This document shows positions 1 to 64,000 of a stretch of 64,000 bases of DNA, piece by piece. The position numbers and the translations under genes were made by a program. The notes under the pieces are model-generated. The model made no database searches and was not told where the DNA came from. It saw only the letters and a program-made list of their open reading frames with translations. Position 1 is the first letter of the stretch, and each line of letters begins with the position of its first letter. The DNA is from Nocardioides aurantiacus (GTDB taxonomy: Bacteria; Actinomycetota; Actinomycetes; Propionibacteriales; Nocardioidaceae). The stretch lies in the NCBI RefSeq assembly GCF_003752505.1, contig NZ_RKHO01000001.1, positions 3,100,001 through 3,164,000 of the forward strand, given 5' to 3'.

Positions 1-1144
1 CGAGCAGCGCGTCGACGAACGTGGCGGGGTCGAAGGGCGCGAGGTCGTCGGCCCCCTCCCCCACGCCGACCAGCTTGACCGGCACGCCCAGCTCGCGCTG
101 GACCGCCACGACGATGCCGCCCTTGGCGGACCCGTCGAGCTTGGTCAGCACGATGCCGGTGACGTCCACGGCCTCGCGGAACACCCGGGCCTGGACCAGG
201 CCGTTCTGCCCGGTGGTGGCGTCGAGCACCAGCAGCACCTCGGTGACGGCCGCCTGCTTCTCGACCACCCGCTTGACCTTGCCGAGCTCGTCCATCAGCC
301 CGGCCTTGTTCTGCAGCCGGCCGGCGGTGTCGACCACGACCACGTCCACGCCCTGCTCCACGCCGGTGCGCACCGAGTCGAAGGCGACGCTGGCCGGGTC
401 CGAGCCCTCGGGGCCGGTGACGACGTCGACGCCGACGCGCTCGCCCCAGGTGCTGAGCTGCTCGGAGGCAGCGGCACGGAAGGTGTCGGCCGCCCCCAGG
501 ACGACCGTCTTGTCCTCGGCCACGAGCACCCGGGCCAGCTTGCCGACCGAGGTGGTCTTGCCGGCCCCGTTGACACCGACGACCAGCACGACGCCCGGCT
601 TGCCCTCGGCGCCGGTGACGGCGATCCGGCGGTCCATCGAGGGGTCGACGAGCGTCAGCAGCTCCTCGCGCAGCACCGCCCGGGCCTCGCTCGCACCGCC
701 CTCGACGCGCAGCCGGGTGCGCAGCCGACCGACGAGCTCCTGGGTGGGCCCGACGCCCACGTCGGCGGTGATGAGGGTGTCCTCGATCTCCTCCCACGTG
801 TCCTCGTCGAGCCGGTCGCGGGAGAGCAGGAGCAGCAGGCCGCGGCCCAGGCCGCCCTGGGACCCCGAGAGACGCTGACGCAGCCAAACCAGCCGGCCGG
901 CCGTGCCCTCGGGCCGCTCGAGCAGCCGGGTCGCACCGGTGTCGGCCGGGGTCTCGGGCTCCGGCTCGAGCGCCGGGTCCGGCGTGCCGGGCGGTCGCTC
1001 CTCGGTGATGACGCCGCCGCCGCGCCCCTCGACCGGGGGCTTGGGCTGCTTGCGCCCGTTGACAAAGGCGACGAGGCCGATGCCTCCGGCCAGGACCAGC
1101 AGGGCGACGGCGATGACGACGTACAGGGTGACACCGGAGATCAT
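1..1144 (-). CDS. ftsY: Signal recognition particle receptor FtsY (3' end cut by window)
   Basis: SRP receptor GTPase that docks ribosome-SRP complexes at the membrane for co-translational insertion. The ATG at 1144 opens with one hydrophobic helix (residues about 5-28), the actinobacterial single-spanning form, followed by an acidic, proline-rich linker and then the NG domain. Visible motifs are G1 NGAGKTT near residue 193, DTFRAAA, DTAGRLQNKAGLMDE near 270 and TKLDGSAKGG near 331. The last readable residues, LAPFDPATFVDALL, are the usual FtsY C-terminus, so only a few codons are missing beyond base 1. It is the last visible gene of a run smc, thioesterase, small membrane protein, ftsY, all on the minus strand; smc-ftsY linkage is common in bacteria. 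The family assignment is secure. Confidence 0.96.
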   Translation of the reverse strand, partial: MISGVTLYVVIAVALLVLAGGIGLVAFVNGRKQPKPPVEGRGGGVITEERPPGTPDPALEPEPETPADTGATRLLERPEGTAGRLVWLRQRLSGSQGGLGRGLLLLLSRDRLDEDTWEEIEDTLITADVGVGPTQELVGRLRTRLRVEGGASEARAVLREELLTLVDPSMDRRIAVTGAEGKPGVVLVVGVNGAGKTTSVGKLARVLVAEDKTVVLGAADTFRAAASEQLSTWGERVGVDVVTGPEGSDPASVAFDSVRTGVEQGVDVVVVDTAGRLQNKAGLMDELGKVKRVVEKQAAVTEVLLVLDATTGQNGLVQARVFREAVDVTGIVLTKLDGSAKGGIVVAVQRELGVPVKLVGVGEGADDLAPFDPATFVDALL

Positions 1145-1168
1145 GCGTCGATCCAAACAGACGCCTGC

Positions 1169-1375
1169 TCAGCGGCGCGAGGCGGCGTGCTCCCGGGCGT
1201 CGTCCTCGGCGTGCGCGACGTCGATGGTGGGCAGCGAGCTGACGCCGCGACTCATCACCTCGCCGATGCGGGGCGAGACCGGGGTGGCCTCGCCGCGGTA
1301 GGGGTAGGCGGCGTACACGATGACAGCGGTGGCCAGCACGAGGGCGAGCAGCACCACGACCACGATGGTTCCCAT
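1169..1375 (-). CDS. Small single-span membrane protein, unknown function
   Basis: A 68-residue protein beginning MGTIVVVVLLALVLATAVIV: one N-terminal transmembrane helix (about residues 3-24), then a short hydrophilic tail with several Asp, Glu, His and Arg residues. The start is the ATG at 1375 with GGAG 6 nt upstream. It lies 24 nt before ftsY and after the thioesterase gene on the same strand, so it is probably co-transcribed. I recognise no family. Its position before the membrane-anchored SRP receptor could hint at a membrane-related role, but that is only inference. Confidence 0.7.
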   Translation of the reverse strand: MGTIVVVVLLALVLATAVIVYAAYPYRGEATPVSPRIGEVMSRGVSSLPTIDVAHAEDDAREHAASRR

Positions 1376-1452
1376 GAGGGCTCCTTCGTCGGGGAAGAGT
1401 CGAAGCGGTTCCGCTCGAGCGTGACAGACCCCGCCACGACCGACAAATCCCC

Positions 1453-1926
1453 CTAGGCCCCGCGCGTCTCCCGCAGCAGCGGGGTCACGGCGTCCCGCAC
1501 CGCCTCCGGCAGCGGGCGTACGTCGCGGCCGGCGCCGGTGTTGTCGACGTAGACGTGGACGAACCGCCCCTCGGCCGCCGCCGTGGCGCCCTCGCCGTCC
1601 GGGTCGCCCTGGAACAGCCCGACCCGGTAGGTCACCGACGACGTGCCGACCCGGTCGACGACCAGGCCGAGGTCGACGGGCCGGGGGTAGCCCATCTCGC
1701 GGAAGTAGCGGCACCCCACCTCGGCCACCACCCCGACCGCGTCGAGGCGACGGATGTCGACCCCGGTCGCCTCGGCGAGGTGGGCGTTGACCGCGGTGTC
1801 GATGAGGTCGAAGTAGCGGGCGTTGTTCATGTGGCCGTAGACGTCGTCGTCGGACCAGCGGGTGGTGGCCAGCCGCCACACGGCGTACTCCTCGCGGGCC
1901 GGGGGCCCCGGGCGGGACGCGCTCAC
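1453..1926 (-). CDS. Acyl-CoA thioesterase, 4HBT hotdog family
   Basis: A 157-residue single hotdog-fold protein that should hydrolyse an acyl-CoA thioester in the cytoplasm. The helix-capping active-site motif DVYGHMNNARYF at about residues 28-39 is typical of the 4-hydroxybenzoyl-CoA thioesterase (4HBT/YbgC/FadM) group, with the Asp and the HMNN segment as expected. The GTG start at 1926 overlaps the smc stop codon by four bases (GTGA), so translation is probably coupled to smc. The substrate cannot be read from sequence, and nothing nearby points to a specific acyl-CoA; coupling to a chromosome-segregation gene looks positional rather than functional. Confidence 0.85.
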   Translation of the reverse strand: MSASRPGPPAREEYAVWRLATTRWSDDDVYGHMNNARYFDLIDTAVNAHLAEATGVDIRRLDAVGVVAEVGCRYFREMGYPRPVDLGLVVDRVGTSSVTYRVGLFQGDPDGEGATAAAEGRFVHVYVDNTGAGRDVRPLPEAVRDAVTPLLRETRGA

Positions 1927-4900
1927 GCGGGCTCGCTCTCGCGCAGCCGCTGGCTGATCACCGCCGAGACGCCGTCTCCGCGCATGGTGACGCCGTAGAG
2001 CGCGTCGCCGACCTCCATCGTCCGCTTCTGGTGGGTGATCACGAGCAGCTGCGAGCTCTCGCGCAGCTCCTCGTAGATCTCCAGCAGCCGGCCGAGGTTG
2101 GTGTCGTCGAGCGCGGCCTCGACCTCGTCGAGGATGTAGAACGGCGAGGGGCGGGCCTTGAACAGCGCGACGAGGAAGGCCACCGCCACGAGCGAGCGCT
2201 CGCCGCCGGAGAGCAGCGAGAGCCGCTTGACCTTCTTGCCCGGCGGGCGGGCCTCGACCTCGACACCCGTGGTGAGCATGTCGGAGGGGTCGGTCAGCAC
2301 CAGCCGGCCCTCGCCGCCCGGGAACAGCCGGGCGAAGGTCTGGTCGAAGGCGGCGCTGACGTCGGCGTACGCCTCGGTGAAGACCTGCTCGACGCGCTCG
2401 TCGACCTCGCGGACGATGTCGAGGAGGTCCTTGCGGGTGCCGCGGAGGTCCTCGAGCTGCTCGGTCAGGAAGCGGTGGCGCTCCTCCAGGGCCGAGAACT
2501 CCTCCAGCGCGAGGGGGTTGATGCGCCCCAGCTGCGCCAGGGCGCGCTCGGCCAGCCGGAGCCGGGCCGTCTGCTCCTCGCGGTCGTAGGCGGTGGGCTC
2601 GGGCGGCTCCTCGCCCTCGGCGACCTCGACGGTGGAGGGCACCGGCTGCTCGGGGCCGTAGTCGGCCACGAGGGCGTCGGGGTCGAGGCCGAGCTCCTCG
2701 AGCGCCCGCTCGGAGAGCTGCTCGATCCGCATCGTCTGCTGGGCCCGCGCCATCTCGTCGCGGTGGCTCTCGTTGACCAGCTCGTCGAGCTCGCGGCCGA
2801 GGTCGCGCAGCCGGACCCGTGTCTCGCGCAGCTCGGTCTCGCGCCCGGCCCGGGCCTGCTCGACCCGGGTCCGCTCGGCGGCGGCGCGCTCCACGGACTC
2901 CTCGAGCCGGGCCAGGACGACGCCCACGGCGTGGCCGACGGCCTCGCCGACCCGCCCCTCCGCCAGCAGCTGCTCGCGGCGGGCGACCGCGGCGGCGCGG
3001 GCCTCGCGCTCGGACCGGGCGCGTCGGCGCAGGCCCTCGGCCCGGCCGGTGATGGCCCGGGCCCGCTCCTCGCTGGTGCGCAGCGCCAGCCGGGCGTCGG
3101 TCTCGGCGGCCCGGGCGGTGCGCGCCTCCTCCCCCAGCCGGTCGCGGGTGTCGGTGTCGGGGTCCTCCTCCGGCGCGTGCTCGGCCTCGCGCAGCCGCGT
3201 CTCCAGCGCGGCCAGCCCCTCCAGGTCCGTGACCCGGCCCGCCTCGGCCTTGGCGACCGCCTCGGCGAGGCGCTGGGCCTCGGCCTTGGCGTTGCGGACC
3301 TGGGAGCCGTACTGGCCGAGCTCCTCGGCGACGGCGGCCAGGGTGGCGTCGGACTCGTGCAGCTTGGCCAGGGCGACGTCGACCCGCCGACGGGCCTCCT
3401 CGCGCTCGCGCTCCAAGGTGGCGACGTCGAAGCCGAGCCGCTCGAGCGTGTGGGAGGCGGCGGTGAGCTGCTCGGCCGCCTCGTCGACGGCCGCCTGCAC
3501 CTCGATCAGGCTGGGTTGGCTGGTCGAGCCGCCCGCCGCGAAGTGCGTGCCCAGGAGGTCGCCGTCCCGCGTCACCGCGGTGACGCCGGGCTGGCGGTCG
3601 ACCAGCGAGCGGGCGGCCGCGAGGTCGTCCACGACCACGACGCCCGCGAGCAGCCGCTCCAGGGCGGGCCGCAGCCCGCTCGGGCACTCCACCACGTCCA
3701 GGGCGTACGTCGCCCCGGTGAACAGGTCGCCGACCGGCGCCGGCCGCAGGTCGACCCCGTCCGGGACGGACCCGGCCAGCAGCATCCCGGCGCGGCCGAG
3801 GTCGTCGTCCTTGAGGTGGTCGATGGCGCTGAGCGCGGCCCCGACGTCGGAGACGGCGACCGCGTCGGCGGCACCGCCCAGGGCGGCCGCGACCGCGGTC
3901 TCGTAGCCCGACCGGACGCTCAGCAGGGCCGCGACCGACCCGAGCAGGCCGGTGACCTGGTCCGTGGCGGCCAGCAGCGCACCGGTGCCGTCCTTGCGGT
4001 TGAGCCCGACCTCCAGCGCCTCCCGGCGCGCGGTCAGGCTGCTCCGCTCACGCTCGGCCGCGGTCACGTCGAGCCGCAGCTTGCCCAGCCGGTCGTCGAG
4101 GTCCTGCAGCAGCGCGGTGGCGGCCTCGTGCTCGTGGTCGAGGCCCTCCTCGCCGGCGTCGAGGCCCGCGACCCGGGACTCCAGCGAGGTGAAGTCCTGC
4201 TGCGCCCGCTCGGCGCGCGACAGCGCCTGGGCGCGGGCCTCGCCGAGCCGGCCCACCTCCTCCTCGGAGGCGGCGACCCGGCTGCGGAGGCCGCCCACCT
4301 GGCCCTGGAGCCGGGCGAGGCCCTCGCGACGGTCGGCGGCGGCGCGCTGCAGGTCCGCGACCCGGCGGTCCTCGGCGGCGGCCGCGGTCTCGGCGGCCTG
4401 GCGACCGCTCACCACGCCGTCCAGCGCCGCCCGGTGGCGGGCGACCTCGGCGGCGATCTCGTCCTCCTGCACCTGTACGCGGGCGGCCTCGGCCTCCATC
4501 TCGTCGGGGTCGCGGCCCTGCGGCACCTCGGGCTGCGAGGCGGCGTTGCGGACGCGCTCCGCGGCGAGCGAGGCGGTGCCGCGCAGCCGCTCGCGCAGCC
4601 CGGACAACCCGAACCACGTCTCCTGCGCCGCGGCCAGCGCGGGCAGGTCCTCGCGCAGCGCCTCCTCCAGCGCCGCCTCGGCCTCACGGGTGGCGGTCAG
4701 GGCCTGCTCGACGTCGGCGCGCCGCTGGGCGAGCACGGTCTCGTCGGCCAGCTCCTGCTCCAGCGAGCGGCGGGCCGTGGCCAGGTCGTCGGCGAGCAGC
4801 CGCGCCCGGGCGTCGCGGGCGTCGGCCTGGACGACGGCGGCCCGCCGGGCCACATCGGCCTGCCGCCCCAGCGGCTTGAGCTGGCGCCGGATCTCGACCA

Positions 4901-5483
4901 GCAGGTCCCCGAGCCGGGCGAGGTTGGCCGAGGTCGACTCCAGCTTGCGCAGCGCCTTCTCCTTGCGCTTGCGGTGCTTCAGGACGCCCGCGGCCTCCTC
5001 GATGAAGCCGCGCCGGTCCTCCGGCGTGGCGCGCAGGATGGAGTCGAGCTGGCCCTGGCCGACGATCACGTGCATCTCGCGGCCGATGCCGGAGTCGCTG
5101 AGCAGCTCCTGCACGTCGAGCAGCCGGCAGCCGTGCCCGTTGATGGCGTACTCCGAGCCGCCGTTGCGGAACATCGTGCGGCTGATGGTGACCTCGGCGT
5201 ACTCGATCGGCAGCGCACCGTCGGTGTTGTCGATGGTCAGCGCGACCTCGGCGCGACCCAGCGGCGGCCGTCCGGCCGTGCCCGCGAAGATGACGTCCTC
5301 CATCTTGCCGCCGCGCAGCGACTTGGCGCCCTGCTCGCCCATCACCCAGGCGAGGGCGTCGACGACGTTGGACTTGCCCGAGCCGTTGGGGCCCACGATG
5401 CAGGTGATGCCCGGCTCGAGCTGGAGCGTGGTCGCGGAGGCGAAGGACTTGAAGCCCTTGAGCGTGAGGCTCTTCAGGTACAA
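1923..5483 (-). CDS. smc: Chromosome segregation protein SMC
   Basis: ATPase subunit of the SMC-ScpAB condensin that organises the nucleoid. I take the TTG at 5483 (protein LYLKSLTLKGFKSF...) because it has GGGAG about 8 nt upstream and places the conserved start of the head domain at residue 1; an upstream in-frame ATG at 5543 would add 20 unconserved residues. With this start the protein is 1186 residues, a normal length. Walker A GPNGSGKS is at 31-38, long coiled coils flank a hinge at about 505-650, the signature LSGGERSLVAVA is near 1090 and Walker B YILDEVEAALDD near 1117. It is followed by an overlapping thioesterase gene. Its scpA/scpB partners are not in the window. Confidence 0.96.
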   Translation of the reverse strand: MYLKSLTLKGFKSFASATTLQLEPGITCIVGPNGSGKSNVVDALAWVMGEQGAKSLRGGKMEDVIFAGTAGRPPLGRAEVALTIDNTDGALPIEYAEVTISRTMFRNGGSEYAINGHGCRLLDVQELLSDSGIGREMHVIVGQGQLDSILRATPEDRRGFIEEAAGVLKHRKRKEKALRKLESTSANLARLGDLLVEIRRQLKPLGRQADVARRAAVVQADARDARARLLADDLATARRSLEQELADETVLAQRRADVEQALTATREAEAALEEALREDLPALAAAQETWFGLSGLRERLRGTASLAAERVRNAASQPEVPQGRDPDEMEAEAARVQVQEDEIAAEVARHRAALDGVVSGRQAAETAAAAEDRRVADLQRAAADRREGLARLQGQVGGLRSRVAASEEEVGRLGEARAQALSRAERAQQDFTSLESRVAGLDAGEEGLDHEHEAATALLQDLDDRLGKLRLDVTAAERERSSLTARREALEVGLNRKDGTGALLAATDQVTGLLGSVAALLSVRSGYETAVAAALGGAADAVAVSDVGAALSAIDHLKDDDLGRAGMLLAGSVPDGVDLRPAPVGDLFTGATYALDVVECPSGLRPALERLLAGVVVVDDLAAARSLVDRQPGVTAVTRDGDLLGTHFAAGGSTSQPSLIEVQAAVDEAAEQLTAASHTLERLGFDVATLEREREEARRRVDVALAKLHESDATLAAVAEELGQYGSQVRNAKAEAQRLAEAVAKAEAGRVTDLEGLAALETRLREAEHAPEEDPDTDTRDRLGEEARTARAAETDARLALRTSEERARAITGRAEGLRRRARSEREARAAAVARREQLLAEGRVGEAVGHAVGVVLARLEESVERAAAERTRVEQARAGRETELRETRVRLRDLGRELDELVNESHRDEMARAQQTMRIEQLSERALEELGLDPDALVADYGPEQPVPSTVEVAEGEEPPEPTAYDREEQTARLRLAERALAQLGRINPLALEEFSALEERHRFLTEQLEDLRGTRKDLLDIVREVDERVEQVFTEAYADVSAAFDQTFARLFPGGEGRLVLTDPSDMLTTGVEVEARPPGKKVKRLSLLSGGERSLVAVAFLVALFKARPSPFYILDEVEAALDDTNLGRLLEIYEELRESSQLLVITHQKRTMEVGDALYGVTMRGDGVSAVISQRLRESEPA

Positions 5484-5597
5484 CGTCTGCTCCCTGTGGT
5501 CGACCGGCCCTCGGCGCTGGACGCGGCCCCCGACCCGGCGCACCGTGGGGCGGGGCCGGACCGTGCTGTGCCGCGCCGGGGAAGCAGCGCGCCGCCG

Positions 5598-5626
5598 ACC
5601 CTACCCGCGGAGGGCCGCCGTGTCGG
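5598..5626 (-). promoter_or_regulatory. Putative smc promoter
   Basis: On the minus strand there is a -35-like CCGACA (5621-5626), a 17-nt spacer and a -10-like TAGGGT (5598-5603), placed 115 nt upstream of the TTG start of smc. Both boxes resemble the actinobacterial housekeeping sigma consensus. Found by eye only. Confidence 0.45.
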
Positions 5627-5679
5627 GCAGGCGTGCCGGGGCCGGACGCGGGTGCCCGACGGCTGGCGCGACGGCTGCC

Positions 5680-6153
5680 TCAGCGGCTGCCCAGGAGCAT
5701 CAGCACGCCGCCGACCAGCGCGCTCACGGTGCGGACGTGGTTGGCCCCGGTCCAGCGGCGGGCCCAGTGGCGCCACTCCCGGTGGGCCGCCTCGTCGTCC
5801 ATCGACTCCAGCCGCACGTTGCGCGGCACGTGGTAGCCCACCGTCACGCCCACCACCCCGAGGACGTACGTCGCAGCGCCGACCAGCTCGAGGACGGACC
5901 GCTCCCCCTGCCACACGAGCAGGGCGTGGACCGCGACGGAGAGGCTGAGCAGCCCGGGCCCGAACAGCGTGGCCATGAACAGCGGCGACCGCGGGGCCGC
6001 GATGTTGACCTGCCGCATGGCGTGGACGCCCTCGTCGGCCCCCAGCCGACCCAGCCCGGACATCACGAAGGTGGAGAAGGACAGGAACACGCCCGCGCTC
6101 ACCAGCGCCCAGGCTCCTGCCAGACGCTCCACCACGTCCCACACGCGCCACAC
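5680..6153 (-). CDS. DUF1772 / anthrone-oxygenase-like membrane protein
   Basis: A 157-residue integral membrane protein with about four hydrophobic segments (residues about 10-32, 55-77, 85-106 and 138-155). The pattern of an N-terminal helix, a short loop, FMATLFGPGLLSLSVAVHALL, and a conserved NVRLESMDDEAAHREWRHWARRW stretch before the last helix is that of the DUF1772 family, which includes anthrone oxygenase-like proteins. It starts 1 nt after the stop of the MFS transporter gene, so the two form one operon. Actual activity is unknown. Confidence 0.75.
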   Translation of the reverse strand: MWRVWDVVERLAGAWALVSAGVFLSFSTFVMSGLGRLGADEGVHAMRQVNIAAPRSPLFMATLFGPGLLSLSVAVHALLVWQGERSVLELVGAATYVLGVVGVTVGYHVPRNVRLESMDDEAAHREWRHWARRWTGANHVRTVSALVGGVLMLLGSR

Positions 6154-6154
6154 C

Positions 6155-7432
6155 CTAGGTGCTGGCCGGCTCCTGCGCGTCGGTGTGGGCGATGTGGACC
6201 AGCTGCCGCCAGATCAGCACGAGGAACACCGCCGAGCCGCCGAAAGCGAACCAGAACGGTGCCGTGACGCCCCAGCGCGAGGCGATCACGCCGCCCAGCA
6301 GCGAGCCCACCACGATGCCGCCGGTGACCCCGATGAGGTAGACGCTCTGCACCCGACCCTGCATCGCCATCGGCACGGCCCGCTGCCGGACGGCCGCCGA
6401 GGTGGTCCCCCAGACGAAGGCGTGGACGCCGAAGACGAAGAAGATGGCGAGCGCGACGGCGGGCGTGGTGGTCAGGGCGAGCCCGAGGTGGGTCAGCGTC
6501 TCGACCACCAGCCCGACCCGCATGATGTTGCCCAGGCTGACGTGGCGCTCCAGCCAGCCGTAGGAGAAGGTCCCGAGGATGCCGCCGGCGGCCAGGGCCG
6601 AGGTGAGCAGGCCGAACCCGAGGGCACCCATGTCGAGCCGCTCCAGCGAGTAGAGCACCAGCACCGACCAGGCCGCCCCGAAGGTGACGTTGAAGGTCAC
6701 GATGGTGAGCACGAGCGTGCGCACCGCCGCGTGGTGGCGCACCCACCGCAGCCCGTCGGCGATGTCGCGGCGCACCGACGTCGTCCGGGTGGTCCCCCGC
6801 CGGCCGTGGCTCGGCAGCCGCAGCCGGCGGACCATCACGACCGCGGCGAGCACGCACACCACCTGCACCAGGAACGGTGCGGCGCGACCCAGCCCGAACA
6901 ACAGCGCCCCCAGGGGCGGGCCGACCAGCTGGTTGAGGGTGACCACCCCCGCCAGCAGCCGGGCGTTGCCGGTCCCCAGGTCCTCCCGGTCCACCAGCAT
7001 CGGCAGCAGCGTCGCCGAGGTGGTGTCGGCGAAGGTCTCGGCCACTCCCACGCAGAACAGCGCGACGAGCACCACGGCGATGCTCACGTGCCCGGTGAGG
7101 ACCGTGGCCGACAGCGCGCCCACCAGCACCACGCGGCACAGGTTGGCGACGGTGATCAGCAGCCGGCGGTCGACCCGGTCGGCGACCACGCCCGCGAGCA
7201 GGCCGAGGAGCAGGGGCGGGGCGAACCCCAGCGTCCAGGCCATCGCGACCAGGAACGGGTCACGCGTCTCCGAGGCGACCAGCAGCGGACCCGCGGCGAT
7301 GACGATGCCGTCGCCGAGGTTGCTCGCCCAGCCGGCACCGACCAGCCACCGGAACGAGGTCCCCATCCGGGGTGGGAACACCCGCTCGAGGAGTCCAGCA
7401 ACGGCGACGGGCACGAGGGTCGATGCTGGCAC
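6155..7432 (-). CDS. MFS transporter (MFS_3 / enterobactin-exporter-like group)
   Basis: A major-facilitator permease of about 425 residues with roughly 12 hydrophobic segments. TM1 reads FRWLVGAGWASNLGDGIVIAA and is followed by the loop VVADRVDRRLLI, the usual loop 2-3 Asp/Arg motif. The overall look matches the MFS_3 group of drug or siderophore efflux proteins, but the substrate is unknown. The GTG at 7432 has GAGGA just upstream; an internal ATG at 7366 (MGTSFRWL) would start right before TM1 and is an equally possible start. The stop lies 1 nt before the ATG of the DUF1772 gene, indicating co-transcription. It sits in the block of non-core genes between mutM and smc. Confidence 0.85.
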   Translation of the reverse strand: MPASTLVPVAVAGLLERVFPPRMGTSFRWLVGAGWASNLGDGIVIAAGPLLVASETRDPFLVAMAWTLGFAPPLLLGLLAGVVADRVDRRLLITVANLCRVVLVGALSATVLTGHVSIAVVLVALFCVGVAETFADTTSATLLPMLVDREDLGTGNARLLAGVVTLNQLVGPPLGALLFGLGRAAPFLVQVVCVLAAVVMVRRLRLPSHGRRGTTRTTSVRRDIADGLRWVRHHAAVRTLVLTIVTFNVTFGAAWSVLVLYSLERLDMGALGFGLLTSALAAGGILGTFSYGWLERHVSLGNIMRVGLVVETLTHLGLALTTTPAVALAIFFVFGVHAFVWGTTSAAVRQRAVPMAMQGRVQSVYLIGVTGGIVVGSLLGGVIASRWGVTAPFWFAFGGSAVFLVLIWRQLVHIAHTDAQEPAST

Positions 7433-7611
7433 CCGTCCTCGGCCGGGGCAACACGGGTCGGGCGGGCAACCGCACCCCCGGGAGGTCGACGCGGTCGTCG
7501 TCGGGCCCGCGCAGCAGGTCCGCGGAGCGGGCCAGGTCGGTCCAGCGCGGCGCCGTCACGCCGCGCCGGTCGTGGACCGGCGCCCAGCAGCCGTCCGCGC
7601 ACCCACCCACG

Positions 7612-7655
7612 CCACGAGGCCCCGCCCGGGTGGTCGCCCGGGCGGGGCCTCGTGG
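7612..7655 (-). terminator. Strong hairpin downstream of tauE-like gene
   Basis: A perfect 19-bp inverted repeat (7612-7630 and 7637-7655) with a 6-nt loop, very GC-rich and without a long U-tract, as is usual for actinobacterial terminators. It lies 37 nt after the stop of the TauE/SafE gene on the minus strand and before the MFS start, so it should separate the two transcription units. Confidence 0.75.
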
Positions 7656-7691
7656 AGGTGCTGCGTCGTGCGCGCTGCGGGAGCGGCGGGC

Positions 7692-8597
7692 TCAGACGGG
7701 CTGCTTCTCCGGCTCCGGCTCGTCGCCCTCGAGCGCCTCGATGACCTCGGTGTGCTCGCCGCGGGCGCGACGGACCGCGATGGCGAGCAGGGTCGCGGCG
7801 ACGACGCCCAGCACGGCGTACGCCCCGGCGCTCTCGGCGTCGAAGGCGCGCAGCAGCGTGCGCGAGTTGGTGATGAGGATGACGCTGCCGACCAGGGCGC
7901 CCAGGACGGGCAGCGAGACGTGCCGCACGAGGTACGCCGCGAACGGTGCCGCGACGACGCCACCCAGCAGCAGGCCGCCGACCACGCGCCAGTCGATGGC
8001 CTCGCTGCCGAGGCCGATCAGGAAGCCGACGCTGGCGGCGACGGTGACCGCGAACTCCGCGGTGGAGACCGAACCGATGACCTTGCGGGGGTGCAGCCGA
8101 CCGCTGGAGATCAGCGTGGGCGTCGCGACCGGACCCCAGCCGCCGCCGCCGGTGGCGTCGACGAAGCCGGCGAACAGGCCGAGCGGGGCGAGGAAGCGGG
8201 TGCCGGGCCGTCGGGTGACCACGACCGGCTTCTTGCCGAACACGAACCGCGCCACGATGTAGACGCCGAGCAGGAGCAGCAGCACGGCCACCCAGGGCGT
8301 CGCCGACTCGGTCGAGAGGTTCGAGAGCACGCTGGCCCCGACGAACGCGCCGATCGCGCCCGGGACCGCCAGCCGGGCGACCACGCCCCACTCGACGTTG
8401 CCGAAGCGCCAGTGGGAGAAGCCCGACACCGCCGTGGTGCCCACCTCGGCGAGGTGCACCGAGGCCGAGGCCACGGCGGGGGCGACGCCGTTGGCGAGCA
8501 GCAGCGTCGAGGCAGTGACGCCGTACGCCATGCCGAGGGACCCGTCGATGACCTGCGCGAGCAGGCCGACGAAGGCGAAGACGAAGAGACGTTCCAC
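7692..8597 (-). CDS. TauE/SafE family anion permease
   Basis: A 301-residue membrane protein with about eight hydrophobic segments. The N-terminus FAFVGLLAQVIDGSLGMAYGV and the mid-protein FVDATGGGGWGPVATPTLI are the two repeated signature regions of the TauE/SafE (DUF81) family, thought to move sulfite, sulfoacetate or other organic anions across the membrane. The start at 8597 follows a short AT-rich region that is unlike the rest of the window and may hold the promoter and an operator. A strong terminator follows. No sulfur-metabolism gene is adjacent, so the substrate remains open. Confidence 0.85.
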   Translation of the reverse strand: MERLFVFAFVGLLAQVIDGSLGMAYGVTASTLLLANGVAPAVASASVHLAEVGTTAVSGFSHWRFGNVEWGVVARLAVPGAIGAFVGASVLSNLSTESATPWVAVLLLLLGVYIVARFVFGKKPVVVTRRPGTRFLAPLGLFAGFVDATGGGGWGPVATPTLISSGRLHPRKVIGSVSTAEFAVTVAASVGFLIGLGSEAIDWRVVGGLLLGGVVAAPFAAYLVRHVSLPVLGALVGSVILITNSRTLLRAFDAESAGAYAVLGVVAATLLAIAVRRARGEHTEVIEALEGDEPEPEKQPV

Positions 8598-8620
8598 GGG
8601 GCTGGCTCCTGTGTCAGACG

Positions 8621-8650
8621 ATCAAATTTAGTAATCGACTAGACTTTAAA
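8621..8650 (-). promoter_or_regulatory. AT-rich promoter/operator candidate for the TauE/SafE gene
   Basis: An AT-rich island just upstream of the permease start. It contains a small dyad TAGT-AATCG-ACTA (8629-8641) flanked by AAATTT and TTTAAA. The base composition contrasts with the surrounding GC-rich DNA, so it probably holds the promoter and possibly a repressor site. No regulator gene is adjacent and no exact -10/-35 can be fixed. Confidence 0.4.
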
Positions 8651-8705
8651 CCCATAAGCGTCGGATCGCCTAACCGCCGCGCGGCGGAGAGGACCGGCGG
8701 GTCGC

Positions 8706-8915
8706 TCAGGCGCGGCTGAGGGAGCCGTCGCGGGCGACGGCCTCGTCGACCGAGGCGGAGGCCACGGCGGCCAGCGCGTCGTTCTCCTGCTGGAGCCGGA
8801 GGACCAGGTCCTCGAGGTCCGCGACCCGCTGCCGGAGGACGCGGTTGTCCGCCGTGAGTCGGTGGACGAGGTGCGGATCGGTGCCGGTCGAGAAACCGAG
8901 AAGCGCCTTGGCCAT
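8706..8915 (-). CDS. Small coiled-coil protein, unknown function
   Basis: A 69-residue protein starting MAKALLGFSTGTDPHLVHRL. Residues about 20-50 (RLTADNRVLRQRVADLEDLVLRLQQENDALAA) form a clear leucine heptad coiled coil, so the protein probably dimerises. The ATG at 8915 has GGAAGG about 9 nt upstream. It lies 78 nt downstream of mutM on the same strand. I recognise the general look from actinobacterial hypothetical proteins but know no function. Confidence 0.65.
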   Translation of the reverse strand: MAKALLGFSTGTDPHLVHRLTADNRVLRQRVADLEDLVLRLQQENDALAAVASASVDEAVARDGSLSRA

Positions 8916-8993
8916 GTGGTGTGTGCCTTCCGAACGTCCGTGCTCAGGCCCGATCGGGCCGTCTAGAAGAGTCTCACGCCGGAGCCTCCGGCA

Positions 8994-9866
8994 TCAAGAT
9001 CGCGAGCGCGGCGGGGGCTGGCACACCGGGCAGAAGTACGACGAACGGTTGGTGAACGCCACCCGCCGCACGGGCGTGCCGCACCGCGAGCACGGCCGGC
9101 CCTCCTGCCCGTAGGCCTCCAGCGACCGGTCGAAGTAGCCGCTCTCCCCGTTGACGTTGACGTAGAGCGCGTCGAAGGAGGTGCCGCCCTGGTCGAGTGC
9201 TGCGCCCATCACCTCGCGGGCGCCGTCGAGCACCCGCTGGACGTCGAGGACCCGCAGCCGCGAGCCGCGGCGCTCGCCGTGCACCCGGGCGCGCCACAGC
9301 GCCTCGTCGGCGTAGATGTTGCCGACCCCGGAGACGACCGCCTGGTTGAGCAGCAGCCGCTTGACCCCCGACTCGCTGCGCCGGACGCGGCGCACGAAGG
9401 CCGCGTCGTCGAAGGCGGGGTCGAGCGGGTCGAGCGCGATGTGCGCGAGCTCGGGCGGCACCACCGCTCCCCCGGACGAGACGAGCAGGCCGCCGAACAT
9501 CCGCTGGTCGACGAAGCGCACCTCGCTCGCCGCGCCCGCGTCGGCCCCGGTCTCGGGGACCAGCGCGAAGCGGACCCGGAGGTGACGCTCGTCGAGCGCG
9601 CCGGCGGGCTGCACCAGCACCTGGCCGGACATGCCGAGGTGGCCCAGCACGGCGTCGCCGTCGTCGAGGGCCAGCCACCAGAACTTGCCGCGGCGGTGGG
9701 CCCCGGTGACGGTGCGACCGCGCAGCCGCTGGGCGAAGTCGTCGGCGCCGGCGAGGTGACGGCGCACCGGACGGGGGTGGAGCACCTCGACGTCGGCGAC
9801 GGTGCGGCCCACGACGTGGGTCTGCAGACCGCGACGGACGACCTCGACCTCGGGCAGCTCGGGCAC
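8994..9866 (-). CDS. mutM: Formamidopyrimidine-DNA glycosylase (Fpg/MutM)
   Basis: Base-excision-repair glycosylase/AP lyase that removes 8-oxoguanine and ring-opened purines. The protein is 290 residues. The N-terminus PELPEVE supplies the catalytic Pro2 and Glu3, the conserved Lys is K61 in RRGKFWW, the H2TH region includes [18 protein letters not shown], and the C-terminal zinc finger has CSRCGTPV ... YFCPVC. All key residues are present. The start lies 7 nt after the rnc stop, giving the usual actinobacterial rnc-mutM pair. The family is certain. Confidence 0.96.
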
Positions 9867-9873
9867 GGGCGGG

Positions 9874-10638
9874 TCAGGCGTCCGAGCCGACGGCGGGGTC
9901 GGGCTCGTCGGCGACGACGGCCGGCGGGGCCGTCAGCTCCGCGTGCAGGGTGCGGTAGGCCGCCTCGGCCGCCTGCTGCTCGGCCTCCTTCTTCGACCGC
10001 CCCACCCCGTGGCCGTGGAGCCGGCCGGCGACGCGGACGCGGGCGGTGAAGGTCTTCATGTGGTCGGGGCCCTCGGCCTCGATGACGTACTCCGGGACAC
10101 CCAGGTCGTGCAGCGCACCGAGCTCCTGGAGGCTGGTCTTCCAGTCCAGGCCGGCGCCGAGCGCGGCGGCCGCCTCGAGCATCGGGTCGAAGAGCAGGTG
10201 GACCACGTCGGCCGCGGCCGGGAAGCCGCCGGAGAGGTAGACCGCCCCGATCAGGGCCTCGACGGTGTCGGAGAGGATCGAGGCCTTCTCGCGGCCGCCG
10301 GTGCTCTCCTCGCCCTTGCCGAGGTGGATGTGCGGGCCGAGCCCGATGGTGCGGGCGACCTCGGCCAGCGCGCGGGCGTTGACCACGGCCGCGCGCAGCT
10401 TGGCCAATCGACCCTCGGAGAGGTCGGGGTGGCCGCGGTAGAGCGTCTCGGTCACGACGACGCCGAGCACCGAGTCGCCGAGGAACTCCAGGCGCTCGTT
10501 GGTCGGCAGGTTGCCGTTCTCGTAGGCGTAGGAGCGGTGGGTGAGGGCGAGCCCAAGGAGCTCGGGGTCCAGGACGGGGTCCCCGAGCGCCTCACGCAGG
10601 TCGTCGGCCGCCGCCCGACCGGCTGCCGACGTCGTCAT
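9874..10638 (-). CDS. rnc: Ribonuclease III
   Basis: Double-strand-specific endoribonuclease for rRNA processing and RNA decay. I use the ATG at 10638 ([14 protein letters not shown]), giving 254 residues; a longer frame to 10737 would overlap rpmF and is not conserved. The RNase III signature [12 protein letters not shown] is at about 48-59, the second acidic site [15 protein letters not shown] follows near 115-130, and a C-terminal dsRNA-binding domain contains [16 protein letters not shown]. It lies between rpmF (14 nt upstream) and mutM (7 nt downstream) in one operon. Confidence 0.95.
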
Positions 10639-10652
10639 GTCGCCGGACGTGG

Positions 10653-10838
10653 TCAGAGGACCTGACGGCGGTCGGCGCGTGCGCCGTACTGACCGCACTC
10701 GGGGCAGGCGCGGTGGGGCAGGTGCTTGCTGCCGCACGCGGGGTTGCTGCAGGTCACCAGCGACGGCGCCACGGCCTTCCAGGCCGAGCGCCGGTGACGG
10801 GTGTTGCTGCGCGACATCTTCCGCTTGGGGACGGCCAC
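10653..10838 (-). CDS. rpmF: 50S ribosomal protein L32, zinc-binding form
   Basis: A 61-residue ribosomal protein of the large subunit beginning [21 protein letters not shown]. Four cysteines (C30, C35, C45 and C48) form the zinc ribbon, so this is the Zn-containing (C+) paralogue. The GTG at 10838 has AAGGAG about 5 nt upstream. It follows the DUF177 gene by 58 nt; the DUF177-rpmF pairing is conserved in many bacteria. Confidence 0.95.
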
Positions 10839-10896
10839 GGTTGCTCCTTGGGTCTCAGGTGGTGCTGGTGGGGTGGTGCGGTTCGGGTGGTGCTGG

Positions 10897-11475
10897 TCAG
10901 TCCTGCGGTCGGTCCGCGGGGACCTCCTGGGCCACGGCGACCTCGCCGAGGGCGGCCCAGCGGGGATCGATCGGGTCCTCGTGCCCGTGGTCCGGGTCGT
11001 CCGCGAGCCGCGCGCCACACTCGACGCACAGGCCCGGGCAGTCGTCCCGGCACAACGGTTGGTAGGGCAGTGCGAGCACGACCGCGTCCCGCAGCAGTGG
11101 CTCGAGGTCGAGCAGGTCGCCCTCGAGCCGGCTGACATCAGCGTCCTCGTCGTCCCCGCGGGGGGCGCCGTGGTCGTCGTCGTAGACGAACAGCTCCTGG
11201 AGGTCGACCGTGATGCGTTCGTCGATCGGCTCCAGGCACCGCACGCACTGGCCCTCGAGGTCGGCCGTGGCCGTCCCGGTGACCAGCACGCCTTCCATGA
11301 CCGCCTCGAGGCGCAGGTCGAGGTCGACCGTGCTGCCCTCGGGGACGCCCAGGACGTCGATGCCGAGTCCTGCCGGAGCCTCGACGGAGGTCGACTTGGT
11401 GCGCTGGGTCCCAGGGCGGCGGCCGAGCTCGCGGGTGTCGAGCACGAGCGGCGCTCTCGGGTCGAGGGTGCGCAA
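10897..11475 (-). CDS. DUF177 (YceD-like) protein
   Basis: A member of the DUF177/YceD family, linked to 23S rRNA or ribosome accumulation in plants and bacteria and almost always next to rpmF. The conserved core LVLDTRELGRRPGTQ is at the N-terminus and the cysteine-rich CRDDCPGLCVECGARL is near the C-terminus. I choose the TTG at 11475 (protein begins LRTLDPRAPLVLDTREL) because GGAG lies 8 nt upstream and homologues begin close to this motif; an in-frame ATG at 11553 would add 26 residues of unlikely sequence. That gives 192 residues. It heads the rpmF-rnc-mutM operon, with a promoter-like sequence about 40 nt upstream. Confidence 0.85.
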   Translation of the reverse strand: MRTLDPRAPLVLDTRELGRRPGTQRTKSTSVEAPAGLGIDVLGVPEGSTVDLDLRLEAVMEGVLVTGTATADLEGQCVRCLEPIDERITVDLQELFVYDDDHGAPRGDDEDADVSRLEGDLLDLEPLLRDAVVLALPYQPLCRDDCPGLCVECGARLADDPDHGHEDPIDPRWAALGEVAVAQEVPADRPQD

Positions 11476-11513
11476 GAGGTCAACTCCGTCGTGGTACAGG
11501 CAGAACCTGCTGG

Positions 11514-11543
11514 ACTCTACCGGTGCAGGCACCGCGGGGCCAA
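11514..11543 (-). promoter_or_regulatory. Putative promoter of DUF177-rpmF-rnc-mutM
   Basis: On the minus strand, a -10-like TAGAGT (11514-11519) and a -35-like TTGGCC (11538-11543) 18 nt apart lie just upstream of the TTG start of the DUF177 gene and downstream of coaD. Assigned by eye. Confidence 0.35.
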
Positions 11544-11583
11544 AACGCACCACCCCGACCCGGACCGCGGGGCGGGGACGGGC

Positions 11584-12102
11584 TCAGGACCCGTCGGCGG
11601 CGGCTGCGCGCTCGGCCAGCCGCGCGGTCAGCCGCTCGAGCACGTCGGGCGGCACGAGCGCCGAGACGTCGCCCCCGAAGGTCGCGACCTCCTTGACCAG
11701 CGAGGACGCCAGGAAGGAGTACTCCGGGCTGCAGGGCACGAACACCGTCTCGACCTCGGTCAGCGAGGCGTTCATCTGCGCCATCTGCAGCTCGTAGTCG
11801 AAGTCGGTGACCGCGCGCAGGCCCTTGACGATGGCCTGCACGTCGTGGTCGGCGCAGAAGGTGGTGAGCAGGCCCTCGAAGCCGGCGACCGAGACGTTGG
11901 GGAACGGCTCGACGACCTGCTCGAGCATCGCCATCCGCTCCTCGGGGCTGAACAGCCGCGCGGAGGACTTGGACTTGTTGACGCCCACGGCCACGACGAC
12001 CTCGTCGAAGAGCCGCGAGGCGCGCTCGATGATGTCGAGGTGACCGTTGGTCACCGGGTCGAAGGAGCCCGGACACACGGCTCGTCGCACGGCTCGGCGC
12101 AC
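11584..12102 (-). CDS. coaD: Phosphopantetheine adenylyltransferase
   Basis: Catalyses the penultimate step of coenzyme A synthesis, 4'-phosphopantetheine plus ATP to dephospho-CoA. The 172-residue protein carries the nucleotidyltransferase motif GSFDPVTNGH (about 12-21), KSSARLFSPEERMAML, and the late motif SPEYSFLASSLVKEV, all standard for CoaD. The GTG at 12102 has GAGGAG 7 nt upstream; a second GTG four codons in gives the shorter start seen in many homologues. It follows rsmD by 19 nt, the usual rsmD-coaD order. Confidence 0.95.
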   Translation of the reverse strand: MRRAVRRAVCPGSFDPVTNGHLDIIERASRLFDEVVVAVGVNKSKSSARLFSPEERMAMLEQVVEPFPNVSVAGFEGLLTTFCADHDVQAIVKGLRAVTDFDYELQMAQMNASLTEVETVFVPCSPEYSFLASSLVKEVATFGGDVSALVPPDVLERLTARLAERAAAADGS

Positions 12103-12121
12103 TGGTCGTCTCCTCGGTCGG

Positions 12122-12727
12122 TCACGGCTCGGTGACGCAGTGGGACTCCCCGGCGTCGGGCCGGCCGGGATCGGCGCGAACGTACCAGAGCGTGGTCTCG
12201 CCGTAGTCCTTCCGGCGCTCGCTCCCCCACCCCGGCGGCCAGGCCGGCTCGGGGCTGCGCGCGGACCGCTCCACGACCAGCACGGCGTCGGCGTCGAGCC
12301 ACCCGTGGGAGGTCAGCAGGTGGAGCACCTGGCCGAGCTCGACCTCGGCCACGGCGTACGGCGGGTCCACCAGCACGAGGTCGTACGCCGCCCGCGGCTG
12401 CTGCGCCAGGAAGCGGGCCACCGGGAGCGCGACCACCTCGACCATGGCGAACCCCAGCTCCCGGGCGTTGTCCTGCACCAGCCGGGCGGTGCGCCGGTCG
12501 GACTCCACGCTGGTCAGCACCTGCGCCCCGCGCGAGACCGCCTCGAGGCCGAGGGCCCCCGACCCGGCGTACAGGTCGAGGACGCGCAGGCCCTCCAGGC
12601 TGCCGAGGGCCGACTCGAGCGAGCTGAACATCGCCTCGCGGACGCGGTCGCTGGTGGGCCGGGTGCCCGACCCCGGCGGGGTGCGGAGCCTCCGACCGCC
12701 CGCGGCGCCGCCGATCAGCCGGGTCAC
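12122..12727 (-). CDS. rsmD: 16S rRNA (guanine966-N2)-methyltransferase
   Basis: SAM-dependent methyltransferase that modifies G966 of 16S rRNA. The 201-residue protein has the RsmD N-terminus RLIGGAAGGRRLRTPPGSGTRPTSDRVREAMFSSL in pieces, the SAM motif DLYAGSGALG at 51-60 and the catalytic DPPY at 121-124. The GTG at 12727 overlaps the recG stop by four bases (GTGA), so it is translationally coupled to recG. It precedes coaD in the conserved recG-rsmD-coaD arrangement. Confidence 0.94.
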   Translation of the reverse strand: MTRLIGGAAGGRRLRTPPGSGTRPTSDRVREAMFSSLESALGSLEGLRVLDLYAGSGALGLEAVSRGAQVLTSVESDRRTARLVQDNARELGFAMVEVVALPVARFLAQQPRAAYDLVLVDPPYAVAEVELGQVLHLLTSHGWLDADAVLVVERSARSPEPAWPPGWGSERRKDYGETTLWYVRADPGRPDAGESHCVTEP

Positions 12728-14934
12728 GTCATCTCCAGGTACTCGGCCTGCTCGGAGTCCTCGAGCCGCCGCACCGCCGCCGCGAGGTCGGGCGAGCCGA
12801 CGAGCGCGGGGTCGGCGCGCAGCACCTCGAAGGCCGCCTCGCGGGCGTCGGCGATGACGGCCTCGTCGCGCAGCACCGAGAGCAGCTTGAGCCCGCCGGC
12901 CCGGCCGCCGCTCTGCTGGGTGCCGAGCACGTTGCCCTCGCGGCGCTGCTCCATGTCGATGCGCGAGAGCTCGAAGCCGTCGCGGGTGCCGGCCACGGCG
13001 AGCAGCCGCTCCATCGACGGGCCGAGCGGGTCGGCGGCGGTGACGAGCAGGCAGAGGCCGGCGTGGCCACCGCGGCCGATCCGGCCGCGCAGCTGGTGGA
13101 GCTGGGAGACGCCGAACCGGTCGGCGTCGAGGATCACCATCACGGTCGCGTTGGGCACGTCGACCCCGACCTCGATGACGGTCGTGGACACCAGCACGTC
13201 GACCTCGCCGGCCGCGAAGGCCGACATCACGCGGTCCTTGTCCTCGGGCGGCATCCGGCCGTGCAGCACCTCGACGCGCAACCCGGCCAGCGGGCCCTCG
13301 GCCAGCTCGGGCGCCAGCTCGTCGACGGCGTAGAGGGTGCGCGGCGCGTCCTCGGGCGCACCGGCCGGGGCGTCCGCGGTGGAGACCTCGTCGTCGCCGG
13401 GGTCGATCCGGGAGGCCACGACGTAGGCCTGGTGGCCGGCGGCGACCTCCTCGCGGACCCGCTGCCACGCGCGCTCGAGCCAGGCGGCCCGGGCCCGGAT
13501 CGGCACCACGGTCGTCTGCACCTCGCCGCGCCCGGCCGGGAGCTCGGACAGGGTGGAGGTGTCGAGGTCGCCGAAGACGGTCATCGCCACCGTGCGCGGG
13601 ATCGGGGTCGCGGTCATCACCAGCACGTGCGGCGGCGTGCCGGCCTTGGCGCCCAGCGCGGAGCGCTGCTCCACGCCGAAGCGGTGCTGCTCGTCGACGA
13701 CGACGAGGCCGAGGTCGGCGAACTGGACCCGGTCCTCCAGCAGCGCGTGGGTGCCGATGACGATGCCGGCCTCGCCGCCTGCCGCGGCGGCCAGTGCCGT
13801 ACGCCGGGCCGCCGCCCCGAGCGACCCGGTCAGCAACGCCACCCGGGTGCCGTGCTCGGACCCGCCGAGCATGCCGCCCTGGGCCAGCTCGCCGAGCATC
13901 CTCTCCAGGGAGCGCTGGTGCTGCTGGGCGAGCACCTCGGTGGGCGCGAGCAGGGCCGCCTGCCCCCCGGAGTCGACGACCTGCAGCATCGCGCGCAGCG
14001 AGACCACGGTCTTGCCCGAGCCGACCTCGCCCTGGAGCAGCCGCTGCATCGGGTGGTCGCGCGCGAGCTCCTCGGCGATCTCCTCCCCCACCCGGACCTG
14101 GCCCTCGGTGAGCGCGAACGGCAGCCGGGCGTCGAAGGCGTCGAGCAGGCCGCCCGGCCGGCCCGGACGCGGGTTGGCGACGGTGCCCTCGACGAGCAGC
14201 CGGCGCCGGGCCAGCACGCTCTGGGCGACGAACGCCTCGTCGTACTTCAGGCGCTTCTCGGCCATCGCCTTCTGGGCACGGGTGTCGGGCCGGTGGATCC
14301 ACCGCAGCGCTTGACGGGTGGGCAGCAGGTCGCGCGACTGCACCACCGCGGGCGGCAGCACCTCGGGGACGCGGTCGAGCAGCGTCAGCGCCAGCTCGAT
14401 GGTCTCCTCGAGCTGCCAGGTGGTGATGCCGCCGACCGAGCTGTAGATCGGGATCAGGTCGGGCATCGTGTCGACCGCGTCGTCGCCCTCCTCGTAGAGC
14501 CGCGACGCGGGGTTGGTCAGCTGCCACTCGTCGCGGAACCACTTCAGCCGGCCGCTGAACACCCCGACGCGGCCGACGGGGAGCTCGGTCTGCAGCCGCC
14601 AGTCGGCGGTGTGCTTGGCCTTGTCGAAGTAGGTCATCAGCAGGGCGCCGTCCTCGGCCCGGACCCGGACCTCGAGGCGGTAGGCCGTGCGGCGGGTGCG
14701 CTTGTCCTGGTAGCTGAACTGCCGGGCGCTCGCGACCTCGCCGACGAAGGAGACGAGGTCACCCGCGGTGAGCTCGTCGAGCTGGCTCAGCGAGCCCTTC
14801 TGCACGTGCTGCTTGGGGTAGGTGGCGACGAGGTCGCCGACGGTCGCGATGCCCGGCAGCTTCGCGAGCTTGGCCGCGTGCTTGCCGCCCACCGCCGTCA
14901 CGGGGCTCTCCCAGGTCACCTCCACGCCGACCAT
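12724..14934 (-). CDS. recG: ATP-dependent DNA helicase RecG
   Basis: Superfamily 2 helicase that remodels stalled replication forks and Holliday junctions. The protein is 736 residues. An N-terminal wedge/OB domain with the RecG-typical YFDKAKHTADWRLQ and VFSGRLKWFRDEWQL precedes the helicase core, with Walker A GEVGSGKT near residue 301, DEQHRFGVEQR near 412 and motif VI HQLRGRIGRGGHAGLC near the C-terminal third. The ATG at 14934 lies 6 nt after the stop of the DAK2 gene. A normal-length, intact gene. Confidence 0.95.
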   Translation of the reverse strand: MVGVEVTWESPVTAVGGKHAAKLAKLPGIATVGDLVATYPKQHVQKGSLSQLDELTAGDLVSFVGEVASARQFSYQDKRTRRTAYRLEVRVRAEDGALLMTYFDKAKHTADWRLQTELPVGRVGVFSGRLKWFRDEWQLTNPASRLYEEGDDAVDTMPDLIPIYSSVGGITTWQLEETIELALTLLDRVPEVLPPAVVQSRDLLPTRQALRWIHRPDTRAQKAMAEKRLKYDEAFVAQSVLARRRLLVEGTVANPRPGRPGGLLDAFDARLPFALTEGQVRVGEEIAEELARDHPMQRLLQGEVGSGKTVVSLRAMLQVVDSGGQAALLAPTEVLAQQHQRSLERMLGELAQGGMLGGSEHGTRVALLTGSLGAAARRTALAAAAGGEAGIVIGTHALLEDRVQFADLGLVVVDEQHRFGVEQRSALGAKAGTPPHVLVMTATPIPRTVAMTVFGDLDTSTLSELPAGRGEVQTTVVPIRARAAWLERAWQRVREEVAAGHQAYVVASRIDPGDDEVSTADAPAGAPEDAPRTLYAVDELAPELAEGPLAGLRVEVLHGRMPPEDKDRVMSAFAAGEVDVLVSTTVIEVGVDVPNATVMVILDADRFGVSQLHQLRGRIGRGGHAGLCLLVTAADPLGPSMERLLAVAGTRDGFELSRIDMEQRREGNVLGTQQSGGRAGGLKLLSVLRDEAVIADAREAAFEVLRADPALVGSPDLAAAVRRLEDSEQAEYLEMT

Positions 14935-14940
14935 GGTGGC

Positions 14941-16626
14941 TCACTCCACCGACACGAGCAGGGGGTAGTGCTCCTGGCCGCCGGCCAGCACCATCACGTC
15001 GACGCCCGGGTGGGCGTGGCCGACCCAGTGCTCGCACGCCTGCGCCAGGTCCCCCGCCTCGGCGCCCGCGACCAGGGTGACCAGCTCGCCGCCCGTGCCG
15101 AGCAGCCGCTCCAGCACGCCGGTGGCCACCTCGAAGAGGTCCTCGCCCACGATCACGAAGTCGCCCTGCACCGCTCCGAGGACGTCGCCCGGGGAGCAGG
15201 GGCCGGCGGTCGTCATGGCCGGCTCGGTGGCCACGGTGAGCGCGCCGTGACGCGCACCTCGCGCGGCGTCGGTCATGTGCACCACGTCGTTGTCGAGCGA
15301 GCGGCCGGGCTCGTGCACGGCCAGCGCCGCGATGCCCTGCACCTGGGCGCGGGTGGGGACGACCACGACCCGGCGGCCGCGCTGTGCCGCCTCGTGGGCG
15401 GCCGCCTCGGCCACGGCGACGGTGCCGGCGTGGTTGGGCAGCACCACGACCTCCTCCGCCGGGCAGTCGAGCACCGCCCGCAGCAGGTCGGCGCTGGTGG
15501 GGCGCCGGGTCGTGGTGACCTCGAGCACCTCGGCACCGGCCTCCCGGAACAGCGCCGCCAGCCCCGGCCCCAGCGCGAGGGCGAGCACGGTCCGGCCGCG
15601 CGGCCCGTCGTCGCCGGCCCGCCCGGCCCGGCCGGCGCGGGCGCGCTCGACCTGCTCGGCGAAGTGGACGACCTCGACGCGACGCGGCGTGCCGGCCCGG
15701 ATGCCGGCCTCGATCGCGGCGCCCACGTCGTCGACGTGGACGTGGACGTTCCACAAGCCGTCGCCGCCCACCACGACCAGCGAGTCGCCGAGCGGTGCCA
15801 GCTCGGCGCGCAGCGCGGGCACGGCGGCGTCGTCGGCGGCGAGGAGGTACATCACCTCGTACGCCGGCCCGTCGGCCGTCAGGTCCCCGGTCGGCAGCGC
15901 GGCCACCGGCAGGTGCGGGGAGCCCAGGACGTGCAGCGGCGCGACGGTGTGCTCGCCGGTGACCGCCGACTCCATCGCGGCGAGCACCACGCACAGCCCG
16001 CGGCCACCGGCGTCGACCACCCCGGCACGGGCGAGGACGGGCAGCTGCTCGGGGGTGTGGCCGAGCGCCTCGCGGGAGGCGCGCGCGGCCGCGTGGACCA
16101 CGTCACCGAGCCGGGCGCCGGGCTCCTCCACGGCCACGGCGGCGGCCTGCGCGGCGGCGCGGGCGACGGTGAGGATGGTGCCCTCCACCGGCGTCCCGAC
16201 CGCGTCGTACGCCGCGTCGACGGCCAGGCGCATCCCGTCGGCGAACACCGCGGCCGACCGGTCGCCCGGCCCCGCCCGGCCGATCCGCCGCACCAGGGCG
16301 CCGACGAGCTGGCTCAGGATCACCCCGGAGTTGCCGCGGGCGCCCAGCAGCGCCCCGTGGGCGTAGGCCCGGATGGCGCCCCGGAGGTCGTCGGGCTGCT
16401 CCTCCAGCCGGGCGAGCAGCGCCTCGCGGGCCGCCTCCACGGTGAGGAACATGTTGGTGCCGGTGTCCCCGTCGGGCACGGGGTAGACGTTGAGGGCGTC
16501 GACCTCCTCGCGGGCGGCCCCCAGCGCCTCGACGGCCAGGTCGGCGAACCGGCGTACGGTCACGAGGTCGAAGGTGGCCACGTCGTCGCGGCGGCCCTGC
16601 CGGTCGTCGTGCTGGTTCGCCGTCAC
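14941..16626 (-). CDS. DAK2-domain fatty-acid-kinase-like protein (FakA/YloV family)
   Basis: A 561-residue protein with an N-terminal DAK2 (dihydroxyacetone-kinase-like) domain and a C-terminal DegV-like region. The nucleotide/metal site NVYPVPDGDTGTNM (about 48-61) and GNSGVILSQLV are intact. In Firmicutes, FakA phosphorylates fatty acids held by FakB; in actinobacteria the role is less clear. It starts at a GTG with a GGAGGAGGGGAG run upstream and ends 6 nt before recG, the YloV-recG order seen across Gram-positive bacteria. No DegV/FakB gene is in the window. Confidence 0.88.
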   Translation of the reverse strand: MTANQHDDRQGRRDDVATFDLVTVRRFADLAVEALGAAREEVDALNVYPVPDGDTGTNMFLTVEAAREALLARLEEQPDDLRGAIRAYAHGALLGARGNSGVILSQLVGALVRRIGRAGPGDRSAAVFADGMRLAVDAAYDAVGTPVEGTILTVARAAAQAAAVAVEEPGARLGDVVHAAARASREALGHTPEQLPVLARAGVVDAGGRGLCVVLAAMESAVTGEHTVAPLHVLGSPHLPVAALPTGDLTADGPAYEVMYLLAADDAAVPALRAELAPLGDSLVVVGGDGLWNVHVHVDDVGAAIEAGIRAGTPRRVEVVHFAEQVERARAGRAGRAGDDGPRGRTVLALALGPGLAALFREAGAEVLEVTTTRRPTSADLLRAVLDCPAEEVVVLPNHAGTVAVAEAAAHEAAQRGRRVVVVPTRAQVQGIAALAVHEPGRSLDNDVVHMTDAARGARHGALTVATEPAMTTAGPCSPGDVLGAVQGDFVIVGEDLFEVATGVLERLLGTGGELVTLVAGAEAGDLAQACEHWVGHAHPGVDVMVLAGGQEHYPLLVSVE

Positions 16627-16688
16627 GCCCCGCTCCCCTCCTCCACCGCTGGTCAGGAGCGCTCACCGTAGTGGGTGGATCGCTCGAT

Positions 16689-16718
16689 TTCCGTCCGGAG
16701 GCCGGGCTGAGTTATTCT
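16689..16718 (+). promoter_or_regulatory. Putative rpmB promoter
   Basis: A -10-like TATTCT at 16713-16718 with a TTCCGT 18 nt upstream (16689-16694), about 70 nt before the rpmB GTG. It lies in the divergent gap between the DAK2 gene and rpmB. Weak -35. Confidence 0.4.
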
Positions 16719-16789
16719 CGTGCGGTTGTCCGGCGGCGTCGCCCCGGACCCCTGACTCTCGTTTCCCAGTCCTACCCGAGGAGTGCACG

Positions 16790-16975
16790 GTGGCTGCCGT
16801 CTGCGACATCTGCGCCAAGAAGCCCGGCTTCGGCAACAACCGCCCGTGGTCGCGCAAGATCACGAAGCGCCGCTTCGACCCCAACATCCAGCGCGTGCGT
16901 GCCACCGTCAACGGCACCCCCAAGCGTCTCAACGTCTGCACCGGCTGCCTCAAGGCCGGCAAGGTCACCCGCTGA
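16790..16975 (+). CDS. rpmB: 50S ribosomal protein L28, zinc-binding form
   Basis: A 61-residue large-subunit ribosomal protein. It begins VAAVCDICAKKPGFGNN and ends NVCTGCLKAGKVTR. C5, C8, C50 and C53 form two CxxC pairs, so this is the Zn-containing L28 paralogue. The GTG at 16790 has GAGGAG 6 nt upstream. It is monocistronic, divergent from the DAK2/recG operon, and followed by a good terminator. Actinobacteria often carry a second, zinc-free L28, but none is seen here. Confidence 0.95.
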   Translation: MAAVCDICAKKPGFGNNRPWSRKITKRRFDPNIQRVRATVNGTPKRLNVCTGCLKAGKVTR

Positions 16976-16992
16976 CCGCCTGAACGTCCGCG

Positions 16993-17026
16993 ACGACGCC
17001 CCCGACCTCCGGGTCGGGGGCGTCGT
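16993..17026. terminator. Bidirectional terminator between rpmB and thiL
   Basis: A perfect 15-bp stem (16993-17007 and 17012-17026) with a 4-nt TCCG loop, 17 nt after the rpmB stop and 33 nt from the thiL stop on the other strand. The genes converge here, so the hairpin can serve both. Confidence 0.8.
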
Positions 17027-17059
17027 GCTGTTCCCCGGGCCGCTCGGGCCTCCCCGGGC

Positions 17060-18046
17060 TCAGCTGCTGGTGGCGAAGTGGGTCCAGCCCCTCGGCCCGT
17101 CGTACGCCGCCCCGTCGACGGTCACGACCGGTCCGGGCTCCCCCGGCTCGGCCACCGTGCCGATGACGGTGAAGCCGTCCGGCAGGGTCGCGTCGGCGGC
17201 GAAGGTCGCCGCGATGGCGTGGTCGTCCCCGCCGCCGAGCACGAACCGCAGCGGGTCGACCCCGAGGGCCGCCCCGACCGCGCGCATCGGCTCGGCCAGC
17301 GCGAAGGCGTCGCGGCGCACGTCGAGGGCCACCCCCGACGCCTCGGCGACGTGGGCCAGGTCGGCGAGCAGGCCGTCGGAGACGTCGATCATGGCGGTGG
17401 CGCCGGCGACGGCGGCGGCCGCGCCCGCGTCGTACGGCGGCTCGGGACGCTGGAAGGCCTCGACGAGCGCGCGCGGCGAGCGGAACCCGCGGGTCAGCAC
17501 GGCCAGTCCGGCCGCGGCCCAGCCCTGGCGACCGGCCAGCGCGACCACGTCGCCGGGGCGGGCGCCGCTGCGCAGCACCGGCGCCTGGTCGCAGGTGCCG
17601 AGCACGGTGACGGCCACGACCACCTCGCTGCCCGTGGTCAGGTCGCCCCCCACGATGCTCGCGCCGACCAGCCCGGCCTCCTCGGCGATGCCGTCGGCGA
17701 GGTCGCTGAGCCACTGCGCCGGCAGGTCGGCCGGAGCGGCCAGGCCGACGGTGAGGGAGTGGGCGCGGCCGCCCATCGCGTTGACGTCGGAGAGGTTGGC
17801 CGCGGCCGCCTTGCGCCCGATCGAGCGGGCGTCGGCCCACTCGCGGCGGAAGTGCCGGCCTTCCACGAGCACGTCGGTGGAGACCACCACGTGGCCGCGC
17901 GGGGTGCGGAGCACGGCGGCGTCGTCCCCCGGCCCGACGTACACGTGGTCGCCCTGGGGGAAGCGGGTGGTGAACGAGCCGACCAGGCCGAACTCCCCCA
18001 CGTCGGCGAGGGTCGACCCGGGCGCGAACGGAGGCGGTGAGGTCAT
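17060..18046 (-). CDS. thiL: Thiamine-monophosphate kinase
   Basis: ATP-dependent kinase that converts thiamine monophosphate to thiamine diphosphate. The 328-residue AIRS-like protein shows GPGDDAAVL near residues 38-46, STDVLVEGRHF, the KAAAANLSDVNAMGG metal/ATP region and ASIVGGDLTTG, followed by MIDVSDGLLADLAHVAEASGV in the C-terminal half. All match ThiL. It stands alone on the minus strand, divergent from the RAM-domain gene; no other thiamine genes are nearby. No thi riboswitch is seen upstream. Confidence 0.93.
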   Translation of the reverse strand: MTSPPPFAPGSTLADVGEFGLVGSFTTRFPQGDHVYVGPGDDAAVLRTPRGHVVVSTDVLVEGRHFRREWADARSIGRKAAAANLSDVNAMGGRAHSLTVGLAAPADLPAQWLSDLADGIAEEAGLVGASIVGGDLTTGSEVVVAVTVLGTCDQAPVLRSGARPGDVVALAGRQGWAAAGLAVLTRGFRSPRALVEAFQRPEPPYDAGAAAAVAGATAMIDVSDGLLADLAHVAEASGVALDVRRDAFALAEPMRAVGAALGVDPLRFVLGGGDDHAIAATFAADATLPDGFTVIGTVAEPGEPGPVVTVDGAAYDGPRGWTHFATSS

Positions 18047-18093
18047 GGCGCCATCCCACCAGACGGGTCCGCGGGACCTCGGGGACGGCCGAG

Positions 18094-18122
18094 TTCCACG
18101 CGGGGCGGGTGTCGGGTAGGTT
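18094..18122 (+). promoter_or_regulatory. Putative promoter of the RAM-domain gene
   Basis: TTCCAC (18094-18099), a 17-nt spacer and TAGGTT (18117-18122) lie 77 nt upstream of the ATG at 18199, in the divergent thiL gap. Confidence 0.4.
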
Positions 18123-18198
18123 GCCCCGAGGTGCTCCCCGGTCGACCGGGTCCGGGGGCAGCAGCACCGCCACCGACACCTGACCTGAGGGAGTGCAC

Positions 18199-18435
18199 AT
18201 GGTCGTCCAGGCCTACATCCTGATCCAGACCGATGTCGGCAAGGCCGCCGAGGTCGCCCAGCAGATCACCGACATCAAGGGCGTCATCCTGGCCGAGGAC
18301 GTCACCGGTCCCTACGACGTGATCGTCCGCGCCGAGGCCCGCAACGTCGACGAGCTGGGCAAGCTCGTGGTCGCCAAGGTGCAGACCCTCGACGGCATCA
18401 CCCGCACCCTGACCTGCCCGGTCGTCCACATCTGA
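18199..18435 (+). CDS. Stand-alone Lrp/AsnC effector-binding (RAM) domain protein
   Basis: A 78-residue protein that is only the ligand-binding and oligomerisation (RAM) half of an Lrp/AsnC regulator. VVQAYILIQTDVGKAAEVAQQ, DVTGPYDVIVRAEARNVDEL and GITRTLTCPVVHI trace the beta-alpha-beta-beta-alpha-beta fold, but there is no helix-turn-helix. Such proteins are common in actinobacteria and may sense amino acids or modulate full-length Lrp proteins. The ATG at 18199 has GGGAG 5 nt upstream; a GTG two codons earlier is less well placed. It directly precedes the DUF3515 lipoprotein gene. Confidence 0.85.
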   Translation: MVVQAYILIQTDVGKAAEVAQQITDIKGVILAEDVTGPYDVIVRAEARNVDELGKLVVAKVQTLDGITRTLTCPVVHI

Positions 18436-18479
18436 ACGCGCTGAGCACCACCGCGCGACCCCGGCGCCCGTCACCCCTC

Positions 18480-18956
18480 GTGGTGGCGGGCGTCGTCGCG
18501 CTCGGGGCCCTGCTGGCCGGCTGCGGCGGCGGCGTCGAGGTCTCCCCCAGCCGCACCGACGGCGCCCTGCCCGCCGCCGAGCGGCGGGCCTGCGAGCGCC
18601 TGGTCGACGACCTCCCCGACGCCGTCGGCGACCAGCCCCGCGAGGAGGTCTCCGGCAACCCGCTGGCGGCCGCGTGGGGCGACCCGCCGGTGGTGCTGCG
18701 CTGCGGCGTCGGCAGCCCCGCCGACTTCACGCCGCTCTCGACGTGCCAGGAGATCAACGGCGTGCTGTGGTTCGTGCCCGAGGGCCAGATCACCGACCAG
18801 GGCGCCGACGTGGTGGCGACCTCGATGGGCTCGCTGCCCCGGGTCGAGGTGGCGGTCCCCGCCGCCCTGCGCCCGCCCCAGGGCATCCTCACCGACCTCT
18901 CCGACGCGCTGCGCGCGCAGGGCCGCACGCCCGACCCCGACGAGCCCTGCAGCTGA
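18480..18956 (+). CDS. DUF3515 putative lipoprotein
   Basis: A 158-residue protein of the actinobacterial DUF3515 family. It has a lipobox LLAGC near the N-terminus and family features such as LPAAERRACERLVDDLP, WGDPPVVLRCGV and a late CQEINGVLWFVPE. From the GTG at 18480 the signal peptide would lack a positively charged n-region. The frame stays open back to CTG codons at 18432 and 18441, which would supply the missing Arg-rich n-region (RPRRPS) and overlap the upstream stop. The true start is therefore uncertain. It should be exported and lipid-anchored; its function is unknown. It converges on ddl. Confidence 0.82.
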   Translation: MVAGVVALGALLAGCGGGVEVSPSRTDGALPAAERRACERLVDDLPDAVGDQPREEVSGNPLAAAWGDPPVVLRCGVGSPADFTPLSTCQEINGVLWFVPEGQITDQGADVVATSMGSLPRVEVAVPAALRPPQGILTDLSDALRAQGRTPDPDEPCS

Positions 18957-19027
18957 GCCGGACGAGGTCCCGTCGCCCGAGACCACCCGAGCCCGCCCGA
19001 GACCCTGGGGCCACCCGGGACCACCCG

Positions 19028-19050
19028 GGCCTGCGCGGCTAGCGCAGGCC
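19028..19050. terminator. Hairpin at the convergent DUF3515/ddl ends
   Basis: A 9-bp inverted repeat (19028-19036 and 19042-19050) with a 5-nt loop that includes the ddl stop codon. The preceding 70 bases hold imperfect repeats of CCCGAGAC and CCACCCGGG. Probably a bidirectional terminator. Confidence 0.45.
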
Positions 19051-20154
19051 GGTCTCGCGCTGCGCGGCCAGCGTGACGAGGCGCTCGACCAGCGCCGGGT
19101 AGTCCAGGCCCGACTCCCGCCACATCAGCGGGAACATCGAGGTGGCGGTGAAGCCCGGCATGGTCTCGACCTCGTTGACCACGACCCGCCCGTCGGCCAT
19201 CACGAAGAAGTCCACCCGGGCGAGGCCCTCGACGTCGAGCGCCTCGAAAGCCCGCACCGCCAGCGCGCGCACCTGGGCCCGGACCTCCTCGGGCACCGAG
19301 GCGGGCAGGGTGAAGCTCTGCTCGAGGTACTTCGCCTCGAAGTCGTAGAACGCGTGCTCGGCACCCACGGTGATCTCGGCCAGCTCGCTGGTCTCGGGGT
19401 CGCCGCCGTCGAGGCCCTCCAGCACGCCGACCTCGATCTCGCGGGCGCCGACCGCGGCGGCCTCGACGAGCACCTTGGGGTCGTGTCGCCGCGCCTCCTC
19501 GATCGCCGCGTCGAGGTCGGCGAGGTCGTCGACCCGGCTGATGCCGAAGCTCGACCCGGCGCGGGCCGGCTTGACGAAGACGGGCAGGCCCAGCGCCGCG
19601 ACGGCCTCGCGCACCGCACCGGGGTCGCGCTCCCAGGTCCGGGGCCGGACCAGGACGTAGGGCAGCACCGGCAGCCCGGCCGCGCTGAAGACCTGCTTCA
19701 TGAAGTGCTTGTCGGTGCCGACCGCGCTCGCCAGGACGCCGGCGCCGACGTAGCGGACCCCGGTCATCTCCAGCAGCCCCTGCAGCGTGCCGTCCTGGCC
19801 CCACGGCCCGTGCATCACCGGGAAGACCACGTCGACCTGGCCGAGCACCTCCGGGACGTCGCCGGCGTCGGTCACCACCAGGCCCTGCCCGGCGGTCAGC
19901 GTGACCTCACGGTCGCCCGTCACCGTCGGCAGCTCGCCGGAGGGACCCAGGGCGAGGCGGGCGGGGTCGGCGGACTCCAGCACCCAGCGGCCGTCGGTGG
20001 CGATGCCGACGGGCACCACGTCGTAGCGCTCGGGGTCGAGCGCCGCGATGACGCTGCCGGCCGAGATGCACGAGATGGAGTGCTCGCTCGACCGACCTCC
20101 GAAGACGACGGCCACCCGGGGCCGACGGGCGGGTGCTGGCTGCTCGCTGGTCAC
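19039..20154 (-). CDS. ddl: D-alanine--D-alanine ligase
   Basis: ATP-grasp ligase that makes D-Ala-D-Ala for peptidoglycan precursors. The 371-residue protein has VVFGGRSSEHSISCISAGSV at the N-terminus, VMHGPWGQDGTLQGLLEMTGVRYVG, a KHFMKQVFSAAGLPVLPY hinge, FVKPARAGSSFGISRV in the ATP-grasp core, and a late RVDFFVMADGRVVVNEVETMPGFTATSMFP with the Mg-binding Asp, Glu and Asn. All motifs are intact. It starts at GTG 20154, stands alone, and is divergent from the PLP enzyme gene. In many actinobacteria ddl sits near thiL and the DUF3515 gene, as here. Confidence 0.95.
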   Translation of the reverse strand: MTSEQPAPARRPRVAVVFGGRSSEHSISCISAGSVIAALDPERYDVVPVGIATDGRWVLESADPARLALGPSGELPTVTGDREVTLTAGQGLVVTDAGDVPEVLGQVDVVFPVMHGPWGQDGTLQGLLEMTGVRYVGAGVLASAVGTDKHFMKQVFSAAGLPVLPYVLVRPRTWERDPGAVREAVAALGLPVFVKPARAGSSFGISRVDDLADLDAAIEEARRHDPKVLVEAAAVGAREIEVGVLEGLDGGDPETSELAEITVGAEHAFYDFEAKYLEQSFTLPASVPEEVRAQVRALAVRAFEALDVEGLARVDFFVMADGRVVVNEVETMPGFTATSMFPLMWRESGLDYPALVERLVTLAAQRETGLR

Positions 20155-20222
20155 GCGGCGACCCTACGGCGTACGCCGGACGCGGCACCGGACCCGCACC
20201 GCGCGCCCCACCGCCTGCTTCC

Positions 20223-20228
20223 TAGGCT
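20223..20228 (+). promoter_or_regulatory. Putative -10 box for a leaderless transcript
   Basis: TAGGCT lies 6 nt upstream of the ATG at 20235. That spacing would start the mRNA at or next to the start codon. No clear -35 is seen. Confidence 0.35.
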
Positions 20229-20234
20229 GGACCG

Positions 20235-21287
20235 ATGCGCCCCGCCACCCAGGCCGTCCACGTCGGCCGCCCGCCCCACGAGCCCGACCAGCCGCTGAAC
20301 ACCCCGATCACGATGGCCTCGACCTACGTCGCGGGCGGCGACCTGGAGTACGGCCGCTACGCCAACCCGACCTGGGACGCCTTCGAGCAGGCGCTCGGCA
20401 CCCTCGAGGGCGGCCGCTGCCTGGCCTTCTCCAGCGGCCTGGCCGCCGTGGCGACCATCCTCGACCTCGTCGGGCAGGGCCAGAAGGTGGTCGCCCCGCG
20501 GCACTCCTACACCGGCACCGTGATGCAGCTCAACGACCTCGAGCTGCGCGAGCGCGTGGCCCCGGTGCTGGTGGACATGACCGACCTCGACGCCGTCGTC
20601 GCCGCCTGCGACGACGCCTCGCTGGTGTGGCTGGAGTCGCCGTCCAACCCCGCGATGGAGGTCGTGGACGTCGAGGCGATCACGAAGGCGGCCCACGCGG
20701 CCGGGGCCTACGTCGTGGTCGACAACACCTTCGCGACGCCGGTGCTGCAGCGGCCGCTGGAGTGGGGCGTCGACCTGGTCGTGCACTCGGCCACGAAGTA
20801 CCTCTCCGGCCACTCCGACGTCCTCATGGGCGCCGTGGTCACCCGCGACGAGGAGCTGCTGCGGGTGCTCAAGGGTCGCCGCGACCTCCTCGGCGCCATC
20901 CCCGGCACGTTCGAGGCGTGGCTGGCGCTGCGCGGCCTGCGCACGCTGCACCTGCGCGTGGAGAAGGCCCAGGCCAACGCCCAGGAGCTGGTGCGCCGCC
21001 TGGGAGAGCGCACCGACCTGACCGAGGTCCGCTACCCCGGCTTCGGCGGCATGGTCTCGATCGTGCTGCCCACCGGCGACCACGCCGACCTGGTGCAGCA
21101 CTCCACCCGGCTGTGGGTCTACGCCACCTCGCTCGGCGGCGTCGAGTCGACGCTGGAGCGCCGCCGCCGCTGGCAGGCCGAGGCGCCCACCATCCCCGAC
21201 GGCCTCCTCCGCCTCTCCGTCGGCATCGAGGACGTCGAGGACCTCTGGGACGACCTCTCCCAGGCGTTGGACGTGGCGGGGCGGTAG
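20235..21287 (+). CDS. Cys/Met-metabolism PLP enzyme (cystathionine gamma-synthase/lyase type)
   Basis: A 350-residue fold-type I PLP enzyme of the trans-sulfuration family. [43 protein letters not shown] and the lysine region [15 protein letters not shown] (PLP Lys about K188) are all present, as is the substrate-binding [16 protein letters not shown] near the end. Length is a little shorter than classical MetB/MetC. Family members act on cystathionine, homocysteine, methionine or O-acyl-homoserine, and sequence alone does not settle which. It is divergent from ddl and ends in a large palindrome. Confidence 0.88.
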
Positions 21288-21294
21288 GTCCGTG

Positions 21295-21328
21295 GGGCAG
21301 TTTCACCGGCTAGCCGGTGAAACTGCCC
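21295..21328. repeat. Perfect 34-bp palindrome, terminator-like, between convergent genes
   Basis: A perfect palindrome of two 17-nt arms with no spacer, starting 8 nt after the PLP-enzyme stop. Its first ten bases (GGGCAGTTTC) recur as a solo half copy at 21356-21365. The gap to the gpsA stop (21329-21574) also holds a 9-bp hairpin (21400-21408 with 21412-21420) and nothing else that looks coding. It probably works as a terminator for the converging genes, but the solo arm suggests a repeat family (see findings). Confidence 0.7.
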
Positions 21329-21574
21329 TCCGGAAGGGGCGAACCGGGCGTTCGTGGGCAGTTTCGCTGCACCCGTCGCCCGATACGCGTCCTTCGTCCG
21401 TACGCCGCCCCGCGGCGTACGTCCTGGACTCTGGTCACCCCGACGTCCGAGGAACCGGTCGCTCACCGGGACACCACGGTCGCTGGCGACCCCCACGTCC
21501 GAGTCATCCGCGCCCACGCCGCACCAGGCCCGCCGGACCCCCATGTCCGGACGACGGGCCGCAGCGCCCGGCGG

Positions 21575-22576
21575 TCAGTCCTTCTCGTGCTTGGTGTCGC
21601 GCGCGATGAAGGCGTACATCATGTCGCGGGCGCTGATCTCGCCCCGGACGACACGGTCGACGTGCTCGGCCACGGGGGCGTCGACGCCGTGCTTGGCGGC
21701 GAGGTCGTAGATCGAGGCGCACGACTTGGCGCCCTCGGCGACCTGGCGGGTGGAGGCGATGATCTCCTCGGTGGTCATCCCCTGGCCCAGCTTCTCGCCG
21801 AAGGTGCGGTTGCGGCTCAGCGGCGAGGAGCAGGTGGCGACGAGGTCACCGAGGCCGGCCAGGCCCATCAGCGTCATCGGGTCGGCGCCGAGGCGCTGGG
21901 CGAGCCGGGCGGTCTCGGCGAGGCCGCGGGTGATCAGCGAGGCGGTGGTGTTGTCACCGAACCCCAGGCCGACCGCCATGCCGACGCACAGCGCGATGAC
22001 GTTCTTGTAGGCGCCGCCGAGCTCGCAGCCGAGCACGTCGGTGCTGCGGTAGGGCCGGAACGCCTGGGTGTGGCACAGCTGCTGCACGCGGTGCGCGACG
22101 TCCTCGTCGGCGCACGCGACGACGCTGGCGGCGGGCTCGCGCAGCGCGATCTCGCGGGCGAGGTTGGGACCGCTGACGACGCTGATCCGCTCGGGGCCGG
22201 CGCCGGTCACCTCGGCGATGACCTCGCTCATCCGCTTGGTCGAGCCGAGCTCGACGCCCTTCATCAGGGAGACGAACACGGCGTCGGGCGGCAGCACGCC
22301 GGTCCAGGTGGTGAGGTTCTCGCGCAGCTTCTGCGAGGGCACGGAGAGCACCACGAACTCCGCCTCCCAGGCGGCCTCGCCCGGGTCGGTCGTCGCGCGC
22401 ACGGTGTCCGGCAGCTCGATGCCGGGGAAGTACTCCCGGTTCTCGTGCTGCTCGTTGATCGAGGCGCACACCTCCTCGCGGCGGGCCCAGATCGTCACCT
22501 CGTTGCCCGCGTCGGCCAGCACCCGGCTGAACGCCGTGCCCCACGAACCGGCACCGAACACGGCCACCTTGGTCAT
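21575..22576 (-). CDS. gpsA: Glycerol-3-phosphate dehydrogenase [NAD(P)+]
   Basis: Reduces dihydroxyacetone phosphate to sn-glycerol-3-phosphate, the backbone of phospholipids. The 333-residue protein starts MTKVAVFGAGSWGTAFSRVLA (Rossmann GxGxxG), then VVLSVPSQKLRENL, MKGVELGSTKRMSEV, SGPNLAREIALREPAASVVA, and the catalytic-lysine segment GGAYKNVIALCVGMAVGLG. The ATG at 22576 overlaps the plsC stop by four bases (ATGA), so the two phospholipid genes are translationally coupled and act in consecutive parts of the same pathway. Confidence 0.95.
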   Translation of the reverse strand: MTKVAVFGAGSWGTAFSRVLADAGNEVTIWARREEVCASINEQHENREYFPGIELPDTVRATTDPGEAAWEAEFVVLSVPSQKLRENLTTWTGVLPPDAVFVSLMKGVELGSTKRMSEVIAEVTGAGPERISVVSGPNLAREIALREPAASVVACADEDVAHRVQQLCHTQAFRPYRSTDVLGCELGGAYKNVIALCVGMAVGLGFGDNTTASLITRGLAETARLAQRLGADPMTLMGLAGLGDLVATCSSPLSRNRTFGEKLGQGMTTEEIIASTRQVAEGAKSCASIYDLAAKHGVDAPVAEHVDRVVRGEISARDMMYAFIARDTKHEKD

Positions 22577-23340
22577 CGACGCCCTCGCTTCTTGTGGTGG
22601 GGGTTGCCGATCACGCGCGCGCCGGTGGTCGACGGGTCGAAGCGTACGGCGGGTGCGGGCTCGCCCCGCAGGTCGGCCACGAGCACGGTGATCGCGGCCA
22701 TGATCCGGTCGGTCGCCTCGGCCAGCACCTCGGGGGTCAGCTCGCGCCCGGCCAGGTCCTGCAGGTCGACGGGGTCGCCCACCTTGTAGTGCGTCGTACG
22801 CCGGGGCAGCACGTGCGGCCTCGCGGTGTACGCCGGCAGCACCTCCTGCGCGCCCCACTGGCCGATCGGAACCACCGGCGCGCCGGTCGCGAGCGCGATC
22901 CGCGCGGCTCCGGTCTTGCCGCGCATCGGCCAGCCGTCCGGGTCGCGGGTGATGGTGCCCTCGGGGTAGACGCCGACGCACTCGCCCCGACGTACGGCCT
23001 CCACGGCGGCGTCGTAGGCGCTCACCGCCCGGTCGGTCTGCCGCGCGACGGGGATCTGGCCCGCGTCGCGCACGATGTGCTTGAGCACCGGGGTGCGGAA
23101 CAGCGCGTCCTTGGCGAGGTAGCGCACCAGCCGGCCGTGCTCGTAGAGGAAGTGGCCCAACGTCATCGGGTCGAGGTGGGAGACGTGGTTGACCACCACG
23201 ATGCAGCCACCGGTCGCCGGCACCTTCTCGCCGTCGATCCAGTCGCGCTTGGTGGTGAGCACCAGGGTCGGCTTCACGATCGAGACGACCACGGTCCACG
23301 CCCAGCCGCGTCGCTCCTGCAGCCTGCGGACCTTCGTCAC
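22573..23340 (-). CDS. plsC: 1-acyl-sn-glycerol-3-phosphate acyltransferase
   Basis: Acyltransferase of 255 residues that adds the second acyl chain to lysophosphatidic acid. The catalytic NHVSHLD (HX4D) is near residues 51-57, the acyl-acceptor motif YPEGT near 124-128, and PVVPIGQWGAQEVLP fits block IV. A hydrophobic N-terminal segment (WAWTVVVSIVKPTLVL) could touch the membrane. The start is GTG at 23340. It is immediately upstream of gpsA with a 4-nt overlap, the normal actinobacterial plsC-gpsA pair. Divergent from cofC. Confidence 0.93.
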   Translation of the reverse strand: MTKVRRLQERRGWAWTVVVSIVKPTLVLTTKRDWIDGEKVPATGGCIVVVNHVSHLDPMTLGHFLYEHGRLVRYLAKDALFRTPVLKHIVRDAGQIPVARQTDRAVSAYDAAVEAVRRGECVGVYPEGTITRDPDGWPMRGKTGAARIALATGAPVVPIGQWGAQEVLPAYTARPHVLPRRTTHYKVGDPVDLQDLAGRELTPEVLAEATDRIMAAITVLVADLRGEPAPAVRFDPSTTGARVIGNPHHKKRGRR

Positions 23341-23493
23341 CCGACGCTCACCTGACCTCCCACCGACGCACCTCGTCGTGCGTCTCGGACACCGTTCTCC
23401 TGCCGCCGGGCCCTGCCTGGGCCCGCGCCGGACGCGAGCCTATCGCCGGGCGGCGGTGTCGCCCGGGTCTGCCGCTCTGGGATGATCGGGCGG

Positions 23494-24090
23494 ATGTCCA
23501 CGTTCGTCCTGCTGGTCCCGGTCAAGACCCTGGCCCGGGCCAAGACCCGGCTCTCGCCCCGGCCGGACCGCGACCTGCTGATGCGGGCCTTCGCCCTCGA
23601 CGCGCTCGCCGCCGTCCGGAGCAGCGCGTCGGTCGCGCACACCTACGTGGTCACCGACGAGGACGGCTTCGGCGAGGCGATCGGTGACGAGGGCGACGGC
23701 GACCTCAACCTGGCGCTGCGCGTCGCCGAGCGCGAGGTGCGGCTGCGTCACCCGGGCCTGGGCGTCGCAGCCCTGCTCGCCGACCTCCCCGCGCTGCGCA
23801 CCTCCGACCTCGACACGGCGCTCGGCGCCGGGCTGCACGCGCGGTGGTACGTCGCGGACGCCGACGGCACCGGTACGACGCTGCTCGCCGCGGGCCCCGG
23901 CACCGACCTCGACCCCCGCTTCGGCGACGGCTCGGCCGCGCGCCACGAGGTGTCCGGCGCGGCGCCCGTGCGTGCGGAGGTCCCCACGCTGCGTCGCGAC
24001 GTCGACACCGACGTGGACCTGCGGGCCGCCCTCGACCTCGGCGTCGGCGTCCACACCCGCGCCGCCCTGGGCGTCACTCCGGCCGGGTAG
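23494..24090 (+). CDS. cofC: 2-phospho-L-lactate / phosphoenolpyruvate guanylyltransferase
   Basis: Nucleotidyltransferase of coenzyme F420 synthesis (CofC, called FbiD in actinobacteria), which activates phosphoenolpyruvate or phospholactate with GTP. The N-terminus FVLLVPVKTLARAKTRLSP with the KxxxxxKTRL nucleotide motif, RLRHPGLGVAALLADLPALRTSDLD, and the late DGTGTTLLAAGPGTDLDPRFGDGSAARH in pieces are all typical. I take the ATG at 23494; another ATG at 23482 is in frame and would add four residues. The other F420 genes (fbiA, fbiB, fbiC) are not here. The gplA-plsC-cofC neighbourhood is common in actinobacteria. About 198 residues. Confidence 0.9.
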   Translation: MSTFVLLVPVKTLARAKTRLSPRPDRDLLMRAFALDALAAVRSSASVAHTYVVTDEDGFGEAIGDEGDGDLNLALRVAEREVRLRHPGLGVAALLADLPALRTSDLDTALGAGLHARWYVADADGTGTTLLAAGPGTDLDPRFGDGSAARHEVSGAAPVRAEVPTLRRDVDTDVDLRAALDLGVGVHTRAALGVTPAG

Positions 24091-24105
24091 CCCCGGGCCG
24101 ACCGG

Positions 24106-24166
24106 GTGGTCCCTGACGTTCGCGCCCCTCCCGGGGTGGTTCCAGGGCGACAACGTCAGGGACTAC
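24106..24166. repeat. Long inverted repeat between convergent cofC and HU genes
   Basis: 15-nt arms (24106-24120 and 24152-24166) with one mismatch flank a 31-nt loop that can itself fold. The element fills the gap between the cofC stop (24090) and the HU stop (24171), so a bidirectional terminator is likely. The arms read GTNGTCCCTGACGTT. Confidence 0.65.
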
Positions 24167-24170
24167 CGCC

Positions 24171-24881
24171 TCAGCTGCCGGACTTCTTCGCCGCCGACTT
24201 CTCGGTGGTCGACTTCTTGGCGGGCGACTTCTTCGCCGTCGACTTCTTCGCCGAGGACTTCTTCGCCGGGGACGAGGCGGCGGAGGACTTCGCGGTCGTC
24301 GACTTCTTGGCCGGCGAATTCTTCGCCGTCGACTTCTTCGCCGTCGACTTCTTGGCGGGGGACTTCTTCGCCGAGGACTTCTTGGCGGGAGACTTCTTCG
24401 CCGGGGACGAGGCGGCGGAGGACTTCGTGGTCGTCGACTTCTTGGCCGGCGACTTCTTCGTCGTCGACCTCGTCGCGGGCGTGGAGTCGGAGGAGCCGCC
24501 ACCGGCGGCCCGGCGGGCGACGGCCGCGGCCTGGGCGATGGCGGGCTGGGCGACGGCGGGGGCGGCGGCCTCGACGGCGGCCAGCGTCAGCGCGGGCAGC
24601 TTCTTGGCCCCCGACACCACGTCACGCAGCTGCGCTCCGGGCTTGAAGGCGGGCACGGCCTTCTCCGAGGACTGCATCCGCGCGCCGGTGGAGGGGTTGC
24701 GCACCCAGCGGGCTCCGCGGACGCGCTTCTCGAACGAGCCGAAGCCGGTGATGGCGACCTTCTCGCCCTTGGCCACCTCACGGGTGATCGTGTCGAGCAC
24801 GGAGTCGAGGGCGTGGGCCGCCGCCTTGCGGTTGCCCTCGAACCGTGCCGCCAGGGTGTCGATCAGCTGGCTCTTGTTCAC
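24171..24881 (-). CDS. HU-family nucleoid protein with histone H1-like tail
   Basis: DNA-binding nucleoid protein of 236 residues. Residues 1-90 are a standard HU domain ([21 protein letters not shown] ... [28 protein letters not shown] ... [14 protein letters not shown]). An Ala-rich linker (about 95-130) leads to a roughly 105-residue tail of [15 protein letters not shown] repeats like eukaryotic histone H1 and mycobacterial HupB. The tail coding DNA contains a 135-bp internal duplication. The GTG at 24881 has AAGGGGA upstream. Such tails bind DNA non-specifically and are often acetylated or methylated; that part is family knowledge. It is monocistronic and lies downstream of leuD. Confidence 0.95.
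24266..24470 (-). repeat. 135-bp-period duplication in the HU tail
   Basis: Segments 24266-24335 and 24401-24470 are nearly identical, offset by 135 bp (45 codons), differing at only a few positions. They encode the two [11 protein letters not shown] blocks of the lysine-rich tail. The rest of the tail is built of shorter SxAKK repeats. Confidence 0.8.
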
Positions 24882-24985
24882 GCTGGTCCCCTTCGCGGAC
24901 GCACCGACGGGGCCTCGTGCCCGGCCGTGCAGAGCACGCTAGGGGGTCGTGACGCGCACCACAACGAGGCGTCCGAGGTGGCGGC

Positions 24986-25588
24986 TCAGTGCTGGGTGAC
25001 CGGCTTCCAGGACGGCCGGTGCTGCTCGAACGCGGTGATGTCGTCCGCGTGCGAGAGCGTGATGCCGATGTCGTCGAGGCCCTCGAGCAGCCGCCAGCGG
25101 GTGTAGTCGTCGATGTCGAAGGAGTCCTCGATCGCGTCGGGGCCCTCCCCCGCACGCACGGTGCGGGTCTCGAGGTCGACGGTCACCGTCGCACCCGGGT
25201 GCTCCGCGAGGTGGTCCCACAGGCGCTGCACGACCTTCTCGTCGACCTGGGCGGCGAGAAGCCCGGCCTTGCCGGAGTTGCCGCGGAAGATGTCGGCGAA
25301 GCGGGAGCTGATCACGGCCCGGAAGCCGTAGTTCTGCAGCGCCCACACCGCGTGCTCGCGCGAGGAGCCGGTGCCGAAGTCGGGCCCGGCGACGAGGACC
25401 GAGCCCTCGGCGTACTCCGGACGGTTGAGCACGAACTCCGGGTCGTTGCGCCAGGCGGCGAACAGCCCGTCCTCGAAGCCGGTGCGGGTCACCCGCTTGA
25501 GGTAGACCGCGGGGATGATCTGGTCGGTGTCGACGTTGCTGCGCCGCAGCGGTACGCCGACCCCGGTGTGGGTGGTGAAGGGGTCCAC
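24986..25588 (-). CDS. leuD: 3-isopropylmalate dehydratase small subunit
   Basis: Small (swivel-domain) subunit of isopropylmalate isomerase, partner of LeuC in leucine synthesis. The 200-residue protein shows [25 protein letters not shown], the substrate-contact loop [17 protein letters not shown] and [21 protein letters not shown]. The GTG at 25588 is 3 nt after the leuC stop, so the two are translationally coupled. It is the last gene of leuCD and is followed about 100 nt later by the HU gene on the same strand. Confidence 0.96.
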
Positions 25589-25591
25589 GGC

Positions 25592-27052
25592 TCAGGCCTC
25601 CTGGGTCTCGACGGGCTCGAGGTCGGCGGGCGAGGACAGCGTGCCGCGGACCGCGGTGGCGGCGGCGACCGGGACGGAGACCAGGTGGGTGCGACCACCC
25701 TTGCCCTGGCGGCCCTCGAAGTTGCGGTTGGACGTGGACGCGCTGCGCTCGCCGGGGGCGAGCTGGTCGGGGTTCATGCCCAGGCACATCGAGCAGCCCG
25801 CGCCGCGCCACTCCGCACCGGCCTCCTTGAAGATCACGTCGAGGCCCTCGTCCTCGGCCTGCAGCCGCACGCGGGCCGAGCCCGGGACGACGAGCAGACG
25901 GGTGTCGGCGTCGACGGTGCGACCGCGCAGGATCCCGGCGGCCAGACGGAGGTCCTCGATGCGACCGTTGGTGCACGAGCCCACGAAGACGGTGTCGACC
26001 GCGACCTCGCGCATCGGGGTGCCGGCCTCGAGGGCCATGTAGCGCAGGGCGTTCTCGGCGGCCACGCGGTCGTCGTCGTCCTCGAAGGACGCGGGGTCGG
26101 GGACGGCGCCGCCCAGCGGCACGCCCTGGCCGGGGTTGGTGCCCCAGGTGACGAACGGCGTCATGGTCGAGGCGTCGAGGACGATCTCGGCGTCGAACTG
26201 GGCGTCGTCGTCGGTGCGCAGGCTCGTCCAGTGCTCCACCGCGGCGTCCCAGTCGGCGCCCTTCGGCGCCTCGGTCCGGCCCTCGATGTAGTCGAAGGTG
26301 GTCTGGTCGGGGGCGATCAGGCCGGCCTTCGCGCCCCACTCGATGCTCATGTTGCACACGGTCATCCGGCCCTCCATGGAGAGCTCCTCGATGGCCTGAC
26401 CGCGGTACTCCACGATGTAGCCCTGGCCGCCGCCGGTGCCGGTGTGGGTGATCAGCGTGAGCACGAGGTCCTTGGCGGTGACGCCCTCGGGCAGCGAGCC
26501 GTTCACGGTGACGGCCATCGTCCGGGGCCGGGTCTGCATCAGCGTCTGGGTCGCGAGCACGTGCTCGACCTCGGAGGTGCCGATGCCGAAGGCGATCGCA
26601 CCGAAGGCGCCGTGCGTGGAGGTGTGGCTGTCGCCGCACACGATCGTCATGCCCGGCTGGGTCAGGCCCAGCTGCGGGCCGATGATGTGGACGATCCCCT
26701 GCTCCTTGTCGCCGAGCCGGTGCAGGCGCACCCCGAACTCCTCGGCGTTGGCCCGCAGGGTGTCGACCTGGGTGCGGGAGACGGGGTCGGCGATCGGCTT
26801 GTCCCAGTCGACCGTGGGCACGTTGTGGTCCTCGGTGGCCAGGGTCAGTTCGGGCCGACGTACGCCGCGACCGGCGAGCCGCAGGCCCTCGAAGGCCTGC
26901 GGGCTGGTCACCTCGTGGATGAGGTGGAGGTCGATGAACAACAGGTCCGGCTCGCCGTCGGCACTGCGGACGACGTGCTCGTCCCACACCTTCTCGGACA
27001 ACGTGCGTGGCGGTGTGCCGCCAACCTCGGTATTCCCGGCTGCTGTGGCCAT
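25592..27052 (-). CDS. leuC: 3-isopropylmalate dehydratase large subunit
   Basis: Aconitase-superfamily subunit carrying the [4Fe-4S] cluster that isomerises 2- to 3-isopropylmalate. The 486-residue protein has [29 protein letters not shown], the first cluster Cys in [12 protein letters not shown] and the other two in [13 protein letters not shown], followed by [21 protein letters not shown]. The ATG at 27052 has a GGAAGAGG ribosome-binding site. It is divergent from an IclR-family regulator; the shared gap contains a dyad that recurs at other branched-chain amino acid loci. Confidence 0.96.
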
Positions 27053-27165
27053 GACCTCTTCCGACCCCTCTCGTTTCACATGCTGAACGCCTGCGGACCC
27101 TCGCCGGCGTCCTGGATCCAACTGAACGACAAGTCCGGCGCCGCCGCGAAATCCCGCGGCTTTGC

Positions 27166-27182
27166 ATCCCAACATCTGAGAC
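27166..27182. promoter_or_regulatory. Putative IclR-type operator in the leuC/iclR gap
   Basis: The dyad ATCCCA-ACATC-TGAGAC (6-5-6) lies 15 nt before the regulator's ATG and 114 nt from leuC. The same RTCCCA-N5-TGRGAC form occurs upstream of leuB (49507-49523) and ilvB (63511-63527). NdgR/LtbR-type IclR proteins are known to bind this gap in other actinobacteria, so it is a good candidate for autoregulation and leuCD control. Confidence 0.6.
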
Positions 27183-27196
27183 GGCAGTATTACATC

Positions 27197-27919
27197 ATGG
27201 ACAACTCCAGCGGAGTGGGCGTGCTCGACAAGGCCGCCCTCGTGCTCACGGCCCTCGAGTCCGGCCCGGCGACCCTCGCCGGTCTCGTGGCCGGGACCGG
27301 TCTGGCGCGCCCCACGGCCCACCGCCTGGCGGTCGCGCTCGAGCACCACCGGCTCGTGGCACGGGACATGCAGGGACGGTTCGTCCTGGGGCCCCGGCTC
27401 TCCGAGCTCTCGGCCGCCGCGGGCGAGGACCGCCTGCTCGCCACCGCCGGCCCCGTGCTGGCGCGACTGCGCGACATCACCGGCGAGTCCGCCCAGCTGT
27501 GGCGCCGTCAGGGCGACCACCGCGTGTGCGTCGCCGCCGCCGAGCGCCCCAGCGGGCTGCGCGACACCATCCCCGTCGGGTCGCAGCTGACGATGCGCGC
27601 CGGGTCGGCCGCGCAGGTCCTGCTCGCGTGGGAGGACCCCGAGCGGATGCACCGCGGGCTGCAGCACGCGGCGTACTCCGCCACCGCCCTGGCCGGCATC
27701 CGCCGCCGCGGCTGGGCCCAGTCGATCGGCGAGCGCGAGCAGGGCGTGGCCTCGGTCTCGGCCCCGGTGCGCTCCCCCAGCGGCAAGATCATCGCAGCCG
27801 TGTCGGTCTCGGGCCCCCTCGAGCGGCTCTCGCGCCAGCCCGGGCGGATGCACGCCCCGGCGGTGCTCGCCGCGGCCGAGCGGCTCTCGGAGTCGCTGCG
27901 CCGCTCCTCCTCCGACTAG
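27197..27919 (+). CDS. IclR-family regulator of leucine genes (NdgR/LtbR type)
   Basis: A 240-residue transcription factor with an N-terminal winged helix ([40 protein letters not shown] in pieces) and a C-terminal IclR effector domain ([55 protein letters not shown]). Its divergent position next to leuCD is that of NdgR (Streptomyces) and LtbR (Corynebacterium), which control leucine and related amino acid genes. The ATG at 27197 is preceded closely by AGTATTAC, so the transcript may have a very short leader or none. Assignment to the NdgR/LtbR group rests on domain plus context. Confidence 0.9.
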
Positions 27920-28022
27920 TCACAGGGTCGGCGCACGGCGCGGGCTCACCCCTTCGGGGCCGGTGAACTGTAGTGTCCTGATGGTCTTTTCCCGGTCGTC
28001 CGCCCTCACCTTGGAGGCCCCG

Positions 28023-29645
28023 ATGCCGCTCCCCGACGTGCGCGGGCGCGGGTCGGGTGCGGCCGTGGACGACGACGGTCTCCTCGTGCCCGACGTCGAG
28101 GGCTCGGTGGTGGTGCGGTTCGAGGACCAGTTCGTGTGGTCGTTCACGCCCCGCCGCGACGGCGACGTCGTGGGCGGCGCCCGCCGCGTCGCCTGGCCGG
28201 TCGTCCTCGGGGAGAGGCTGCGCGGCACCACCCGGGTGCGGGTCACCGACGCCGCCGGCACCGTGCTGCACCTCGACGAGGTGGTCCGCTTCGGCGGGGT
28301 CGCCGAGCCGCTGCGGCTGGTCGACCGCCACGGCCACCCGCTGGCCGTGGACCGGGCCCACCACCTCACCCGCGTCTTCTCCGAGACCTCCGACGACGGG
28401 CGCCGCCAGGTCGCCCTCGGTGCGGCGCGGGCGCTGGCCGACCTGCGGGACCACCTCGGCGTCGACGCCCACCTCAGCTACGGCTGCCTGCTCGGCGCGG
28501 TGCGCGACGGCCGGATGATCGGCCACGACTCCGACGCCGACCTGGCCTACTACAGCCACCACGCGCACCCCGTCGACGTGGTGCGCGAGTCCTTCGCGAT
28601 GGAGCGGGGCCTGCGCCGGCTCGGCTGGAAGGTCGTGCGGATGTCGGGCGCCGACCTCAAGCTGTTCCTCCGGCTCGACGACGGTCGTGTCGTCCAGATC
28701 GACGTGTTCGGCGCCTTCCACGCGAACGGCGTGTACTACCAGCTCGGCGGCCGCAGCGGCGCCCTGCCCGCCGAGGCGCTGACCCCGGCCTCCACGGTGG
28801 TGCTGGAGAGCGTCGAGCTGGCCGCGCCGGCCGATCCCGAGCGCGTGCTGGCCTTCCTGTACGGCGACTCCTGGCGGGTGCCCGACCCGGCCTTCGTCCC
28901 CCTCGACCCGGCCGCCGGCATCTGGCGCCTCGACGGCTGGCTGCGCGGCCCCCGCGACGGGGTGGCGGAGTGGAACGAGCTCTACCGCTCCCGCGGCCCC
29001 GACCTGCCCAAGGGCGGCAGCGACTTCGCCCGGTGGGCCGCCGAGCGGGTGCCCGCCGGGGCCGTCGTCGTCGACGTCGGGTCCGGCACCGGCCGCGACG
29101 CCGCCTTCTTCCGCCGCCGCGGACACCGCGTGACGGCCCTCGACTACGCCGGCGCCGCGCTGACCCACTCGCGGCGGCGGATCGCCCGGGCGGGCGCGGC
29201 CGCGCCCGACGTACGCGTGCTGAGCCTGAACGACGCCCGCACCGCGCTCGTCGCCGGCGCCGAGCTGGCGCGCGAGGAGTCCCCGCCCTGGCTCTGCGCC
29301 CGGGGGCTGCTGGGGTGCCTGGACCTGGAGGCCCGCACCCACCTGTGGCGGGTGTGCTCGATGGCGCTGCGTCGCGGCGGCGCGCTGCTGCTCGAGCAGG
29401 CCGCCACCCGCGCCGACCTGCCCCCCGACCGGCTCGGCGGCATGGTCTCGCGCGTCTCCACCGACGCGCTCCGGGCCGAGGTGGAGGCCGCCGGCGGGCG
29501 CGTCACCCACGAGGAGCACGTCGCCGGGCACGACGTCCTCGGCGCGGACGACCCCTGGGTGTCCCGGCTCGAGGTCCGCTGGGACCACCTCCGCCCGACC
29601 CGCCCGCCCCGTCCTGTCACCGCCACCCCCGAGGAGACCCCGTGA
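28023..29645 (+). CDS. LicD-like nucleotidyltransferase fused to SAM methyltransferase
   Basis: A 540-residue two-part protein. The first 310 residues include YGCLLGAVRDGRMIGHDSDADLAYYS (about 160-185), the Gly/Arg/Asp-x-Asp pattern of LicD-type phosphotransferases (nucleotidyltransferase fold) that attach phosphocholine or similar groups to surface glycans. Residues about 340-450 form a class I methyltransferase with VVDVGSGTGRDAAFF and an acidic residue after the next strand. The ATG at 28023 has TTGGAGG 5 nt upstream; an earlier in-frame GTG at 27963 lacks a site. It overlaps a small coiled-coil gene (GTGA). A role in modifying an envelope glycan is inferred; the substrate is unknown. Confidence 0.78.
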   Translation: MPLPDVRGRGSGAAVDDDGLLVPDVEGSVVVRFEDQFVWSFTPRRDGDVVGGARRVAWPVVLGERLRGTTRVRVTDAAGTVLHLDEVVRFGGVAEPLRLVDRHGHPLAVDRAHHLTRVFSETSDDGRRQVALGAARALADLRDHLGVDAHLSYGCLLGAVRDGRMIGHDSDADLAYYSHHAHPVDVVRESFAMERGLRRLGWKVVRMSGADLKLFLRLDDGRVVQIDVFGAFHANGVYYQLGGRSGALPAEALTPASTVVLESVELAAPADPERVLAFLYGDSWRVPDPAFVPLDPAAGIWRLDGWLRGPRDGVAEWNELYRSRGPDLPKGGSDFARWAAERVPAGAVVVDVGSGTGRDAAFFRRRGHRVTALDYAGAALTHSRRRIARAGAAAPDVRVLSLNDARTALVAGAELAREESPPWLCARGLLGCLDLEARTHLWRVCSMALRRGGALLLEQAATRADLPPDRLGGMVSRVSTDALRAEVEAAGGRVTHEEHVAGHDVLGADDPWVSRLEVRWDHLRPTRPPRPVTATPEETP

Positions 29646-29941
29646 GCCGCTTCAGCGACGCGGTGCGCAGCCGTCGTACGACGATCCGCGCGACCGCCGG
29701 AGGACGTCTGGTGCTCGACGGGGCACCGCCCGTGCGGCGCGGCCGGATCGCCGCCCTGCTCTCGTTGCCCGAACGCCTGCGCGAGGTCGAGGCCGCGGTG
29801 CACGAGAACCGCCGGCTGCAGCGCCGCGTGGCCGAGCTGACCGACGTGGTGGCCGAGCTCCTGGTGCCGCTCGCGGACCGCGACGAGGAGAAGGTGCGCG
29901 AGCTGCTGCAGCGCTACCGCGACGAGTCCTTCCCGCCCTAG
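29642..29941 (+). CDS. Small coiled-coil protein coupled to the LicD-methyltransferase
   Basis: A 99-residue basic-then-acidic protein starting VSRFSDAVRSRRTTIRATAG. Residues about 44-75 (LREVEAAVHENRRLQRRVAELTDVVAELLVPL) form a strong coiled coil. The GTG overlaps the previous stop by four bases, so the two proteins are made together and may interact. Its stop codon TAG shares the palindromic CTAG with the stop of ogt on the other strand. I do not know a function. Similar short coiled-coil proteins occur in actinobacterial glycan loci, as far as I recall. Confidence 0.75.
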   Translation: MSRFSDAVRSRRTTIRATAGGRLVLDGAPPVRRGRIAALLSLPERLREVEAAVHENRRLQRRVAELTDVVAELLVPLADRDEEKVRELLQRYRDESFPP

Positions 29942-30582
29942 CCGGTCGTGGACGGACCCTCGACCGGCGACCCACCCTCGGGCAGGTCGGAGTCGCGGTG
30001 CGGCGGGGGGCCGACCTCGAACAGGCCGGGGCGCTCGAGGTCGAGCAGCAGCTGCTTGCGCTCCAGCCCGCCGGCGTAGCCGGTCAGCCGGCCGTCGGCC
30101 CCGACGACGCGGTGGCAGGGCACCACGACGGGGATCGGGTTGCGGCCGTTGGCCAGCCCGACCGCCCGGGAGGCGGCGTGGGTCATGCCCAGGCGGCGGG
30201 CCACCTCGCCGTAGGACGTGGTGGTGCCGTAGCCGATCTGAGCGAGCTCGGCCCACACCCGCTGCTGGAACGGCGTGCCGCCGGGGTCGAGCGGGAGGTC
30301 GAACTCGCGCAGGTCGCCGGCGAAGTACGCCGCGAGCTGCTCGGCCGTGCGCCGCAGCACCGGCAGGTCGTCGTCGCGCTCGCCCACGGCCTCGACCTCG
30401 GCCGGCGGCCAGGGGCTGAACCCGATGGCCCGCAGCGCCTCGCCGCGGGCGACCAGGCGGAGCGGCCCGATCGGCGAGCCGACCTCGGTCCAGGCGCTGC
30501 TCGCGTCGCCGCGGGCCGGCTCGGCGGCCGCCTCGTCGGCCGCCCCGTCGGGGGCGGTGGCCAGGGTGTCGTGGGTGCTCAC
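29938..30582 (-). CDS. ogt: Methylated-DNA--protein-cysteine methyltransferase
   Basis: Suicide repair enzyme that moves the methyl group from O6-methylguanine to its own cysteine. The 214-residue protein has the C-terminal core GTPFQQRVWAELAQIGYGTTTSYGEVARRLG, the active site VVVPCHRVVGADGRLTGYAGG (Cys about 156) and KQLLLDLE. The N-terminal about 35 residues are Ala/Glu/Asp-rich and unconserved. The GTG at 30582 overlaps the stop of the Ada-AlkA gene by four bases, making an adaptive-response operon. Confidence 0.94.
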   Translation of the reverse strand: MSTHDTLATAPDGAADEAAAEPARGDASSAWTEVGSPIGPLRLVARGEALRAIGFSPWPPAEVEAVGERDDDLPVLRRTAEQLAAYFAGDLREFDLPLDPGGTPFQQRVWAELAQIGYGTTTSYGEVARRLGMTHAASRAVGLANGRNPIPVVVPCHRVVGADGRLTGYAGGLERKQLLLDLERPGLFEVGPPPHRDSDLPEGGSPVEGPSTTG

Positions 30583-32093
30583 GGGTGCCTCCTCGTGGTG
30601 TCGCGGCGCTGCTCGCGCTCGCGGAGCTGGTCGAGCACGACCGACCACAGCCGCAGCAGCGCGTAGGAACGCCACGGTCGCCAGTCGTCGCTGCGCCGGG
30701 TGACGTCGTCGATCCCGAGCGCGGTGGCGGCGTTGCGCACGCCGATGTCGGTGGGCAGGTAGACGTCGGGGTCGCCGAGGGCGCGCATGGCGACGTAGTC
30801 GGCCGTCCAGGGGCCGATGCCGCGCAGGCCGGTCATCGCCGCCCGGGTCTCGGCGCGGTCCACGCTGCGGTCGAGCACGACCGTGCCGTCGGCCAGGGCG
30901 CCGGCCAGCGTGGTCAGCGCCCGGGCGCGGGCACGCGGCATCCGGAGCACCTCGGGGTCCTCCGGGTCGAGCGCGGCCAGCGTCTCCGGCGACGGGAACA
31001 GCCGGGTCACCTCGTGCGGGCCCTCGAGGCCCAGCGGGTCGCCCCAGCGCTCGACGAGGCGGGCGGCGGCGGTACGGGCCGAGGCCAGGCTCACCTGCTG
31101 CCCCAGGACGGTCTGCACGGCCACCTCGGCGCCGTCGAGCTGGCCGGGGACCCGCAGGCCCGGACGCGCACCCACCAGGGGCGCCAGCAGCTCGTCCTCG
31201 GCGAGCGCGGCGTCGACCGCGAGGGGGTCGGCGTCGGCGTCCAGCAGCCGCCGGGCGCGCTCGGTGGCCGGCGCCAGGTCGCGGGTGTCGGCCAGCGTCA
31301 GGGTGCACGGCACCACGCCCGGCGTACGGCCACTGAGGTCGACCCGGACCACGCCCGGGCCGTGCGGCAGCCGCAGCGAGCGCTCGTACCAGTCCTCGCC
31401 CACCGCCTCCAGGCCCGGCACGGCGTGCACGGCGAGGAACCAGTGCAGGTCGGCCGCCGCGAACGGCTCGCGCACCGCGACCCGGGTGTGCAGCGTGCCC
31501 GGCACCAGGCTGGGGCGGTGCCCGGAGGCGGCGGCGCGCAGCTGGGTGGGCGAGGCGGCGTACACCTCGCGGACGGTGTCGTTGAACTGCCGCACGCTGG
31601 TGAAGCCGGCGGCGAAGGCCACGTCGGCGAAGCGGAGGTCGGTGGTCTCGATCAGCACCCGGGCGGTCTGCGCGCGGCGCGACCGGGCCAGCGCGAGCGG
31701 CCCGGCGCCGTACTCCCCGGTGACGACGCGGTGCAGCTGACGCACCGAGTAGCCCAGCCGGGAGGCCAGCCCCTCGACGCCCTCGCGCTCCACGACCCCG
31801 TCGGCGACCAGGCGCATGGCGCGGCCGGCGGCGTCGGCCACGACGTCCCAGCGGGGCGACCCCGGGGTGGCGTCGGGCAGGCACCGCCGGCACGCCCGGA
31901 AGCCGGCGTCCTGGGCCCCCGCCGCCGTCGGGAAGAAGGTGACGTTGTGCCGGCGCGGGGTGATCGCGGGGCAGGAGGGGCGGCAGTAGATGCCGGTGGT
32001 GCGGACCGCGGTGTAGAACATGCCGTCGAAGCGGCGGTCGCGCCCCTGCACGGCGCGGTAGCGCGCCTCCCACTCGGTGTCGGTGCCGGTCAT
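30579..32093 (-). CDS. Ada-type regulator fused to AlkA DNA-3-methyladenine glycosylase
   Basis: A 504-residue fusion. Residues 1-80 are the Ada methyl-phosphotriester domain with Cys37, Cys41, Cys68 and Cys71 (matching the zinc cysteines of E. coli Ada, Cys37 being the methyl acceptor). An AraC-type helix-turn-helix follows at about 85-190 (GLASRLGYSVRQLHRVV; FADVAFAAGFTSVRQFNDTVREVY). Then an AlkA N-domain and a HhH-GPD glycosylase with GIGPWTADYVAMRALGDPDVYLPTDIGVRNAA, whose last Asp is the expected catalytic residue. The ATG at 32093 is chosen over an upstream frame extension. It acts as both sensor/activator and repair enzyme for methylation damage, and is coupled to ogt. Confidence 0.93.
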   Translation of the reverse strand: MTGTDTEWEARYRAVQGRDRRFDGMFYTAVRTTGIYCRPSCPAITPRRHNVTFFPTAAGAQDAGFRACRRCLPDATPGSPRWDVVADAAGRAMRLVADGVVEREGVEGLASRLGYSVRQLHRVVTGEYGAGPLALARSRRAQTARVLIETTDLRFADVAFAAGFTSVRQFNDTVREVYAASPTQLRAAASGHRPSLVPGTLHTRVAVREPFAAADLHWFLAVHAVPGLEAVGEDWYERSLRLPHGPGVVRVDLSGRTPGVVPCTLTLADTRDLAPATERARRLLDADADPLAVDAALAEDELLAPLVGARPGLRVPGQLDGAEVAVQTVLGQQVSLASARTAAARLVERWGDPLGLEGPHEVTRLFPSPETLAALDPEDPEVLRMPRARARALTTLAGALADGTVVLDRSVDRAETRAAMTGLRGIGPWTADYVAMRALGDPDVYLPTDIGVRNAATALGIDDVTRRSDDWRPWRSYALLRLWSVVLDQLREREQRRDTTRRHP

Positions 32094-32165
32094 GGCACCA
32101 GTGTGCCTGCCGACCCGACCCGGTCCTCGCGGGAATCGGACGCGCACGCACGAGCCCGGCAAGCA

Positions 32166-32198
32166 CAGCAGCCCGGCCTCTGCGAGACCGGGCTGCTG
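32166..32198 (-). terminator. Terminator downstream of tRNA-Glu
   Basis: A 15-bp stem (32166-32180 with 32184-32198; one U-G pair on the minus-strand RNA) and a 3-nt loop, starting 2 nt beyond the tRNA-Glu CCA end. It would stop minus-strand transcription coming from the tRNAs before the ada-alkA gene. Confidence 0.75.
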
Positions 32199-32200
32199 GG

Positions 32201-32276
32201 TGGTACCCCCGACGGGATTCGAACCCGCGCTACCGCCTTGAGAGGGCGGCGTGCTAGGCCACTACACAACGGGGGC
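32201..32276 (-). tRNA. tRNA-Glu (CUC)
   Basis: A 76-nt cloverleaf with encoded CCA at 32201-32203. The acceptor stem is GCCCCCG/CGGGGGT (one G-U), the anticodon arm CCGCC-CTCTCAA-GGCGG has anticodon CUC, and the T-arm is GCGGG-TTCGAAT-CCCGT, with one mismatch-type pair as read. It is co-oriented with tRNA-Gln and gltX just upstream. Confidence 0.93.
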
Positions 32277-32332
32277 CTGAGCCAGCGGAACTGTATCGGC
32301 TGGTTGAACCAGCCACCAAATCCGTGACATCG

Positions 32333-32404
32333 CTGGGGTACTAGGACTCGAACCTAGACTAACTGGACCAGAACCAGTCGGGCTGCCAATTACCCCATAC
32401 CCCA
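32333..32404 (-). tRNA. tRNA-Gln (CUG)
   Basis: A 72-nt cloverleaf. The acceptor stem is TGGGGTA/TACCCCA with discriminator G, the anticodon arm ACTGG-TTCTGGT-CCAGT has anticodon CUG, and the T-arm is CTAGG-TTCGAGT-CCTAG. CCA is not encoded. It lies 56 nt upstream of tRNA-Glu. Actinobacteria lack GlnRS, so this tRNA is first charged with Glu by GluRS (encoded nearby) and then amidated by GatCAB; that is family knowledge. Confidence 0.92.
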
Positions 32405-32498
32405 TGGGATCGGTCCGCCTGTCAGGCCCGGAGGCTGTGGGGCGAACCGAGGGTCAAAGATACACATCCGGCTCCGGCGCCACCAATCGGGGGCGCCC

Positions 32499-33581
32499 TC
32501 AGACGGTGTGAGGTACGCCGCCCCGCTCCACCTGGGGCGGGCTGCTGGTCCGCTCGAGGCCCATCCGCCGCGCCACGACCAGCACCAGCACGAGGTAGAG
32601 GCCGTTCTGCACGACGGTCACGGGCAGCTGCCACCACGAGGCCTCGGAGACCGTCAGGGTCCCGGAGAGCTGGTCGAAGGCGATCGCGAAGCCGAACGCG
32701 ACCAGGTTGTTGACCACGTGCAGCGCGATGCCGGCCTCGAGGCCGCCGAGCAGGATCACGGTGGTCCCGGCGATCATGCCGAAGGCGAACCGGTCGAAGA
32801 ACAGCGGGAAGTTCTGCGCGCCGTGGGCGAAGGCGAACAGCACCGAGGTGGCGACCAGGGCCACCCAGGGATTGCCGAGGAGCGAGCCGAAGGCCTGCAT
32901 CAGGTAGCCCCGGAAGGCGTACTCCTCCCCGATGGCCTGCAGCGGCGTCGTCAGCAGGATCACGACGGTGGTGGCGAGCAGCTGCCCCGTCGGGAACGCC
33001 GCCTGCCCGCTGACGGTGTCCTGCGGCCCGGCGGGCAGCAGCAGGCTGATCGCCGTGGAGACGACCAGGGCGACCACCGACAGGCCCGCACAGGCCCACA
33101 GGAAGCGCCAGCGGATGCCCGGCCGCACCGAGGCCAGCCACCTCGGCCGCATGCCGTGGACGACCCGCACGATGAGCATCGCCAGGACGGTCAGCGACGC
33201 GAGCGCGAGGTTGAGGTAGAGCATCGAGCTGGGCGTGACCGAGGTCAGCGACGCCGCGGCCTCGACCCGGTCGCCGTAGGAGCCCTCCCCGCCCTCGAGG
33301 GCGACCCCGATGAACAGGATCGGGATCAGCACGAGCGGGAAGACGATCAGGCCGCCCACGACCATGGTGAGGATGCCGACCACCGGGCGCCACCAGGCAT
33401 AGCTCCAGGTGCGGAGCATGAGGGGGTAGGAGCGGGGCTCGGGGTGCGGGTGGCTCGGGCGTGGGGCCCACCCGGGCGGCGGACCCTGCTGCGTCCCCTG
33501 GGGCGGACCCTGGGGCGGACCCTGCGGCGGGGGGTAGCCGGGCGGCCCGGCGTACGGCGGGGGCGGGTAGCCCGCGCTCAC
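32499..33581 (-). CDS. CPBP-family intramembrane protease-like protein
   Basis: A 360-residue membrane protein. A Pro/Gly/Gln-rich cytosolic N-terminus (about 1-50, with PPQGPPQGPPQG) precedes about eight hydrophobic segments. The CPBP (CAAX protease / bacteriocin-processing, ABI) motifs are present: EEYAFRGYLMQ near residue 220 with the EExxxR catalytic pair, FAFAHG about 40 residues later, and HVVNN in the following helix. The start GTG at 33581 overlaps the gltX stop (GTGA), so it is translationally coupled to GluRS. Its target is unknown. Confidence 0.88.
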   Translation of the reverse strand: MSAGYPPPPYAGPPGYPPPQGPPQGPPQGTQQGPPPGWAPRPSHPHPEPRSYPLMLRTWSYAWWRPVVGILTMVVGGLIVFPLVLIPILFIGVALEGGEGSYGDRVEAAASLTSVTPSSMLYLNLALASLTVLAMLIVRVVHGMRPRWLASVRPGIRWRFLWACAGLSVVALVVSTAISLLLPAGPQDTVSGQAAFPTGQLLATTVVILLTTPLQAIGEEYAFRGYLMQAFGSLLGNPWVALVATSVLFAFAHGAQNFPLFFDRFAFGMIAGTTVILLGGLEAGIALHVVNNLVAFGFAIAFDQLSGTLTVSEASWWQLPVTVVQNGLYLVLVLVVARRMGLERTSSPPQVERGGVPHTV

Positions 33582-35086
33582 GAGGCGGGCGCCTCGGGAC
33601 GGGGCGCCCCGGCCAGCCGGGCCAGCGACGCCTCCCGCCCGAGCAGCTCGAGGGACTCGAAGAGCGGCGGCGACACCCGACGCCCGGTCACGGCCACCCG
33701 CACCGGCCCGAAGGCGACGCGGGGCTTCAGGCCGAGCCCGTCGATCAGCGCCGCGCGCAGCGCCTCCTCGATGGCCGGGGTGGTCCAGTCGTCGAGGGCC
33801 GCCAGCGCGTCGTGGGATGCCTCGACGATGCGGCCGCCGTCGCCCGAGAGGAGCTTGGCCACGTCGGCCTCGTCGTAGACCGGCTCGTCCAGGAACAGGA
33901 AGGCCAGCATGTCGGCTCCCTCCCCCAGCGTCCCGACGCGCTCGTGGACCAGCACGCTCCCCTCGGTGAGCTTCAGCTGCTCCTCGGGCGTCGGCGGGTC
34001 GGCGACGAGGTCGGCCTCGACCAGGAACGGCAGCAGCCGCTCCTCGAGCTCCTGCACGCTCAGCAGCCGCATGTGGGCGGCGTTGATCGCCTCGAGCTTC
34101 TTGAGGTCGAAGCGGGCCGGGTTGGGGTTGACCCGGCGGATGTCGAAGGCCTCGGCCATCTCGGCCATCGTGAACACGTCGCGGTCCTCGGCGATGCCCC
34201 AGCCGAGCAGCGCGAGGTAGTTGAGCAGGCCGGCCGGCAGGAAGCCGCGCTCGACGTACTCCGCGAGGCCCGAGCCGGCGTCGCGCTTGGAGAGCCGCTT
34301 GTTGCCCTCCCCCATCACGATCGGCAGGTGGCCGAAGCGCGGGGCGCCGGTGCCGATCCCGATCGCCTCGAGGGCCTCGTAGAGCGCGACCTGGCGCGGG
34401 GTGCTGGAGAGCAGGTCCTCGCCGCGGAGCACGTGGGTGATGCCCATGAGGGCGTCGTCGACCGGGTTGACCAGCGTGTAGAGCGGGTCGCCGTTGGCGC
34501 GCACGATCGCGAAGTCGGGCACGTGCTCGGGCAGGAAGGTGACCTCGCCGCGGACCAGGTCGTCGAAGACGATGGGACGGTCGGGCATCCGCACGCGGAC
34601 GACGTGGCTGCGACCCTCGGCCTCGAGGGCGGCGCGGTGCTGGTCGGTGAGCGCGCGGCAGTGGCCGTCGTAGCCCTGGACCTTGGAGCCCGAGGCCTTG
34701 CGGCGCGCCTCGACCTCCTCGTTGGTGCAGTAGCAGTCGTACGCCGCTCCCGACTCCCGCAGCCGCGCGACGACGTCGCGGTAGGTGTCGAACCGCTCGG
34801 ACTGCAGGTAGGGGCCGGACGGCCCGCCGACGCCCGGGCCCTCGTCGTAGTCGATGCCGAGCCAGGCCAGGGCGTCCATCACCGAGGCGTAGCCCTCGGG
34901 GGTGTTGCGGGCGAGGTCGGTGTCCTCGATGCGCAGCACGAGGGTGCCGCCGTGGTGACGGGCGAAGGCCCAGTTGAACAGCGCCGAGCGGACGTTGCCG
35001 ACGTGGAGGTTGCCGGTCGGGCTCGGGGGGAACCGCACCCGGACCTGCTCGGGGGCGAGGTCACCCAGGACGGAGTCGGTGCTCAT
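33578..35086 (-). CDS. gltX: Glutamyl-tRNA synthetase
   Basis: Class I aminoacyl-tRNA synthetase of 502 residues. The HIGH motif reads PSPTGNLHVGNVRSALFNW near residues 21-39 and KMSKS reads KLSKRDAG near 263. WAFARHHGGTLVLRIEDTDLAR and a C-terminal anticodon-binding region are normal. Because the lineage lacks GlnRS this enzyme is expected to be non-discriminating (Glu onto tRNA-Glu and tRNA-Gln). Gene order FAH, gltX, CPBP, tRNA-Gln, tRNA-Glu, all on the minus strand, places the enzyme beside both of its tRNA substrates. ATGA overlap with the FAH gene. Confidence 0.95.
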   Translation of the reverse strand: MSTDSVLGDLAPEQVRVRFPPSPTGNLHVGNVRSALFNWAFARHHGGTLVLRIEDTDLARNTPEGYASVMDALAWLGIDYDEGPGVGGPSGPYLQSERFDTYRDVVARLRESGAAYDCYCTNEEVEARRKASGSKVQGYDGHCRALTDQHRAALEAEGRSHVVRVRMPDRPIVFDDLVRGEVTFLPEHVPDFAIVRANGDPLYTLVNPVDDALMGITHVLRGEDLLSSTPRQVALYEALEAIGIGTGAPRFGHLPIVMGEGNKRLSKRDAGSGLAEYVERGFLPAGLLNYLALLGWGIAEDRDVFTMAEMAEAFDIRRVNPNPARFDLKKLEAINAAHMRLLSVQELEERLLPFLVEADLVADPPTPEEQLKLTEGSVLVHERVGTLGEGADMLAFLFLDEPVYDEADVAKLLSGDGGRIVEASHDALAALDDWTTPAIEEALRAALIDGLGLKPRVAFGPVRVAVTGRRVSPPLFESLELLGREASLARLAGAPRPEAPAS

Positions 35087-35883
35087 CGGCGTACCACCTT
35101 GTTGGTCAGGCTGCCGATGCCCTGGACGACGACCTCGACCTCGTCACCGGCCTCCATCGGACCGACACCCTCGGGGGTGCCGGTGAGGATCACGTCGCCG
35201 GGCAGCAGCGTCATCACGCTGGTGACGTGGGCGATCAGCGTCGGGACGTCGAAGATGAGGTCGCTGGTGCGGCCGTCCTGCTTCACGTCGCCGTTGAGGA
35301 AGGTCTGCACCCGCAGGTCGCTGACGTCGAGCTCGGTCTCGACCCACGGGCCGAGCGGGCAGAAGGAGTCGAACCCCTTGGCCCGGGTGAACTGGCCGTC
35401 CTTGCGCTGCAGGTCGCGCGCGGTGACGTCGTTGCCGATGGTGAAGCCGTGGACCACGTCGGCCCACTTCTCCTTCGGCACGTCGCGGCAGATCCGGCTG
35501 ATCACGACGGCGAGCTCGCCCTCGTAGTGCAGCTCCTCGGTCTGGCGGGGGTAGAACACCGGGTCGCCCGGGCCCACCACCGAGGTGTTGGGCTTGAGGA
35601 ACATCAACGGCTCCTCGGGCAGGTCGTGGCCCAGCTCGGCGGCGTGGGCGGCGTAGTTGCGACCGATGCCCACCACCTTGCTGCGCGGCAGCACCGGCGA
35701 CAGCAGCCGGGCGTCGGCGAGGCGGACCTGCTCGTCGGTCGGCTGCAGGCCGACGTAGAGCGGGTCACCCACCAGCGCGGTGATCAGGGAGTCCTCGTCG
35801 GGGATCCCGTGGTCGTCGACGTCTCCGGTGACGAGCCCGAAGCGGGGGTCGTCCCCGGTGGTGAACCTGGCGATACGCACCAC
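35083..35883 (-). CDS. Fumarylacetoacetate hydrolase (FAH) family protein
   Basis: A 266-residue member of the FAH superfamily, which includes fumarylpyruvate hydrolase, oxaloacetate decarboxylases and 2-hydroxyhepta-diene-dioate isomerases. Core motifs are IGRNYAAHAAELGHDLPEEPLMFLKPNTSVVGPGDPV in pieces, the metal-binding HYEGELAVVI (two Glu) and TIGNDVTARDLQ, then GPWVETELD and TGTPEGVGPM. The GTG at 35883 starts the operon and the stop overlaps gltX (ATGA). An oxaloacetate or acylpyruvate substrate is likely but not decidable here. Confidence 0.88.
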   Translation of the reverse strand: MVRIARFTTGDDPRFGLVTGDVDDHGIPDEDSLITALVGDPLYVGLQPTDEQVRLADARLLSPVLPRSKVVGIGRNYAAHAAELGHDLPEEPLMFLKPNTSVVGPGDPVFYPRQTEELHYEGELAVVISRICRDVPKEKWADVVHGFTIGNDVTARDLQRKDGQFTRAKGFDSFCPLGPWVETELDVSDLRVQTFLNGDVKQDGRTSDLIFDVPTLIAHVTSVMTLLPGDVILTGTPEGVGPMEAGDEVEVVVQGIGSLTNKVVRR

Positions 35884-35932
35884 GTGAGCCTACCGAGCGC
35901 CGACGGGGCCGGAGGAACTACCGTCGTCGCCT

Positions 35933-36949
35933 GTGGAGATCCTCGCCCGCGACGCCTGGCAGGCGCGTGCCCGCGCGCACGCCGAGCGCGTCGACGTCTG
36001 GGTGCAGCCCCACCTCGAGCGCCGCCGCAGCGGCGAGAAGCACCCCGTCCACGACTTCCTGTTCACCTACTACTCCCAGCGCCCCGCCGCGCTCCGCCGC
36101 TGGCACCCGGGCTGGGGGGTGGTGCTGCTGGACGCGCCGGAGTTCGACGGTGCGCGGGGATACTCCGAGACGTTCGGCACCCCCACGTCCCCTTCCGACG
36201 GTGCCGAACGTCTCGGACTATCCGTCGGCCGCGACCACCTCGCCAAGCAGCGGCCGGTGGTGGAGGCGATCCACCGGCTGCTGGTGGCCACCCAGGGGCG
36301 GCCGGCGACGCTCGGGTGCTTCGGGCTGCACGAGTGGGCGATGGTGCACCGGCTGCCCGACGACGGCACCCGGCACGACCTGCCCCTGCGGCTCGGCGGC
36401 GCCGGCACCGACGCGGTCGTCGAGGGGCACCGGATCGCCTGCTCGCACTTCGACGCGTTCCGCTTCTTCACCGACACCGCCCGGCCGCTGAACACCCTCT
36501 CGCCGGGCCGCGACGACCGGGCGGCGTACGAGCAGCCGGGGTGCCTGCACGCGGGGATGGACCTCTACAAGCACGCCTTCCGCCTCAGCCCGCTCGTGCC
36601 CAGCGAGCTGGTGGCCGACTGCTTCGCGCTGGCGTGGGACATCCGCGAGCTCGACATGCGCGCCTCGCCGTACGACCTGGCCGGGCACGGCTACACCCCG
36701 GTGCGGATCGAGACCGTCGAGGGCAAGCAGGAGTACGCCGCGGCGCAGCGCGGGTTCGCCGAGCGCGGCGCCCCGCTGCGGGCGGCGCTCGTCACGTGGT
36801 GCGAGCGGCTGCTCGCCGCCGCCGAGCACCCCGTGGCAGAGCCGGCCGGACCGGTTCCGACCGGCTCCTGGCCCGGGCGCACGAGCGGTCCCGCGGGCTC
36901 CGACGTGGTCGGTCGCCCTGCGCGGTCCGTCGGGACCGGCACCTCCTGA
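35933..36949 (+). CDS. Putative 3-methyladenine DNA glycosylase-like protein
   Basis: A 338-residue cytoplasmic protein that I recall being labelled 3-methyladenine DNA glycosylase in related genomes, without clear support from a classical HhH or AAG motif here. Visible conserved parts are KHPVHDFLFTYYSQRPAALRRWHPGWGVVL, LGCFGLHEWAMVHRL, CSHFDAFRFFTDTARPLN, QPGCLHAGMDLYKHAFRLSPLVPSEL and SPYDLAGHGYTPVRIET, all in pieces. A hairpin repeat is inserted in frame at about residues 76-97. The C-terminal about 40 residues are low complexity. GTG start at 35933, divergent from the FAH gene. The activity should be treated as unproven. Confidence 0.7.
   Translation: MEILARDAWQARARAHAERVDVWVQPHLERRRSGEKHPVHDFLFTYYSQRPAALRRWHPGWGVVLLDAPEFDGARGYSETFGTPTSPSDGAERLGLSVGRDHLAKQRPVVEAIHRLLVATQGRPATLGCFGLHEWAMVHRLPDDGTRHDLPLRLGGAGTDAVVEGHRIACSHFDAFRFFTDTARPLNTLSPGRDDRAAYEQPGCLHAGMDLYKHAFRLSPLVPSELVADCFALAWDIRELDMRASPYDLAGHGYTPVRIETVEGKQEYAAAQRGFAERGAPLRAALVTWCERLLAAAEHPVAEPAGPVPTGSWPGRTSGPAGSDVVGRPARSVGTGTS
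36159..36222. repeat. Hairpin repeat inside the glycosylase-like coding sequence
   Basis: Two 23-nt arms (36159-36181 and 36200-36222) that match as inverted repeats with one mismatch, separated by an 18-nt loop. The 64-nt element stays in frame and encodes an about 21-residue stretch (GYSETFGTPTSPSDGAERLG) between otherwise conserved parts. It looks like a palindromic repeat unit that inserted into the gene. Confidence 0.75.
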
Positions 36950-36996
36950 GCGAACCCGAGGTCGACGACGCGCTGCGGGTCCTCGGGCCGGCCGCG

Positions 36997-37019
36997 GCTG
37001 CCGCCGCAGCGGCGGCAGC
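36997..37019 (+). terminator. Hairpin after the glycosylase-like gene
   Basis: A perfect 10-bp stem (36997-37006, 37010-37019) with a CAG loop, 48 nt after the stop and 69 nt before the YibE/F start. It may end the upstream transcript. Confidence 0.55.
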
Positions 37020-37087
37020 GTCCCGGTGCGGCCGCGCCGGTGTGGTCCACTGGCCCCCGCCATGACCGCCCGCCCGGAAGGCCCCCG

Positions 37088-38341
37088 GTGAGCCACTCGC
37101 ACGTCCACGACCCCGCCGACCTGGCCGAGGTGGCCGTCCGGCCCGCCGCGCGTGTCGCCCTGCTGGTCTCATTGGCCGTCGCGGGCCTCGCCACCGTGCT
37201 GGGGCTGGTGCTGCTCTGGCCGTCGGGCGACCCCCAGGTGGAGGACCCGAGCGCGGCGTTCGCGGCCCCCGGTGTGACCTTCCACAAGGCCGACGTGACC
37301 GCGGTCGCCCCGGCCTGCGAGAGCGCGGAGGCCAGCGCGCAGGGCGGCGAGGACGGCCAGCGCTGCGGCGCGGTCCGCGCGACCGTGCTCTCGGGCAGCC
37401 GCGAGGGCGAGCGGATCTCGATCCAGGTGCCGCCCGAGGTCAGCAGCTCGGGGCTGCGCGCCGGTGACCGCATCGAGGTGATGCAGCTGCCCGACAGCGG
37501 CGCCGAGCCGACCGGCACCGAGCAGCAGTTCTCCTTCTTCAGCGTCGACCGCAACGCACCGGTGGGCTGGCTCGCGCTCGCCTTCGTGCTCGCGGTCGCC
37601 GCCGTCGCCCGGCTGCGCGGCGTCCTGGCGCTGGTGGGCCTGGGCTTCGGTGCCTTCGTGCTGGTGCGGTTCATGCTGCCCGCGCTGCTCGAGGGGTCCG
37701 ACGGCCTGCTCGTGGCGGTGGTCGGCTCCTCCGCGATCATGTACGTCGTCCTCTACCTCGCCCACGGCCTGTCGATCCGCACCAGCGCGGCGCTGGCCGG
37801 CACCCTGCTCGGCGTCGCCGTCACCGCCCTGATCGGCGTGCTGGCCATCGACCGGACCCGGCTCAGCGGGGTCAGCGACGAGACCGGGTCGCTGCTCTCG
37901 ACCTTCGTCACCGACCTGGACTTCCAGGGCCTCCTGACCTGCGCGGTGATCGTCGCCGGCCTCGGCGTCCTCAACGACGTCACCATCACCCAGGCGTCCT
38001 CGGTCTGGGAGCTGCGCGGCGTCGCCCCCGAGCTCGGCCGGGCCGAGCTGTTCTCGCGCGCCATGCGGATCGGCCGCGACCACATCGCCTCGACCATCTA
38101 CACCGTCGTGTTCGCCTACTCCGGCGCGGCGCTGTCGGTGCTGCTGCTCCTCTACTTCTACGAGCGTCCCGCCCTCTCGCTGGTCTCGACCGAGGAGATC
38201 GCCGAGGAGATCGTCCGCACCCTCGCCTCGGGCATCGGCCTCGTCCTCGCCGTCCCGATCACCACCGCCATCGCCGCCCTGACCGTCGAGGGACCGCGGG
38301 TCCGGGTCGGTGCGGGCGCCACGTCCCACCGCGCGGGGTAG
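37088..38341 (+). CDS. YibE/F-family membrane protein
   Basis: A 417-residue multi-pass membrane protein. After an N-terminal membrane helix (about 18-40) and an extracytoplasmic domain of about 100 residues (ERISIQVPPEVSSSGLRAGDRIEVM), there are about seven transmembrane segments. The family signature VAGLGVLNDVTITQASSVWELR and the following GRDHIASTIYTVVFAYSGAALSVLLL are clear. YibE/F-like proteins are conserved in Gram-positive bacteria but have no firm function. The GTG at 37088 has GGAAGG upstream. It is the only gene of its unit and converges on the amidase. Confidence 0.88.
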   Translation: MSHSHVHDPADLAEVAVRPAARVALLVSLAVAGLATVLGLVLLWPSGDPQVEDPSAAFAAPGVTFHKADVTAVAPACESAEASAQGGEDGQRCGAVRATVLSGSREGERISIQVPPEVSSSGLRAGDRIEVMQLPDSGAEPTGTEQQFSFFSVDRNAPVGWLALAFVLAVAAVARLRGVLALVGLGFGAFVLVRFMLPALLEGSDGLLVAVVGSSAIMYVVLYLAHGLSIRTSAALAGTLLGVAVTALIGVLAIDRTRLSGVSDETGSLLSTFVTDLDFQGLLTCAVIVAGLGVLNDVTITQASSVWELRGVAPELGRAELFSRAMRIGRDHIASTIYTVVFAYSGAALSVLLLLYFYERPALSLVSTEEIAEEIVRTLASGIGLVLAVPITTAIAALTVEGPRVRVGAGATSHRAG

Positions 38342-38437
38342 CGGCTCGTCGAGCGGTGGGGCTGCGGGCGGTGGACCGCGCCGTGCGCACGGACGTCCCG
38401 GGCGCCCGGCCACACCGATCCCGCCGCCCGACGCCCC

Positions 38438-39838
38438 TCACCACCCGGGCGGCACCCGGTCGCGCCAGGCGCGCCCCTCCTCGGCGTACGACGCCTCGAC
38501 CTGGGCGGCGACGGACAGCAGGAGCGCCTCCTCGCCGGGGCGGGCGGCGAGCATCGTGCCGACAGGGAGGCCCTCGGGGGTGTGGTGGGTGGGCAGCGAG
38601 ACCGCGGGGCTGCCGGTGAGGTTCCACAGCGAGGTGTACGGCGTGAACTGCTTCTGCGCCTCGAAGTCGGCCGCGGGGTCGGCGTCGTCGCGGATCGCGC
38701 CGACCGGGAGCGGCGGGGAGGCGAGCGTCGGCGTCAGCACGAGGTCGTACGCCGCGAGCCGGGTCAGCGCCCCGGCGGCGAGCCGTCGCAGCTCGCCGAT
38801 CGCCAGCCCGAACGCCACCCCGGAGACCTCCTCGGCGCGGTCGGCCAGCCACCGGGTCAGCGGCCGGATGACCGCGCGCTGCTCCGGTGACAGGCCGACG
38901 ACCGACTGCGCGGTCAGCACCGACCAGCAGGTCTCGAACACGGGCACGGCCTCGTGGGGCAGCGGTGAGGGCACGTCGACGACCTCGTGACCCAGCGCCT
39001 CCAGCCGGGCGCTCAGCTCCTCCCACGCCGCGACGCACCCGGGGTCCACGGCCACGTCGGCGATGACCGGATCGACGAAGCGCGCCACCCGCAGTCGGCC
39101 CGGCTCCCGGTCGCACGCGGCGAGGAACGGCGTGGCCGGCGGGGGCGCCCACGACGGGTCGCCGACGGCCCGGCCGGCGAGCACGTCGAGGAGCGCCGCC
39201 GCGTCGCGCACGGTGCGGGCGAGGGTGCCGCTGGTCGAGAGCCCGACCGGGTCGCCGTACGTCGGGGCGGCGCTGATCCGGCCCCGGCTGGGCTTGAGCC
39301 CGACCAGGCCGCAACAGCTGGCCGGGATCCGGATCGACCCGCCGCCGTCGGATCCCTGCGCGACCGGCACCAGGCCGGCGGCGACGGCGGCCGCCGCTCC
39401 CCCGCTGGAGCCCCCGGCCATCCGGGTGGGGTCCCACGGCGTGACGGCCGGCGGCCGACCCTCGGGCTCGGTGTAGCAGGGCGAGCCGAACTCGGGCGTC
39501 GCGGTCTTGCCCAGCACCGGCATCCCGGCCACCCCGATCCGTCGCACGACCTCGTCGTCGACGTCGGGCACGAACCCGGCGTACGCCGCGGAGCCGAGCT
39601 CGGTGGTCACGCCGGCGGTGAGGTTGAGGTCCTTGACCGCGGTCGGCACCCCGGCGAGCGGACCGTCCCCGTCGGTCGACGCGGCCCGCGCCCGGTCGGC
39701 GGTGACGGTGACGAAGGCGCCGTACGGCTCGGTCTCGATGCGTCGCAGGTAGTGCTCGACGAGCTCGGCGCTGGTGGTCTCCCCCGCCCGGATCGCGGCT
39801 CCCTGCTCGAGGGCGGTCAGGTCGTGCAGCTCGGCCAT
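38438..39838 (-). CDS. Amidase (amidase-signature family)
   Basis: A 466-residue amidase-signature enzyme that hydrolyses amide bonds. The Ser-cisSer-Lys triad is intact: Lys69 in GVPTAVKDLN, the cis-Ser and Gly-rich loop in MAGGSSGGAAAAVAAG, and the nucleophile in GSDGGGSIRIPASCCGLVGLKPS. The C-terminal FTPYTSLWNLTGSPAVSLP is also typical. The substrate is unknown; family members cover indoleacetamide, aryl amides, nylon oligomers and GatA. No GatB/GatC lies nearby, so it is probably not GatA. It is followed by a 96-nt gap to the convergent YibE/F gene. Confidence 0.92.
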   Translation of the reverse strand: MAELHDLTALEQGAAIRAGETTSAELVEHYLRRIETEPYGAFVTVTADRARAASTDGDGPLAGVPTAVKDLNLTAGVTTELGSAAYAGFVPDVDDEVVRRIGVAGMPVLGKTATPEFGSPCYTEPEGRPPAVTPWDPTRMAGGSSGGAAAAVAAGLVPVAQGSDGGGSIRIPASCCGLVGLKPSRGRISAAPTYGDPVGLSTSGTLARTVRDAAALLDVLAGRAVGDPSWAPPPATPFLAACDREPGRLRVARFVDPVIADVAVDPGCVAAWEELSARLEALGHEVVDVPSPLPHEAVPVFETCWSVLTAQSVVGLSPEQRAVIRPLTRWLADRAEEVSGVAFGLAIGELRRLAAGALTRLAAYDLVLTPTLASPPLPVGAIRDDADPAADFEAQKQFTPYTSLWNLTGSPAVSLPTHHTPEGLPVGTMLAARPGEEALLLSVAAQVEASYAEEGRAWRDRVPPGW

Positions 39839-39876
39839 GGCCCGACGCTAGCCCGATCGCCGGGCGGTCGTGTGGC

Positions 39877-41256
39877 TCAGGAGAGCTGCGGCAGCTTGGT
39901 CAGCGCCTCGGCGACGGCCGACTGGAGGGCGTCGTCCTCCCAGGAGGTGTCCTCGATGGTGCCGGCGAGGTAGGAGGCGTAGGCCGGGAGGTCGAGGTGG
40001 CCGTGGCCGCACAGGGCGGTGAGGATGACCTTCTCCTCGCCGGTCTCCTTGCAGCGCAGCGCCTCCTCGATCGCGGCGGCGAGCGCGTGGGTCGGTTCGG
40101 GCGCCGGGACGATGCCCTCGGTGCGGGCGAAGAGCACACCGGCGGCGAAGCACTCCGACTGGGGCTTGGCCACCGCGCCGATCTCGCCGGTCTCGTAGAG
40201 GTGGCTGATCAGCGGGCTCATGCCGTGGTAGCGCAGCCCACCGGAGTGGATCGGGTCGGGCACGAAGTCGTGGCCCAGCGTGTGCATCTTCATCAGGGGC
40301 GTCATGCCCGCGGTGTCGCCGAAGTCGTAGGCGTAGGTGCCCTGGGTCAGGGTCGGGCAGGCGGTGGGCTCGACGGCGCGCACCTCGGGCGACATCCGCC
40401 CGGCCCACTTCTCGCGCAGGAACGGGAACATCAGCCCGCCGAAGTTGGAGCCGCCGCCGGTGCAGCCCACCAGCAGGTCGGGGGTCTCCCCCACCTTGGC
40501 CAGCTGGAGCAGCGCCTCCTCCCCGATGATCGTCTGGTGCAGCAGCACGTGGTTGAGCACGCTGCCGAGGGCGTAGTTGACCGTCGGGTCCTGCGCGGCG
40601 ACCTCGACCGCCTCGCTGATCGCGATGCCGAGGGAGCCGGTGGAGTCGGGGTGCTCGGCGAGGATCGCCCGGCCGGCCTCGGTCAGCTCCGAGGGGCTGG
40701 GGTGCACGGTGCCGCCGAAGGTCTCGATCATCATCCGGCGGTAGGGCTTCTGGTCGTACGACGCCCGCACCTGCCAGATCTCGCACTCCATGTCGTACTG
40801 CGCGCACGCGAACGCCAGCGACGTGCCCCACTGGCCCGCACCGGTCTCGGTGGTGAGCTTCGAGATGCCCGCCTGCTTGTTGTAGAACGCCTGCGGCACG
40901 GCGGTGTTGGGCTTGTGGGAGCCGGCGGGCGAGACGCCCTCGTACTTGTAGTAGATCCGCGCCGGGGTGCCGAGCGCCTTCTCGAGGCGGTGCGCCCGGA
41001 ACAGCGGGCTGGGCCGCCACAGCCGGTAGACGTCGAGCACCTCCTCGGGGATGTCGAGGTACTGCTCGGTGGAGACCTCCTGCTCGATCAGCGCCATCGG
41101 GAACAGCGGCGTGAGGTCGTCGGGGCCGATCGGCTGGCCGGTGCCGGGGTGCAGCGGCGGCGGCGGGGGCGTGGGCAGGTCGTGGAGCACGTTGTACCAG
41201 CGGGTGGGCATCTCGCCCTCGTCCAGCAGGATCTTGTGCTGCTTCACGTCCGTCAT
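39877..41256 (-). CDS. TrpB2-type tryptophan synthase beta-like PLP enzyme
   Basis: A 459-residue fold-type II PLP enzyme of the TrpB2 (long, stand-alone TrpB) group. The TrpB2-specific N-terminus [23 protein letters not shown] and [23 protein letters not shown] precede the PLP-lysine motif GSHKPNTA (Lys about 115), [17 protein letters not shown] and the phosphate cradle [15 protein letters not shown]. No trpA or other trp gene is nearby. TrpB2 enzymes can condense indole with serine or phosphoserine, and some deaminate serine or threonine. It lies 84 nt downstream of cimA with its own promoter-like TAGATT. Confidence 0.92.
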
Positions 41257-41306
41257 CGCGTGGCCTCTCGGGGTCGCCGGGCCGCTCGCCCGGGGTGGTG
41301 CGCGTG

Positions 41307-41312
41307 AATCTA
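41307..41312 (-). promoter_or_regulatory. Putative -10 box of trpB2
   Basis: TAGATT on the minus strand, 50 nt before the trpB2 ATG in the gap after cimA; the -35 region is not clear. trpB2 could be transcribed both from here and by read-through from cimA. Confidence 0.35.
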
Positions 41313-41340
41313 GCGGGAGGCACCCACGGCGGCAGCCGGG

Positions 41341-42918
41341 TCAGGCGTCGTGGCGGCGCAGCCCGAAGGTCAGGCCGTCGATGAGCGCGTGCCAGGACGC
41401 CTCGATGACGTTGGGCCCCACCCCGACGGTGACCCACGAACCCTGGCCGTCGGTGGTCTCGATGAGCACCCGGGTGATCGCGTCGGTGCCGTGGCCCTGG
41501 TCGAGGATCCGGACCTTGTAGTCGATCAGCTCGAACTTCACGATCTCGGGGTAGAGCTGGCTGATCGCCTGCCGCAGCGCCGAGTCCAGCGCGTTGACCG
41601 GGCCGTTGCCCTCGCCGGTCACCACGATCCGGGCGCCCCCGGCCCGCAGCTTGACCGTCGCCTCGGACAGCGCGTCGGCGGCGACCCGGGTCTCGGTGAT
41701 GACGCGCCACGACTCCACCTCGACGTACGACGGCCGCGTCCCCTCGACCTCCTCGAGGAGCAGCAGCTCGAACGACGCGTCGGCCGCCTCGAAGGTCCAG
41801 CCGCGCGACTCCAGCTCCTTGACCCGCCCGGTGACCCGCTGCACCAGCTCGGGGCCGAGCTCGAAGCCGAGCTCGCGCCCCTTCAGCTCGATCGAGGCCC
41901 GTCCGGCCATGTCGGAGACCAGGAGCCTCATGTCGTTGCCGACGCCCGCGGGGTCCATGTGCTGGTAGAGGTCGGGGTCGACCTTGATGGCGCTGGCGTG
42001 CAGGCCGGCCTTGTGCGCGAAGGCCGAGGTGCCGACGTAGGGCTGGCGCGAGGCGGGCGGCACGTTGGTGACCTCGGCGACGGCGTGCGCGACCCGGGTG
42101 GCCTCGGCGAGCAGGCCGGGGGGCAGCACCTGCCGGTCGAGCTTGAGCTCGAGGTTGGCCACGACCGTGACGAGGTCGGCGTTGCCGGTGCGCTCGCCGT
42201 AGCCGTTGAGCGTGCCCTGCACGTGGGTGGCGCCGGCGTCGACGGCGGCCAGGGTGTTGGCGACGGCGCAGCCGGTGTCGTTGTGGCAGTGGATGCCGAC
42301 GCGGACGCCGGTGGTCTCCACGACGTCGTGCACCACGTCGCCGACCCAGCCCGGCAGCATGCCGCCGTTGGTGTCGCACAGCGCGGCGACCTCGGCGCCG
42401 GCCTCGAAGGCGGTGCGCAGCACCTCGAGGGCGTAGTCGCGGTTGTCGCGGTAGCCGTCGAAGAAGTGCTCGGCGTCCAGGAAGACGCGCTGTCCCTCCG
42501 CCCGCAGGTGGGACACGGTGTCGCGCACCATCGCGAGGTTCTCGGCCAGCGTGGTGCGCAGGGCCAGCTCGACGTGGCGGTCGTGCGACTTGGCCACGAG
42601 CGTCACCACGCCGGCGCCGGAGTCGCGCAGCGCGGCCACGAGCGGGTCGTCGGCGGCGGCCAGGCCCGCGCGCCGGGTCGCACCGAAGGCCGCCAGCCGG
42701 GCGTGCTCGAGGTGGAGCTCCGCGCGGGCCCGCCGGAAGAACTCCGTGTCACGGGGGTTGGCCCCCGGCCACCCGCCCTCGATGAACCCGACCCCGAGCC
42801 CGTCGATGTGCCGCGCGACCGCGAGCTTGTCGGCGACCGAGAGGGTCAGGCCCTCCTGCTGGGCACCGTCGCGCAGCGTCGTGTCGTAGACGTGGAACAG
42901 GTCACCGGTGGGGGTCAT
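41341..42918 (-). CDS. cimA: (R)-citramalate synthase
   Basis: Condenses pyruvate and acetyl-CoA to citramalate, starting a threonine-independent route to isoleucine via 2-oxobutyrate. The 525-residue protein has the DRE-TIM metallolyase opening VYDTTLRDGAQQEGLTLSVADK, GIHCHNDTGCAVANTLAAV, and VQGTLNGYGERTGNADLV. The C-terminal regulatory domain has SWVTVGVGPNVIEASWHAL. This layout matches CimA rather than LeuA (LeuA has a different opening, and a shorter CimA-like GERTGNA is present here). Upstream is a complete attenuator with an Ile-Ile leader peptide. LeuCD and LeuB, which serve the next citramalate steps, are also in the window. Confidence 0.92.
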   Translation of the reverse strand: MTPTGDLFHVYDTTLRDGAQQEGLTLSVADKLAVARHIDGLGVGFIEGGWPGANPRDTEFFRRARAELHLEHARLAAFGATRRAGLAAADDPLVAALRDSGAGVVTLVAKSHDRHVELALRTTLAENLAMVRDTVSHLRAEGQRVFLDAEHFFDGYRDNRDYALEVLRTAFEAGAEVAALCDTNGGMLPGWVGDVVHDVVETTGVRVGIHCHNDTGCAVANTLAAVDAGATHVQGTLNGYGERTGNADLVTVVANLELKLDRQVLPPGLLAEATRVAHAVAEVTNVPPASRQPYVGTSAFAHKAGLHASAIKVDPDLYQHMDPAGVGNDMRLLVSDMAGRASIELKGRELGFELGPELVQRVTGRVKELESRGWTFEAADASFELLLLEEVEGTRPSYVEVESWRVITETRVAADALSEATVKLRAGGARIVVTGEGNGPVNALDSALRQAISQLYPEIVKFELIDYKVRILDQGHGTDAITRVLIETTDGQGSWVTVGVGPNVIEASWHALIDGLTFGLRRHDA

Positions 42919-42966
42919 GGACCAGGTCCTTCGGGGTGCGGGAGTGTGCGGGGGACGTGCCGGGGC

Positions 42967-42999
42967 AAAGAAAAAGACCCCCCGTGAGGACGAGAGGTC
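42967..42999 (-). terminator. Intrinsic terminator of the cimA attenuator
   Basis: GACCTCTCGT pairs with ACGGGGGGTC (10 bp, two G-U) across a CCTC loop, followed by TTTTTCTTT. It is one of only two real U-tract terminators seen in the window, the other being before ilvB. Confidence 0.85.
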
Positions 43000-43031
43000 G
43001 GCGCGACGGCCAGGTGAGCGGGGCCGTCGCG

Positions 43032-43061
43032 CTAGGCGATGATGCGGGTGCGGTGCTGCAT
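43032..43061 (-). CDS. cimA leader peptide MQHRTRIIA
   Basis: A 9-residue ORF whose two consecutive Ile codons (ATC ATC) sit two codons before the stop, exactly where a stalled ribosome would disrupt the following hairpin. No Shine-Dalgarno is seen; a -10-like CAGACT lies 7 nt upstream of the ATG, so the transcript is probably leaderless. The Ile pair fits CimA's role in isoleucine synthesis. Confidence 0.75.
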   Translation of the reverse strand: MQHRTRIIA

Positions 43062-43068
43062 GGCGGCG

Positions 43069-43097
43069 AGTCTGCCACGGATGTCCGGCGCTCGGAA
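43069..43097 (-). promoter_or_regulatory. Putative cimA promoter
   Basis: CAGACT (43069-43074) as -10 and TTCCGA (43092-43097) as -35 with a 17-nt spacer. The predicted start point falls on or next to the leader-peptide ATG. Confidence 0.4.
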
Positions 43098-43131
43098 CGC
43101 CCGACCGGCATCCGGTCCGGCGTACGACGCG

Positions 43132-44211
43132 TCAGGGCGCGGCGGGCGCGACCGGGGCCACCGCGACGGCACCCGCGGAGACGATCCCGCCCGTGAGCGT
43201 GCGGGCCAGCCCGTAGCGGTTGACCAGCCCGACGGTCACGCAGTCGCTGTCGAGCCCGGACGGCTCGACCCAGGCGCCTGCGGACACCGGCGCGAACTCG
43301 CGCACGACGTCGACCGGCTGCTGGGCGCAGTCGCCGGTCCACAGCCGGAGCTCGACGAGCGACCCGGCCGGCACCGACGTCGGCGGCCGCCAGGTGACCG
43401 CGAGGCCGCCGGCCCGGACCGAGATGTCGACCCCGCCGAGGCTCCCGGGCAGCGGGTCGATGAGGCACCAGCCCCGCGGGGCAACCCGCGGGGAGCCGCC
43501 GTAGAGCCGCACCAGGCGGGAGGCCAGCGGTGCGTCGATGGTCCGGCAGCCGTAGGCGCCGGGGTGCTCCGCGGCGACCACGCCGCACCCGGCGACGTCG
43601 AGCACGGGGGCCATCAGCGAGCAGGCCGTGGTGGTGTGGTCCAGGCCGAGCACGTGGCCGAGCTCGTGGGCGAGGACGTTCATCACCTCGACGCGGGTGT
43701 GGGCGCTGGTGGCATCGGCCACGCGGTACGCCGAGCTGAGCTCGACGAACGCGCCGCGGGTGCGTCCCACCGTGGCCAGGCCGGCCGCCCCGCCGGTGTC
43801 GCCGTAGGACACGGTCACCTGGGCGACCCGGCGGCTGGTCGTGCGGACGAGCGTGATCCGCGAGCCGGAGGCGTTCCACGTGGCGATGGCGGTGCGCAGG
43901 CTCCAGTCCCACCGGGCCGGCAGGGTCTCGCGGACGTAGAGCCGCGACCCGCGCCACGCGATGGCCGCCCGGGCGGTGCCGGAGGTGCGCGCGTGGACCG
44001 CGTCGTCACCGAGGTGCAGGGCGTCCGCGCCGTCGGCGTCGTCGCGGCCCGGGGTGGCGGCCGGGGTGACGGCCGGGGCGACGGCCGGGGTCACCGCGGG
44101 GCTCGTCGCGGCGGACGCCGGGGCGAGCGGGGCCAGCAGGCCCGCCAGCACCGCGAGCACGACGGCGCTCAGCAGGGCGGCCGGCGCTACCGACGTACGA
44201 CGGGGACTCAT
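43132..44211 (-). CDS. Secreted matrixin-like zinc metalloprotease
   Basis: A 359-residue exported protein. From the ATG at 44211 there is a signal peptide with an Arg-rich n-region (MSPRRTSV), a hydrophobic core and an APASA cleavage site near residue 36, then an Ala/Pro/Thr-rich low-complexity spacer (repeats of AVTPAVAP). The catalytic domain has the zinc motif HELGHVLGLDH and a downstream Met-turn SLMAP, as in matrixins (M10-like). The C-terminal about 150 residues have several Cys, which may form disulphides. The frame extends to 44265 but the longer start disrupts the signal peptide. Substrate unknown. Confidence 0.88.
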   Translation of the reverse strand: MSPRRTSVAPAALLSAVVLAVLAGLLAPLAPASAATSPAVTPAVAPAVTPAATPGRDDADGADALHLGDDAVHARTSGTARAAIAWRGSRLYVRETLPARWDWSLRTAIATWNASGSRITLVRTTSRRVAQVTVSYGDTGGAAGLATVGRTRGAFVELSSAYRVADATSAHTRVEVMNVLAHELGHVLGLDHTTTACSLMAPVLDVAGCGVVAAEHPGAYGCRTIDAPLASRLVRLYGGSPRVAPRGWCLIDPLPGSLGGVDISVRAGGLAVTWRPPTSVPAGSLVELRLWTGDCAQQPVDVVREFAPVSAGAWVEPSGLDSDCVTVGLVNRYGLARTLTGGIVSAGAVAVAPVAPAAP

Positions 44212-44386
44212 GTCCGTATCGTGGCGTGCTGGCCGGGATAGGTGAACTGCCCGGATTCTGCGCACTAGACCGGTTCTGCGGACTCAGCCGAACCGGTGGC
44301 GGAACGCCCCGGGAACCGCTGCGCGACCCGTGTCGGGGCGCGCGGGCCCGTCCGGGTCCGTTCGGGTCGGTCCGTGCCGAGGACGG

Positions 44387-46180
44387 CTAGCGCCAGGGAG
44401 CACCGACGCCGGGGGCCCAGTTGGGGCCGCCGGAGAACAGCAGGCCGAGCACGACCGCAGCGCCGAGCAGCGCCATCACGCCGACGAACCAGCCGACGAA
44501 CTCCGTCCGCGCGGTGCGGGTGACCGTCGCCCGGGTGGTCTCGCGCAGCCGCTGCGACCCCGGACCCCACCACAACGTCGGCACGAAGCCGACGCCGGCG
44601 AGGACCAGGCAGGTGCTGAGCGGCTGCTGGAGCAGGTAGCCGACCGAGAACGCGGCCAGGGCCACGACGGCGGCGACCACCACTCCGGACACGGCGCCGA
44701 CCAGGGCCACGGCGGCGTACCCCGGGGAGGCGACGACCGAGGCGGGCACGTCCCACCAGCGCTCGCGGCCGCGCAGCCGGCGGCGGCGCTCGTGGCGCTG
44801 GCGGGTGACCGACGCGGTGCGCAGCACCAGCACGACCAGTCCGACCAGGGCGGTGCCGAGGTAGGGCGCGTAGGCCACGACCGACCCGGCGAGCGCCCCG
44901 AGCCCGACGAGCTGGAGCAGCCGCTGCGGCCGGCTCGCCTCGCGCGGCGTCGGCGCCAGCCACGGCGGCGGACCGGCGGGCAGCGGGGTGGCGCGGGTCG
45001 GGTCGGTCTGCGGGACCGAGGTCGTGGGCGCGGAGGTCGTGGGCGGGGAGGTCGTGGGCGGGGAGGTCGGGGTGGGGCGGGCCGGGGCGAGCACCTGGGT
45101 GGCCGCCTCGGGCCGCGCGGCCGGCGGCTCCTGGTAGGGGGTCGCCTCGCGGTAGGCGGGGATCTCGGTGGTCGCCGGGTCGGCGTACGACGCGGCGACG
45201 GGAGCAGCGGCGTGACCGGCGGCGGGCGCGCCGGTGGGGGTGGCCTCGGGAGCCGGGTCGGGCGCGGCAGCGGCCGCGGTACCGGCCGCCGCGAACGGCA
45301 TCGTCCACTGCTCCGGCGCCGGGGCCGGGCGGCTCCCGGTCCGGGCGGCGCGCGGCTCCTGGCCGGCCTGCAGCTGACCGACCCGGTCGCGGATCTCGCG
45401 CAGCGTCGGGCGCTCGTGGGGCTCCGTCGCCAGGCACGCCGTCAGCAGCCCCGCCACCGGCTCGGGCACCCCGGTCAGGTCGTGCTCGCCGCGGCGGACC
45501 CGGTCCATCACGCCCATCCACGGTCCCCCGCCGTACGGCGATCGGCCGGTCGCGGCGAAGACCAGGGTCGCCGCGAGGGCGTGGACGTCGGACGCGGCGG
45601 ACGCGTCCTCGCCGTAGAGCACCTCGGGGGCGAGGTAGCCGGGCGTGCCCAGCAGCCACCCGGTGCGGGTCAGCCGCGGGTCGTCGGAGACCCGTGCCAG
45701 CCCGAAGTCGATGAGGACCGGCGAGCGTCCCTCCATCAGCACGTTGGTCGGCTTGACGTCGCGGTGCAGCACCCCGACGTCGTGGACCGCCTGCAGCGCC
45801 TCGGCCAGGCACGCGGTGGCGTGGAGCAGGTCGCGGCCCTGGACCGGACCCTCCTCGTCGACGTGGTGGTAGAGCGAGAGGCCGGGGACGTAGCGCGTCA
45901 CGACGTAGGGCATCGGGCCGTCGGGGTCGGCGTCGATGATCTCGGCGATGCGCGGGCTGCGGATCCGGCGCAGCGAGCTGACCTCGAGCGCGAGCCGCTC
46001 GCGGGCCTCGCGGTCGCCGATGACGTGGGGACGCAGCACCTTCAGCGCCACCCGGCTGCCGTCGGGGGCCATCGCGAGGTGGACCACGCCCATGCCGCCC
46101 TCGCCGAGCTGGGCGAGCAGCCGGTAGGGACCGACGTGCTCCTCCGGTTCGTCCCGGCGTGCGCTGCTGGTCACCGGCAC
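44387..46180 (-). CDS. Membrane Ser/Thr protein kinase
   Basis: A Hanks-type kinase of about 597 residues. The glycine loop LGEGGMGVVHLA and Lys47 (VALKVL) are followed by the catalytic loop HRDVKPTNVL near 140 and DFG (LIDFGLARVSDDPRLT). After the kinase domain comes an about 120-residue Pro/Ala/Thr-rich linker with PTTS repeats, then a C-terminal membrane region with about five hydrophobic helices and no PASTA or other sensor domain. The start is uncertain: GTG codons at 46180 and 46174 are close to the conserved GPYRLL; neither has a clear ribosome-binding site. It is divergent from the SRPBCC gene. Substrates are unknown. Confidence 0.9.
   Translation of the reverse strand: MPVTSSARRDEPEEHVGPYRLLAQLGEGGMGVVHLAMAPDGSRVALKVLRPHVIGDREARERLALEVSSLRRIRSPRIAEIIDADPDGPMPYVVTRYVPGLSLYHHVDEEGPVQGRDLLHATACLAEALQAVHDVGVLHRDVKPTNVLMEGRSPVLIDFGLARVSDDPRLTRTGWLLGTPGYLAPEVLYGEDASAASDVHALAATLVFAATGRSPYGGGPWMGVMDRVRRGEHDLTGVPEPVAGLLTACLATEPHERPTLREIRDRVGQLQAGQEPRAARTGSRPAPAPEQWTMPFAAAGTAAAAAPDPAPEATPTGAPAAGHAAAPVAASYADPATTEIPAYREATPYQEPPAARPEAATQVLAPARPTPTSPPTTSPPTTSAPTTSVPQTDPTRATPLPAGPPPWLAPTPREASRPQRLLQLVGLGALAGSVVAYAPYLGTALVGLVVLVLRTASVTRQRHERRRRLRGRERWWDVPASVVASPGYAAVALVGAVSGVVVAAVVALAAFSVGYLLQQPLSTCLVLAGVGFVPTLWWGPGSQRLRETTRATVTRTARTEFVGWFVGVMALLGAAVVLGLLFSGGPNWAPGVGAPWR
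45018..45077 (-). repeat. 15-bp tandem repeat in the kinase linker
   Basis: Four consecutive 15-bp units (the last degenerate) of the form GAGGTCGTGGGCGGG on the plus strand, encoding PTTS-P/A repeats of the kinase linker. Copy number could vary between strains. Confidence 0.75.
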
Positions 46181-46261
46181 ACGGTAGCCCGCGGCCCGGC
46201 GCCGGCCCCGTCGTCGGCGCCGGTGTCGTGACCTGCGCGACACCCGCGGCGACGCTCGACG

Positions 46262-46267
46262 TAGGCT
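46262..46267 (+). promoter_or_regulatory. Putative -10 box upstream of the SRPBCC gene
   Basis: TAGGCT lies 8 nt before the ATG at 46276, the same box and a similar spacing to that at 20223. It suggests a leaderless or near-leaderless mRNA. Confidence 0.3.
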
Positions 46268-46275
46268 CGGTCCTC

Positions 46276-46794
46276 ATGACCACCGACGAGGGCACGACCG
46301 AGACTCCCGCCGAGGCCTCGGTCGGGAACCCGACCGGCACCGCCCGGCACCGCACCGCCCGCGTCAGCATCGACGTGTTGGCCGAGCCCGAGCGGATCTG
46401 GACCGCGCTGGTGCGCCCGATGAGCCTGGCCACCTGGCTGGGTCGCGTCGTGGAGGGCAACCCCGGCCCCGGCCCCGGCTTCGCGCTGGAGCACTCGCGC
46501 GGCCAGCGCTCGCGCCACACCGTGCGCCGCTGGGAGCGGCCCCGCCGCTTGGCGCTGACCTGGGACTTCCCCGACGAGCCGCGCAGCACCGTCGGCTTCG
46601 ACCTCGAGGTGCTCCCCGAGGGCACCCGCGTCACGGTGGTTCACGAGGACCTCGACGACCCGGCGTCGTACGCCGCGGGTTGGCACCGCCACCTGCAGTA
46701 CCTCGCCGCCCACGTCGACGGCGACGCGCTGCCGTGGGACGAGTTCTGGGACGGCTACGACGAGCTGCGGGCGGCGTACGCCGCGACGGCGTAG
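46276..46794 (+). CDS. SRPBCC-domain protein (AHSA1/Bet v 1-like)
   Basis: A 172-residue protein with an about 20-residue Thr/Glu-rich N-terminus and then an SRPBCC fold: RVSIDVLAEPERIWTALVRPMSLATWLGRV, RRWERPRRLALTWDFPDEPRSTVGFDLEVLPEGTRVTVVHEDL, and a C-terminal helix WHRHLQYLAAHVDGDALPWDEFWDGYDEL. This AHSA1-like group binds hydrophobic ligands or acts in stress response, with no known substrate here. The ATG at 46276 is preferred over an upstream in-frame extension. It is divergent from the kinase. Confidence 0.82.
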   Translation: MTTDEGTTETPAEASVGNPTGTARHRTARVSIDVLAEPERIWTALVRPMSLATWLGRVVEGNPGPGPGFALEHSRGQRSRHTVRRWERPRRLALTWDFPDEPRSTVGFDLEVLPEGTRVTVVHEDLDDPASYAAGWHRHLQYLAAHVDGDALPWDEFWDGYDELRAAYAATA

Positions 46795-46804
46795 CGCCCC
46801 CTGC

Positions 46805-46845
46805 CCCCGGACACCTCCGGGGCCGACCCCGCGGTCACCCGCGGG
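46805..46845. terminator. Tandem hairpins between SRPBCC and ilvE ends
   Basis: Two small stems (46805-46810 with 46817-46822, and 46828-46834 with 46839-46845) lie between convergent stops of the SRPBCC gene and ilvE. A bidirectional terminator is likely. Confidence 0.45.
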
Positions 46846-46849
46846 TGGT

Positions 46850-47938
46850 TCAGACGACCCGGTGCATCCAGGCGAAGGTGTCCTCGGCGCGGCCGTACTG
46901 GATGTCGACCAGGTCCTGGCGGATCTCCAGGGTGAGCGGACCGGCCTCCTCGGTGGCCTGGCCGCTGACCTCGCCACCGTCCCAGCGCAGTGTGCCCACG
47001 GGCGTGACCACGGCGGCCGTCCCGCAGGCGAAGACCTCGGTGATCTCGCCCGACGCGACACCCTCGCGCCACTCGTCGATGGCGAACTTGCGCTCCTCGA
47101 CCCGGTGGCCCTTCTTCTGGGCCAGCTCGATGATGGCCGAGCGCGTGATGCCCTCGAGGATCGTGCCGGTCTCGGGGGTGACGACGTGACCGTCGGCGTG
47201 GACGAAGTACAGGTTCATGCCGCCGAGCTCCTCGACGTACTTCCCCTCCGCGGCGTCGAGGAAGACGACCTGGTCGCAGTCGTGCGCGCTGGCCTCCTGC
47301 TGCGCCACCAGCGAGCTGGCGTAGTTGCCGCCGGTCTTGGCCGCACCCATCCCGCCGCGGCCGGCACGGGTGTAGTCCTCGGTCAGCCACAGCGACAGCG
47401 GCTTCACGCCGCCCTTGAAGTAGGCCCCGGCCGGCGAGGCGATGACCATGAACGTCACGTGCTGCGAGGGCCGCACGCCGAGGAACGCCTCGGAGGCGAA
47501 CATGAACGGCCGCAGGTAGAGGCTCTTCTCGCCGGTGCCCTCCGGCACCCAGCGTCGGTCGGCCTCGACCAGCGCGTCGACGCAGCGCACGAAGTCCTCG
47601 GGATCGAGCACCGGCAGCGCCAGCCGGTGGCTCGAGCGCGCCATCCGCGCGGCGTTCTCGCCGGGACGGAAGGTCCAGACCGACCCGTCGTCGTGACGGT
47701 AGGCCTTCATGCCCTCGAAGATCTCCTGGGCGTAGTGCAGCACCGCGGTCGCCGGGTCCAGGCTGAGCGGGCCGTACGCCGTCACCCGCGCGTCGTGCCA
47801 GCCCTGCTCCGGGGTCCACTCCACCGTCAGCATGTGGTCGGTGAAGTGGGTGCCGAACCCCGGGTTGGCCAGGATCTCGGCCAGCTCGGCGTCGCTGCGC
47901 GGGGAGGTCGACGTCGTGACGGAGATGTCGAGGGTCAT
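46850..47938 (-). CDS. ilvE: Branched-chain amino acid aminotransferase
   Basis: Fold-type IV PLP transaminase that makes Leu, Ile and Val from their oxo-acids. The 362-residue protein has LHYAQEIFEGMKAYRHDDGSVWTFRP, SLYLRPFMFASE, and the PLP lysine in GGMGAAKTGGNYASSLVAQ (about K200), then VVFLDAAEGKYVEELGGMNLYFV and GTILEGITRSAIIELA. All are diagnostic of IlvE. The ATG at 47938 is 63 nt after leuB on the same strand, so leuB-ilvE can be one transcript. Confidence 0.95.
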   Translation of the reverse strand: MTLDISVTTSTSPRSDAELAEILANPGFGTHFTDHMLTVEWTPEQGWHDARVTAYGPLSLDPATAVLHYAQEIFEGMKAYRHDDGSVWTFRPGENAARMARSSHRLALPVLDPEDFVRCVDALVEADRRWVPEGTGEKSLYLRPFMFASEAFLGVRPSQHVTFMVIASPAGAYFKGGVKPLSLWLTEDYTRAGRGGMGAAKTGGNYASSLVAQQEASAHDCDQVVFLDAAEGKYVEELGGMNLYFVHADGHVVTPETGTILEGITRSAIIELAQKKGHRVEERKFAIDEWREGVASGEITEVFACGTAAVVTPVGTLRWDGGEVSGQATEEAGPLTLEIRQDLVDIQYGRAEDTFAWMHRVV

Positions 47939-48001
47939 GGGGGCACGGTATCTCTCGGGTCGGGGCTGTCCGGGTGGGGTCGTCGGGCCGCCCTGCCGGC
48001 C

Positions 48002-49078
48002 TCAGCCGGCGACGCGGGCGGCGACCGAGTCGCCGACCTCGGCGGTGACGACCGGGGCGCCCGGGGTGCGGGCGGCGAGCTCCTCGACGACGGCGCGTTC
48101 GACCGCGGCGGCCGCGTCGTCGAGGCCGAGGTGCTCGAGCAGCAGCGCTCCGGAGAGGATCGCGGCGACCGGGTCGGCCGTGCCCTGGCCCGCGATGTCG
48201 GGCGCCGAGCCGTGGACCGGCTCGAACATCGACGGGGTGGTGCGGTCGGGGTTGACGTTGCCGCTCGCGGCCAGGCCGATGCCGCCGGTGATCGCGGCGG
48301 CGAGGTCGGTGACGATGTCACCGAAGAGGTTGTCGGTGACGAGGACGTCGAAGCGCGAGGGGTTCGTGACGAGGTGGATCATCGTCGCGTCCACGTGCAT
48401 GTAGTCGACCGTGACGTCGGGGAACTCCGGCGCGACCTCCTGCACGAGCCGCCACCACACCGCGCCGGCGTGGACGAGCACGTTGGTCTTGTGGACCAGG
48501 GTGAGCTTGCGGCGACGCTTCTGGGCGCGGGCGAAGGCGTCGCGGACGACGCGCTCGACACCGAAGGCGGTGTTGACCGAGACCTCGGTGGCGACCTCGG
48601 CCGGGGTGCCGACGCGCAGGGCGCCGCCGTTGCCGGTGTAGGGACCTTCGGTGCCCTCGCGGACGACCACGAAGTCGACCTCGCCCGGATCGGCCAGGGG
48701 TGAGGCCGCACCGGGGAAGATGCGCGAGGGGCGCAGGTTGACGTAGTGGTCGAGCTCGAAGCGCAGCCGCAGCAGCAGGCCGCGCTCGAGGAGGCCGGGC
48801 GGGAGGTTCGGGTCTCCCGGCTTCCCCCCGACGGCGCCGAGGAGGATCGCGTCGTGGGCGCGTACCTCCTCGAGCACCGTGTCGGGCAGCACCTCGCCGG
48901 TGGCGAGGTAGCGCTCGGCGCCGAGGTCGTAGCGGGTGGGCTCGAACTTCACGCCGGTGGGCGTGGCCTCGAGCACCTTCAGGGCCTCGGCGGTCACCTC
49001 GGGCCCGATCCCGTCGCCGGGGATGACGGCGAGCTGGACGGAGCGGGAGGCGTCGGGGGTCACGGGGGCATCGGGCAT
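48002..49078 (-). CDS. leuB: 3-isopropylmalate dehydrogenase
   Basis: Oxidative decarboxylation of 3-isopropylmalate (and likely of methylmalate in the citramalate route). The 358-residue protein has [53 protein letters not shown], and [25 protein letters not shown] with the NAD site. The ATG at 49078 is chosen because homologues start with an about 15-residue leader before LAVIPGDG. A 40-codon gene ends 10 nt upstream. ilvE follows downstream. Confidence 0.95.
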
Positions 49079-49088
49079 GCGGGCGATG

Positions 49089-49211
49089 CTAGTTGTCGTC
49101 GGGCCGCTGCCCGCCGCCGTCCCGCAGGTCGAGCGCGGTCTGGAGGGCCCGGTAGGTGGGGCTCTCGGGGTTGTTCTTGGCGGGTCCCCACTCGGGGTAG
49201 AGGTCGTACAT
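49089..49211 (-). CDS. Conserved-looking 40-residue protein upstream of leuB
   Basis: A 40-residue ORF ([20 protein letters not shown] in its first half, then [20 protein letters not shown]) with a clear AGGAGA ribosome-binding site 7 nt before the ATG at 49211 and a stop 10 nt before leuB. The composition (Trp, Tyr, Asn) is unlike random GC-rich sequence, and I recall similar short proteins in Nocardioides. It is too long and without runs of Leu codons, so it is not a classical attenuator peptide. Function unknown. Confidence 0.6.
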
Positions 49212-49571
49212 CGTCGTGTCTCCTGGTTCGCGGATCGGATGTGGATCGACGCGAGGGAGGTGGACGGTCTCGACAACCACGGATCACGCGGAGGAGGCCC
49301 GTCCGGCGAGAGGTGAGGGGTGGACGTCTCTGTCTCGCTCGCGGAGAGGGTGACAGGCCGTCAGTGGCGTGTGCGTACGCCGGACTCCGCGGCGAGGTGG
49401 CCCGTCAGTCAGGCCCCGCCACGGCAGCGAATAAGTACGCACTGGTTCCGCATGGTCGGACCAGCCTGACCCCGCTCGTCCGCGGTGACCACCCCTCGGA
49501 TGATCCGTCCCACTGAGTGAGACGGATTCTCGCCACCGGGGCCGGTGGCCACGATTTGCGAGACTGGTCAC
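49212..49571. other. 360-nt divergent intergenic region upstream of leuB
   Basis: Between the 40-codon gene (minus) and the methyltransferase gene (plus). It holds the operator-like dyad at 49507-49523, a small hairpin GCCACCGG/CCGGTGGC (49532-49549) and an AT-richer spot near 49428-49435 that may be part of the leuB promoter. No leader peptide or U-tract terminator is seen, and I see no further gene. Confidence 0.5.
49507..49523. promoter_or_regulatory. Putative IclR-type operator upstream of leuB
   Basis: GTCCCA-CTGAG-TGAGAC, a 6-5-6 dyad with one mismatch, matching the dyad in the leuC/iclR gap. It lies about 300 nt upstream of the 40-codon gene and 49 nt before the methyltransferase ATG, so it could serve either direction. 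Confidence 0.5.
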
Positions 49572-50138
49572 ATGAGTGCCCCACCCGACCTGCCGCCGAT
49601 CGTGTCCCGGGCCTTCGACGTCTCCCGGCGGGCCGGCTACGTGTCCTTCTGCCGCAACGAGACCGGCCGCCTGCTCGCGGCGCTCGCCGCCACCCGCAGC
49701 GGGATCATGGCCGAGTTCGGCACCGGCTGCGGGGTCGGCACGGCCTGGCTGCGGTCGGGCGTGCGCCCCGGCGCCCACATCCTCTCCGCCGAGCTCGACC
49801 CCACGCTCGCCACCGCGGCGCAGGACATCTTCACCGACGACCCGCAGGTCGAGGTCCTGGCCGCCGACTGGTCGACGCTGCGCAACAAGGGCCCCTACTC
49901 GCTGCTCTTCCTCGACCCCTCGGTCCCCGAGGACGCGAGCGCCGAGGCCGTGGCCGACCTCGTCGAGCCGGGCGGCATCGTGGTGCTCGACGACTTCACC
50001 CCGTGCGAGTTCTGGCCGCCGATCACCGGTGGGCGCGTCGACGTGCTGCGCGAGACCTGGCTCACCGACGAGCGGTTCACCGCCGTCGAGGTGATGGTCG
50101 CCCCCGACGCGGCGGTGCTGCTCGCGACCCGTCGCTGA
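49572..50138 (+). CDS. O-methyltransferase-like SAM enzyme
   Basis: A 188-residue class I SAM-dependent methyltransferase. The SAM motif MAEFGTGCGVGTAWL is near residues 46-60, the acidic end of the next strand in LSAELDPTLATAA, and DPSVPEDAS/GGIVVLDDFTPCEFW complete the catalytic face. It resembles the YrrM/caffeoyl-CoA-type O-methyltransferases without an obvious substrate. The ATG at 49572 follows the operator dyad by about 49 nt. It ends 6 nt from the convergent yczE-like gene. Confidence 0.82.
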   Translation: MSAPPDLPPIVSRAFDVSRRAGYVSFCRNETGRLLAALAATRSGIMAEFGTGCGVGTAWLRSGVRPGAHILSAELDPTLATAAQDIFTDDPQVEVLAADWSTLRNKGPYSLLFLDPSVPEDASAEAVADLVEPGGIVVLDDFTPCEFWPPITGGRVDVLRETWLTDERFTAVEVMVAPDAAVLLATRR

Positions 50139-50144
50139 CGGCCC

Positions 50145-50837
50145 TCAGCGAGCCGGGGTGTCGGGGAGCTCGACGACGCACCAGGGCAGCATCAGCTGCA
50201 CCAGCGGGCCGACGGCGAGGGCGTAGAGCAGGGTGCCGAGACCGACGACGCCGCCGAGCAGCCAGCCCAGCGCGACGACCGTGGCCTCGATGCCGGTGCG
50301 GACGACCCCCACCGGCAGGCCCGTACGACGGTGCAGCCCGGTCATCAACCCGTCCCGGGGACCGGGGCCGAGCTGCGAGCCGATGTAGAGCGCGGTCGCC
50401 AGGCCGTTGAGCACCACACCACCGACCAGCAGCACGACCCGGAGCCACGGCTCGTCGGGCGCGGCCAGCACGGCCAGCGCCCGGTCGGCGACCAGGCCGA
50501 CGACGAAGGAGTTGGCGACCGTGCCCAGGCCGGGCTTCTCGCGCAGCGGGATCCACAGCAGCAGCACGAGCAGGCTCATCACGATCACGGCCGTGCCGAT
50601 CGACATCGGCAGGTAGCGCGCCAAGCCCTGGTGCAGCACGTCCCACGGGGAGTTGCCGAGGGTCGCACGGATGACCATCGCCAGGGTGACGCCGTACAGC
50701 GTGAGGCCGACGGCCAGCTGGCCCAGCCGGCGCGGGAGCCGTCCGGCGCGCAGCTGGGCGACCGGGCCGAGGGCGGCGAGGCGGCGGTCGCGCCGCGCGG
50801 TCGGCGCGGTCCCGTCCAGGGTGGGGCAGGTCGTCAT
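50145..50837 (-). CDS. YczE/YyaS-like membrane protein
   Basis: A 230-residue membrane protein with about five hydrophobic segments. The family motifs LRAGRLPRRLGQLAVGLTLYGVTLAMVIRATLGNSPWDVLHQG and LGPGPRDGLMTGLHRRTGLPVGVVRTGIEATVVALGWLLGG (in pieces) identify the YczE group. Members lie next to MocR/GntR-type regulators, as here, and some are regulated by them; the transported compound is unknown. The ATG at 50837 has GGAG close upstream. It is divergent from the MocR gene with a 62-nt gap. Confidence 0.85.
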   Translation of the reverse strand: MTTCPTLDGTAPTARRDRRLAALGPVAQLRAGRLPRRLGQLAVGLTLYGVTLAMVIRATLGNSPWDVLHQGLARYLPMSIGTAVIVMSLLVLLLWIPLREKPGLGTVANSFVVGLVADRALAVLAAPDEPWLRVVLLVGGVVLNGLATALYIGSQLGPGPRDGLMTGLHRRTGLPVGVVRTGIEATVVALGWLLGGVVGLGTLLYALAVGPLVQLMLPWCVVELPDTPAR

Positions 50838-50849
50838 GGCTCCATCCTG

Positions 50850-50899
50850 AATCAGAAGTGGCCTGGTTGGACATGGCCAATCGTGATTCACTGGCCTGC
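50850..50899. promoter_or_regulatory. MocR-type operator in the yczE/mocR gap
   Basis: Three TGGCC boxes (50859, 50874 and 50892) and a GAATCA/GATTCA pair fill the 62-nt gap: GAATCAGAAGTGGCCTG and GATTCACTGGCCTG are near-direct repeats and TGGCC...GGCCA gives an inverted pair. MocR proteins typically bind such direct plus inverted repeats in the divergent gap, controlling both genes. Confidence 0.55.
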
Positions 50900-52336
50900 A
50901 TGTCCCGTCACCTCGCCGCCTCCCGGGTGGCCACCCTGCTCGGCGACTTCGACCGCTCCCCCGCCTACCGCGGCCTGGCCGAGGGCCTGCGGGTGCTCAT
51001 CACCGACGGCCGCGTGCCCGTCGGCGTGCGCCTGCCCAGCGAGCGCGACCTCACCGAGGCGCTCGAGGTCAGCCGCACCACCGTGGCCCGGGCGTACGCC
51101 GAGCTGCGCGACCACGGCTTCCTGGTCTCCCGACAGGGGTCCGGCAGCGTCGCCCACCTGCCGGCCGGGCGCCGTGGCCAGGACGACCACCTGCTGCGCC
51201 TGACCGAGCACCCCGACGGCAAGGCCGACCTGACCTGCGCGGCCCCGCTGCCGGGACCCGGCCTGCTCGCGGCCTACGAGCGGGCGGTGGCCGAGCTGCC
51301 CCGCCACCTCGCCGGGCCGGGCTACTTCCCCACCGGGCTGCCGGTGCTGCGCGAGGCCGTCGCCGACGCCTACGCCGCCCGCGGGCTGCCCACCGGTCCC
51401 GACCAGGTGATGGTCGTGCCGGGCGCCCAGGCGGGGGTGGCCATCGCCGCCCGGGCGCTGCTGGGGGCCGGCGACCGGGCCGTGACCGAGAGCCCGACCT
51501 ACCCCAACGCCATCGCCACGCTCGCCGGGAGCGGCGCCCGCGTCGTGGGGGTCGAGGTGCCGCGCGACGAGACCGACACCGAGGCGATGACCACGACGCT
51601 GCGCCAGGTGGTGCCGCGCGCGGCGTACCTCATCCCGGACTTCCACAACCCGACCGGCTCGCTGCTGCCCGACGAGGCGCGCGAGCGGGTCGCGCACGCG
51701 CTGGCCCGCACCCGGACGACGGCCGTGGTCGACGAGTCGATGGCGATGCTGCCGCTGGAGGGGCAGCGGATGCCGGCACCGTTCGCGTCGTACGCCGCGG
51801 ACGCGGTGAGCGTCGGCAGCGTCAGCAAGCCGTTCTGGGGCGGGCTGCGGATCGGCTGGATCCGGGTGCCGGCGGCCCGCGCCGACGCGGTGTTCCGGGC
51901 GCGCCTCACCCTCGACCTGGGCACCTCGCCCCTGGAGCAGCTCGTGGCCGCCGACCTGCTGCGCGACGGCGAGGACCTGCTGGCGCACCGCCGCGAGCAG
52001 CTGCGGACCTCCCGCGACGCGGCGCTGCTCGCGCTCGCCACGCACCTGCCTGACTGGCGCCCGACCCGACCGACGGGCGGGCTCAACCTGTGGTGCGAGC
52101 TCCCCGAGGCGCTCTCGACGGCGCTGGTGCCGCGGGCCGAGCGCCACGGCGTGCTGCTCGCGTCGGGACCGAGCTTCGCGCCCGAGGGCGGGCTCGACCG
52201 GTTCGTGCGGATCCCGTTCACCCAGCCCGCGCACGTGCTCACGGCCGCGATCGAGCGGCTCGCCCCCGCCTGGCGCGAGACGCTGGCCGACCCCTACCCG
52301 CGGCCCCGCCGCGCCACCCCCGGACTGGTGGCCTGA
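50900..52336 (+). CDS. MocR-subfamily (GntR/aminotransferase) transcription regulator
   Basis: A 478-residue fusion of an N-terminal GntR winged helix (YRGLAEGLRVLITDGRVPVG; RLPSERDLTEALEVSRTTVARAYAELRDHGFLVSRQGSG) and an aminotransferase-like fold-type I PLP domain (about 120-470). The PLP domain keeps DFHNPTGSLLP and the lysine region SVGSVSKPFWGGLRIGW. MocR proteins sense PLP-linked ligands (for example PdxR, GabR). The ATG at 50900 is preferred; an earlier frame extension would enter the operator region. It is divergent from the YczE gene, its likely target, and is followed by phoD. Confidence 0.9.
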   Translation: MSRHLAASRVATLLGDFDRSPAYRGLAEGLRVLITDGRVPVGVRLPSERDLTEALEVSRTTVARAYAELRDHGFLVSRQGSGSVAHLPAGRRGQDDHLLRLTEHPDGKADLTCAAPLPGPGLLAAYERAVAELPRHLAGPGYFPTGLPVLREAVADAYAARGLPTGPDQVMVVPGAQAGVAIAARALLGAGDRAVTESPTYPNAIATLAGSGARVVGVEVPRDETDTEAMTTTLRQVVPRAAYLIPDFHNPTGSLLPDEARERVAHALARTRTTAVVDESMAMLPLEGQRMPAPFASYAADAVSVGSVSKPFWGGLRIGWIRVPAARADAVFRARLTLDLGTSPLEQLVAADLLRDGEDLLAHRREQLRTSRDAALLALATHLPDWRPTRPTGGLNLWCELPEALSTALVPRAERHGVLLASGPSFAPEGGLDRFVRIPFTQPAHVLTAAIERLAPAWRETLADPYPRPRRATPGLVA

Positions 52337-52337
52337 C

Positions 52338-52370
52338 GTTCACCCAGGGGTCGGCCACCCGTCCCCACGG
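52338..52370 (+). promoter_or_regulatory. PHO-box-like direct repeats upstream of phoD
   Basis: Three 11-nt units: GTTCACCCAGG (52338-52348), an exact match to the Streptomyces PhoP consensus GKTCAYYYRSG, then GGTCGGCCACC and CGTCCCCACGG as weaker copies. It lies just after the mocR stop and 18-50 nt before the phoD ATG. PhoP binding on phosphate starvation is a reasonable prediction. Confidence 0.6.
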
Positions 52371-52387
52371 GGGTCTTGGCTCGCGCC

Positions 52388-54100
52388 ATGGACATCTCTC
52401 GGACCCCGCTCGCCGCGCCCACGCGCCGTACGCTCGTCAGGACGGGGCTGGTCACCGGCGCCGTCGTCACCGCCGGCGGCCTGCTCGGCCCCCGCCCTGC
52501 CGTGCTCGACTCGCGGGCCAGCGCCGCCTCGCCTCCGCTGGCGCGCAACCCCTTCACGCTCGGCGTCGCCAGCGGCGACCCCAGCCCCGGCGGCGTCGTG
52601 CTGTGGACCCGGCTGGCCGTGGACCCCCTGGACGACTCGGGCCTGGGTGGGATGCCCGAGCGCGACTACGAGGTCCGCTGGCAGCTCGCGCGCGACGAGC
52701 GGTTCCGGCGCGGTGTCCGCTCGGGCACGGTCCGGGCCACCGCCGGCGCGGCGCACTCGGTGCACGTCGAGCTGTCAGGGCTGCGGCCGGGCACGGAGTA
52801 CTTCTACCGCTTCCGCGTCGGTCGGTGGGTCTCCCCCGTCGGTCGCACCCGGACCGCGCCGGCGTACGACTCCCTGGGCAGCGCGCTGGCGATGTCCTTC
52901 GTCAGCTGCAGCCAGTACGAGCACGGCTTCTTCACCGCCTACCGCCGCCTCGCCGAGGACCAGCCCGACCTGGTGCTCCACCTGGGCGACTACCAGTACG
53001 AGTACCGGGCCGGGGGCTACGTCGCCCCGGGCGGCAACGTCCGCGACCACCGTGGGCCCGAGACCACGACGCTGGCCGGCTACCGCCAGCGGCTGGCGCA
53101 GTACAAGTCCGACGCCGACCTCCAGGCCGCCCACGCCGTGGCGCCGTGGCTGGTGGCCCTCGACGACCACGAGGTCGACAACAACTGGGCCGACGACGTC
53201 GCCGAGAAGCCCGCGGAGAGCGCCGCGCTCCCGGCCCGACGCGCCGCGGCGTTCCAGGCGTACTACGAGAACATGCCGCTGCGCCGGGCCTCGGTCCCCC
53301 GTGGCCCGGACATCTCCATCTACCGCCGGCTGCGCTGGGGCAGGCTGGCCAGCTTCCACATGCTCGACACCCGGCAGTACCGCGACGACCAGGCCTGCGG
53401 CGACGGCTACAAGGACTGCGCGGACGCCGACGCCCCCGAGCGCTCCCTGCCCGGCCTCGAGCAGGAGCGGTGGCTGGCCGACGGATTCTCCCGGTCGCAG
53501 GCGCGCTGGGACGTGCTCGGCCAGCAGGTGTTCTTCGGCCGCCGCGACAGCACCGCGACCCCCGACGACACCGTCTCGATGGACTCCTGGGACGGCTACC
53601 GGCCCTCGCGGGACCGTGTGGTGCGGTCCTGGCAGGACGCCGGCGTGCGCAACCCGGTCGTGCTCACCGGCGACGTCCACGCCCACTGGGCCTCCGAGGT
53701 GCTCCAGGACTTCCGGGCGCCCGACTCCCCCGTCGTGGGCTCGGAGTTCGTCTGCTCCTCGGTCACCTCCGGCGGCGACGGGTACGACGAGCCGACCGGA
53801 CAGCACCCGTGGGCGGCGTACAACCCGAACCTGCGGTTCTGGACCAACCTGCGCGGCTACGTGAACACCCGGATCACGCCGGAGTCGTTCCAGGTCGACT
53901 ACCGCTGCGTGACGCGGGTCAAGATCCCCGACCAGCCGGTCTTCACCCGCGCCAGCTTCGTCGTCGACGACGGCGTGCGCGGCATGCGGCAGACCTTCGA
54001 CAACCCGCTGCCCACGCAGGGCTCGACCCTGCGCGCCCTCCCGGCCCCGCGCACCGACGCCCAGAAGATCGCCGACACCCTTGAGGCCGAGACGCAGTAG
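52388..54100 (+). CDS. phoD: PhoD-family alkaline phosphatase, Tat-exported
   Basis: Secreted Ca/Fe-dependent phosphodiesterase/phosphomonoesterase that frees phosphate. The 570-residue protein has a Tat signal (PTRRTLVRTGLVTGAVVTAGG, twin Arg near 13-14) and an N-terminal Ig-like PhoD_N domain (FTLGVASGDPSPGGVVLWTRL). The metallophosphatase core follows: VSCSQYEHGFFTAY, HLGDYQYEY, LDDHEVDNNWADD, and GDVHAHWASEV. All metal ligands look intact. The ATG at 52388 is chosen; a TTG at 52376 is also in frame. A PHO-box-like repeat lies just upstream. It converges on serA. Confidence 0.93.
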   Translation: MDISRTPLAAPTRRTLVRTGLVTGAVVTAGGLLGPRPAVLDSRASAASPPLARNPFTLGVASGDPSPGGVVLWTRLAVDPLDDSGLGGMPERDYEVRWQLARDERFRRGVRSGTVRATAGAAHSVHVELSGLRPGTEYFYRFRVGRWVSPVGRTRTAPAYDSLGSALAMSFVSCSQYEHGFFTAYRRLAEDQPDLVLHLGDYQYEYRAGGYVAPGGNVRDHRGPETTTLAGYRQRLAQYKSDADLQAAHAVAPWLVALDDHEVDNNWADDVAEKPAESAALPARRAAAFQAYYENMPLRRASVPRGPDISIYRRLRWGRLASFHMLDTRQYRDDQACGDGYKDCADADAPERSLPGLEQERWLADGFSRSQARWDVLGQQVFFGRRDSTATPDDTVSMDSWDGYRPSRDRVVRSWQDAGVRNPVVLTGDVHAHWASEVLQDFRAPDSPVVGSEFVCSSVTSGGDGYDEPTGQHPWAAYNPNLRFWTNLRGYVNTRITPESFQVDYRCVTRVKIPDQPVFTRASFVVDDGVRGMRQTFDNPLPTQGSTLRALPAPRTDAQKIADTLEAETQ

Positions 54101-54118
54101 GTGGTGGGTGGGCCGGTC

Positions 54119-55729
54119 CTACAGGTCGATCGTCCGGGCGGTCTCCGCCTGGATCGTCACGCGGATCTCCTCGAGCACCTCGGCCGGCACCGAGGAGTCG
54201 ACCGAGAGCGCGACCAGGGCGTGGCCGCCGCGGCGGTCCCGGGAGACCTGCATGCCGGCGATGTTGACGCCGGCGCGGCCGAGGATGCCGCCGACGGTGC
54301 CGATCACGCCGGGGCGGTCGGCGTACCGCAGGAAGGCGAGGTGGTCGCTGGGCTCGAGGTCGACGTCGAACCCGGCGACCTCGACGACCCGCTCGCGCTG
54401 GGTGATGCCGACCAGGGTGCCCGACACCGACACCGAGGACCCGTCGGCGAGGGTGCCGCGCAGGGTGATCAGGTTGCGGTGGTCGGGGCTCTCGGACTCG
54501 GTCACCAGCCGCACCTCAACACCGCGCTCGGCGGCCAGGAGCGGGGCGTTGACGTAGGACACCGTCTCCCCCACGACGTCGGCGAAGACGCCCTTGAGCG
54601 CAGCCAGCTCGAGCACCTTGACGTCGTGGTCGACGATCTCGCCGCGCACCTCGACGTCGACCTGCTGGGCGACCTCGCCGGCCAGGGCCGTGAAGATGCG
54701 GCCGAGCTTCTCGGCCAGCGGGATCCCGGGTCGCACCACCTCCGCGATCGAGCCGCCCTGCACGTTGACGGCGTCGGGCACCAGCTCGCCGGCCAGGGCC
54801 AGCCGCACCGACCGCGCGGCCGCCAGGCCGGCCTTCTCCTGCGCCTCGTGGGTGGCGGCGCCGAGGTGCGGGGTGGCCACCACGTTGTCGAGGCCGAGCA
54901 GCGGCGAGCCGGTCGCGGGCTCCTCGGCGAAGACGTCGAGGCCGGCTGCGGCGATGCGACGGGTCTTGAGCGCGTCGTAGAGGGCTGCCTCGTCGACGAT
55001 GCCGCCGCGCGCGGCGTTGACCAGGATCAGGCCGGGACGGGCGAGCGCGAGCTCCGCGGCCCCCACCATCCCGACGGTCTCCGCGGTGCGCGGCAGGTGG
55101 ACGCTCAGGGCGTCGGACCCACGCAGCAGCTCCTGCAGCCCGACCATCCGCACCCCCATCTGCGCGGCCTTGCCGGCGCGCACGTAGGGGTCGTGCGCGA
55201 TCACCTGCATCCCGAAGGCGGCCAGCCGCTGCGCGACGAGCACGCCGACGCGGCCCAGGCCGAGGATGCCGACGGTCTTGCCGTGCAGCTCGGTGCCGGT
55301 GAACCGGCCGCGCTCCCACTCGCCGCGCACCAGCGCGGCGTGGGCGGGCCCCACGTGGCGAGCGGCGGCCAGCAGCAGCGCCACGGTCAGCTCGGCCGCG
55401 CTGACGACGTTGGAGGTCGGCGCGTTGACCACCATGACGCCGGCCTGGGTGGCCGCGCGCACGTCGACGTTGTCCAGCCCGACCCCGGCGCGGGCCACCA
55501 CGCGCAGCCGGGGCGCCAGCGCGAGCGCCTCGGCGTCGATCCGGGTCGCCGAGCGCACCAGCACCGCCTCGGCCTCGGGCAGCGCGGCGAGCAGCGCGGC
55601 GCGGTCGGCGCCGTCGAAGCGGCGCACGTCGGAGGAGTCGCCGAGCGCGGCCGCCGTGGCCGGGCTGAGCTCCTCGGCGACGAGGACGACGGGCCGGCGG
55701 GCCGGCGGGGGTGCAGGCGTGGTGGTCAC
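54119..55729 (-). CDS. serA: D-3-phosphoglycerate dehydrogenase
   Basis: First enzyme of serine synthesis from 3-phosphoglycerate. The 536-residue protein is the long, mycobacterial-type SerA: a substrate/NAD domain with VVARAGVGLDNVDV, GILGLGRVGVLVAQRLAAFGMQVIAHDP, VNAARGGIVDEAAL and ATPHLGAATHEAQEKAG. An intervening ASB domain and a C-terminal ACT domain (RYADRPGVIGTVGGILGRAGVNIAGMQVSRD) give serine feedback. The start is GTG at 55729. A -10-like TAGGCT lies about 57 nt upstream. Placed next to ilvC-related genes, as in many actinobacteria. Confidence 0.95.
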   Translation of the reverse strand: MTTTPAPPPARRPVVLVAEELSPATAAALGDSSDVRRFDGADRAALLAALPEAEAVLVRSATRIDAEALALAPRLRVVARAGVGLDNVDVRAATQAGVMVVNAPTSNVVSAAELTVALLLAAARHVGPAHAALVRGEWERGRFTGTELHGKTVGILGLGRVGVLVAQRLAAFGMQVIAHDPYVRAGKAAQMGVRMVGLQELLRGSDALSVHLPRTAETVGMVGAAELALARPGLILVNAARGGIVDEAALYDALKTRRIAAAGLDVFAEEPATGSPLLGLDNVVATPHLGAATHEAQEKAGLAAARSVRLALAGELVPDAVNVQGGSIAEVVRPGIPLAEKLGRIFTALAGEVAQQVDVEVRGEIVDHDVKVLELAALKGVFADVVGETVSYVNAPLLAAERGVEVRLVTESESPDHRNLITLRGTLADGSSVSVSGTLVGITQRERVVEVAGFDVDLEPSDHLAFLRYADRPGVIGTVGGILGRAGVNIAGMQVSRDRRGGHALVALSVDSSVPAEVLEEIRVTIQAETARTIDL

Positions 55730-55785
55730 GGCAGTCCTGACGTAGGGCCTGACGGGTGAGGGGCACGACGCTGTGCGCGTCGGCC

Positions 55786-55791
55786 AGCCTA
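55786..55791 (-). promoter_or_regulatory. Putative -10 box of serA
   Basis: TAGGCT on the minus strand, 57 nt upstream of the serA GTG and in the 100-nt gap after the DsbA-like gene. The -35 is unclear. Confidence 0.35.
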
Positions 55792-55829
55792 CGCGAGGAC
55801 GGGGGCGAGCCGGTCGGGTCCGGGGCGGG

Positions 55830-56534
55830 TCAGATCGCGCAGCCGTCGGGCCCGCAGGCCTCGTCGGTGCCGCCGACCGTCTGCAGCCGGGGGTGGGTGT
55901 CGTCCCAGGCCTGGGTCAGCACCTGCGTGAACGTCTCCGCAGGCTGGGCGCCCGCGATGCCGTAGCGGCCGTCGACGACGAAGAACGGCACGCCCGTAGC
56001 GCCGTACGCCGCGGCCTGCCGGATGTCGGCCTCCATCGCGTCGGCGTACTCCCGGCTCCCGAGGACCTCCTCGACGCGCGCGGTGTCGAGGCCGACCGTC
56101 GCGGCGGCGGCGCGCAGCACGTCGTGGTCGGCGACGTTCTCGGCACGCACGAAGTACGCCGCCAGCAGCTCCTCCTTGAGCGCCACCTGCGTGGTCGGGC
56201 CGTCCTCCAGCGCGAGGTGGAGCAACCGGTGGGCGTCGACGGTGCCCACGTGCTGGGCCTCGCCCAGGCGGAACAGCAGCCCCTCCTCGGCGGCGACGGC
56301 CTCCATCTGGTCGACCATCTTCTGACCGGCGGCCGGGCCGCCGCCGTACTTGCGGCCCAACGACGCGGCGACCGTCTCGGTGGGCACCAGCGGGGCCGCC
56401 GGGTCGAGCTGGAAGGACCGGTAGACCAGCTCGACGTCGTCGGCGTGCTCGAAGGCCGCCAACGCGGTCTCGAGCCGGCGCTTGCCGACGTAGCACCAGG
56501 GACACACGACGTCAGACCAGATCTCGATTCTCAC
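55830..56534 (-). CDS. DsbA-family oxidoreductase (FrnE-like)
   Basis: A 234-residue thioredoxin-fold protein of the FrnE/DsbA-like group. It begins VRIEIWSDVVCPWCYVGKRRL, with the CPWC active site at about residues 11-14 and no signal peptide, so it is cytoplasmic. GATGVPFFVVDGRYGIAGAQPAETF has the cis-Pro loop. The C-terminus CGPDGCAI holds a second Cys pair, as in FrnE. These proteins help with oxidative stress or polyketide synthesis; the role here is unknown. GTG start at 56534, divergent from the GNAT gene by 36 nt. Confidence 0.9.
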   Translation of the reverse strand: MRIEIWSDVVCPWCYVGKRRLETALAAFEHADDVELVYRSFQLDPAAPLVPTETVAASLGRKYGGGPAAGQKMVDQMEAVAAEEGLLFRLGEAQHVGTVDAHRLLHLALEDGPTTQVALKEELLAAYFVRAENVADHDVLRAAAATVGLDTARVEEVLGSREYADAMEADIRQAAAYGATGVPFFVVDGRYGIAGAQPAETFTQVLTQAWDDTHPRLQTVGGTDEACGPDGCAI

Positions 56535-56570
56535 GTGCGTCCCAACCGCTCGGGGTGGTCGACTGTTCCC

Positions 56571-57119
56571 GTGAGCGGACACAACGACGTGGTGGTGGCG
56601 ACCGAGCGGCTCGACGTGCGTCCCTGGCGGCACGAGGAGGCCGACCGGCTGCTCGACATCCTGAGCCGGGTCGAGGTGGTGCAGTGGCTCGACGACGGGC
56701 CGCCGAGGCCGATGGCCGACCTCGACGCCGCCCACGCCGCCATCGACCGCCAGCACGCGCGCTCGACCACGCCCCCGCTCGGGTTCTGGGCGATCGTGCC
56801 ACGCGCCACCGGGGTCCCGGTCGGGTCGGTGCTCACCCTCGAGCTCCCCGACGCCGAGGCCGGCGAGGTCGAGATCGGCTGGCACCTGCACCCCGACAGC
56901 TGGGGCCAGGGGTGGGCGCGCGAGGCGGCCGCGGCGGTCCTGGGCCGCGCCCTGGACCACGGCCTCGAGGAGGTGTGGGCGCTCACCCACGTCACCAACC
57001 ACCCGTCGCGGGCGGTGGCCGCCGCCATCGGGATGCGCGACCTCGGGGTGCACACCTGGTGGTACGAGGAGCCCTCCCAGGTCTTCCGCGCCGACCGCGT
57101 CACCCACCCCCGACCCTGA
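56571..57119 (+). CDS. GNAT-family N-acetyltransferase (RimJ/RimL-like)
   Basis: A 182-residue GCN5-related acetyltransferase. TERLDVRPWRHEEADRLLDILS opens the domain, and the acetyl-CoA-binding region is EVEIGWHLHPDSWGQGWAREAAAAVLGRALDHGL, followed by THVTNHPSRAVAAAIGMRDLGVHTW. This resembles RimJ/RimL-type ribosomal-protein or small-molecule acetyltransferases. The GTG at 56571 is chosen because it lies just before the conserved TERL. Divergent from the DsbA-like gene; the substrate is unknown. Confidence 0.85.
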   Translation: MSGHNDVVVATERLDVRPWRHEEADRLLDILSRVEVVQWLDDGPPRPMADLDAAHAAIDRQHARSTTPPLGFWAIVPRATGVPVGSVLTLELPDAEAGEVEIGWHLHPDSWGQGWAREAAAAVLGRALDHGLEEVWALTHVTNHPSRAVAAAIGMRDLGVHTWWYEEPSQVFRADRVTHPRP

Positions 57120-57210
57120 CCCGACCCCGGGGGTGACCGGGGTCGGTCCCAGGGGTGGGTCCAGGGCGTCACCCGATGTGGCCGGGCCCGGTAGCGGCGA
57201 GGCTGCAGCC

Positions 57211-58110
57211 ATGATCAGCATCGAGTCCCTGACCAAGAGGTACGCCGGCTTCACCGCCGTCGACGACGTCAGCTTCACCGCCCGTCCGGGCCGCGTGACC
57301 GGGTTCCTCGGTCCCAACGGCGCCGGCAAGTCGACCACCATGCGCGTCATGGTCGGCCTGACTCCCGCCACCTCCGGGACGGCGACGATCGACGGGCGGC
57401 GCTTCGCCGAGCTGCCCAACCCCGGCCGCGAGGTCGGGGTCCTGCTCGACGCCTCCGCCCAGCACGCCGGCCGGACCGGTCGGGAGATCCTGCGGATCGC
57501 CGCGGCCACCATGGGCCTCCCCCGGGCCCGCGTCGAGGAGATGCTCGACCGGGTCGGCCTCACCGACCGCGAGGCCGAGCGGCGGGTGCGCCACTACTCC
57601 CTCGGCATGCGGCAGCGGCTCGGCGTCGCCACCGCGCTGATCGGCGACCCCCGGGTGCTGGTGCTCGACGAGCCGGCCAACGGCCTGGACCCCGCGGGCA
57701 TCCGCTGGATGCGCGACCTGCTCCGGGGGTACGCCGACGCCGGCGGCACCGTGCTCCTCTCCTCGCACCTGCTGCACGAGATCGAGGTCGTCGCCGACGA
57801 CCTCGTCGTGATCGGCCACGGCCGGATCGTCGCCCAGGGCACCAAGGCCGAGCTGCTCGCCGGCGCCGGGAGCGTCGTACGGGCCCAGGACGCGACGGCG
57901 CTCGCCGCCGCCCTGGCCGGCGCCGGGATCGAGCACACCGTGGCGCCCGACGGCGCCGTCCTGGCCACGGCCGAGACCGCCCGCATCGGGACGGTCGCGC
58001 ACGCCGCCGGGGTGCCGCTGACCGAGCTCCGGTCCGCGGACAGCGCGGGTCTCGAGGAGATGTTCCTCGAGCTCACCGCCTCCAGCCAGCGCGAGGGAGT
58101 CGCAGCATGA
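57211..58110 (+). CDS. ABC transporter ATP-binding protein
   Basis: A 299-residue ABC ATPase of the drug/antibiotic exporter group (CcmA/NatA-like). Walker A GPNGAGKSTT is near 33-42, Q-loop in VLLDASAQHAGRTG, signature YSLGMRQRLGVATAL near 133-147, Walker B RVLVLDEPANGLDPAG near 151-166 and the H-loop LLSSHLLHEIEVV. About 90 residues follow the nucleotide-binding domain. The ATG at 57211 is the start. It is translationally coupled to the permease (ATGA overlap at 58107-58110). The substrate is unknown. Confidence 0.93.
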   Translation: MISIESLTKRYAGFTAVDDVSFTARPGRVTGFLGPNGAGKSTTMRVMVGLTPATSGTATIDGRRFAELPNPGREVGVLLDASAQHAGRTGREILRIAAATMGLPRARVEEMLDRVGLTDREAERRVRHYSLGMRQRLGVATALIGDPRVLVLDEPANGLDPAGIRWMRDLLRGYADAGGTVLLSSHLLHEIEVVADDLVVIGHGRIVAQGTKAELLAGAGSVVRAQDATALAAALAGAGIEHTVAPDGAVLATAETARIGTVAHAAGVPLTELRSADSAGLEEMFLELTASSQREGVAA

Positions 58111-58943
58111 GCACCGCCACCACCGCCAGCACCGCCGTCCCCCGGTCCGCCGAGGCGACGCCCACCGACCTGGCCGCACCGCGGCCCGACCTGCCGCCGA
58201 TCCCGTTCACCCGGCTGCTCGGGGTCGAGGCGCGCAAGACCTTCGACACCCGCTCGGGGTTCTGGCTGCTCGCCGGCATCGGCATCGCGGCCACCCTGGC
58301 CACCGCCGCGGTCATCGTCTTCGCCCCCGACTCGGCCCAGGTCTACGGCAGCTTCGCCCAGGCCGTCGGGTTCCCGATGGCGCTGCTCCTGCCGGTCGTG
58401 GCCGTCCTCGCGGTCACCAGCGAGTGGTCCCAGCGCAGCGGCCTGACGACCTTCACCCTCGTCCCGCACCGCGGGCGCGTGCTGCTGGCCAAGGGCGTGG
58501 TCGCCGTGGCCGTCGGCGTGGTCTCGATGGTGCTCGCGATGGGCATCGGCGCGCTGGGCAACCTGCTCGGCGCGGCGATCAACGGCGTGGACCCGGTCTG
58601 GGACTCCTCGGTGCAGCAGCTCGCCATGATCGTGCTGGCCAACGTGCTCGGGCTGCTCGTCGGCTTCACCCTCGGAGTGCTGCTGCGCAGCTCGCCGGCG
58701 GCCATCACGGCCTACGTCGTCTACTGGTTCCTGCTGCCGACGATGTTCGGGCTGCTCGCGGCCTACCAGTCGTGGTTCGCCGACGTGCAGGGCTGGATCG
58801 ACTTCCAGTACTCCTCGACGTTGCTCTACGAGGGCGACCTCGGTGCCACCGAGTGGGCCCACCTCGGCGTCTCGGGACTGCTCTGGCTGGTCCTGCCCCT
58901 CACCGTCGGGGTGCTGCTCGTGCGGCGGTCGGAGGTGAAGTAG
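58107..58943 (+). CDS. ABC transporter permease (ABC-2 type)
   Basis: A 278-residue membrane protein with an about 30-residue Ala/Thr/Pro-rich cytoplasmic start and then about six hydrophobic segments (LLAGIGIAATLATAAVIVF; FPMALLLPVVAVLAVTSEW; ...). The SEWSQRSGLTTFTLVPHRGRVLLAKG loop between TM2 and TM3 is typical of ABC-2 exporter permeases. It forms a two-gene exporter with the preceding ATPase. The substrate is unknown; an ABC-2 exporter of a lipid, peptide or drug is a fair guess. Confidence 0.88.
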   Translation: MSTATTASTAVPRSAEATPTDLAAPRPDLPPIPFTRLLGVEARKTFDTRSGFWLLAGIGIAATLATAAVIVFAPDSAQVYGSFAQAVGFPMALLLPVVAVLAVTSEWSQRSGLTTFTLVPHRGRVLLAKGVVAVAVGVVSMVLAMGIGALGNLLGAAINGVDPVWDSSVQQLAMIVLANVLGLLVGFTLGVLLRSSPAAITAYVVYWFLLPTMFGLLAAYQSWFADVQGWIDFQYSSTLLYEGDLGATEWAHLGVSGLLWLVLPLTVGVLLVRRSEVK

Positions 58944-58980
58944 CCCTGGGGCCAGGCTGCGTCCTGCGGGGAGCCGGCGC

Positions 58981-59568
58981 CTAGTCGGGTCGGTGACCCC
59001 GGGCCGAGCGGGCCGTCAGCAGCCCGCCGAGCGCCCCGCCCGCGTGGGCCTGCCAGGAGATCCCGGCGTCGGTCGGCAGCACGCCCCACAGCAGGCCGCC
59101 GTAGAACAGGAACAGCACCACCCCGGTCGCCACCTGGCCGGGGCTGCGGGAGTAGAAGCCGCGGACCATCAGGTAGGTCAGCCAGCCGAAGACGACCCCG
59201 CTCGCGCCCAGGGTCAGCGAGCCGGGCGGGGAGAACAGCCACACGGCGGCGCCGGAGACCAGGACCACGACCAGGCTGGTGCGCAGCCAGCGGCCCCAGC
59301 CGTCCATCAGCACGATCACGCCCAGCACGAAGAACGGCACCGTGTTGGAGACCAGGTGGGCGTAGCCGCCGTGCAGCCACGGCGCGTAGAACACGTTGTC
59401 GAGGCTGTCGAGCTGCCGCGGCTCGATGCCGTAGGGGTCCAGCGCGTTGTCGGTCGCCTGGTCGACCCCCTCGAGCACCCACAGCACCACGACGAGCACG
59501 CCCATCGCCACGCCGGCCGGCACCAGCCCCATCCGTCGGCTCCGGGCGGGCGTGTCCAGCTGGCTCAT
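58981..59568 (-). CDS. Rhomboid-family intramembrane serine protease
   Basis: A 195-residue membrane protein with about six hydrophobic segments. The rhomboid features are HGGYAHLVSNTVPFFVLGVIVL in the second-half helix, the catalytic Ser in LTLGASGVVFGWLTYLMVRGF, and His in WQAHAGGALGGLLTAR near the C-terminus. The Ser-His dyad is present, so it should be active. The ATG at 59568 is chosen. It lies downstream of ilvC after a terminator. Confidence 0.9.
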   Translation of the reverse strand: MSQLDTPARSRRMGLVPAGVAMGVLVVVLWVLEGVDQATDNALDPYGIEPRQLDSLDNVFYAPWLHGGYAHLVSNTVPFFVLGVIVLMDGWGRWLRTSLVVVLVSGAAVWLFSPPGSLTLGASGVVFGWLTYLMVRGFYSRSPGQVATGVVLFLFYGGLLWGVLPTDAGISWQAHAGGALGGLLTARSARGHRPD

Positions 59569-59638
59569 GGGGCCAGTGTCGCGGGTCGCCCAAGCGGCGT
59601 ACGGCGGCTGCTCGGCCCGGCACTGCGCCGGAGACACG

Positions 59639-59674
59639 GACGCTCCGCCGGGACCGTGGTCCCGGCGGAGCGTC
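59639..59674 (-). terminator. Terminator downstream of ilvC
   Basis: A 17-bp near-perfect stem (15 bp 59639-59653 with 59660-59674, plus two inner pairs) and a small loop, 47 nt after the ilvC stop and 70 nt before the rhomboid start. It ends the ilvBNC unit. Confidence 0.8.
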
Positions 59675-59720
59675 TGCTTCCCAGGCGGACCTGGGGATCC
59701 GTCGACGAGCGACGGGTCGA

Positions 59721-61484
<1,764 letters not shown>

Positions 61485-63311
61485 TCACAGGTCGTCCTCC
61501 TCGAAGTCGGGGGCCAGGTCGCGGGCGTACTTGATCTCGTCGTTGGACGTGCCCGCGGCGACCATCGGCCAGACCATGGCGTCGCGCTCGACCCGGAAGT
61601 CGATCACGACCGGCACGTCGTTGATCTCCATCGCCTTGCGGATCGTCGCGTCCACGTCGGCCGGGTCGTCGCAGGTGAGGCCGACGGCACCGTACGCCTC
61701 GGCCAGCTTGACGAAGTCGGGCACCCGCTTGGAGTGCAGGTCGGTGTTGGAGTAGCGACCCTCGTAGAACAGGGTCTGCCACTGCCGCACCATGCCGAGC
61801 GACTCGTTGTTGATCAGGGCGACCTTGATCGGGATGCCCTCGATGGTGCAGGTGGCCAGCTCCTGGTTGGTCATCTGGAAGCACCCGTCACCGTCGATGG
61901 CCCACACGACCGCCTCGGGTCGGGCGACCTTGGCGCCCATGGCGGCGGGGACGGCGTAGCCCATGGTGCCCAGGCCGCCGGAGTTGAGCCAGGTGCGGGG
62001 GTGCTCGTACTGCACGAAGTGCGTCGCCCACATCTGGTGCTGCCCGACGCCGGAGACGTAGACCGCCTCGGGACCGGCGATGGCCGAGAGCCGCTCGATG
62101 ACGTACTGCGGGGCCAGGCCCTCCTCGGGGGTGTCGTAGCCGAGCGGGTAGCGCTCCTTGACGCCGGTCAGGAAGCTCACCCAGCCGGCGTAGTCGCCGG
62201 TGCGGCCCTGCTGCTGCTCGGCGCGCAGCGCGGTGACCAGCTCGCTGATCGTCTCGCGGGCGTCGCCCACGATCGGGACGTCGGCGATGCGGTTCTTGCC
62301 GATCTCCGCCGGGTCGATGTCGGCGTGGACCACCCTGGCGTTCGGGGCGAACGAGTCGAGGTTGCCGGTGACGCGGTCGTCGAAGCGGGCGCCGAGGCTG
62401 ATCAGGAGGTCGCTCTTCTGCAGCGCCGCGACGGCCGCGACGGTGCCGTGCATGCCCGGCATGCCGAGGTTCTGCGGGTGGCTGTCGGGGAACGCGCCGC
62501 GCGCCATCAGCGTGGTCACGACCGGCATGCCGGTCAGCTCGGCGAGCTCGAGCAGCTCGGCCGAGGCGTCCGCGCGGATCACGCCGCCCCCGACGTAGAG
62601 GACCGGCTTGCGGGCCTCCAGGACGTGGCGGGTGGCCTCGCGGATCTGCTTGGCGTGCGGCTTGGTGACGGGCCGGTAGCCGGGCAGGCTCAGCTCGGTC
62701 GGCCACACGAAGGTGGTCGTCGCCTGGAGCGCCGACTTGGCGACGTCGACGAGCACCGGGCCCGGACGACCGGTCGAGGCGATGTAGAACGCCTCGGCCA
62801 CGACGCGCGGGATGTCGGCCGGGTCGGTGACGAGGAAGTTGTGCTTGGTGATGGGCATCGTGATGCCCCGGATGTCGGCCTCCTGGAAGGCGTCGGTGCC
62901 GATCATGCTGGCGCCGACCTGACCGGTGATGGCCACGATCGGGACCGAGTCCATGTGGGCGTCGGCCAGCGCGGTCACCAGGTTGGTGGCACCGGGGCCC
63001 GAGGTCGCCATGCACACGCCGACGCGGCCGGTCGCCGCGGCGTACCCCTGGGCGGCGTGGCCGGCGCCCTGCTCGTGGCGCACCAGGATGTGGCGGATGG
63101 AGGAGTCGAAGAGCGGGTCGTACGCCGGGAGGATGGCGCCGCCGGGGATGCCGAAGATGTCGGTCACGCCCGCGTGCTCCAGCGACTTGATCAGGCTCTG
63201 GGCGCCGGTCACGGTGGGCGCCTCGGGGACCGCGGGGCCCTGCGCCACGCCCTGGGCCAGCCGCTGACCGGGGTTGGGACGTGTCGTCTGACCCGCGTGC
63301 TGCTCGCTCAT
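61485..63311 (-). CDS. ilvB: Acetolactate synthase large subunit
   Basis: Thiamine-diphosphate enzyme that makes acetolactate or acetohydroxybutyrate. The 608-residue protein has [18 protein letters not shown], the catalytic Glu in [22 protein letters not shown], the FAD-binding middle domain, and the ThDP motif [35 protein letters not shown] use the ATG at 63311 ([13 protein letters not shown]); the frame extends further upstream but that stretch holds the attenuator. An attenuator with leader peptide [13 protein letters not shown] lies upstream. It starts the ilvB-ilvN-ilvC run. Confidence 0.96.
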
Positions 63312-63350
63312 CTGCTCATCTCTTCGTCGGTCGTCAGGTGGTTCGGTGGC

Positions 63351-63387
63351 AACAAAAAACCCCTCGAGCCGGTCGGCTGACGAGGGG
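63351..63387 (-). terminator. Intrinsic terminator of the ilvB attenuator
   Basis: CCCCTCG pairs with CGAGGGG (63381-63387 with 63360-63366); the interior AGCC/GGCT can extend the stem. A run of six U follows at 63354-63359. This and the cimA terminator are the only U-tract terminators I see in the window. Confidence 0.85.
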
Positions 63388-63418
63388 TCGACGCGTGGCC
63401 GCGAGTCCGGCTGGGGAC

Positions 63419-63460
63419 TCAGCTCACGCGTCGCGTGCGTACGAGGAGGTCGGAACGCAT
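63419..63460 (-). CDS. ilvB leader peptide [13 protein letters not shown]
   Basis: A 13-residue ORF with Leu-Leu-Val at codons 5-7 (CTC CTC GTA) and another Val at codon 12. It lies between a promoter-like sequence and the terminator. The -10-like CATGCT lies only 6 nt upstream of the ATG, so translation may be leaderless. Sensing of branched-chain aminoacyl-tRNAs is expected. Confidence 0.72.
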
Positions 63461-63466
63461 GGCTCC

Positions 63467-63495
63467 AGCATGCCCCCACCCCCGTCAGGGCTCAA
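63467..63495 (-). promoter_or_regulatory. Putative ilvB promoter
   Basis: TTGAGC (63490-63495), a 17-nt G-rich spacer and CATGCT (63467-63472) on the minus strand. The predicted start point falls at the leader-peptide ATG. Confidence 0.4.
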
Positions 63496-63503
63496 CCCAG
63501 TGT

Positions 63504-63534
63504 GACCGGCGTCCCAAGGAGTGGGACGCCGGTC
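63504..63534 (-). terminator. Hairpin after the VOC gene; contains an operator-like dyad
   Basis: A perfect 13-bp stem (63504-63516 with 63522-63534) and a 5-nt loop, 36 nt after the VOC stop. Its core, GTCCCA-AGGAG-TGGGAC (63511-63527), equals the RTCCCA-N5-TGRGAC dyad found at leuC and leuB and lies about 60 nt upstream of the expected ilvB start point. It may be a terminator, an operator, or both. Confidence 0.6.
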
Positions 63535-63570
63535 CCGGATGTCGGACACCCCGGCCACGGCGCACGCCGG

Positions 63571-64000
63571 TCAGTCCCGCGCCTGCCAGGTGGTGATGCA
63601 CGACCGGTTGCCCTCGGGGTCCTCGACCACCCAGAAGGCCGGTGCCCGCTCGTCGTCGACCAACCGACCGCCGGCGCCGAGCACGGCCCGCAGCCGGTCC
63701 TCGGCCTGGTCGTGGGGCACCCGGACGTCGAGGTGCCAGCACTGCCGGCCGGCCTCGGAGGAGTCGCTGTGCTGGAACCACACCGACGGCCCGCGCGAGC
63801 CCGGGTCGACCACGTCGTCGGGCGAGGACCGGTCGTAGCCGAGCAGCGCGGCGTAGAACGGCGCCACCCGGTCCTGGTCGGCGGTGTCGAGCGCGAGCTC
63901 GAGGGTGTCGGGGACCTGGCCGGGCTCGACACCGAGCTCGGTCGCCGCCGCGGCGATCGCCGCCGCCAGCCGCAGGTCCCGGCGCGTCACCGCACCGACG
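63571..64000 (-). CDS. VOC (glyoxalase-like) protein, N-terminal part outside the window
   Basis: The visible about 143 residues are a vicinal-oxygen-chelate domain: TLELALDTADQDRVAPFYAALLGYD, GPSVWFQHSDSSEAGRQCWHLDVRVPHDQAEDRLRAVLGAGGRLV and APAFWVVEDPEGNRSCITTW. The first part, VTRRDLRLAAAIAAAATELGVEPGQ, looks like the end of the pterin-4a-carbinolamine-dehydratase-like domain that is fused to VOC in many actinobacteria. The frame is open to base 64000, so the gene most likely starts outside the window; a GTG at 63990 would give an unusually short protein. Function unknown. Confidence 0.75.
   Translation of the reverse strand, partial: VGAVTRRDLRLAAAIAAAATELGVEPGQVPDTLELALDTADQDRVAPFYAALLGYDRSSPDDVVDPGSRGPSVWFQHSDSSEAGRQCWHLDVRVPHDQAEDRLRAVLGAGGRLVDDERAPAFWVVEDPEGNRSCITTWQARD

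Follow-up and report, generated by a model that had tools for sequence, protein, structure and literature searches.

The cimA locus and its leader region

The 64-kb stretch of the Nocardioides aurantiacus genome analysed here (the window) carries on its minus strand a cimA gene for citramalate synthase, which is preceded by a short open reading frame (ORF) and two consecutive hairpins, termed P1 and T, the second of which runs into a U tract. In the order in which they would be transcribed, the features of this locus are as follows:

43069..43074, minus strand: -10-like hexamer CAGACT in GTGGCAGACT, 7 nt 5' of the leader start codon, recognised by its sequence
43032..43061, minus strand: leader ORF MQHRTRIIA*, 9 codons plus TAG, with ATG at 43061 and TAG at 43034-43032
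43038..43043, minus strand: tandem Ile codons ATC ATC, the putative control codons, the last one starting 8 nt before the first base of P1
43001..43032, minus strand: hairpin P1, 11 bp with a 10-nt loop, arms 43032-43022 and 43011-43001
42976..42999, minus strand: stem T of the putative intrinsic terminator, 10 bp with a 4-nt loop, arms 42999-42990 and 42985-42976
42967..42975, minus strand: U tract UUUUUCUUU, recognised by its sequence
41341..42918, minus strand: cimA, citramalate synthase, the gene proposed to be regulated (scoring 625.8 bits with TIGR00977, an equivalog model with a cut-off of 450)

The codons of the leader ORF read ATG CAG CAC CGC ACC CGC ATC ATC GCC TAG (43061-43032, minus strand), the G of the UAG being at the same time the first base of P1, and a single nucleotide separates P1 from T. 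The cimA start codon (ATG at 42918) follows 48 nt after the U tract. An earlier reading made from the sequence alone (the sequence-only reading) had described a 9-codon Ile ORF, an 11-bp hairpin and a 10-bp terminator with a U tract before cimA, and all of these are found at the positions it gave; its distance to cimA of 49 nt has to be corrected to 48 nt, the rest of the description being right to within one base. Directly downstream of cimA, at 39877-41256 on the minus strand, lies a gene for a TrpB-like PLP enzyme (NF009057).

With respect to U tracts, both strands of the window together contain four runs of four or more T, namely TTTT at 27987 on the plus strand and, on the minus strand, TTTT at 11545, TTTTT at 42975 before cimA and TTTTTT at 63359 before ilvB. 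Runs of at least five T are thus found in the 64 kb before cimA and ilvB only, which agrees with the statement of the sequence-only reading that no other gene in the window has a U-tract terminator. A strict scan of positions 42000-44000 returned no sigma-70 promoter. The folding energy of the leader region taken by itself is unremarkable (z = -1.15, with 26 of 200 shuffles folding equally well), and because the region is thermodynamically not unusual, the case for a regulatory element rests on its conservation.

Conservation and covariation of the element

From a starting set of 80 cimA loci gathered by protein similarity, a regular expression picked 34 elements, to which two (L070 and L079) were added by eye, resulting in 36 elements for the comparison of segment pairings (see below). 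A covariance model, R1, was trained on an alignment of 24 of the 36, the window being excluded. In this 24-sequence alignment, P1 and T covary, with two-sided changes in 11 of their 21 pairs and pairing in 96.7% of the cells, a proportion that falls to 41-57% if the partners are slid by 1-3 columns. The covariation score was reached by none of 500 shuffles, and in one of the five covariation measures, that of further pair types, the observed value was reached by 23 of 500. Within P1 it is the upper half that covaries, the base GCGCG/CGCGC being invariant in the 24 sequences.

Among the 80 starting loci, 35 have an R1 match directly before cimA, these including all 24 training sequences, and two further matches (L063 and the second one in L049) sit elsewhere than before cimA. 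In the source genome (4.06 Mb) the best match of R1 is the cimA site of the window (69.2 bits, E = 2e-16), followed jointly by the leader of the window's ilvB and an unrelated partial match (17.7 bits, E = 0.8). As the model was built without the window, this score bears out the earlier judgement that a chance match is unlikely.

Within the family, 132 of 149 sampled genomes contain cimA, and in 117 of these the element is found upstream on the same strand, at a distance to cimA of 19-133 nt (median 55 nt). In a sample of 396 genomes from the phylum, cimA itself is present in 284. For the class to which the window belongs, the element adjoins cimA in 15 of 16 cimA genomes of this sample, its own genome included, and beyond this class three cimA-adjacent cases (G057, G252 and G313) were obtained with R1 at E up to 0.01.

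Anatomy of the cimA elements

The 109 cimA rows correspond to 106 distinct elements, most of which were collected with R1 or with the regular expression, the latter admitting 0-9 bases between the Ile codons and P1. According to a table that anchors P1 on a GCGC-like motif and selects runs of Ile codons, an Ile codon precedes P1 in all 106 elements, in a run of two to four in 98 and singly in 8. The distance from the first base of the last Ile codon to the base of P1 is 8 nt in 94 elements, 11 nt in 10, and 10 and 13 nt in one each, extreme spacings being liable to be missed because of the collection by R1 or by an expression that limits the spacing; when the analysis was repeated with a rule without preference for Ile, and with another de-duplication, the last codon was found at -8 in 70 of 94 elements. 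Relative to P1, the stop codon lies at -2 (as UAG) in 68 elements, at +7 to +23 in 37 and at -4 in one, and in 83 of the 106 an ATG or GTG start precedes P1 by 26, 29 or 32 nt.

In the last two Ile codons of the 98 elements that have at least two, positions 1 and 2 are invariant and position 3 is either C or T. This purely synonymous variation of the Ile codons amounts to a coding constraint. The rest of the leader peptide is not conserved, as can be seen from VQQRQIIIS, MTSGRLIIG, VHAATIIIV and MQSISIIIDRRAGH. The minor codon ATT accounts for 33 of 70 Ile codons in the leaders, as counted with fixed offsets that miss some leader codons, in contrast to 38 of 539 within codons 1-500 of the same cimA genes (ATT versus ATC in the loci on genome contigs, p = 6e-16, Fisher's exact test). 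Together with the frequency of the element in the family and the covariation of both P1 and T, the occurrence of Ile codons in every element means that the conservation in relatives, on which the sequence-only reading had made its proposal depend, is found for the element as a whole, for its control codons and for its stems.

In the window, a co-directional gene, the ORF at 43132-44265, ends on the same strand about 130 nt before T, and the hairpin and U tract might be taken for the terminator of this gene and the leader ORF for an accident. This reading is scarcely credible, as ORF, Ile codons and spacing are conserved before cimA in many genomes, the Ile codons vary only in synonymous positions, and a -10-like site separates the upstream gene from the leader ORF; a chance ORF and a terminator of the upstream gene were both rejected on conservation. 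In 71 of the 106 elements an in-frame start is preceded at 6-7 nt by an extended -10-like site (none by that rule in 24), and the position of this site points to a leaderless leader ORF.

The gap between P1 and T amounts to 0 or 1 nt in 96 of the 106 cimA elements, a count in which overlaps were set to 0 and a few wrongly assigned P1 are included. If both stems are extended as far as possible in the elements of cimA, ilvB, leuA and leuB (146 elements, eight rows with a mis-assigned P1 being left out), the distance between P1 and T ranges from a gap of 1 nt to an overlap of 3 nt in 128, and the two stems share at least one nucleotide in only 25. A terminator was not recognised by a simple finder in 7 of 182 R1 sites, four of them ilvB sites, among the matches listed. 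A small helix enclosing the Ile codons was also considered and set aside: one of 500 permutations reached the observed value, a slight excess that is uncorrected for relatedness.

Related elements at ilvB, leuA, leuB and leuS

R1 also finds elements before other genes of branched-chain amino acid (BCAA) metabolism. Among the matches listed for the phylum sample, there are 90 placed R1 rows (a second, overlapping row of G351 being left out), of which 18 belong to cimA, 45 to ilvB, 4 to leuA, 2 to leuB and 1 to serA; the other 20 are without a tblastn assignment, one of these (L176) being leuS and several resembling ordinary terminators. The leuA genes behind the elements were confirmed as coding for 2-isopropylmalate synthase, and the two leuB cases are leuB-led clusters. 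In the serA case the gene is 1.3 kb away, with an aminotransferase gene in between.

Counted with the rule that does not favour Ile, the BCAA codons of the cimA leaders comprise 216 Ile, 41 Leu and 33 Val codons (n = 290), those of the ilvB leaders 26 Ile, 71 Leu and 82 Val codons (n = 179), and those of the leuA leaders Leu codons throughout (12 of 12); as the rows are related by descent, the chi-square value for this table of codons by gene is not to be read as a probability. At cimA, ilvB and leuA the control codons therefore follow the product of the gene behind the element, and cimA, ilvB, leuA and at least one leuS are linked in one class of elements.

It could be argued that this class is a riboswitch or a protein-binding RNA with an untranslated ORF, given the strong sequence conservation of the GCGCG/CGCGC base of P1 and of part of T and the proposal of a protein-bound element for leuA (PMC1262725). 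The correspondence of the control codons with the downstream gene and the codon-position pattern speak against such an RNA, as does the lack of an Rfam match at the curated score, and it is considered very improbable. In the window, the Rfam search returned two tRNAs only, and in eight loci searched with E up to 1 it returned two matches far below the curated scores, one of which overlaps the element (L004, Atu_C8, 26 bits against a curated 50).

With respect to spacing, the last control codon is at -8 or -9 in 32 of 39 ilvB sites found by R1 and, by the anchor of the script used, at -8 in one of four leuA sites; no anchor was found by this script in L172 and in L083, the ilvB leader of the window itself. 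As R1 is biased towards the spacing of its training set, 30 additional ilvB loci were retrieved by protein and without R1. The script found a hairpin with a U tract in 27 of these, the layout being judged by eye, and in 29 a short ORF contains GTA adjacent to a further BCAA codon, a count without a shuffled control. Many of these leaders resemble ATT CTC GTA CTT CAC TAG with a hairpin just after, and their gaps between P1 and T, as determined by a simple finder, are more variable (up to 8 nt). In the cimA elements the layout known from the Streptomyces ilvB kind is likewise found, with the last control codon 8-9 nt before P1, a stop codon at the foot of P1 or inside it and a contiguous T.

Several further observations concern these leaders. 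The ilvB leader of the window (63445-63351, minus strand) shares with cimA the layout of P1 followed by a terminator. The control codons of ilvB leaders are taken from rare synonymous codons (GTA, CTT and ATT); GTA accounts for 35 of 82 Val codons in the leaders, nearly all of which were found by R1, versus 29 of 2110 in the ilvB genes, the leader counts being skewed in favour of A/T-rich codons, since these positions are part of the R1 model. Leaders of the form LLL...PR* also occur among the R1 matches (L146 MAAALLLSPPR, L161 MAAALLLSWPR and L169 MRTGLLLTEPR) and resemble the leuS leader of Streptomyces lividans. One ilvB element found by R1 (L144) codes for the peptide MRTRILVLGKRVG, which is letter for letter the IlvL peptide of S. 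lividans as given in PMC8079986.

Genomes lacking the element at cimA

Fifteen of the 132 cimA genomes of the family have no R1 match next to cimA, and the upstream stretches of 13 of them were inspected by eye. In four (L207, L208, L210 and L214) an ilvE-like reading frame lies directly upstream, and cimA is therefore probably part of an operon. Seven others (L206, L209, L212, L213, L215, L217 and L218) have a -10-like box just before the cimA start and no attenuator, and it looks as if the latter had been deleted. The two that are left of these 13, L211 and L216, show no clear pattern; as to the other two genomes, there is a strong R1 match on a different contig in G513, and cimA is partial in G467. 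Among the 80 starting loci, L013, L014, L016-L018 and L020-L023 from metagenome-assembled genomes likewise have, as judged by eye, an ilvE-like frame directly upstream, and they lack the element. Since the element is missing at cimA in some genomes, this control is dispensable.

Two loci from Nitriliruptoria (L053 and L056) have, as judged by eye, Ile codons and an apparent hairpin upstream of cimA and no U-tract terminator; control may be Rho-dependent there or may have been lost. In L107 and L127 the attenuator is followed by an uncharacterised protein of about 95 amino acids, which in the case of L127 matches no NCBIfam family.

Search for an antiterminator

In the 36 elements, 19 pairs of segments were compared with shuffled sequences, and the pairings that clearly exceed the shuffles are those between the two arms of P1 and between the two arms of T only. 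The helix corresponding to the 2:3 type of Escherichia coli, formed by the 3' arm of P1 and the 5' arm of T, pairs less than expected by chance (0.92 observed versus 4.23 shuffled, with 3 of 36 elements above shuffles). In masked folding, with a ribosome footprint at three positions or no ribosome, T is equally probable in every state (0.94-0.95), so that no switch is seen. In an RNA lacking the 3' arm of T, the 5' arm of T is paired elsewhere with a probability of 0.14 (ribosome at the first Ile codon), 0.36 (last Ile codon) and 0.39 (stop codon). Thermodynamics alone thus shows no switch in the direction wanted.

The sequence-only reading had called the attenuator complete. This holds for the ORF, the Ile codons and the terminator, whereas an alternative pairing that would act as an antiterminator of the E. 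coli type was not found, and the switch must therefore act through P1 itself or through a pairing that has been overlooked. A helix with this role might be short, pseudoknotted or specific for certain lineages, and the element would then be a classical attenuator, in which a stalled ribosome frees an antiterminator helix that uses part of T. In line with this, pairing between the P1 loop and the 3' arm of T is slightly above shuffles (24 of 36 elements), a pairing also proposed for the ilvB-II motif of Corynebacterium (PMC10272879), one element (L044) has an 11-bp match between the leader and the 3' arm of T, and the adjacent hairpins of C. glutamicum ilvBNC share 3 nt (PMC11857589). However, the arm-to-arm pairs of P1 and T alone stand out from the shuffles, the pairing of the E. 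coli type falls below them, some P1 loops consist of just 3-5 nt, and P1 and T seldom share nucleotides even after maximal extension. A classical antiterminator was accordingly set aside on the segment-pair comparison and the masked folding, and an attenuator of this kind is, on balance, unlikely.

P1 might also be a pause hairpin that synchronises RNA polymerase with the ribosome, the response to Ile taking a different course, for instance via Rho or the degradation of a leader that is not translated. From the end of P1 to the end of the 5' arm of T there are about 11 nt, which resembles the spacing of known pause hairpins. However, neither the strict distance of 8 nt from Ile codon to P1 nor, among the matches listed, the U-tract terminator right behind P1 would be explained, and a pause hairpin is regarded as quite improbable.

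Proposed mechanism

The ORF with its Ile codons, the 8-nt spacing, the covarying and contiguous stems P1 and T, their place before cimA and the codons of the sister elements are best explained by a ribosome-mediated transcription attenuator that senses charged tRNA-Ile by means of a leaderless ORF and a switch based on P1. This explanation as a whole is held with good confidence, and Ile-dependent attenuation as such with higher confidence still; for a steric role of P1, the chances appear even. Very probably, cimA is switched on mainly when isoleucine runs short.

According to this proposal, transcription would start at or beside the leader AUG, and the 9-codon ORF would be translated as a leaderless message. 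With isoleucine in plentiful supply, the ribosome would pass both Ile codons, reach the UAG and melt P1, whereupon the adjacent T could close and transcription would end before cimA. If isoleucine is short, the ribosome would wait with an Ile codon in the A site, leaving P1 folded at the mRNA entry. Folded P1, being contiguous with the base of T, would hinder the closing of the last pairs of T, and RNA polymerase would read on into cimA; among the steps put forward here from sequence, this blocking of T by P1 is the most conjectural.

The spacing is in line with this order of events. When the last Ile codon occupies the A site, P1 starts 11 nt beyond the first P-site nucleotide, and according to PMC7282821 the ribosomal channel holds 11 nt beyond this nucleotide, a stem-loop at 11-12 nt from it sitting at the mRNA entry and hindering the binding of tRNA to the A site. 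It would follow that a ribosome held on the Ile codons leaves P1 folded and that one at the stop codon must melt it. As P1 and T rarely share nucleotides, contiguity itself is proposed to matter.

More tentatively, the elements might constitute a phylum-wide class of ruler-and-wedge attenuators, in which a hairpin placed at the mRNA entry replaces alternative base pairing. The hairpin would hinder tRNA binding at the last control codon and thereby sharpen the response; it would report, by being folded or melted, whether the ribosome has passed; and in its folded state it would sterically stop the contiguous terminator from closing in the exit channel of the polymerase. If this is true, expression should be high when the leader is wholly untranslated, which is the opposite of what holds for the attenuators of E. 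coli.

In a large part of the actinobacteria, citramalate synthase, which opens an alternative route to isoleucine, would gain a product-specific control at the RNA level. Owing to the fixed 8-nt spacing and the contiguous hairpins, the action of actinobacterial BCAA attenuators becomes testable with few mutations, and the element might serve as a ready handle in strains that produce isoleucine or citramalate.

Comparison with known systems

In the titles and abstracts of the open-access literature, no description of a cimA attenuator was found, in agreement with the sequence-only reading, to which none was known; subscription papers cannot be excluded. As far as considered here, PMC1262725 treats trp, cys, ilvB, leuA, leuS, trpS and ileS. 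The RNA-seq reannotation of S. lividans names eight leader peptides, and none of those considered here is located at cimA, the terms cimA and citramalate being absent from that paper (PMC8079986). Changes to the leader codons of S. coelicolor ilvB were reported to be without effect (Craster 1999, as cited in PMC1262725), a result that stands against the attenuation model. A precedent in its favour is Mycobacterium tuberculosis ilvB1, in which replacement of LVVI by AAAA removes induction (PMC13236596).

With the trp, his and ilvGMEDA attenuators of E. coli, the cimA element shares a leader peptide with tandem control codons that is followed by an intrinsic terminator. In these operons the control codons lie within the first hairpin, whereas in the cimA element they are upstream of it and no antiterminator of segments 2 and 3 was found.

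The LEU element of actinobacterial leuA is alike in having a leader peptide with runs of codons for one BCAA before the gene of a homologous synthase (PMC1262725). It differs by a proposed pseudoknot at the base of which Leu codons would pair with the Shine-Dalgarno site, and its leader is described as being without a typical terminator (PMC1262725). The window's leader MQHRTRIIA contains no Leu codon, and the hairpins found there are consecutive, with T ending about 50 nt before cimA.

In C. glutamicum ilvBNC, with its 'three-hairpin' arrangement, and in the ilvB-II motif, terminator and antiterminator have adjacent bases as well (PMC11857589, PMC10272879); an RNA that starts one nucleotide away from the start codon of the leader and the control codons CUU and GUA may also be counted as likenesses (PMC11857589). 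However, the hairpins there have 3 nt in common, and there is a third hairpin that overlaps with the leader ORF (PMC11857589), whereas at cimA the Ile codons are upstream of P1 and shared nucleotides are rare.

The ilvB1NC operon of M. tuberculosis resembles the cimA element in its BCAA leader peptide, a starved ribosome upstream of the hairpin, masking at the stop codon and an intrinsic terminator, the published model being that a ribosome at the stop masks the antiterminator (PMC13236596). It has a truncated leader RNA, a counterpart of which is predicted at cimA (PMC13236596). The differences are that it concerns ilvB, with LVVI codons and a mutually exclusive terminator and antiterminator (PMC13236596), in contrast to cimA, Ile codons and hairpins that are contiguous and mostly non-overlapping.

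The ilvL-ilvBHC leader of Streptomyces (PMC8079986, PMC1262725) belongs to the same class of elements, R1 having found an ilvB element with the identical peptide (L144) and the last control codon at -8, the difference being that Ile, Leu and Val codons precede ilvB there and Ile codons precede cimA here. A leader ORF with tandem codons for the product of the pathway is conserved at cimA, and an intrinsic terminator, as indicated by sequence and covariation, lies between this ORF and the gene. By the features compared, the cimA element is therefore to be classed, as far as its sequence can tell, with the leader-peptide attenuators, its nearest relatives being those of actinobacterial ilvB.
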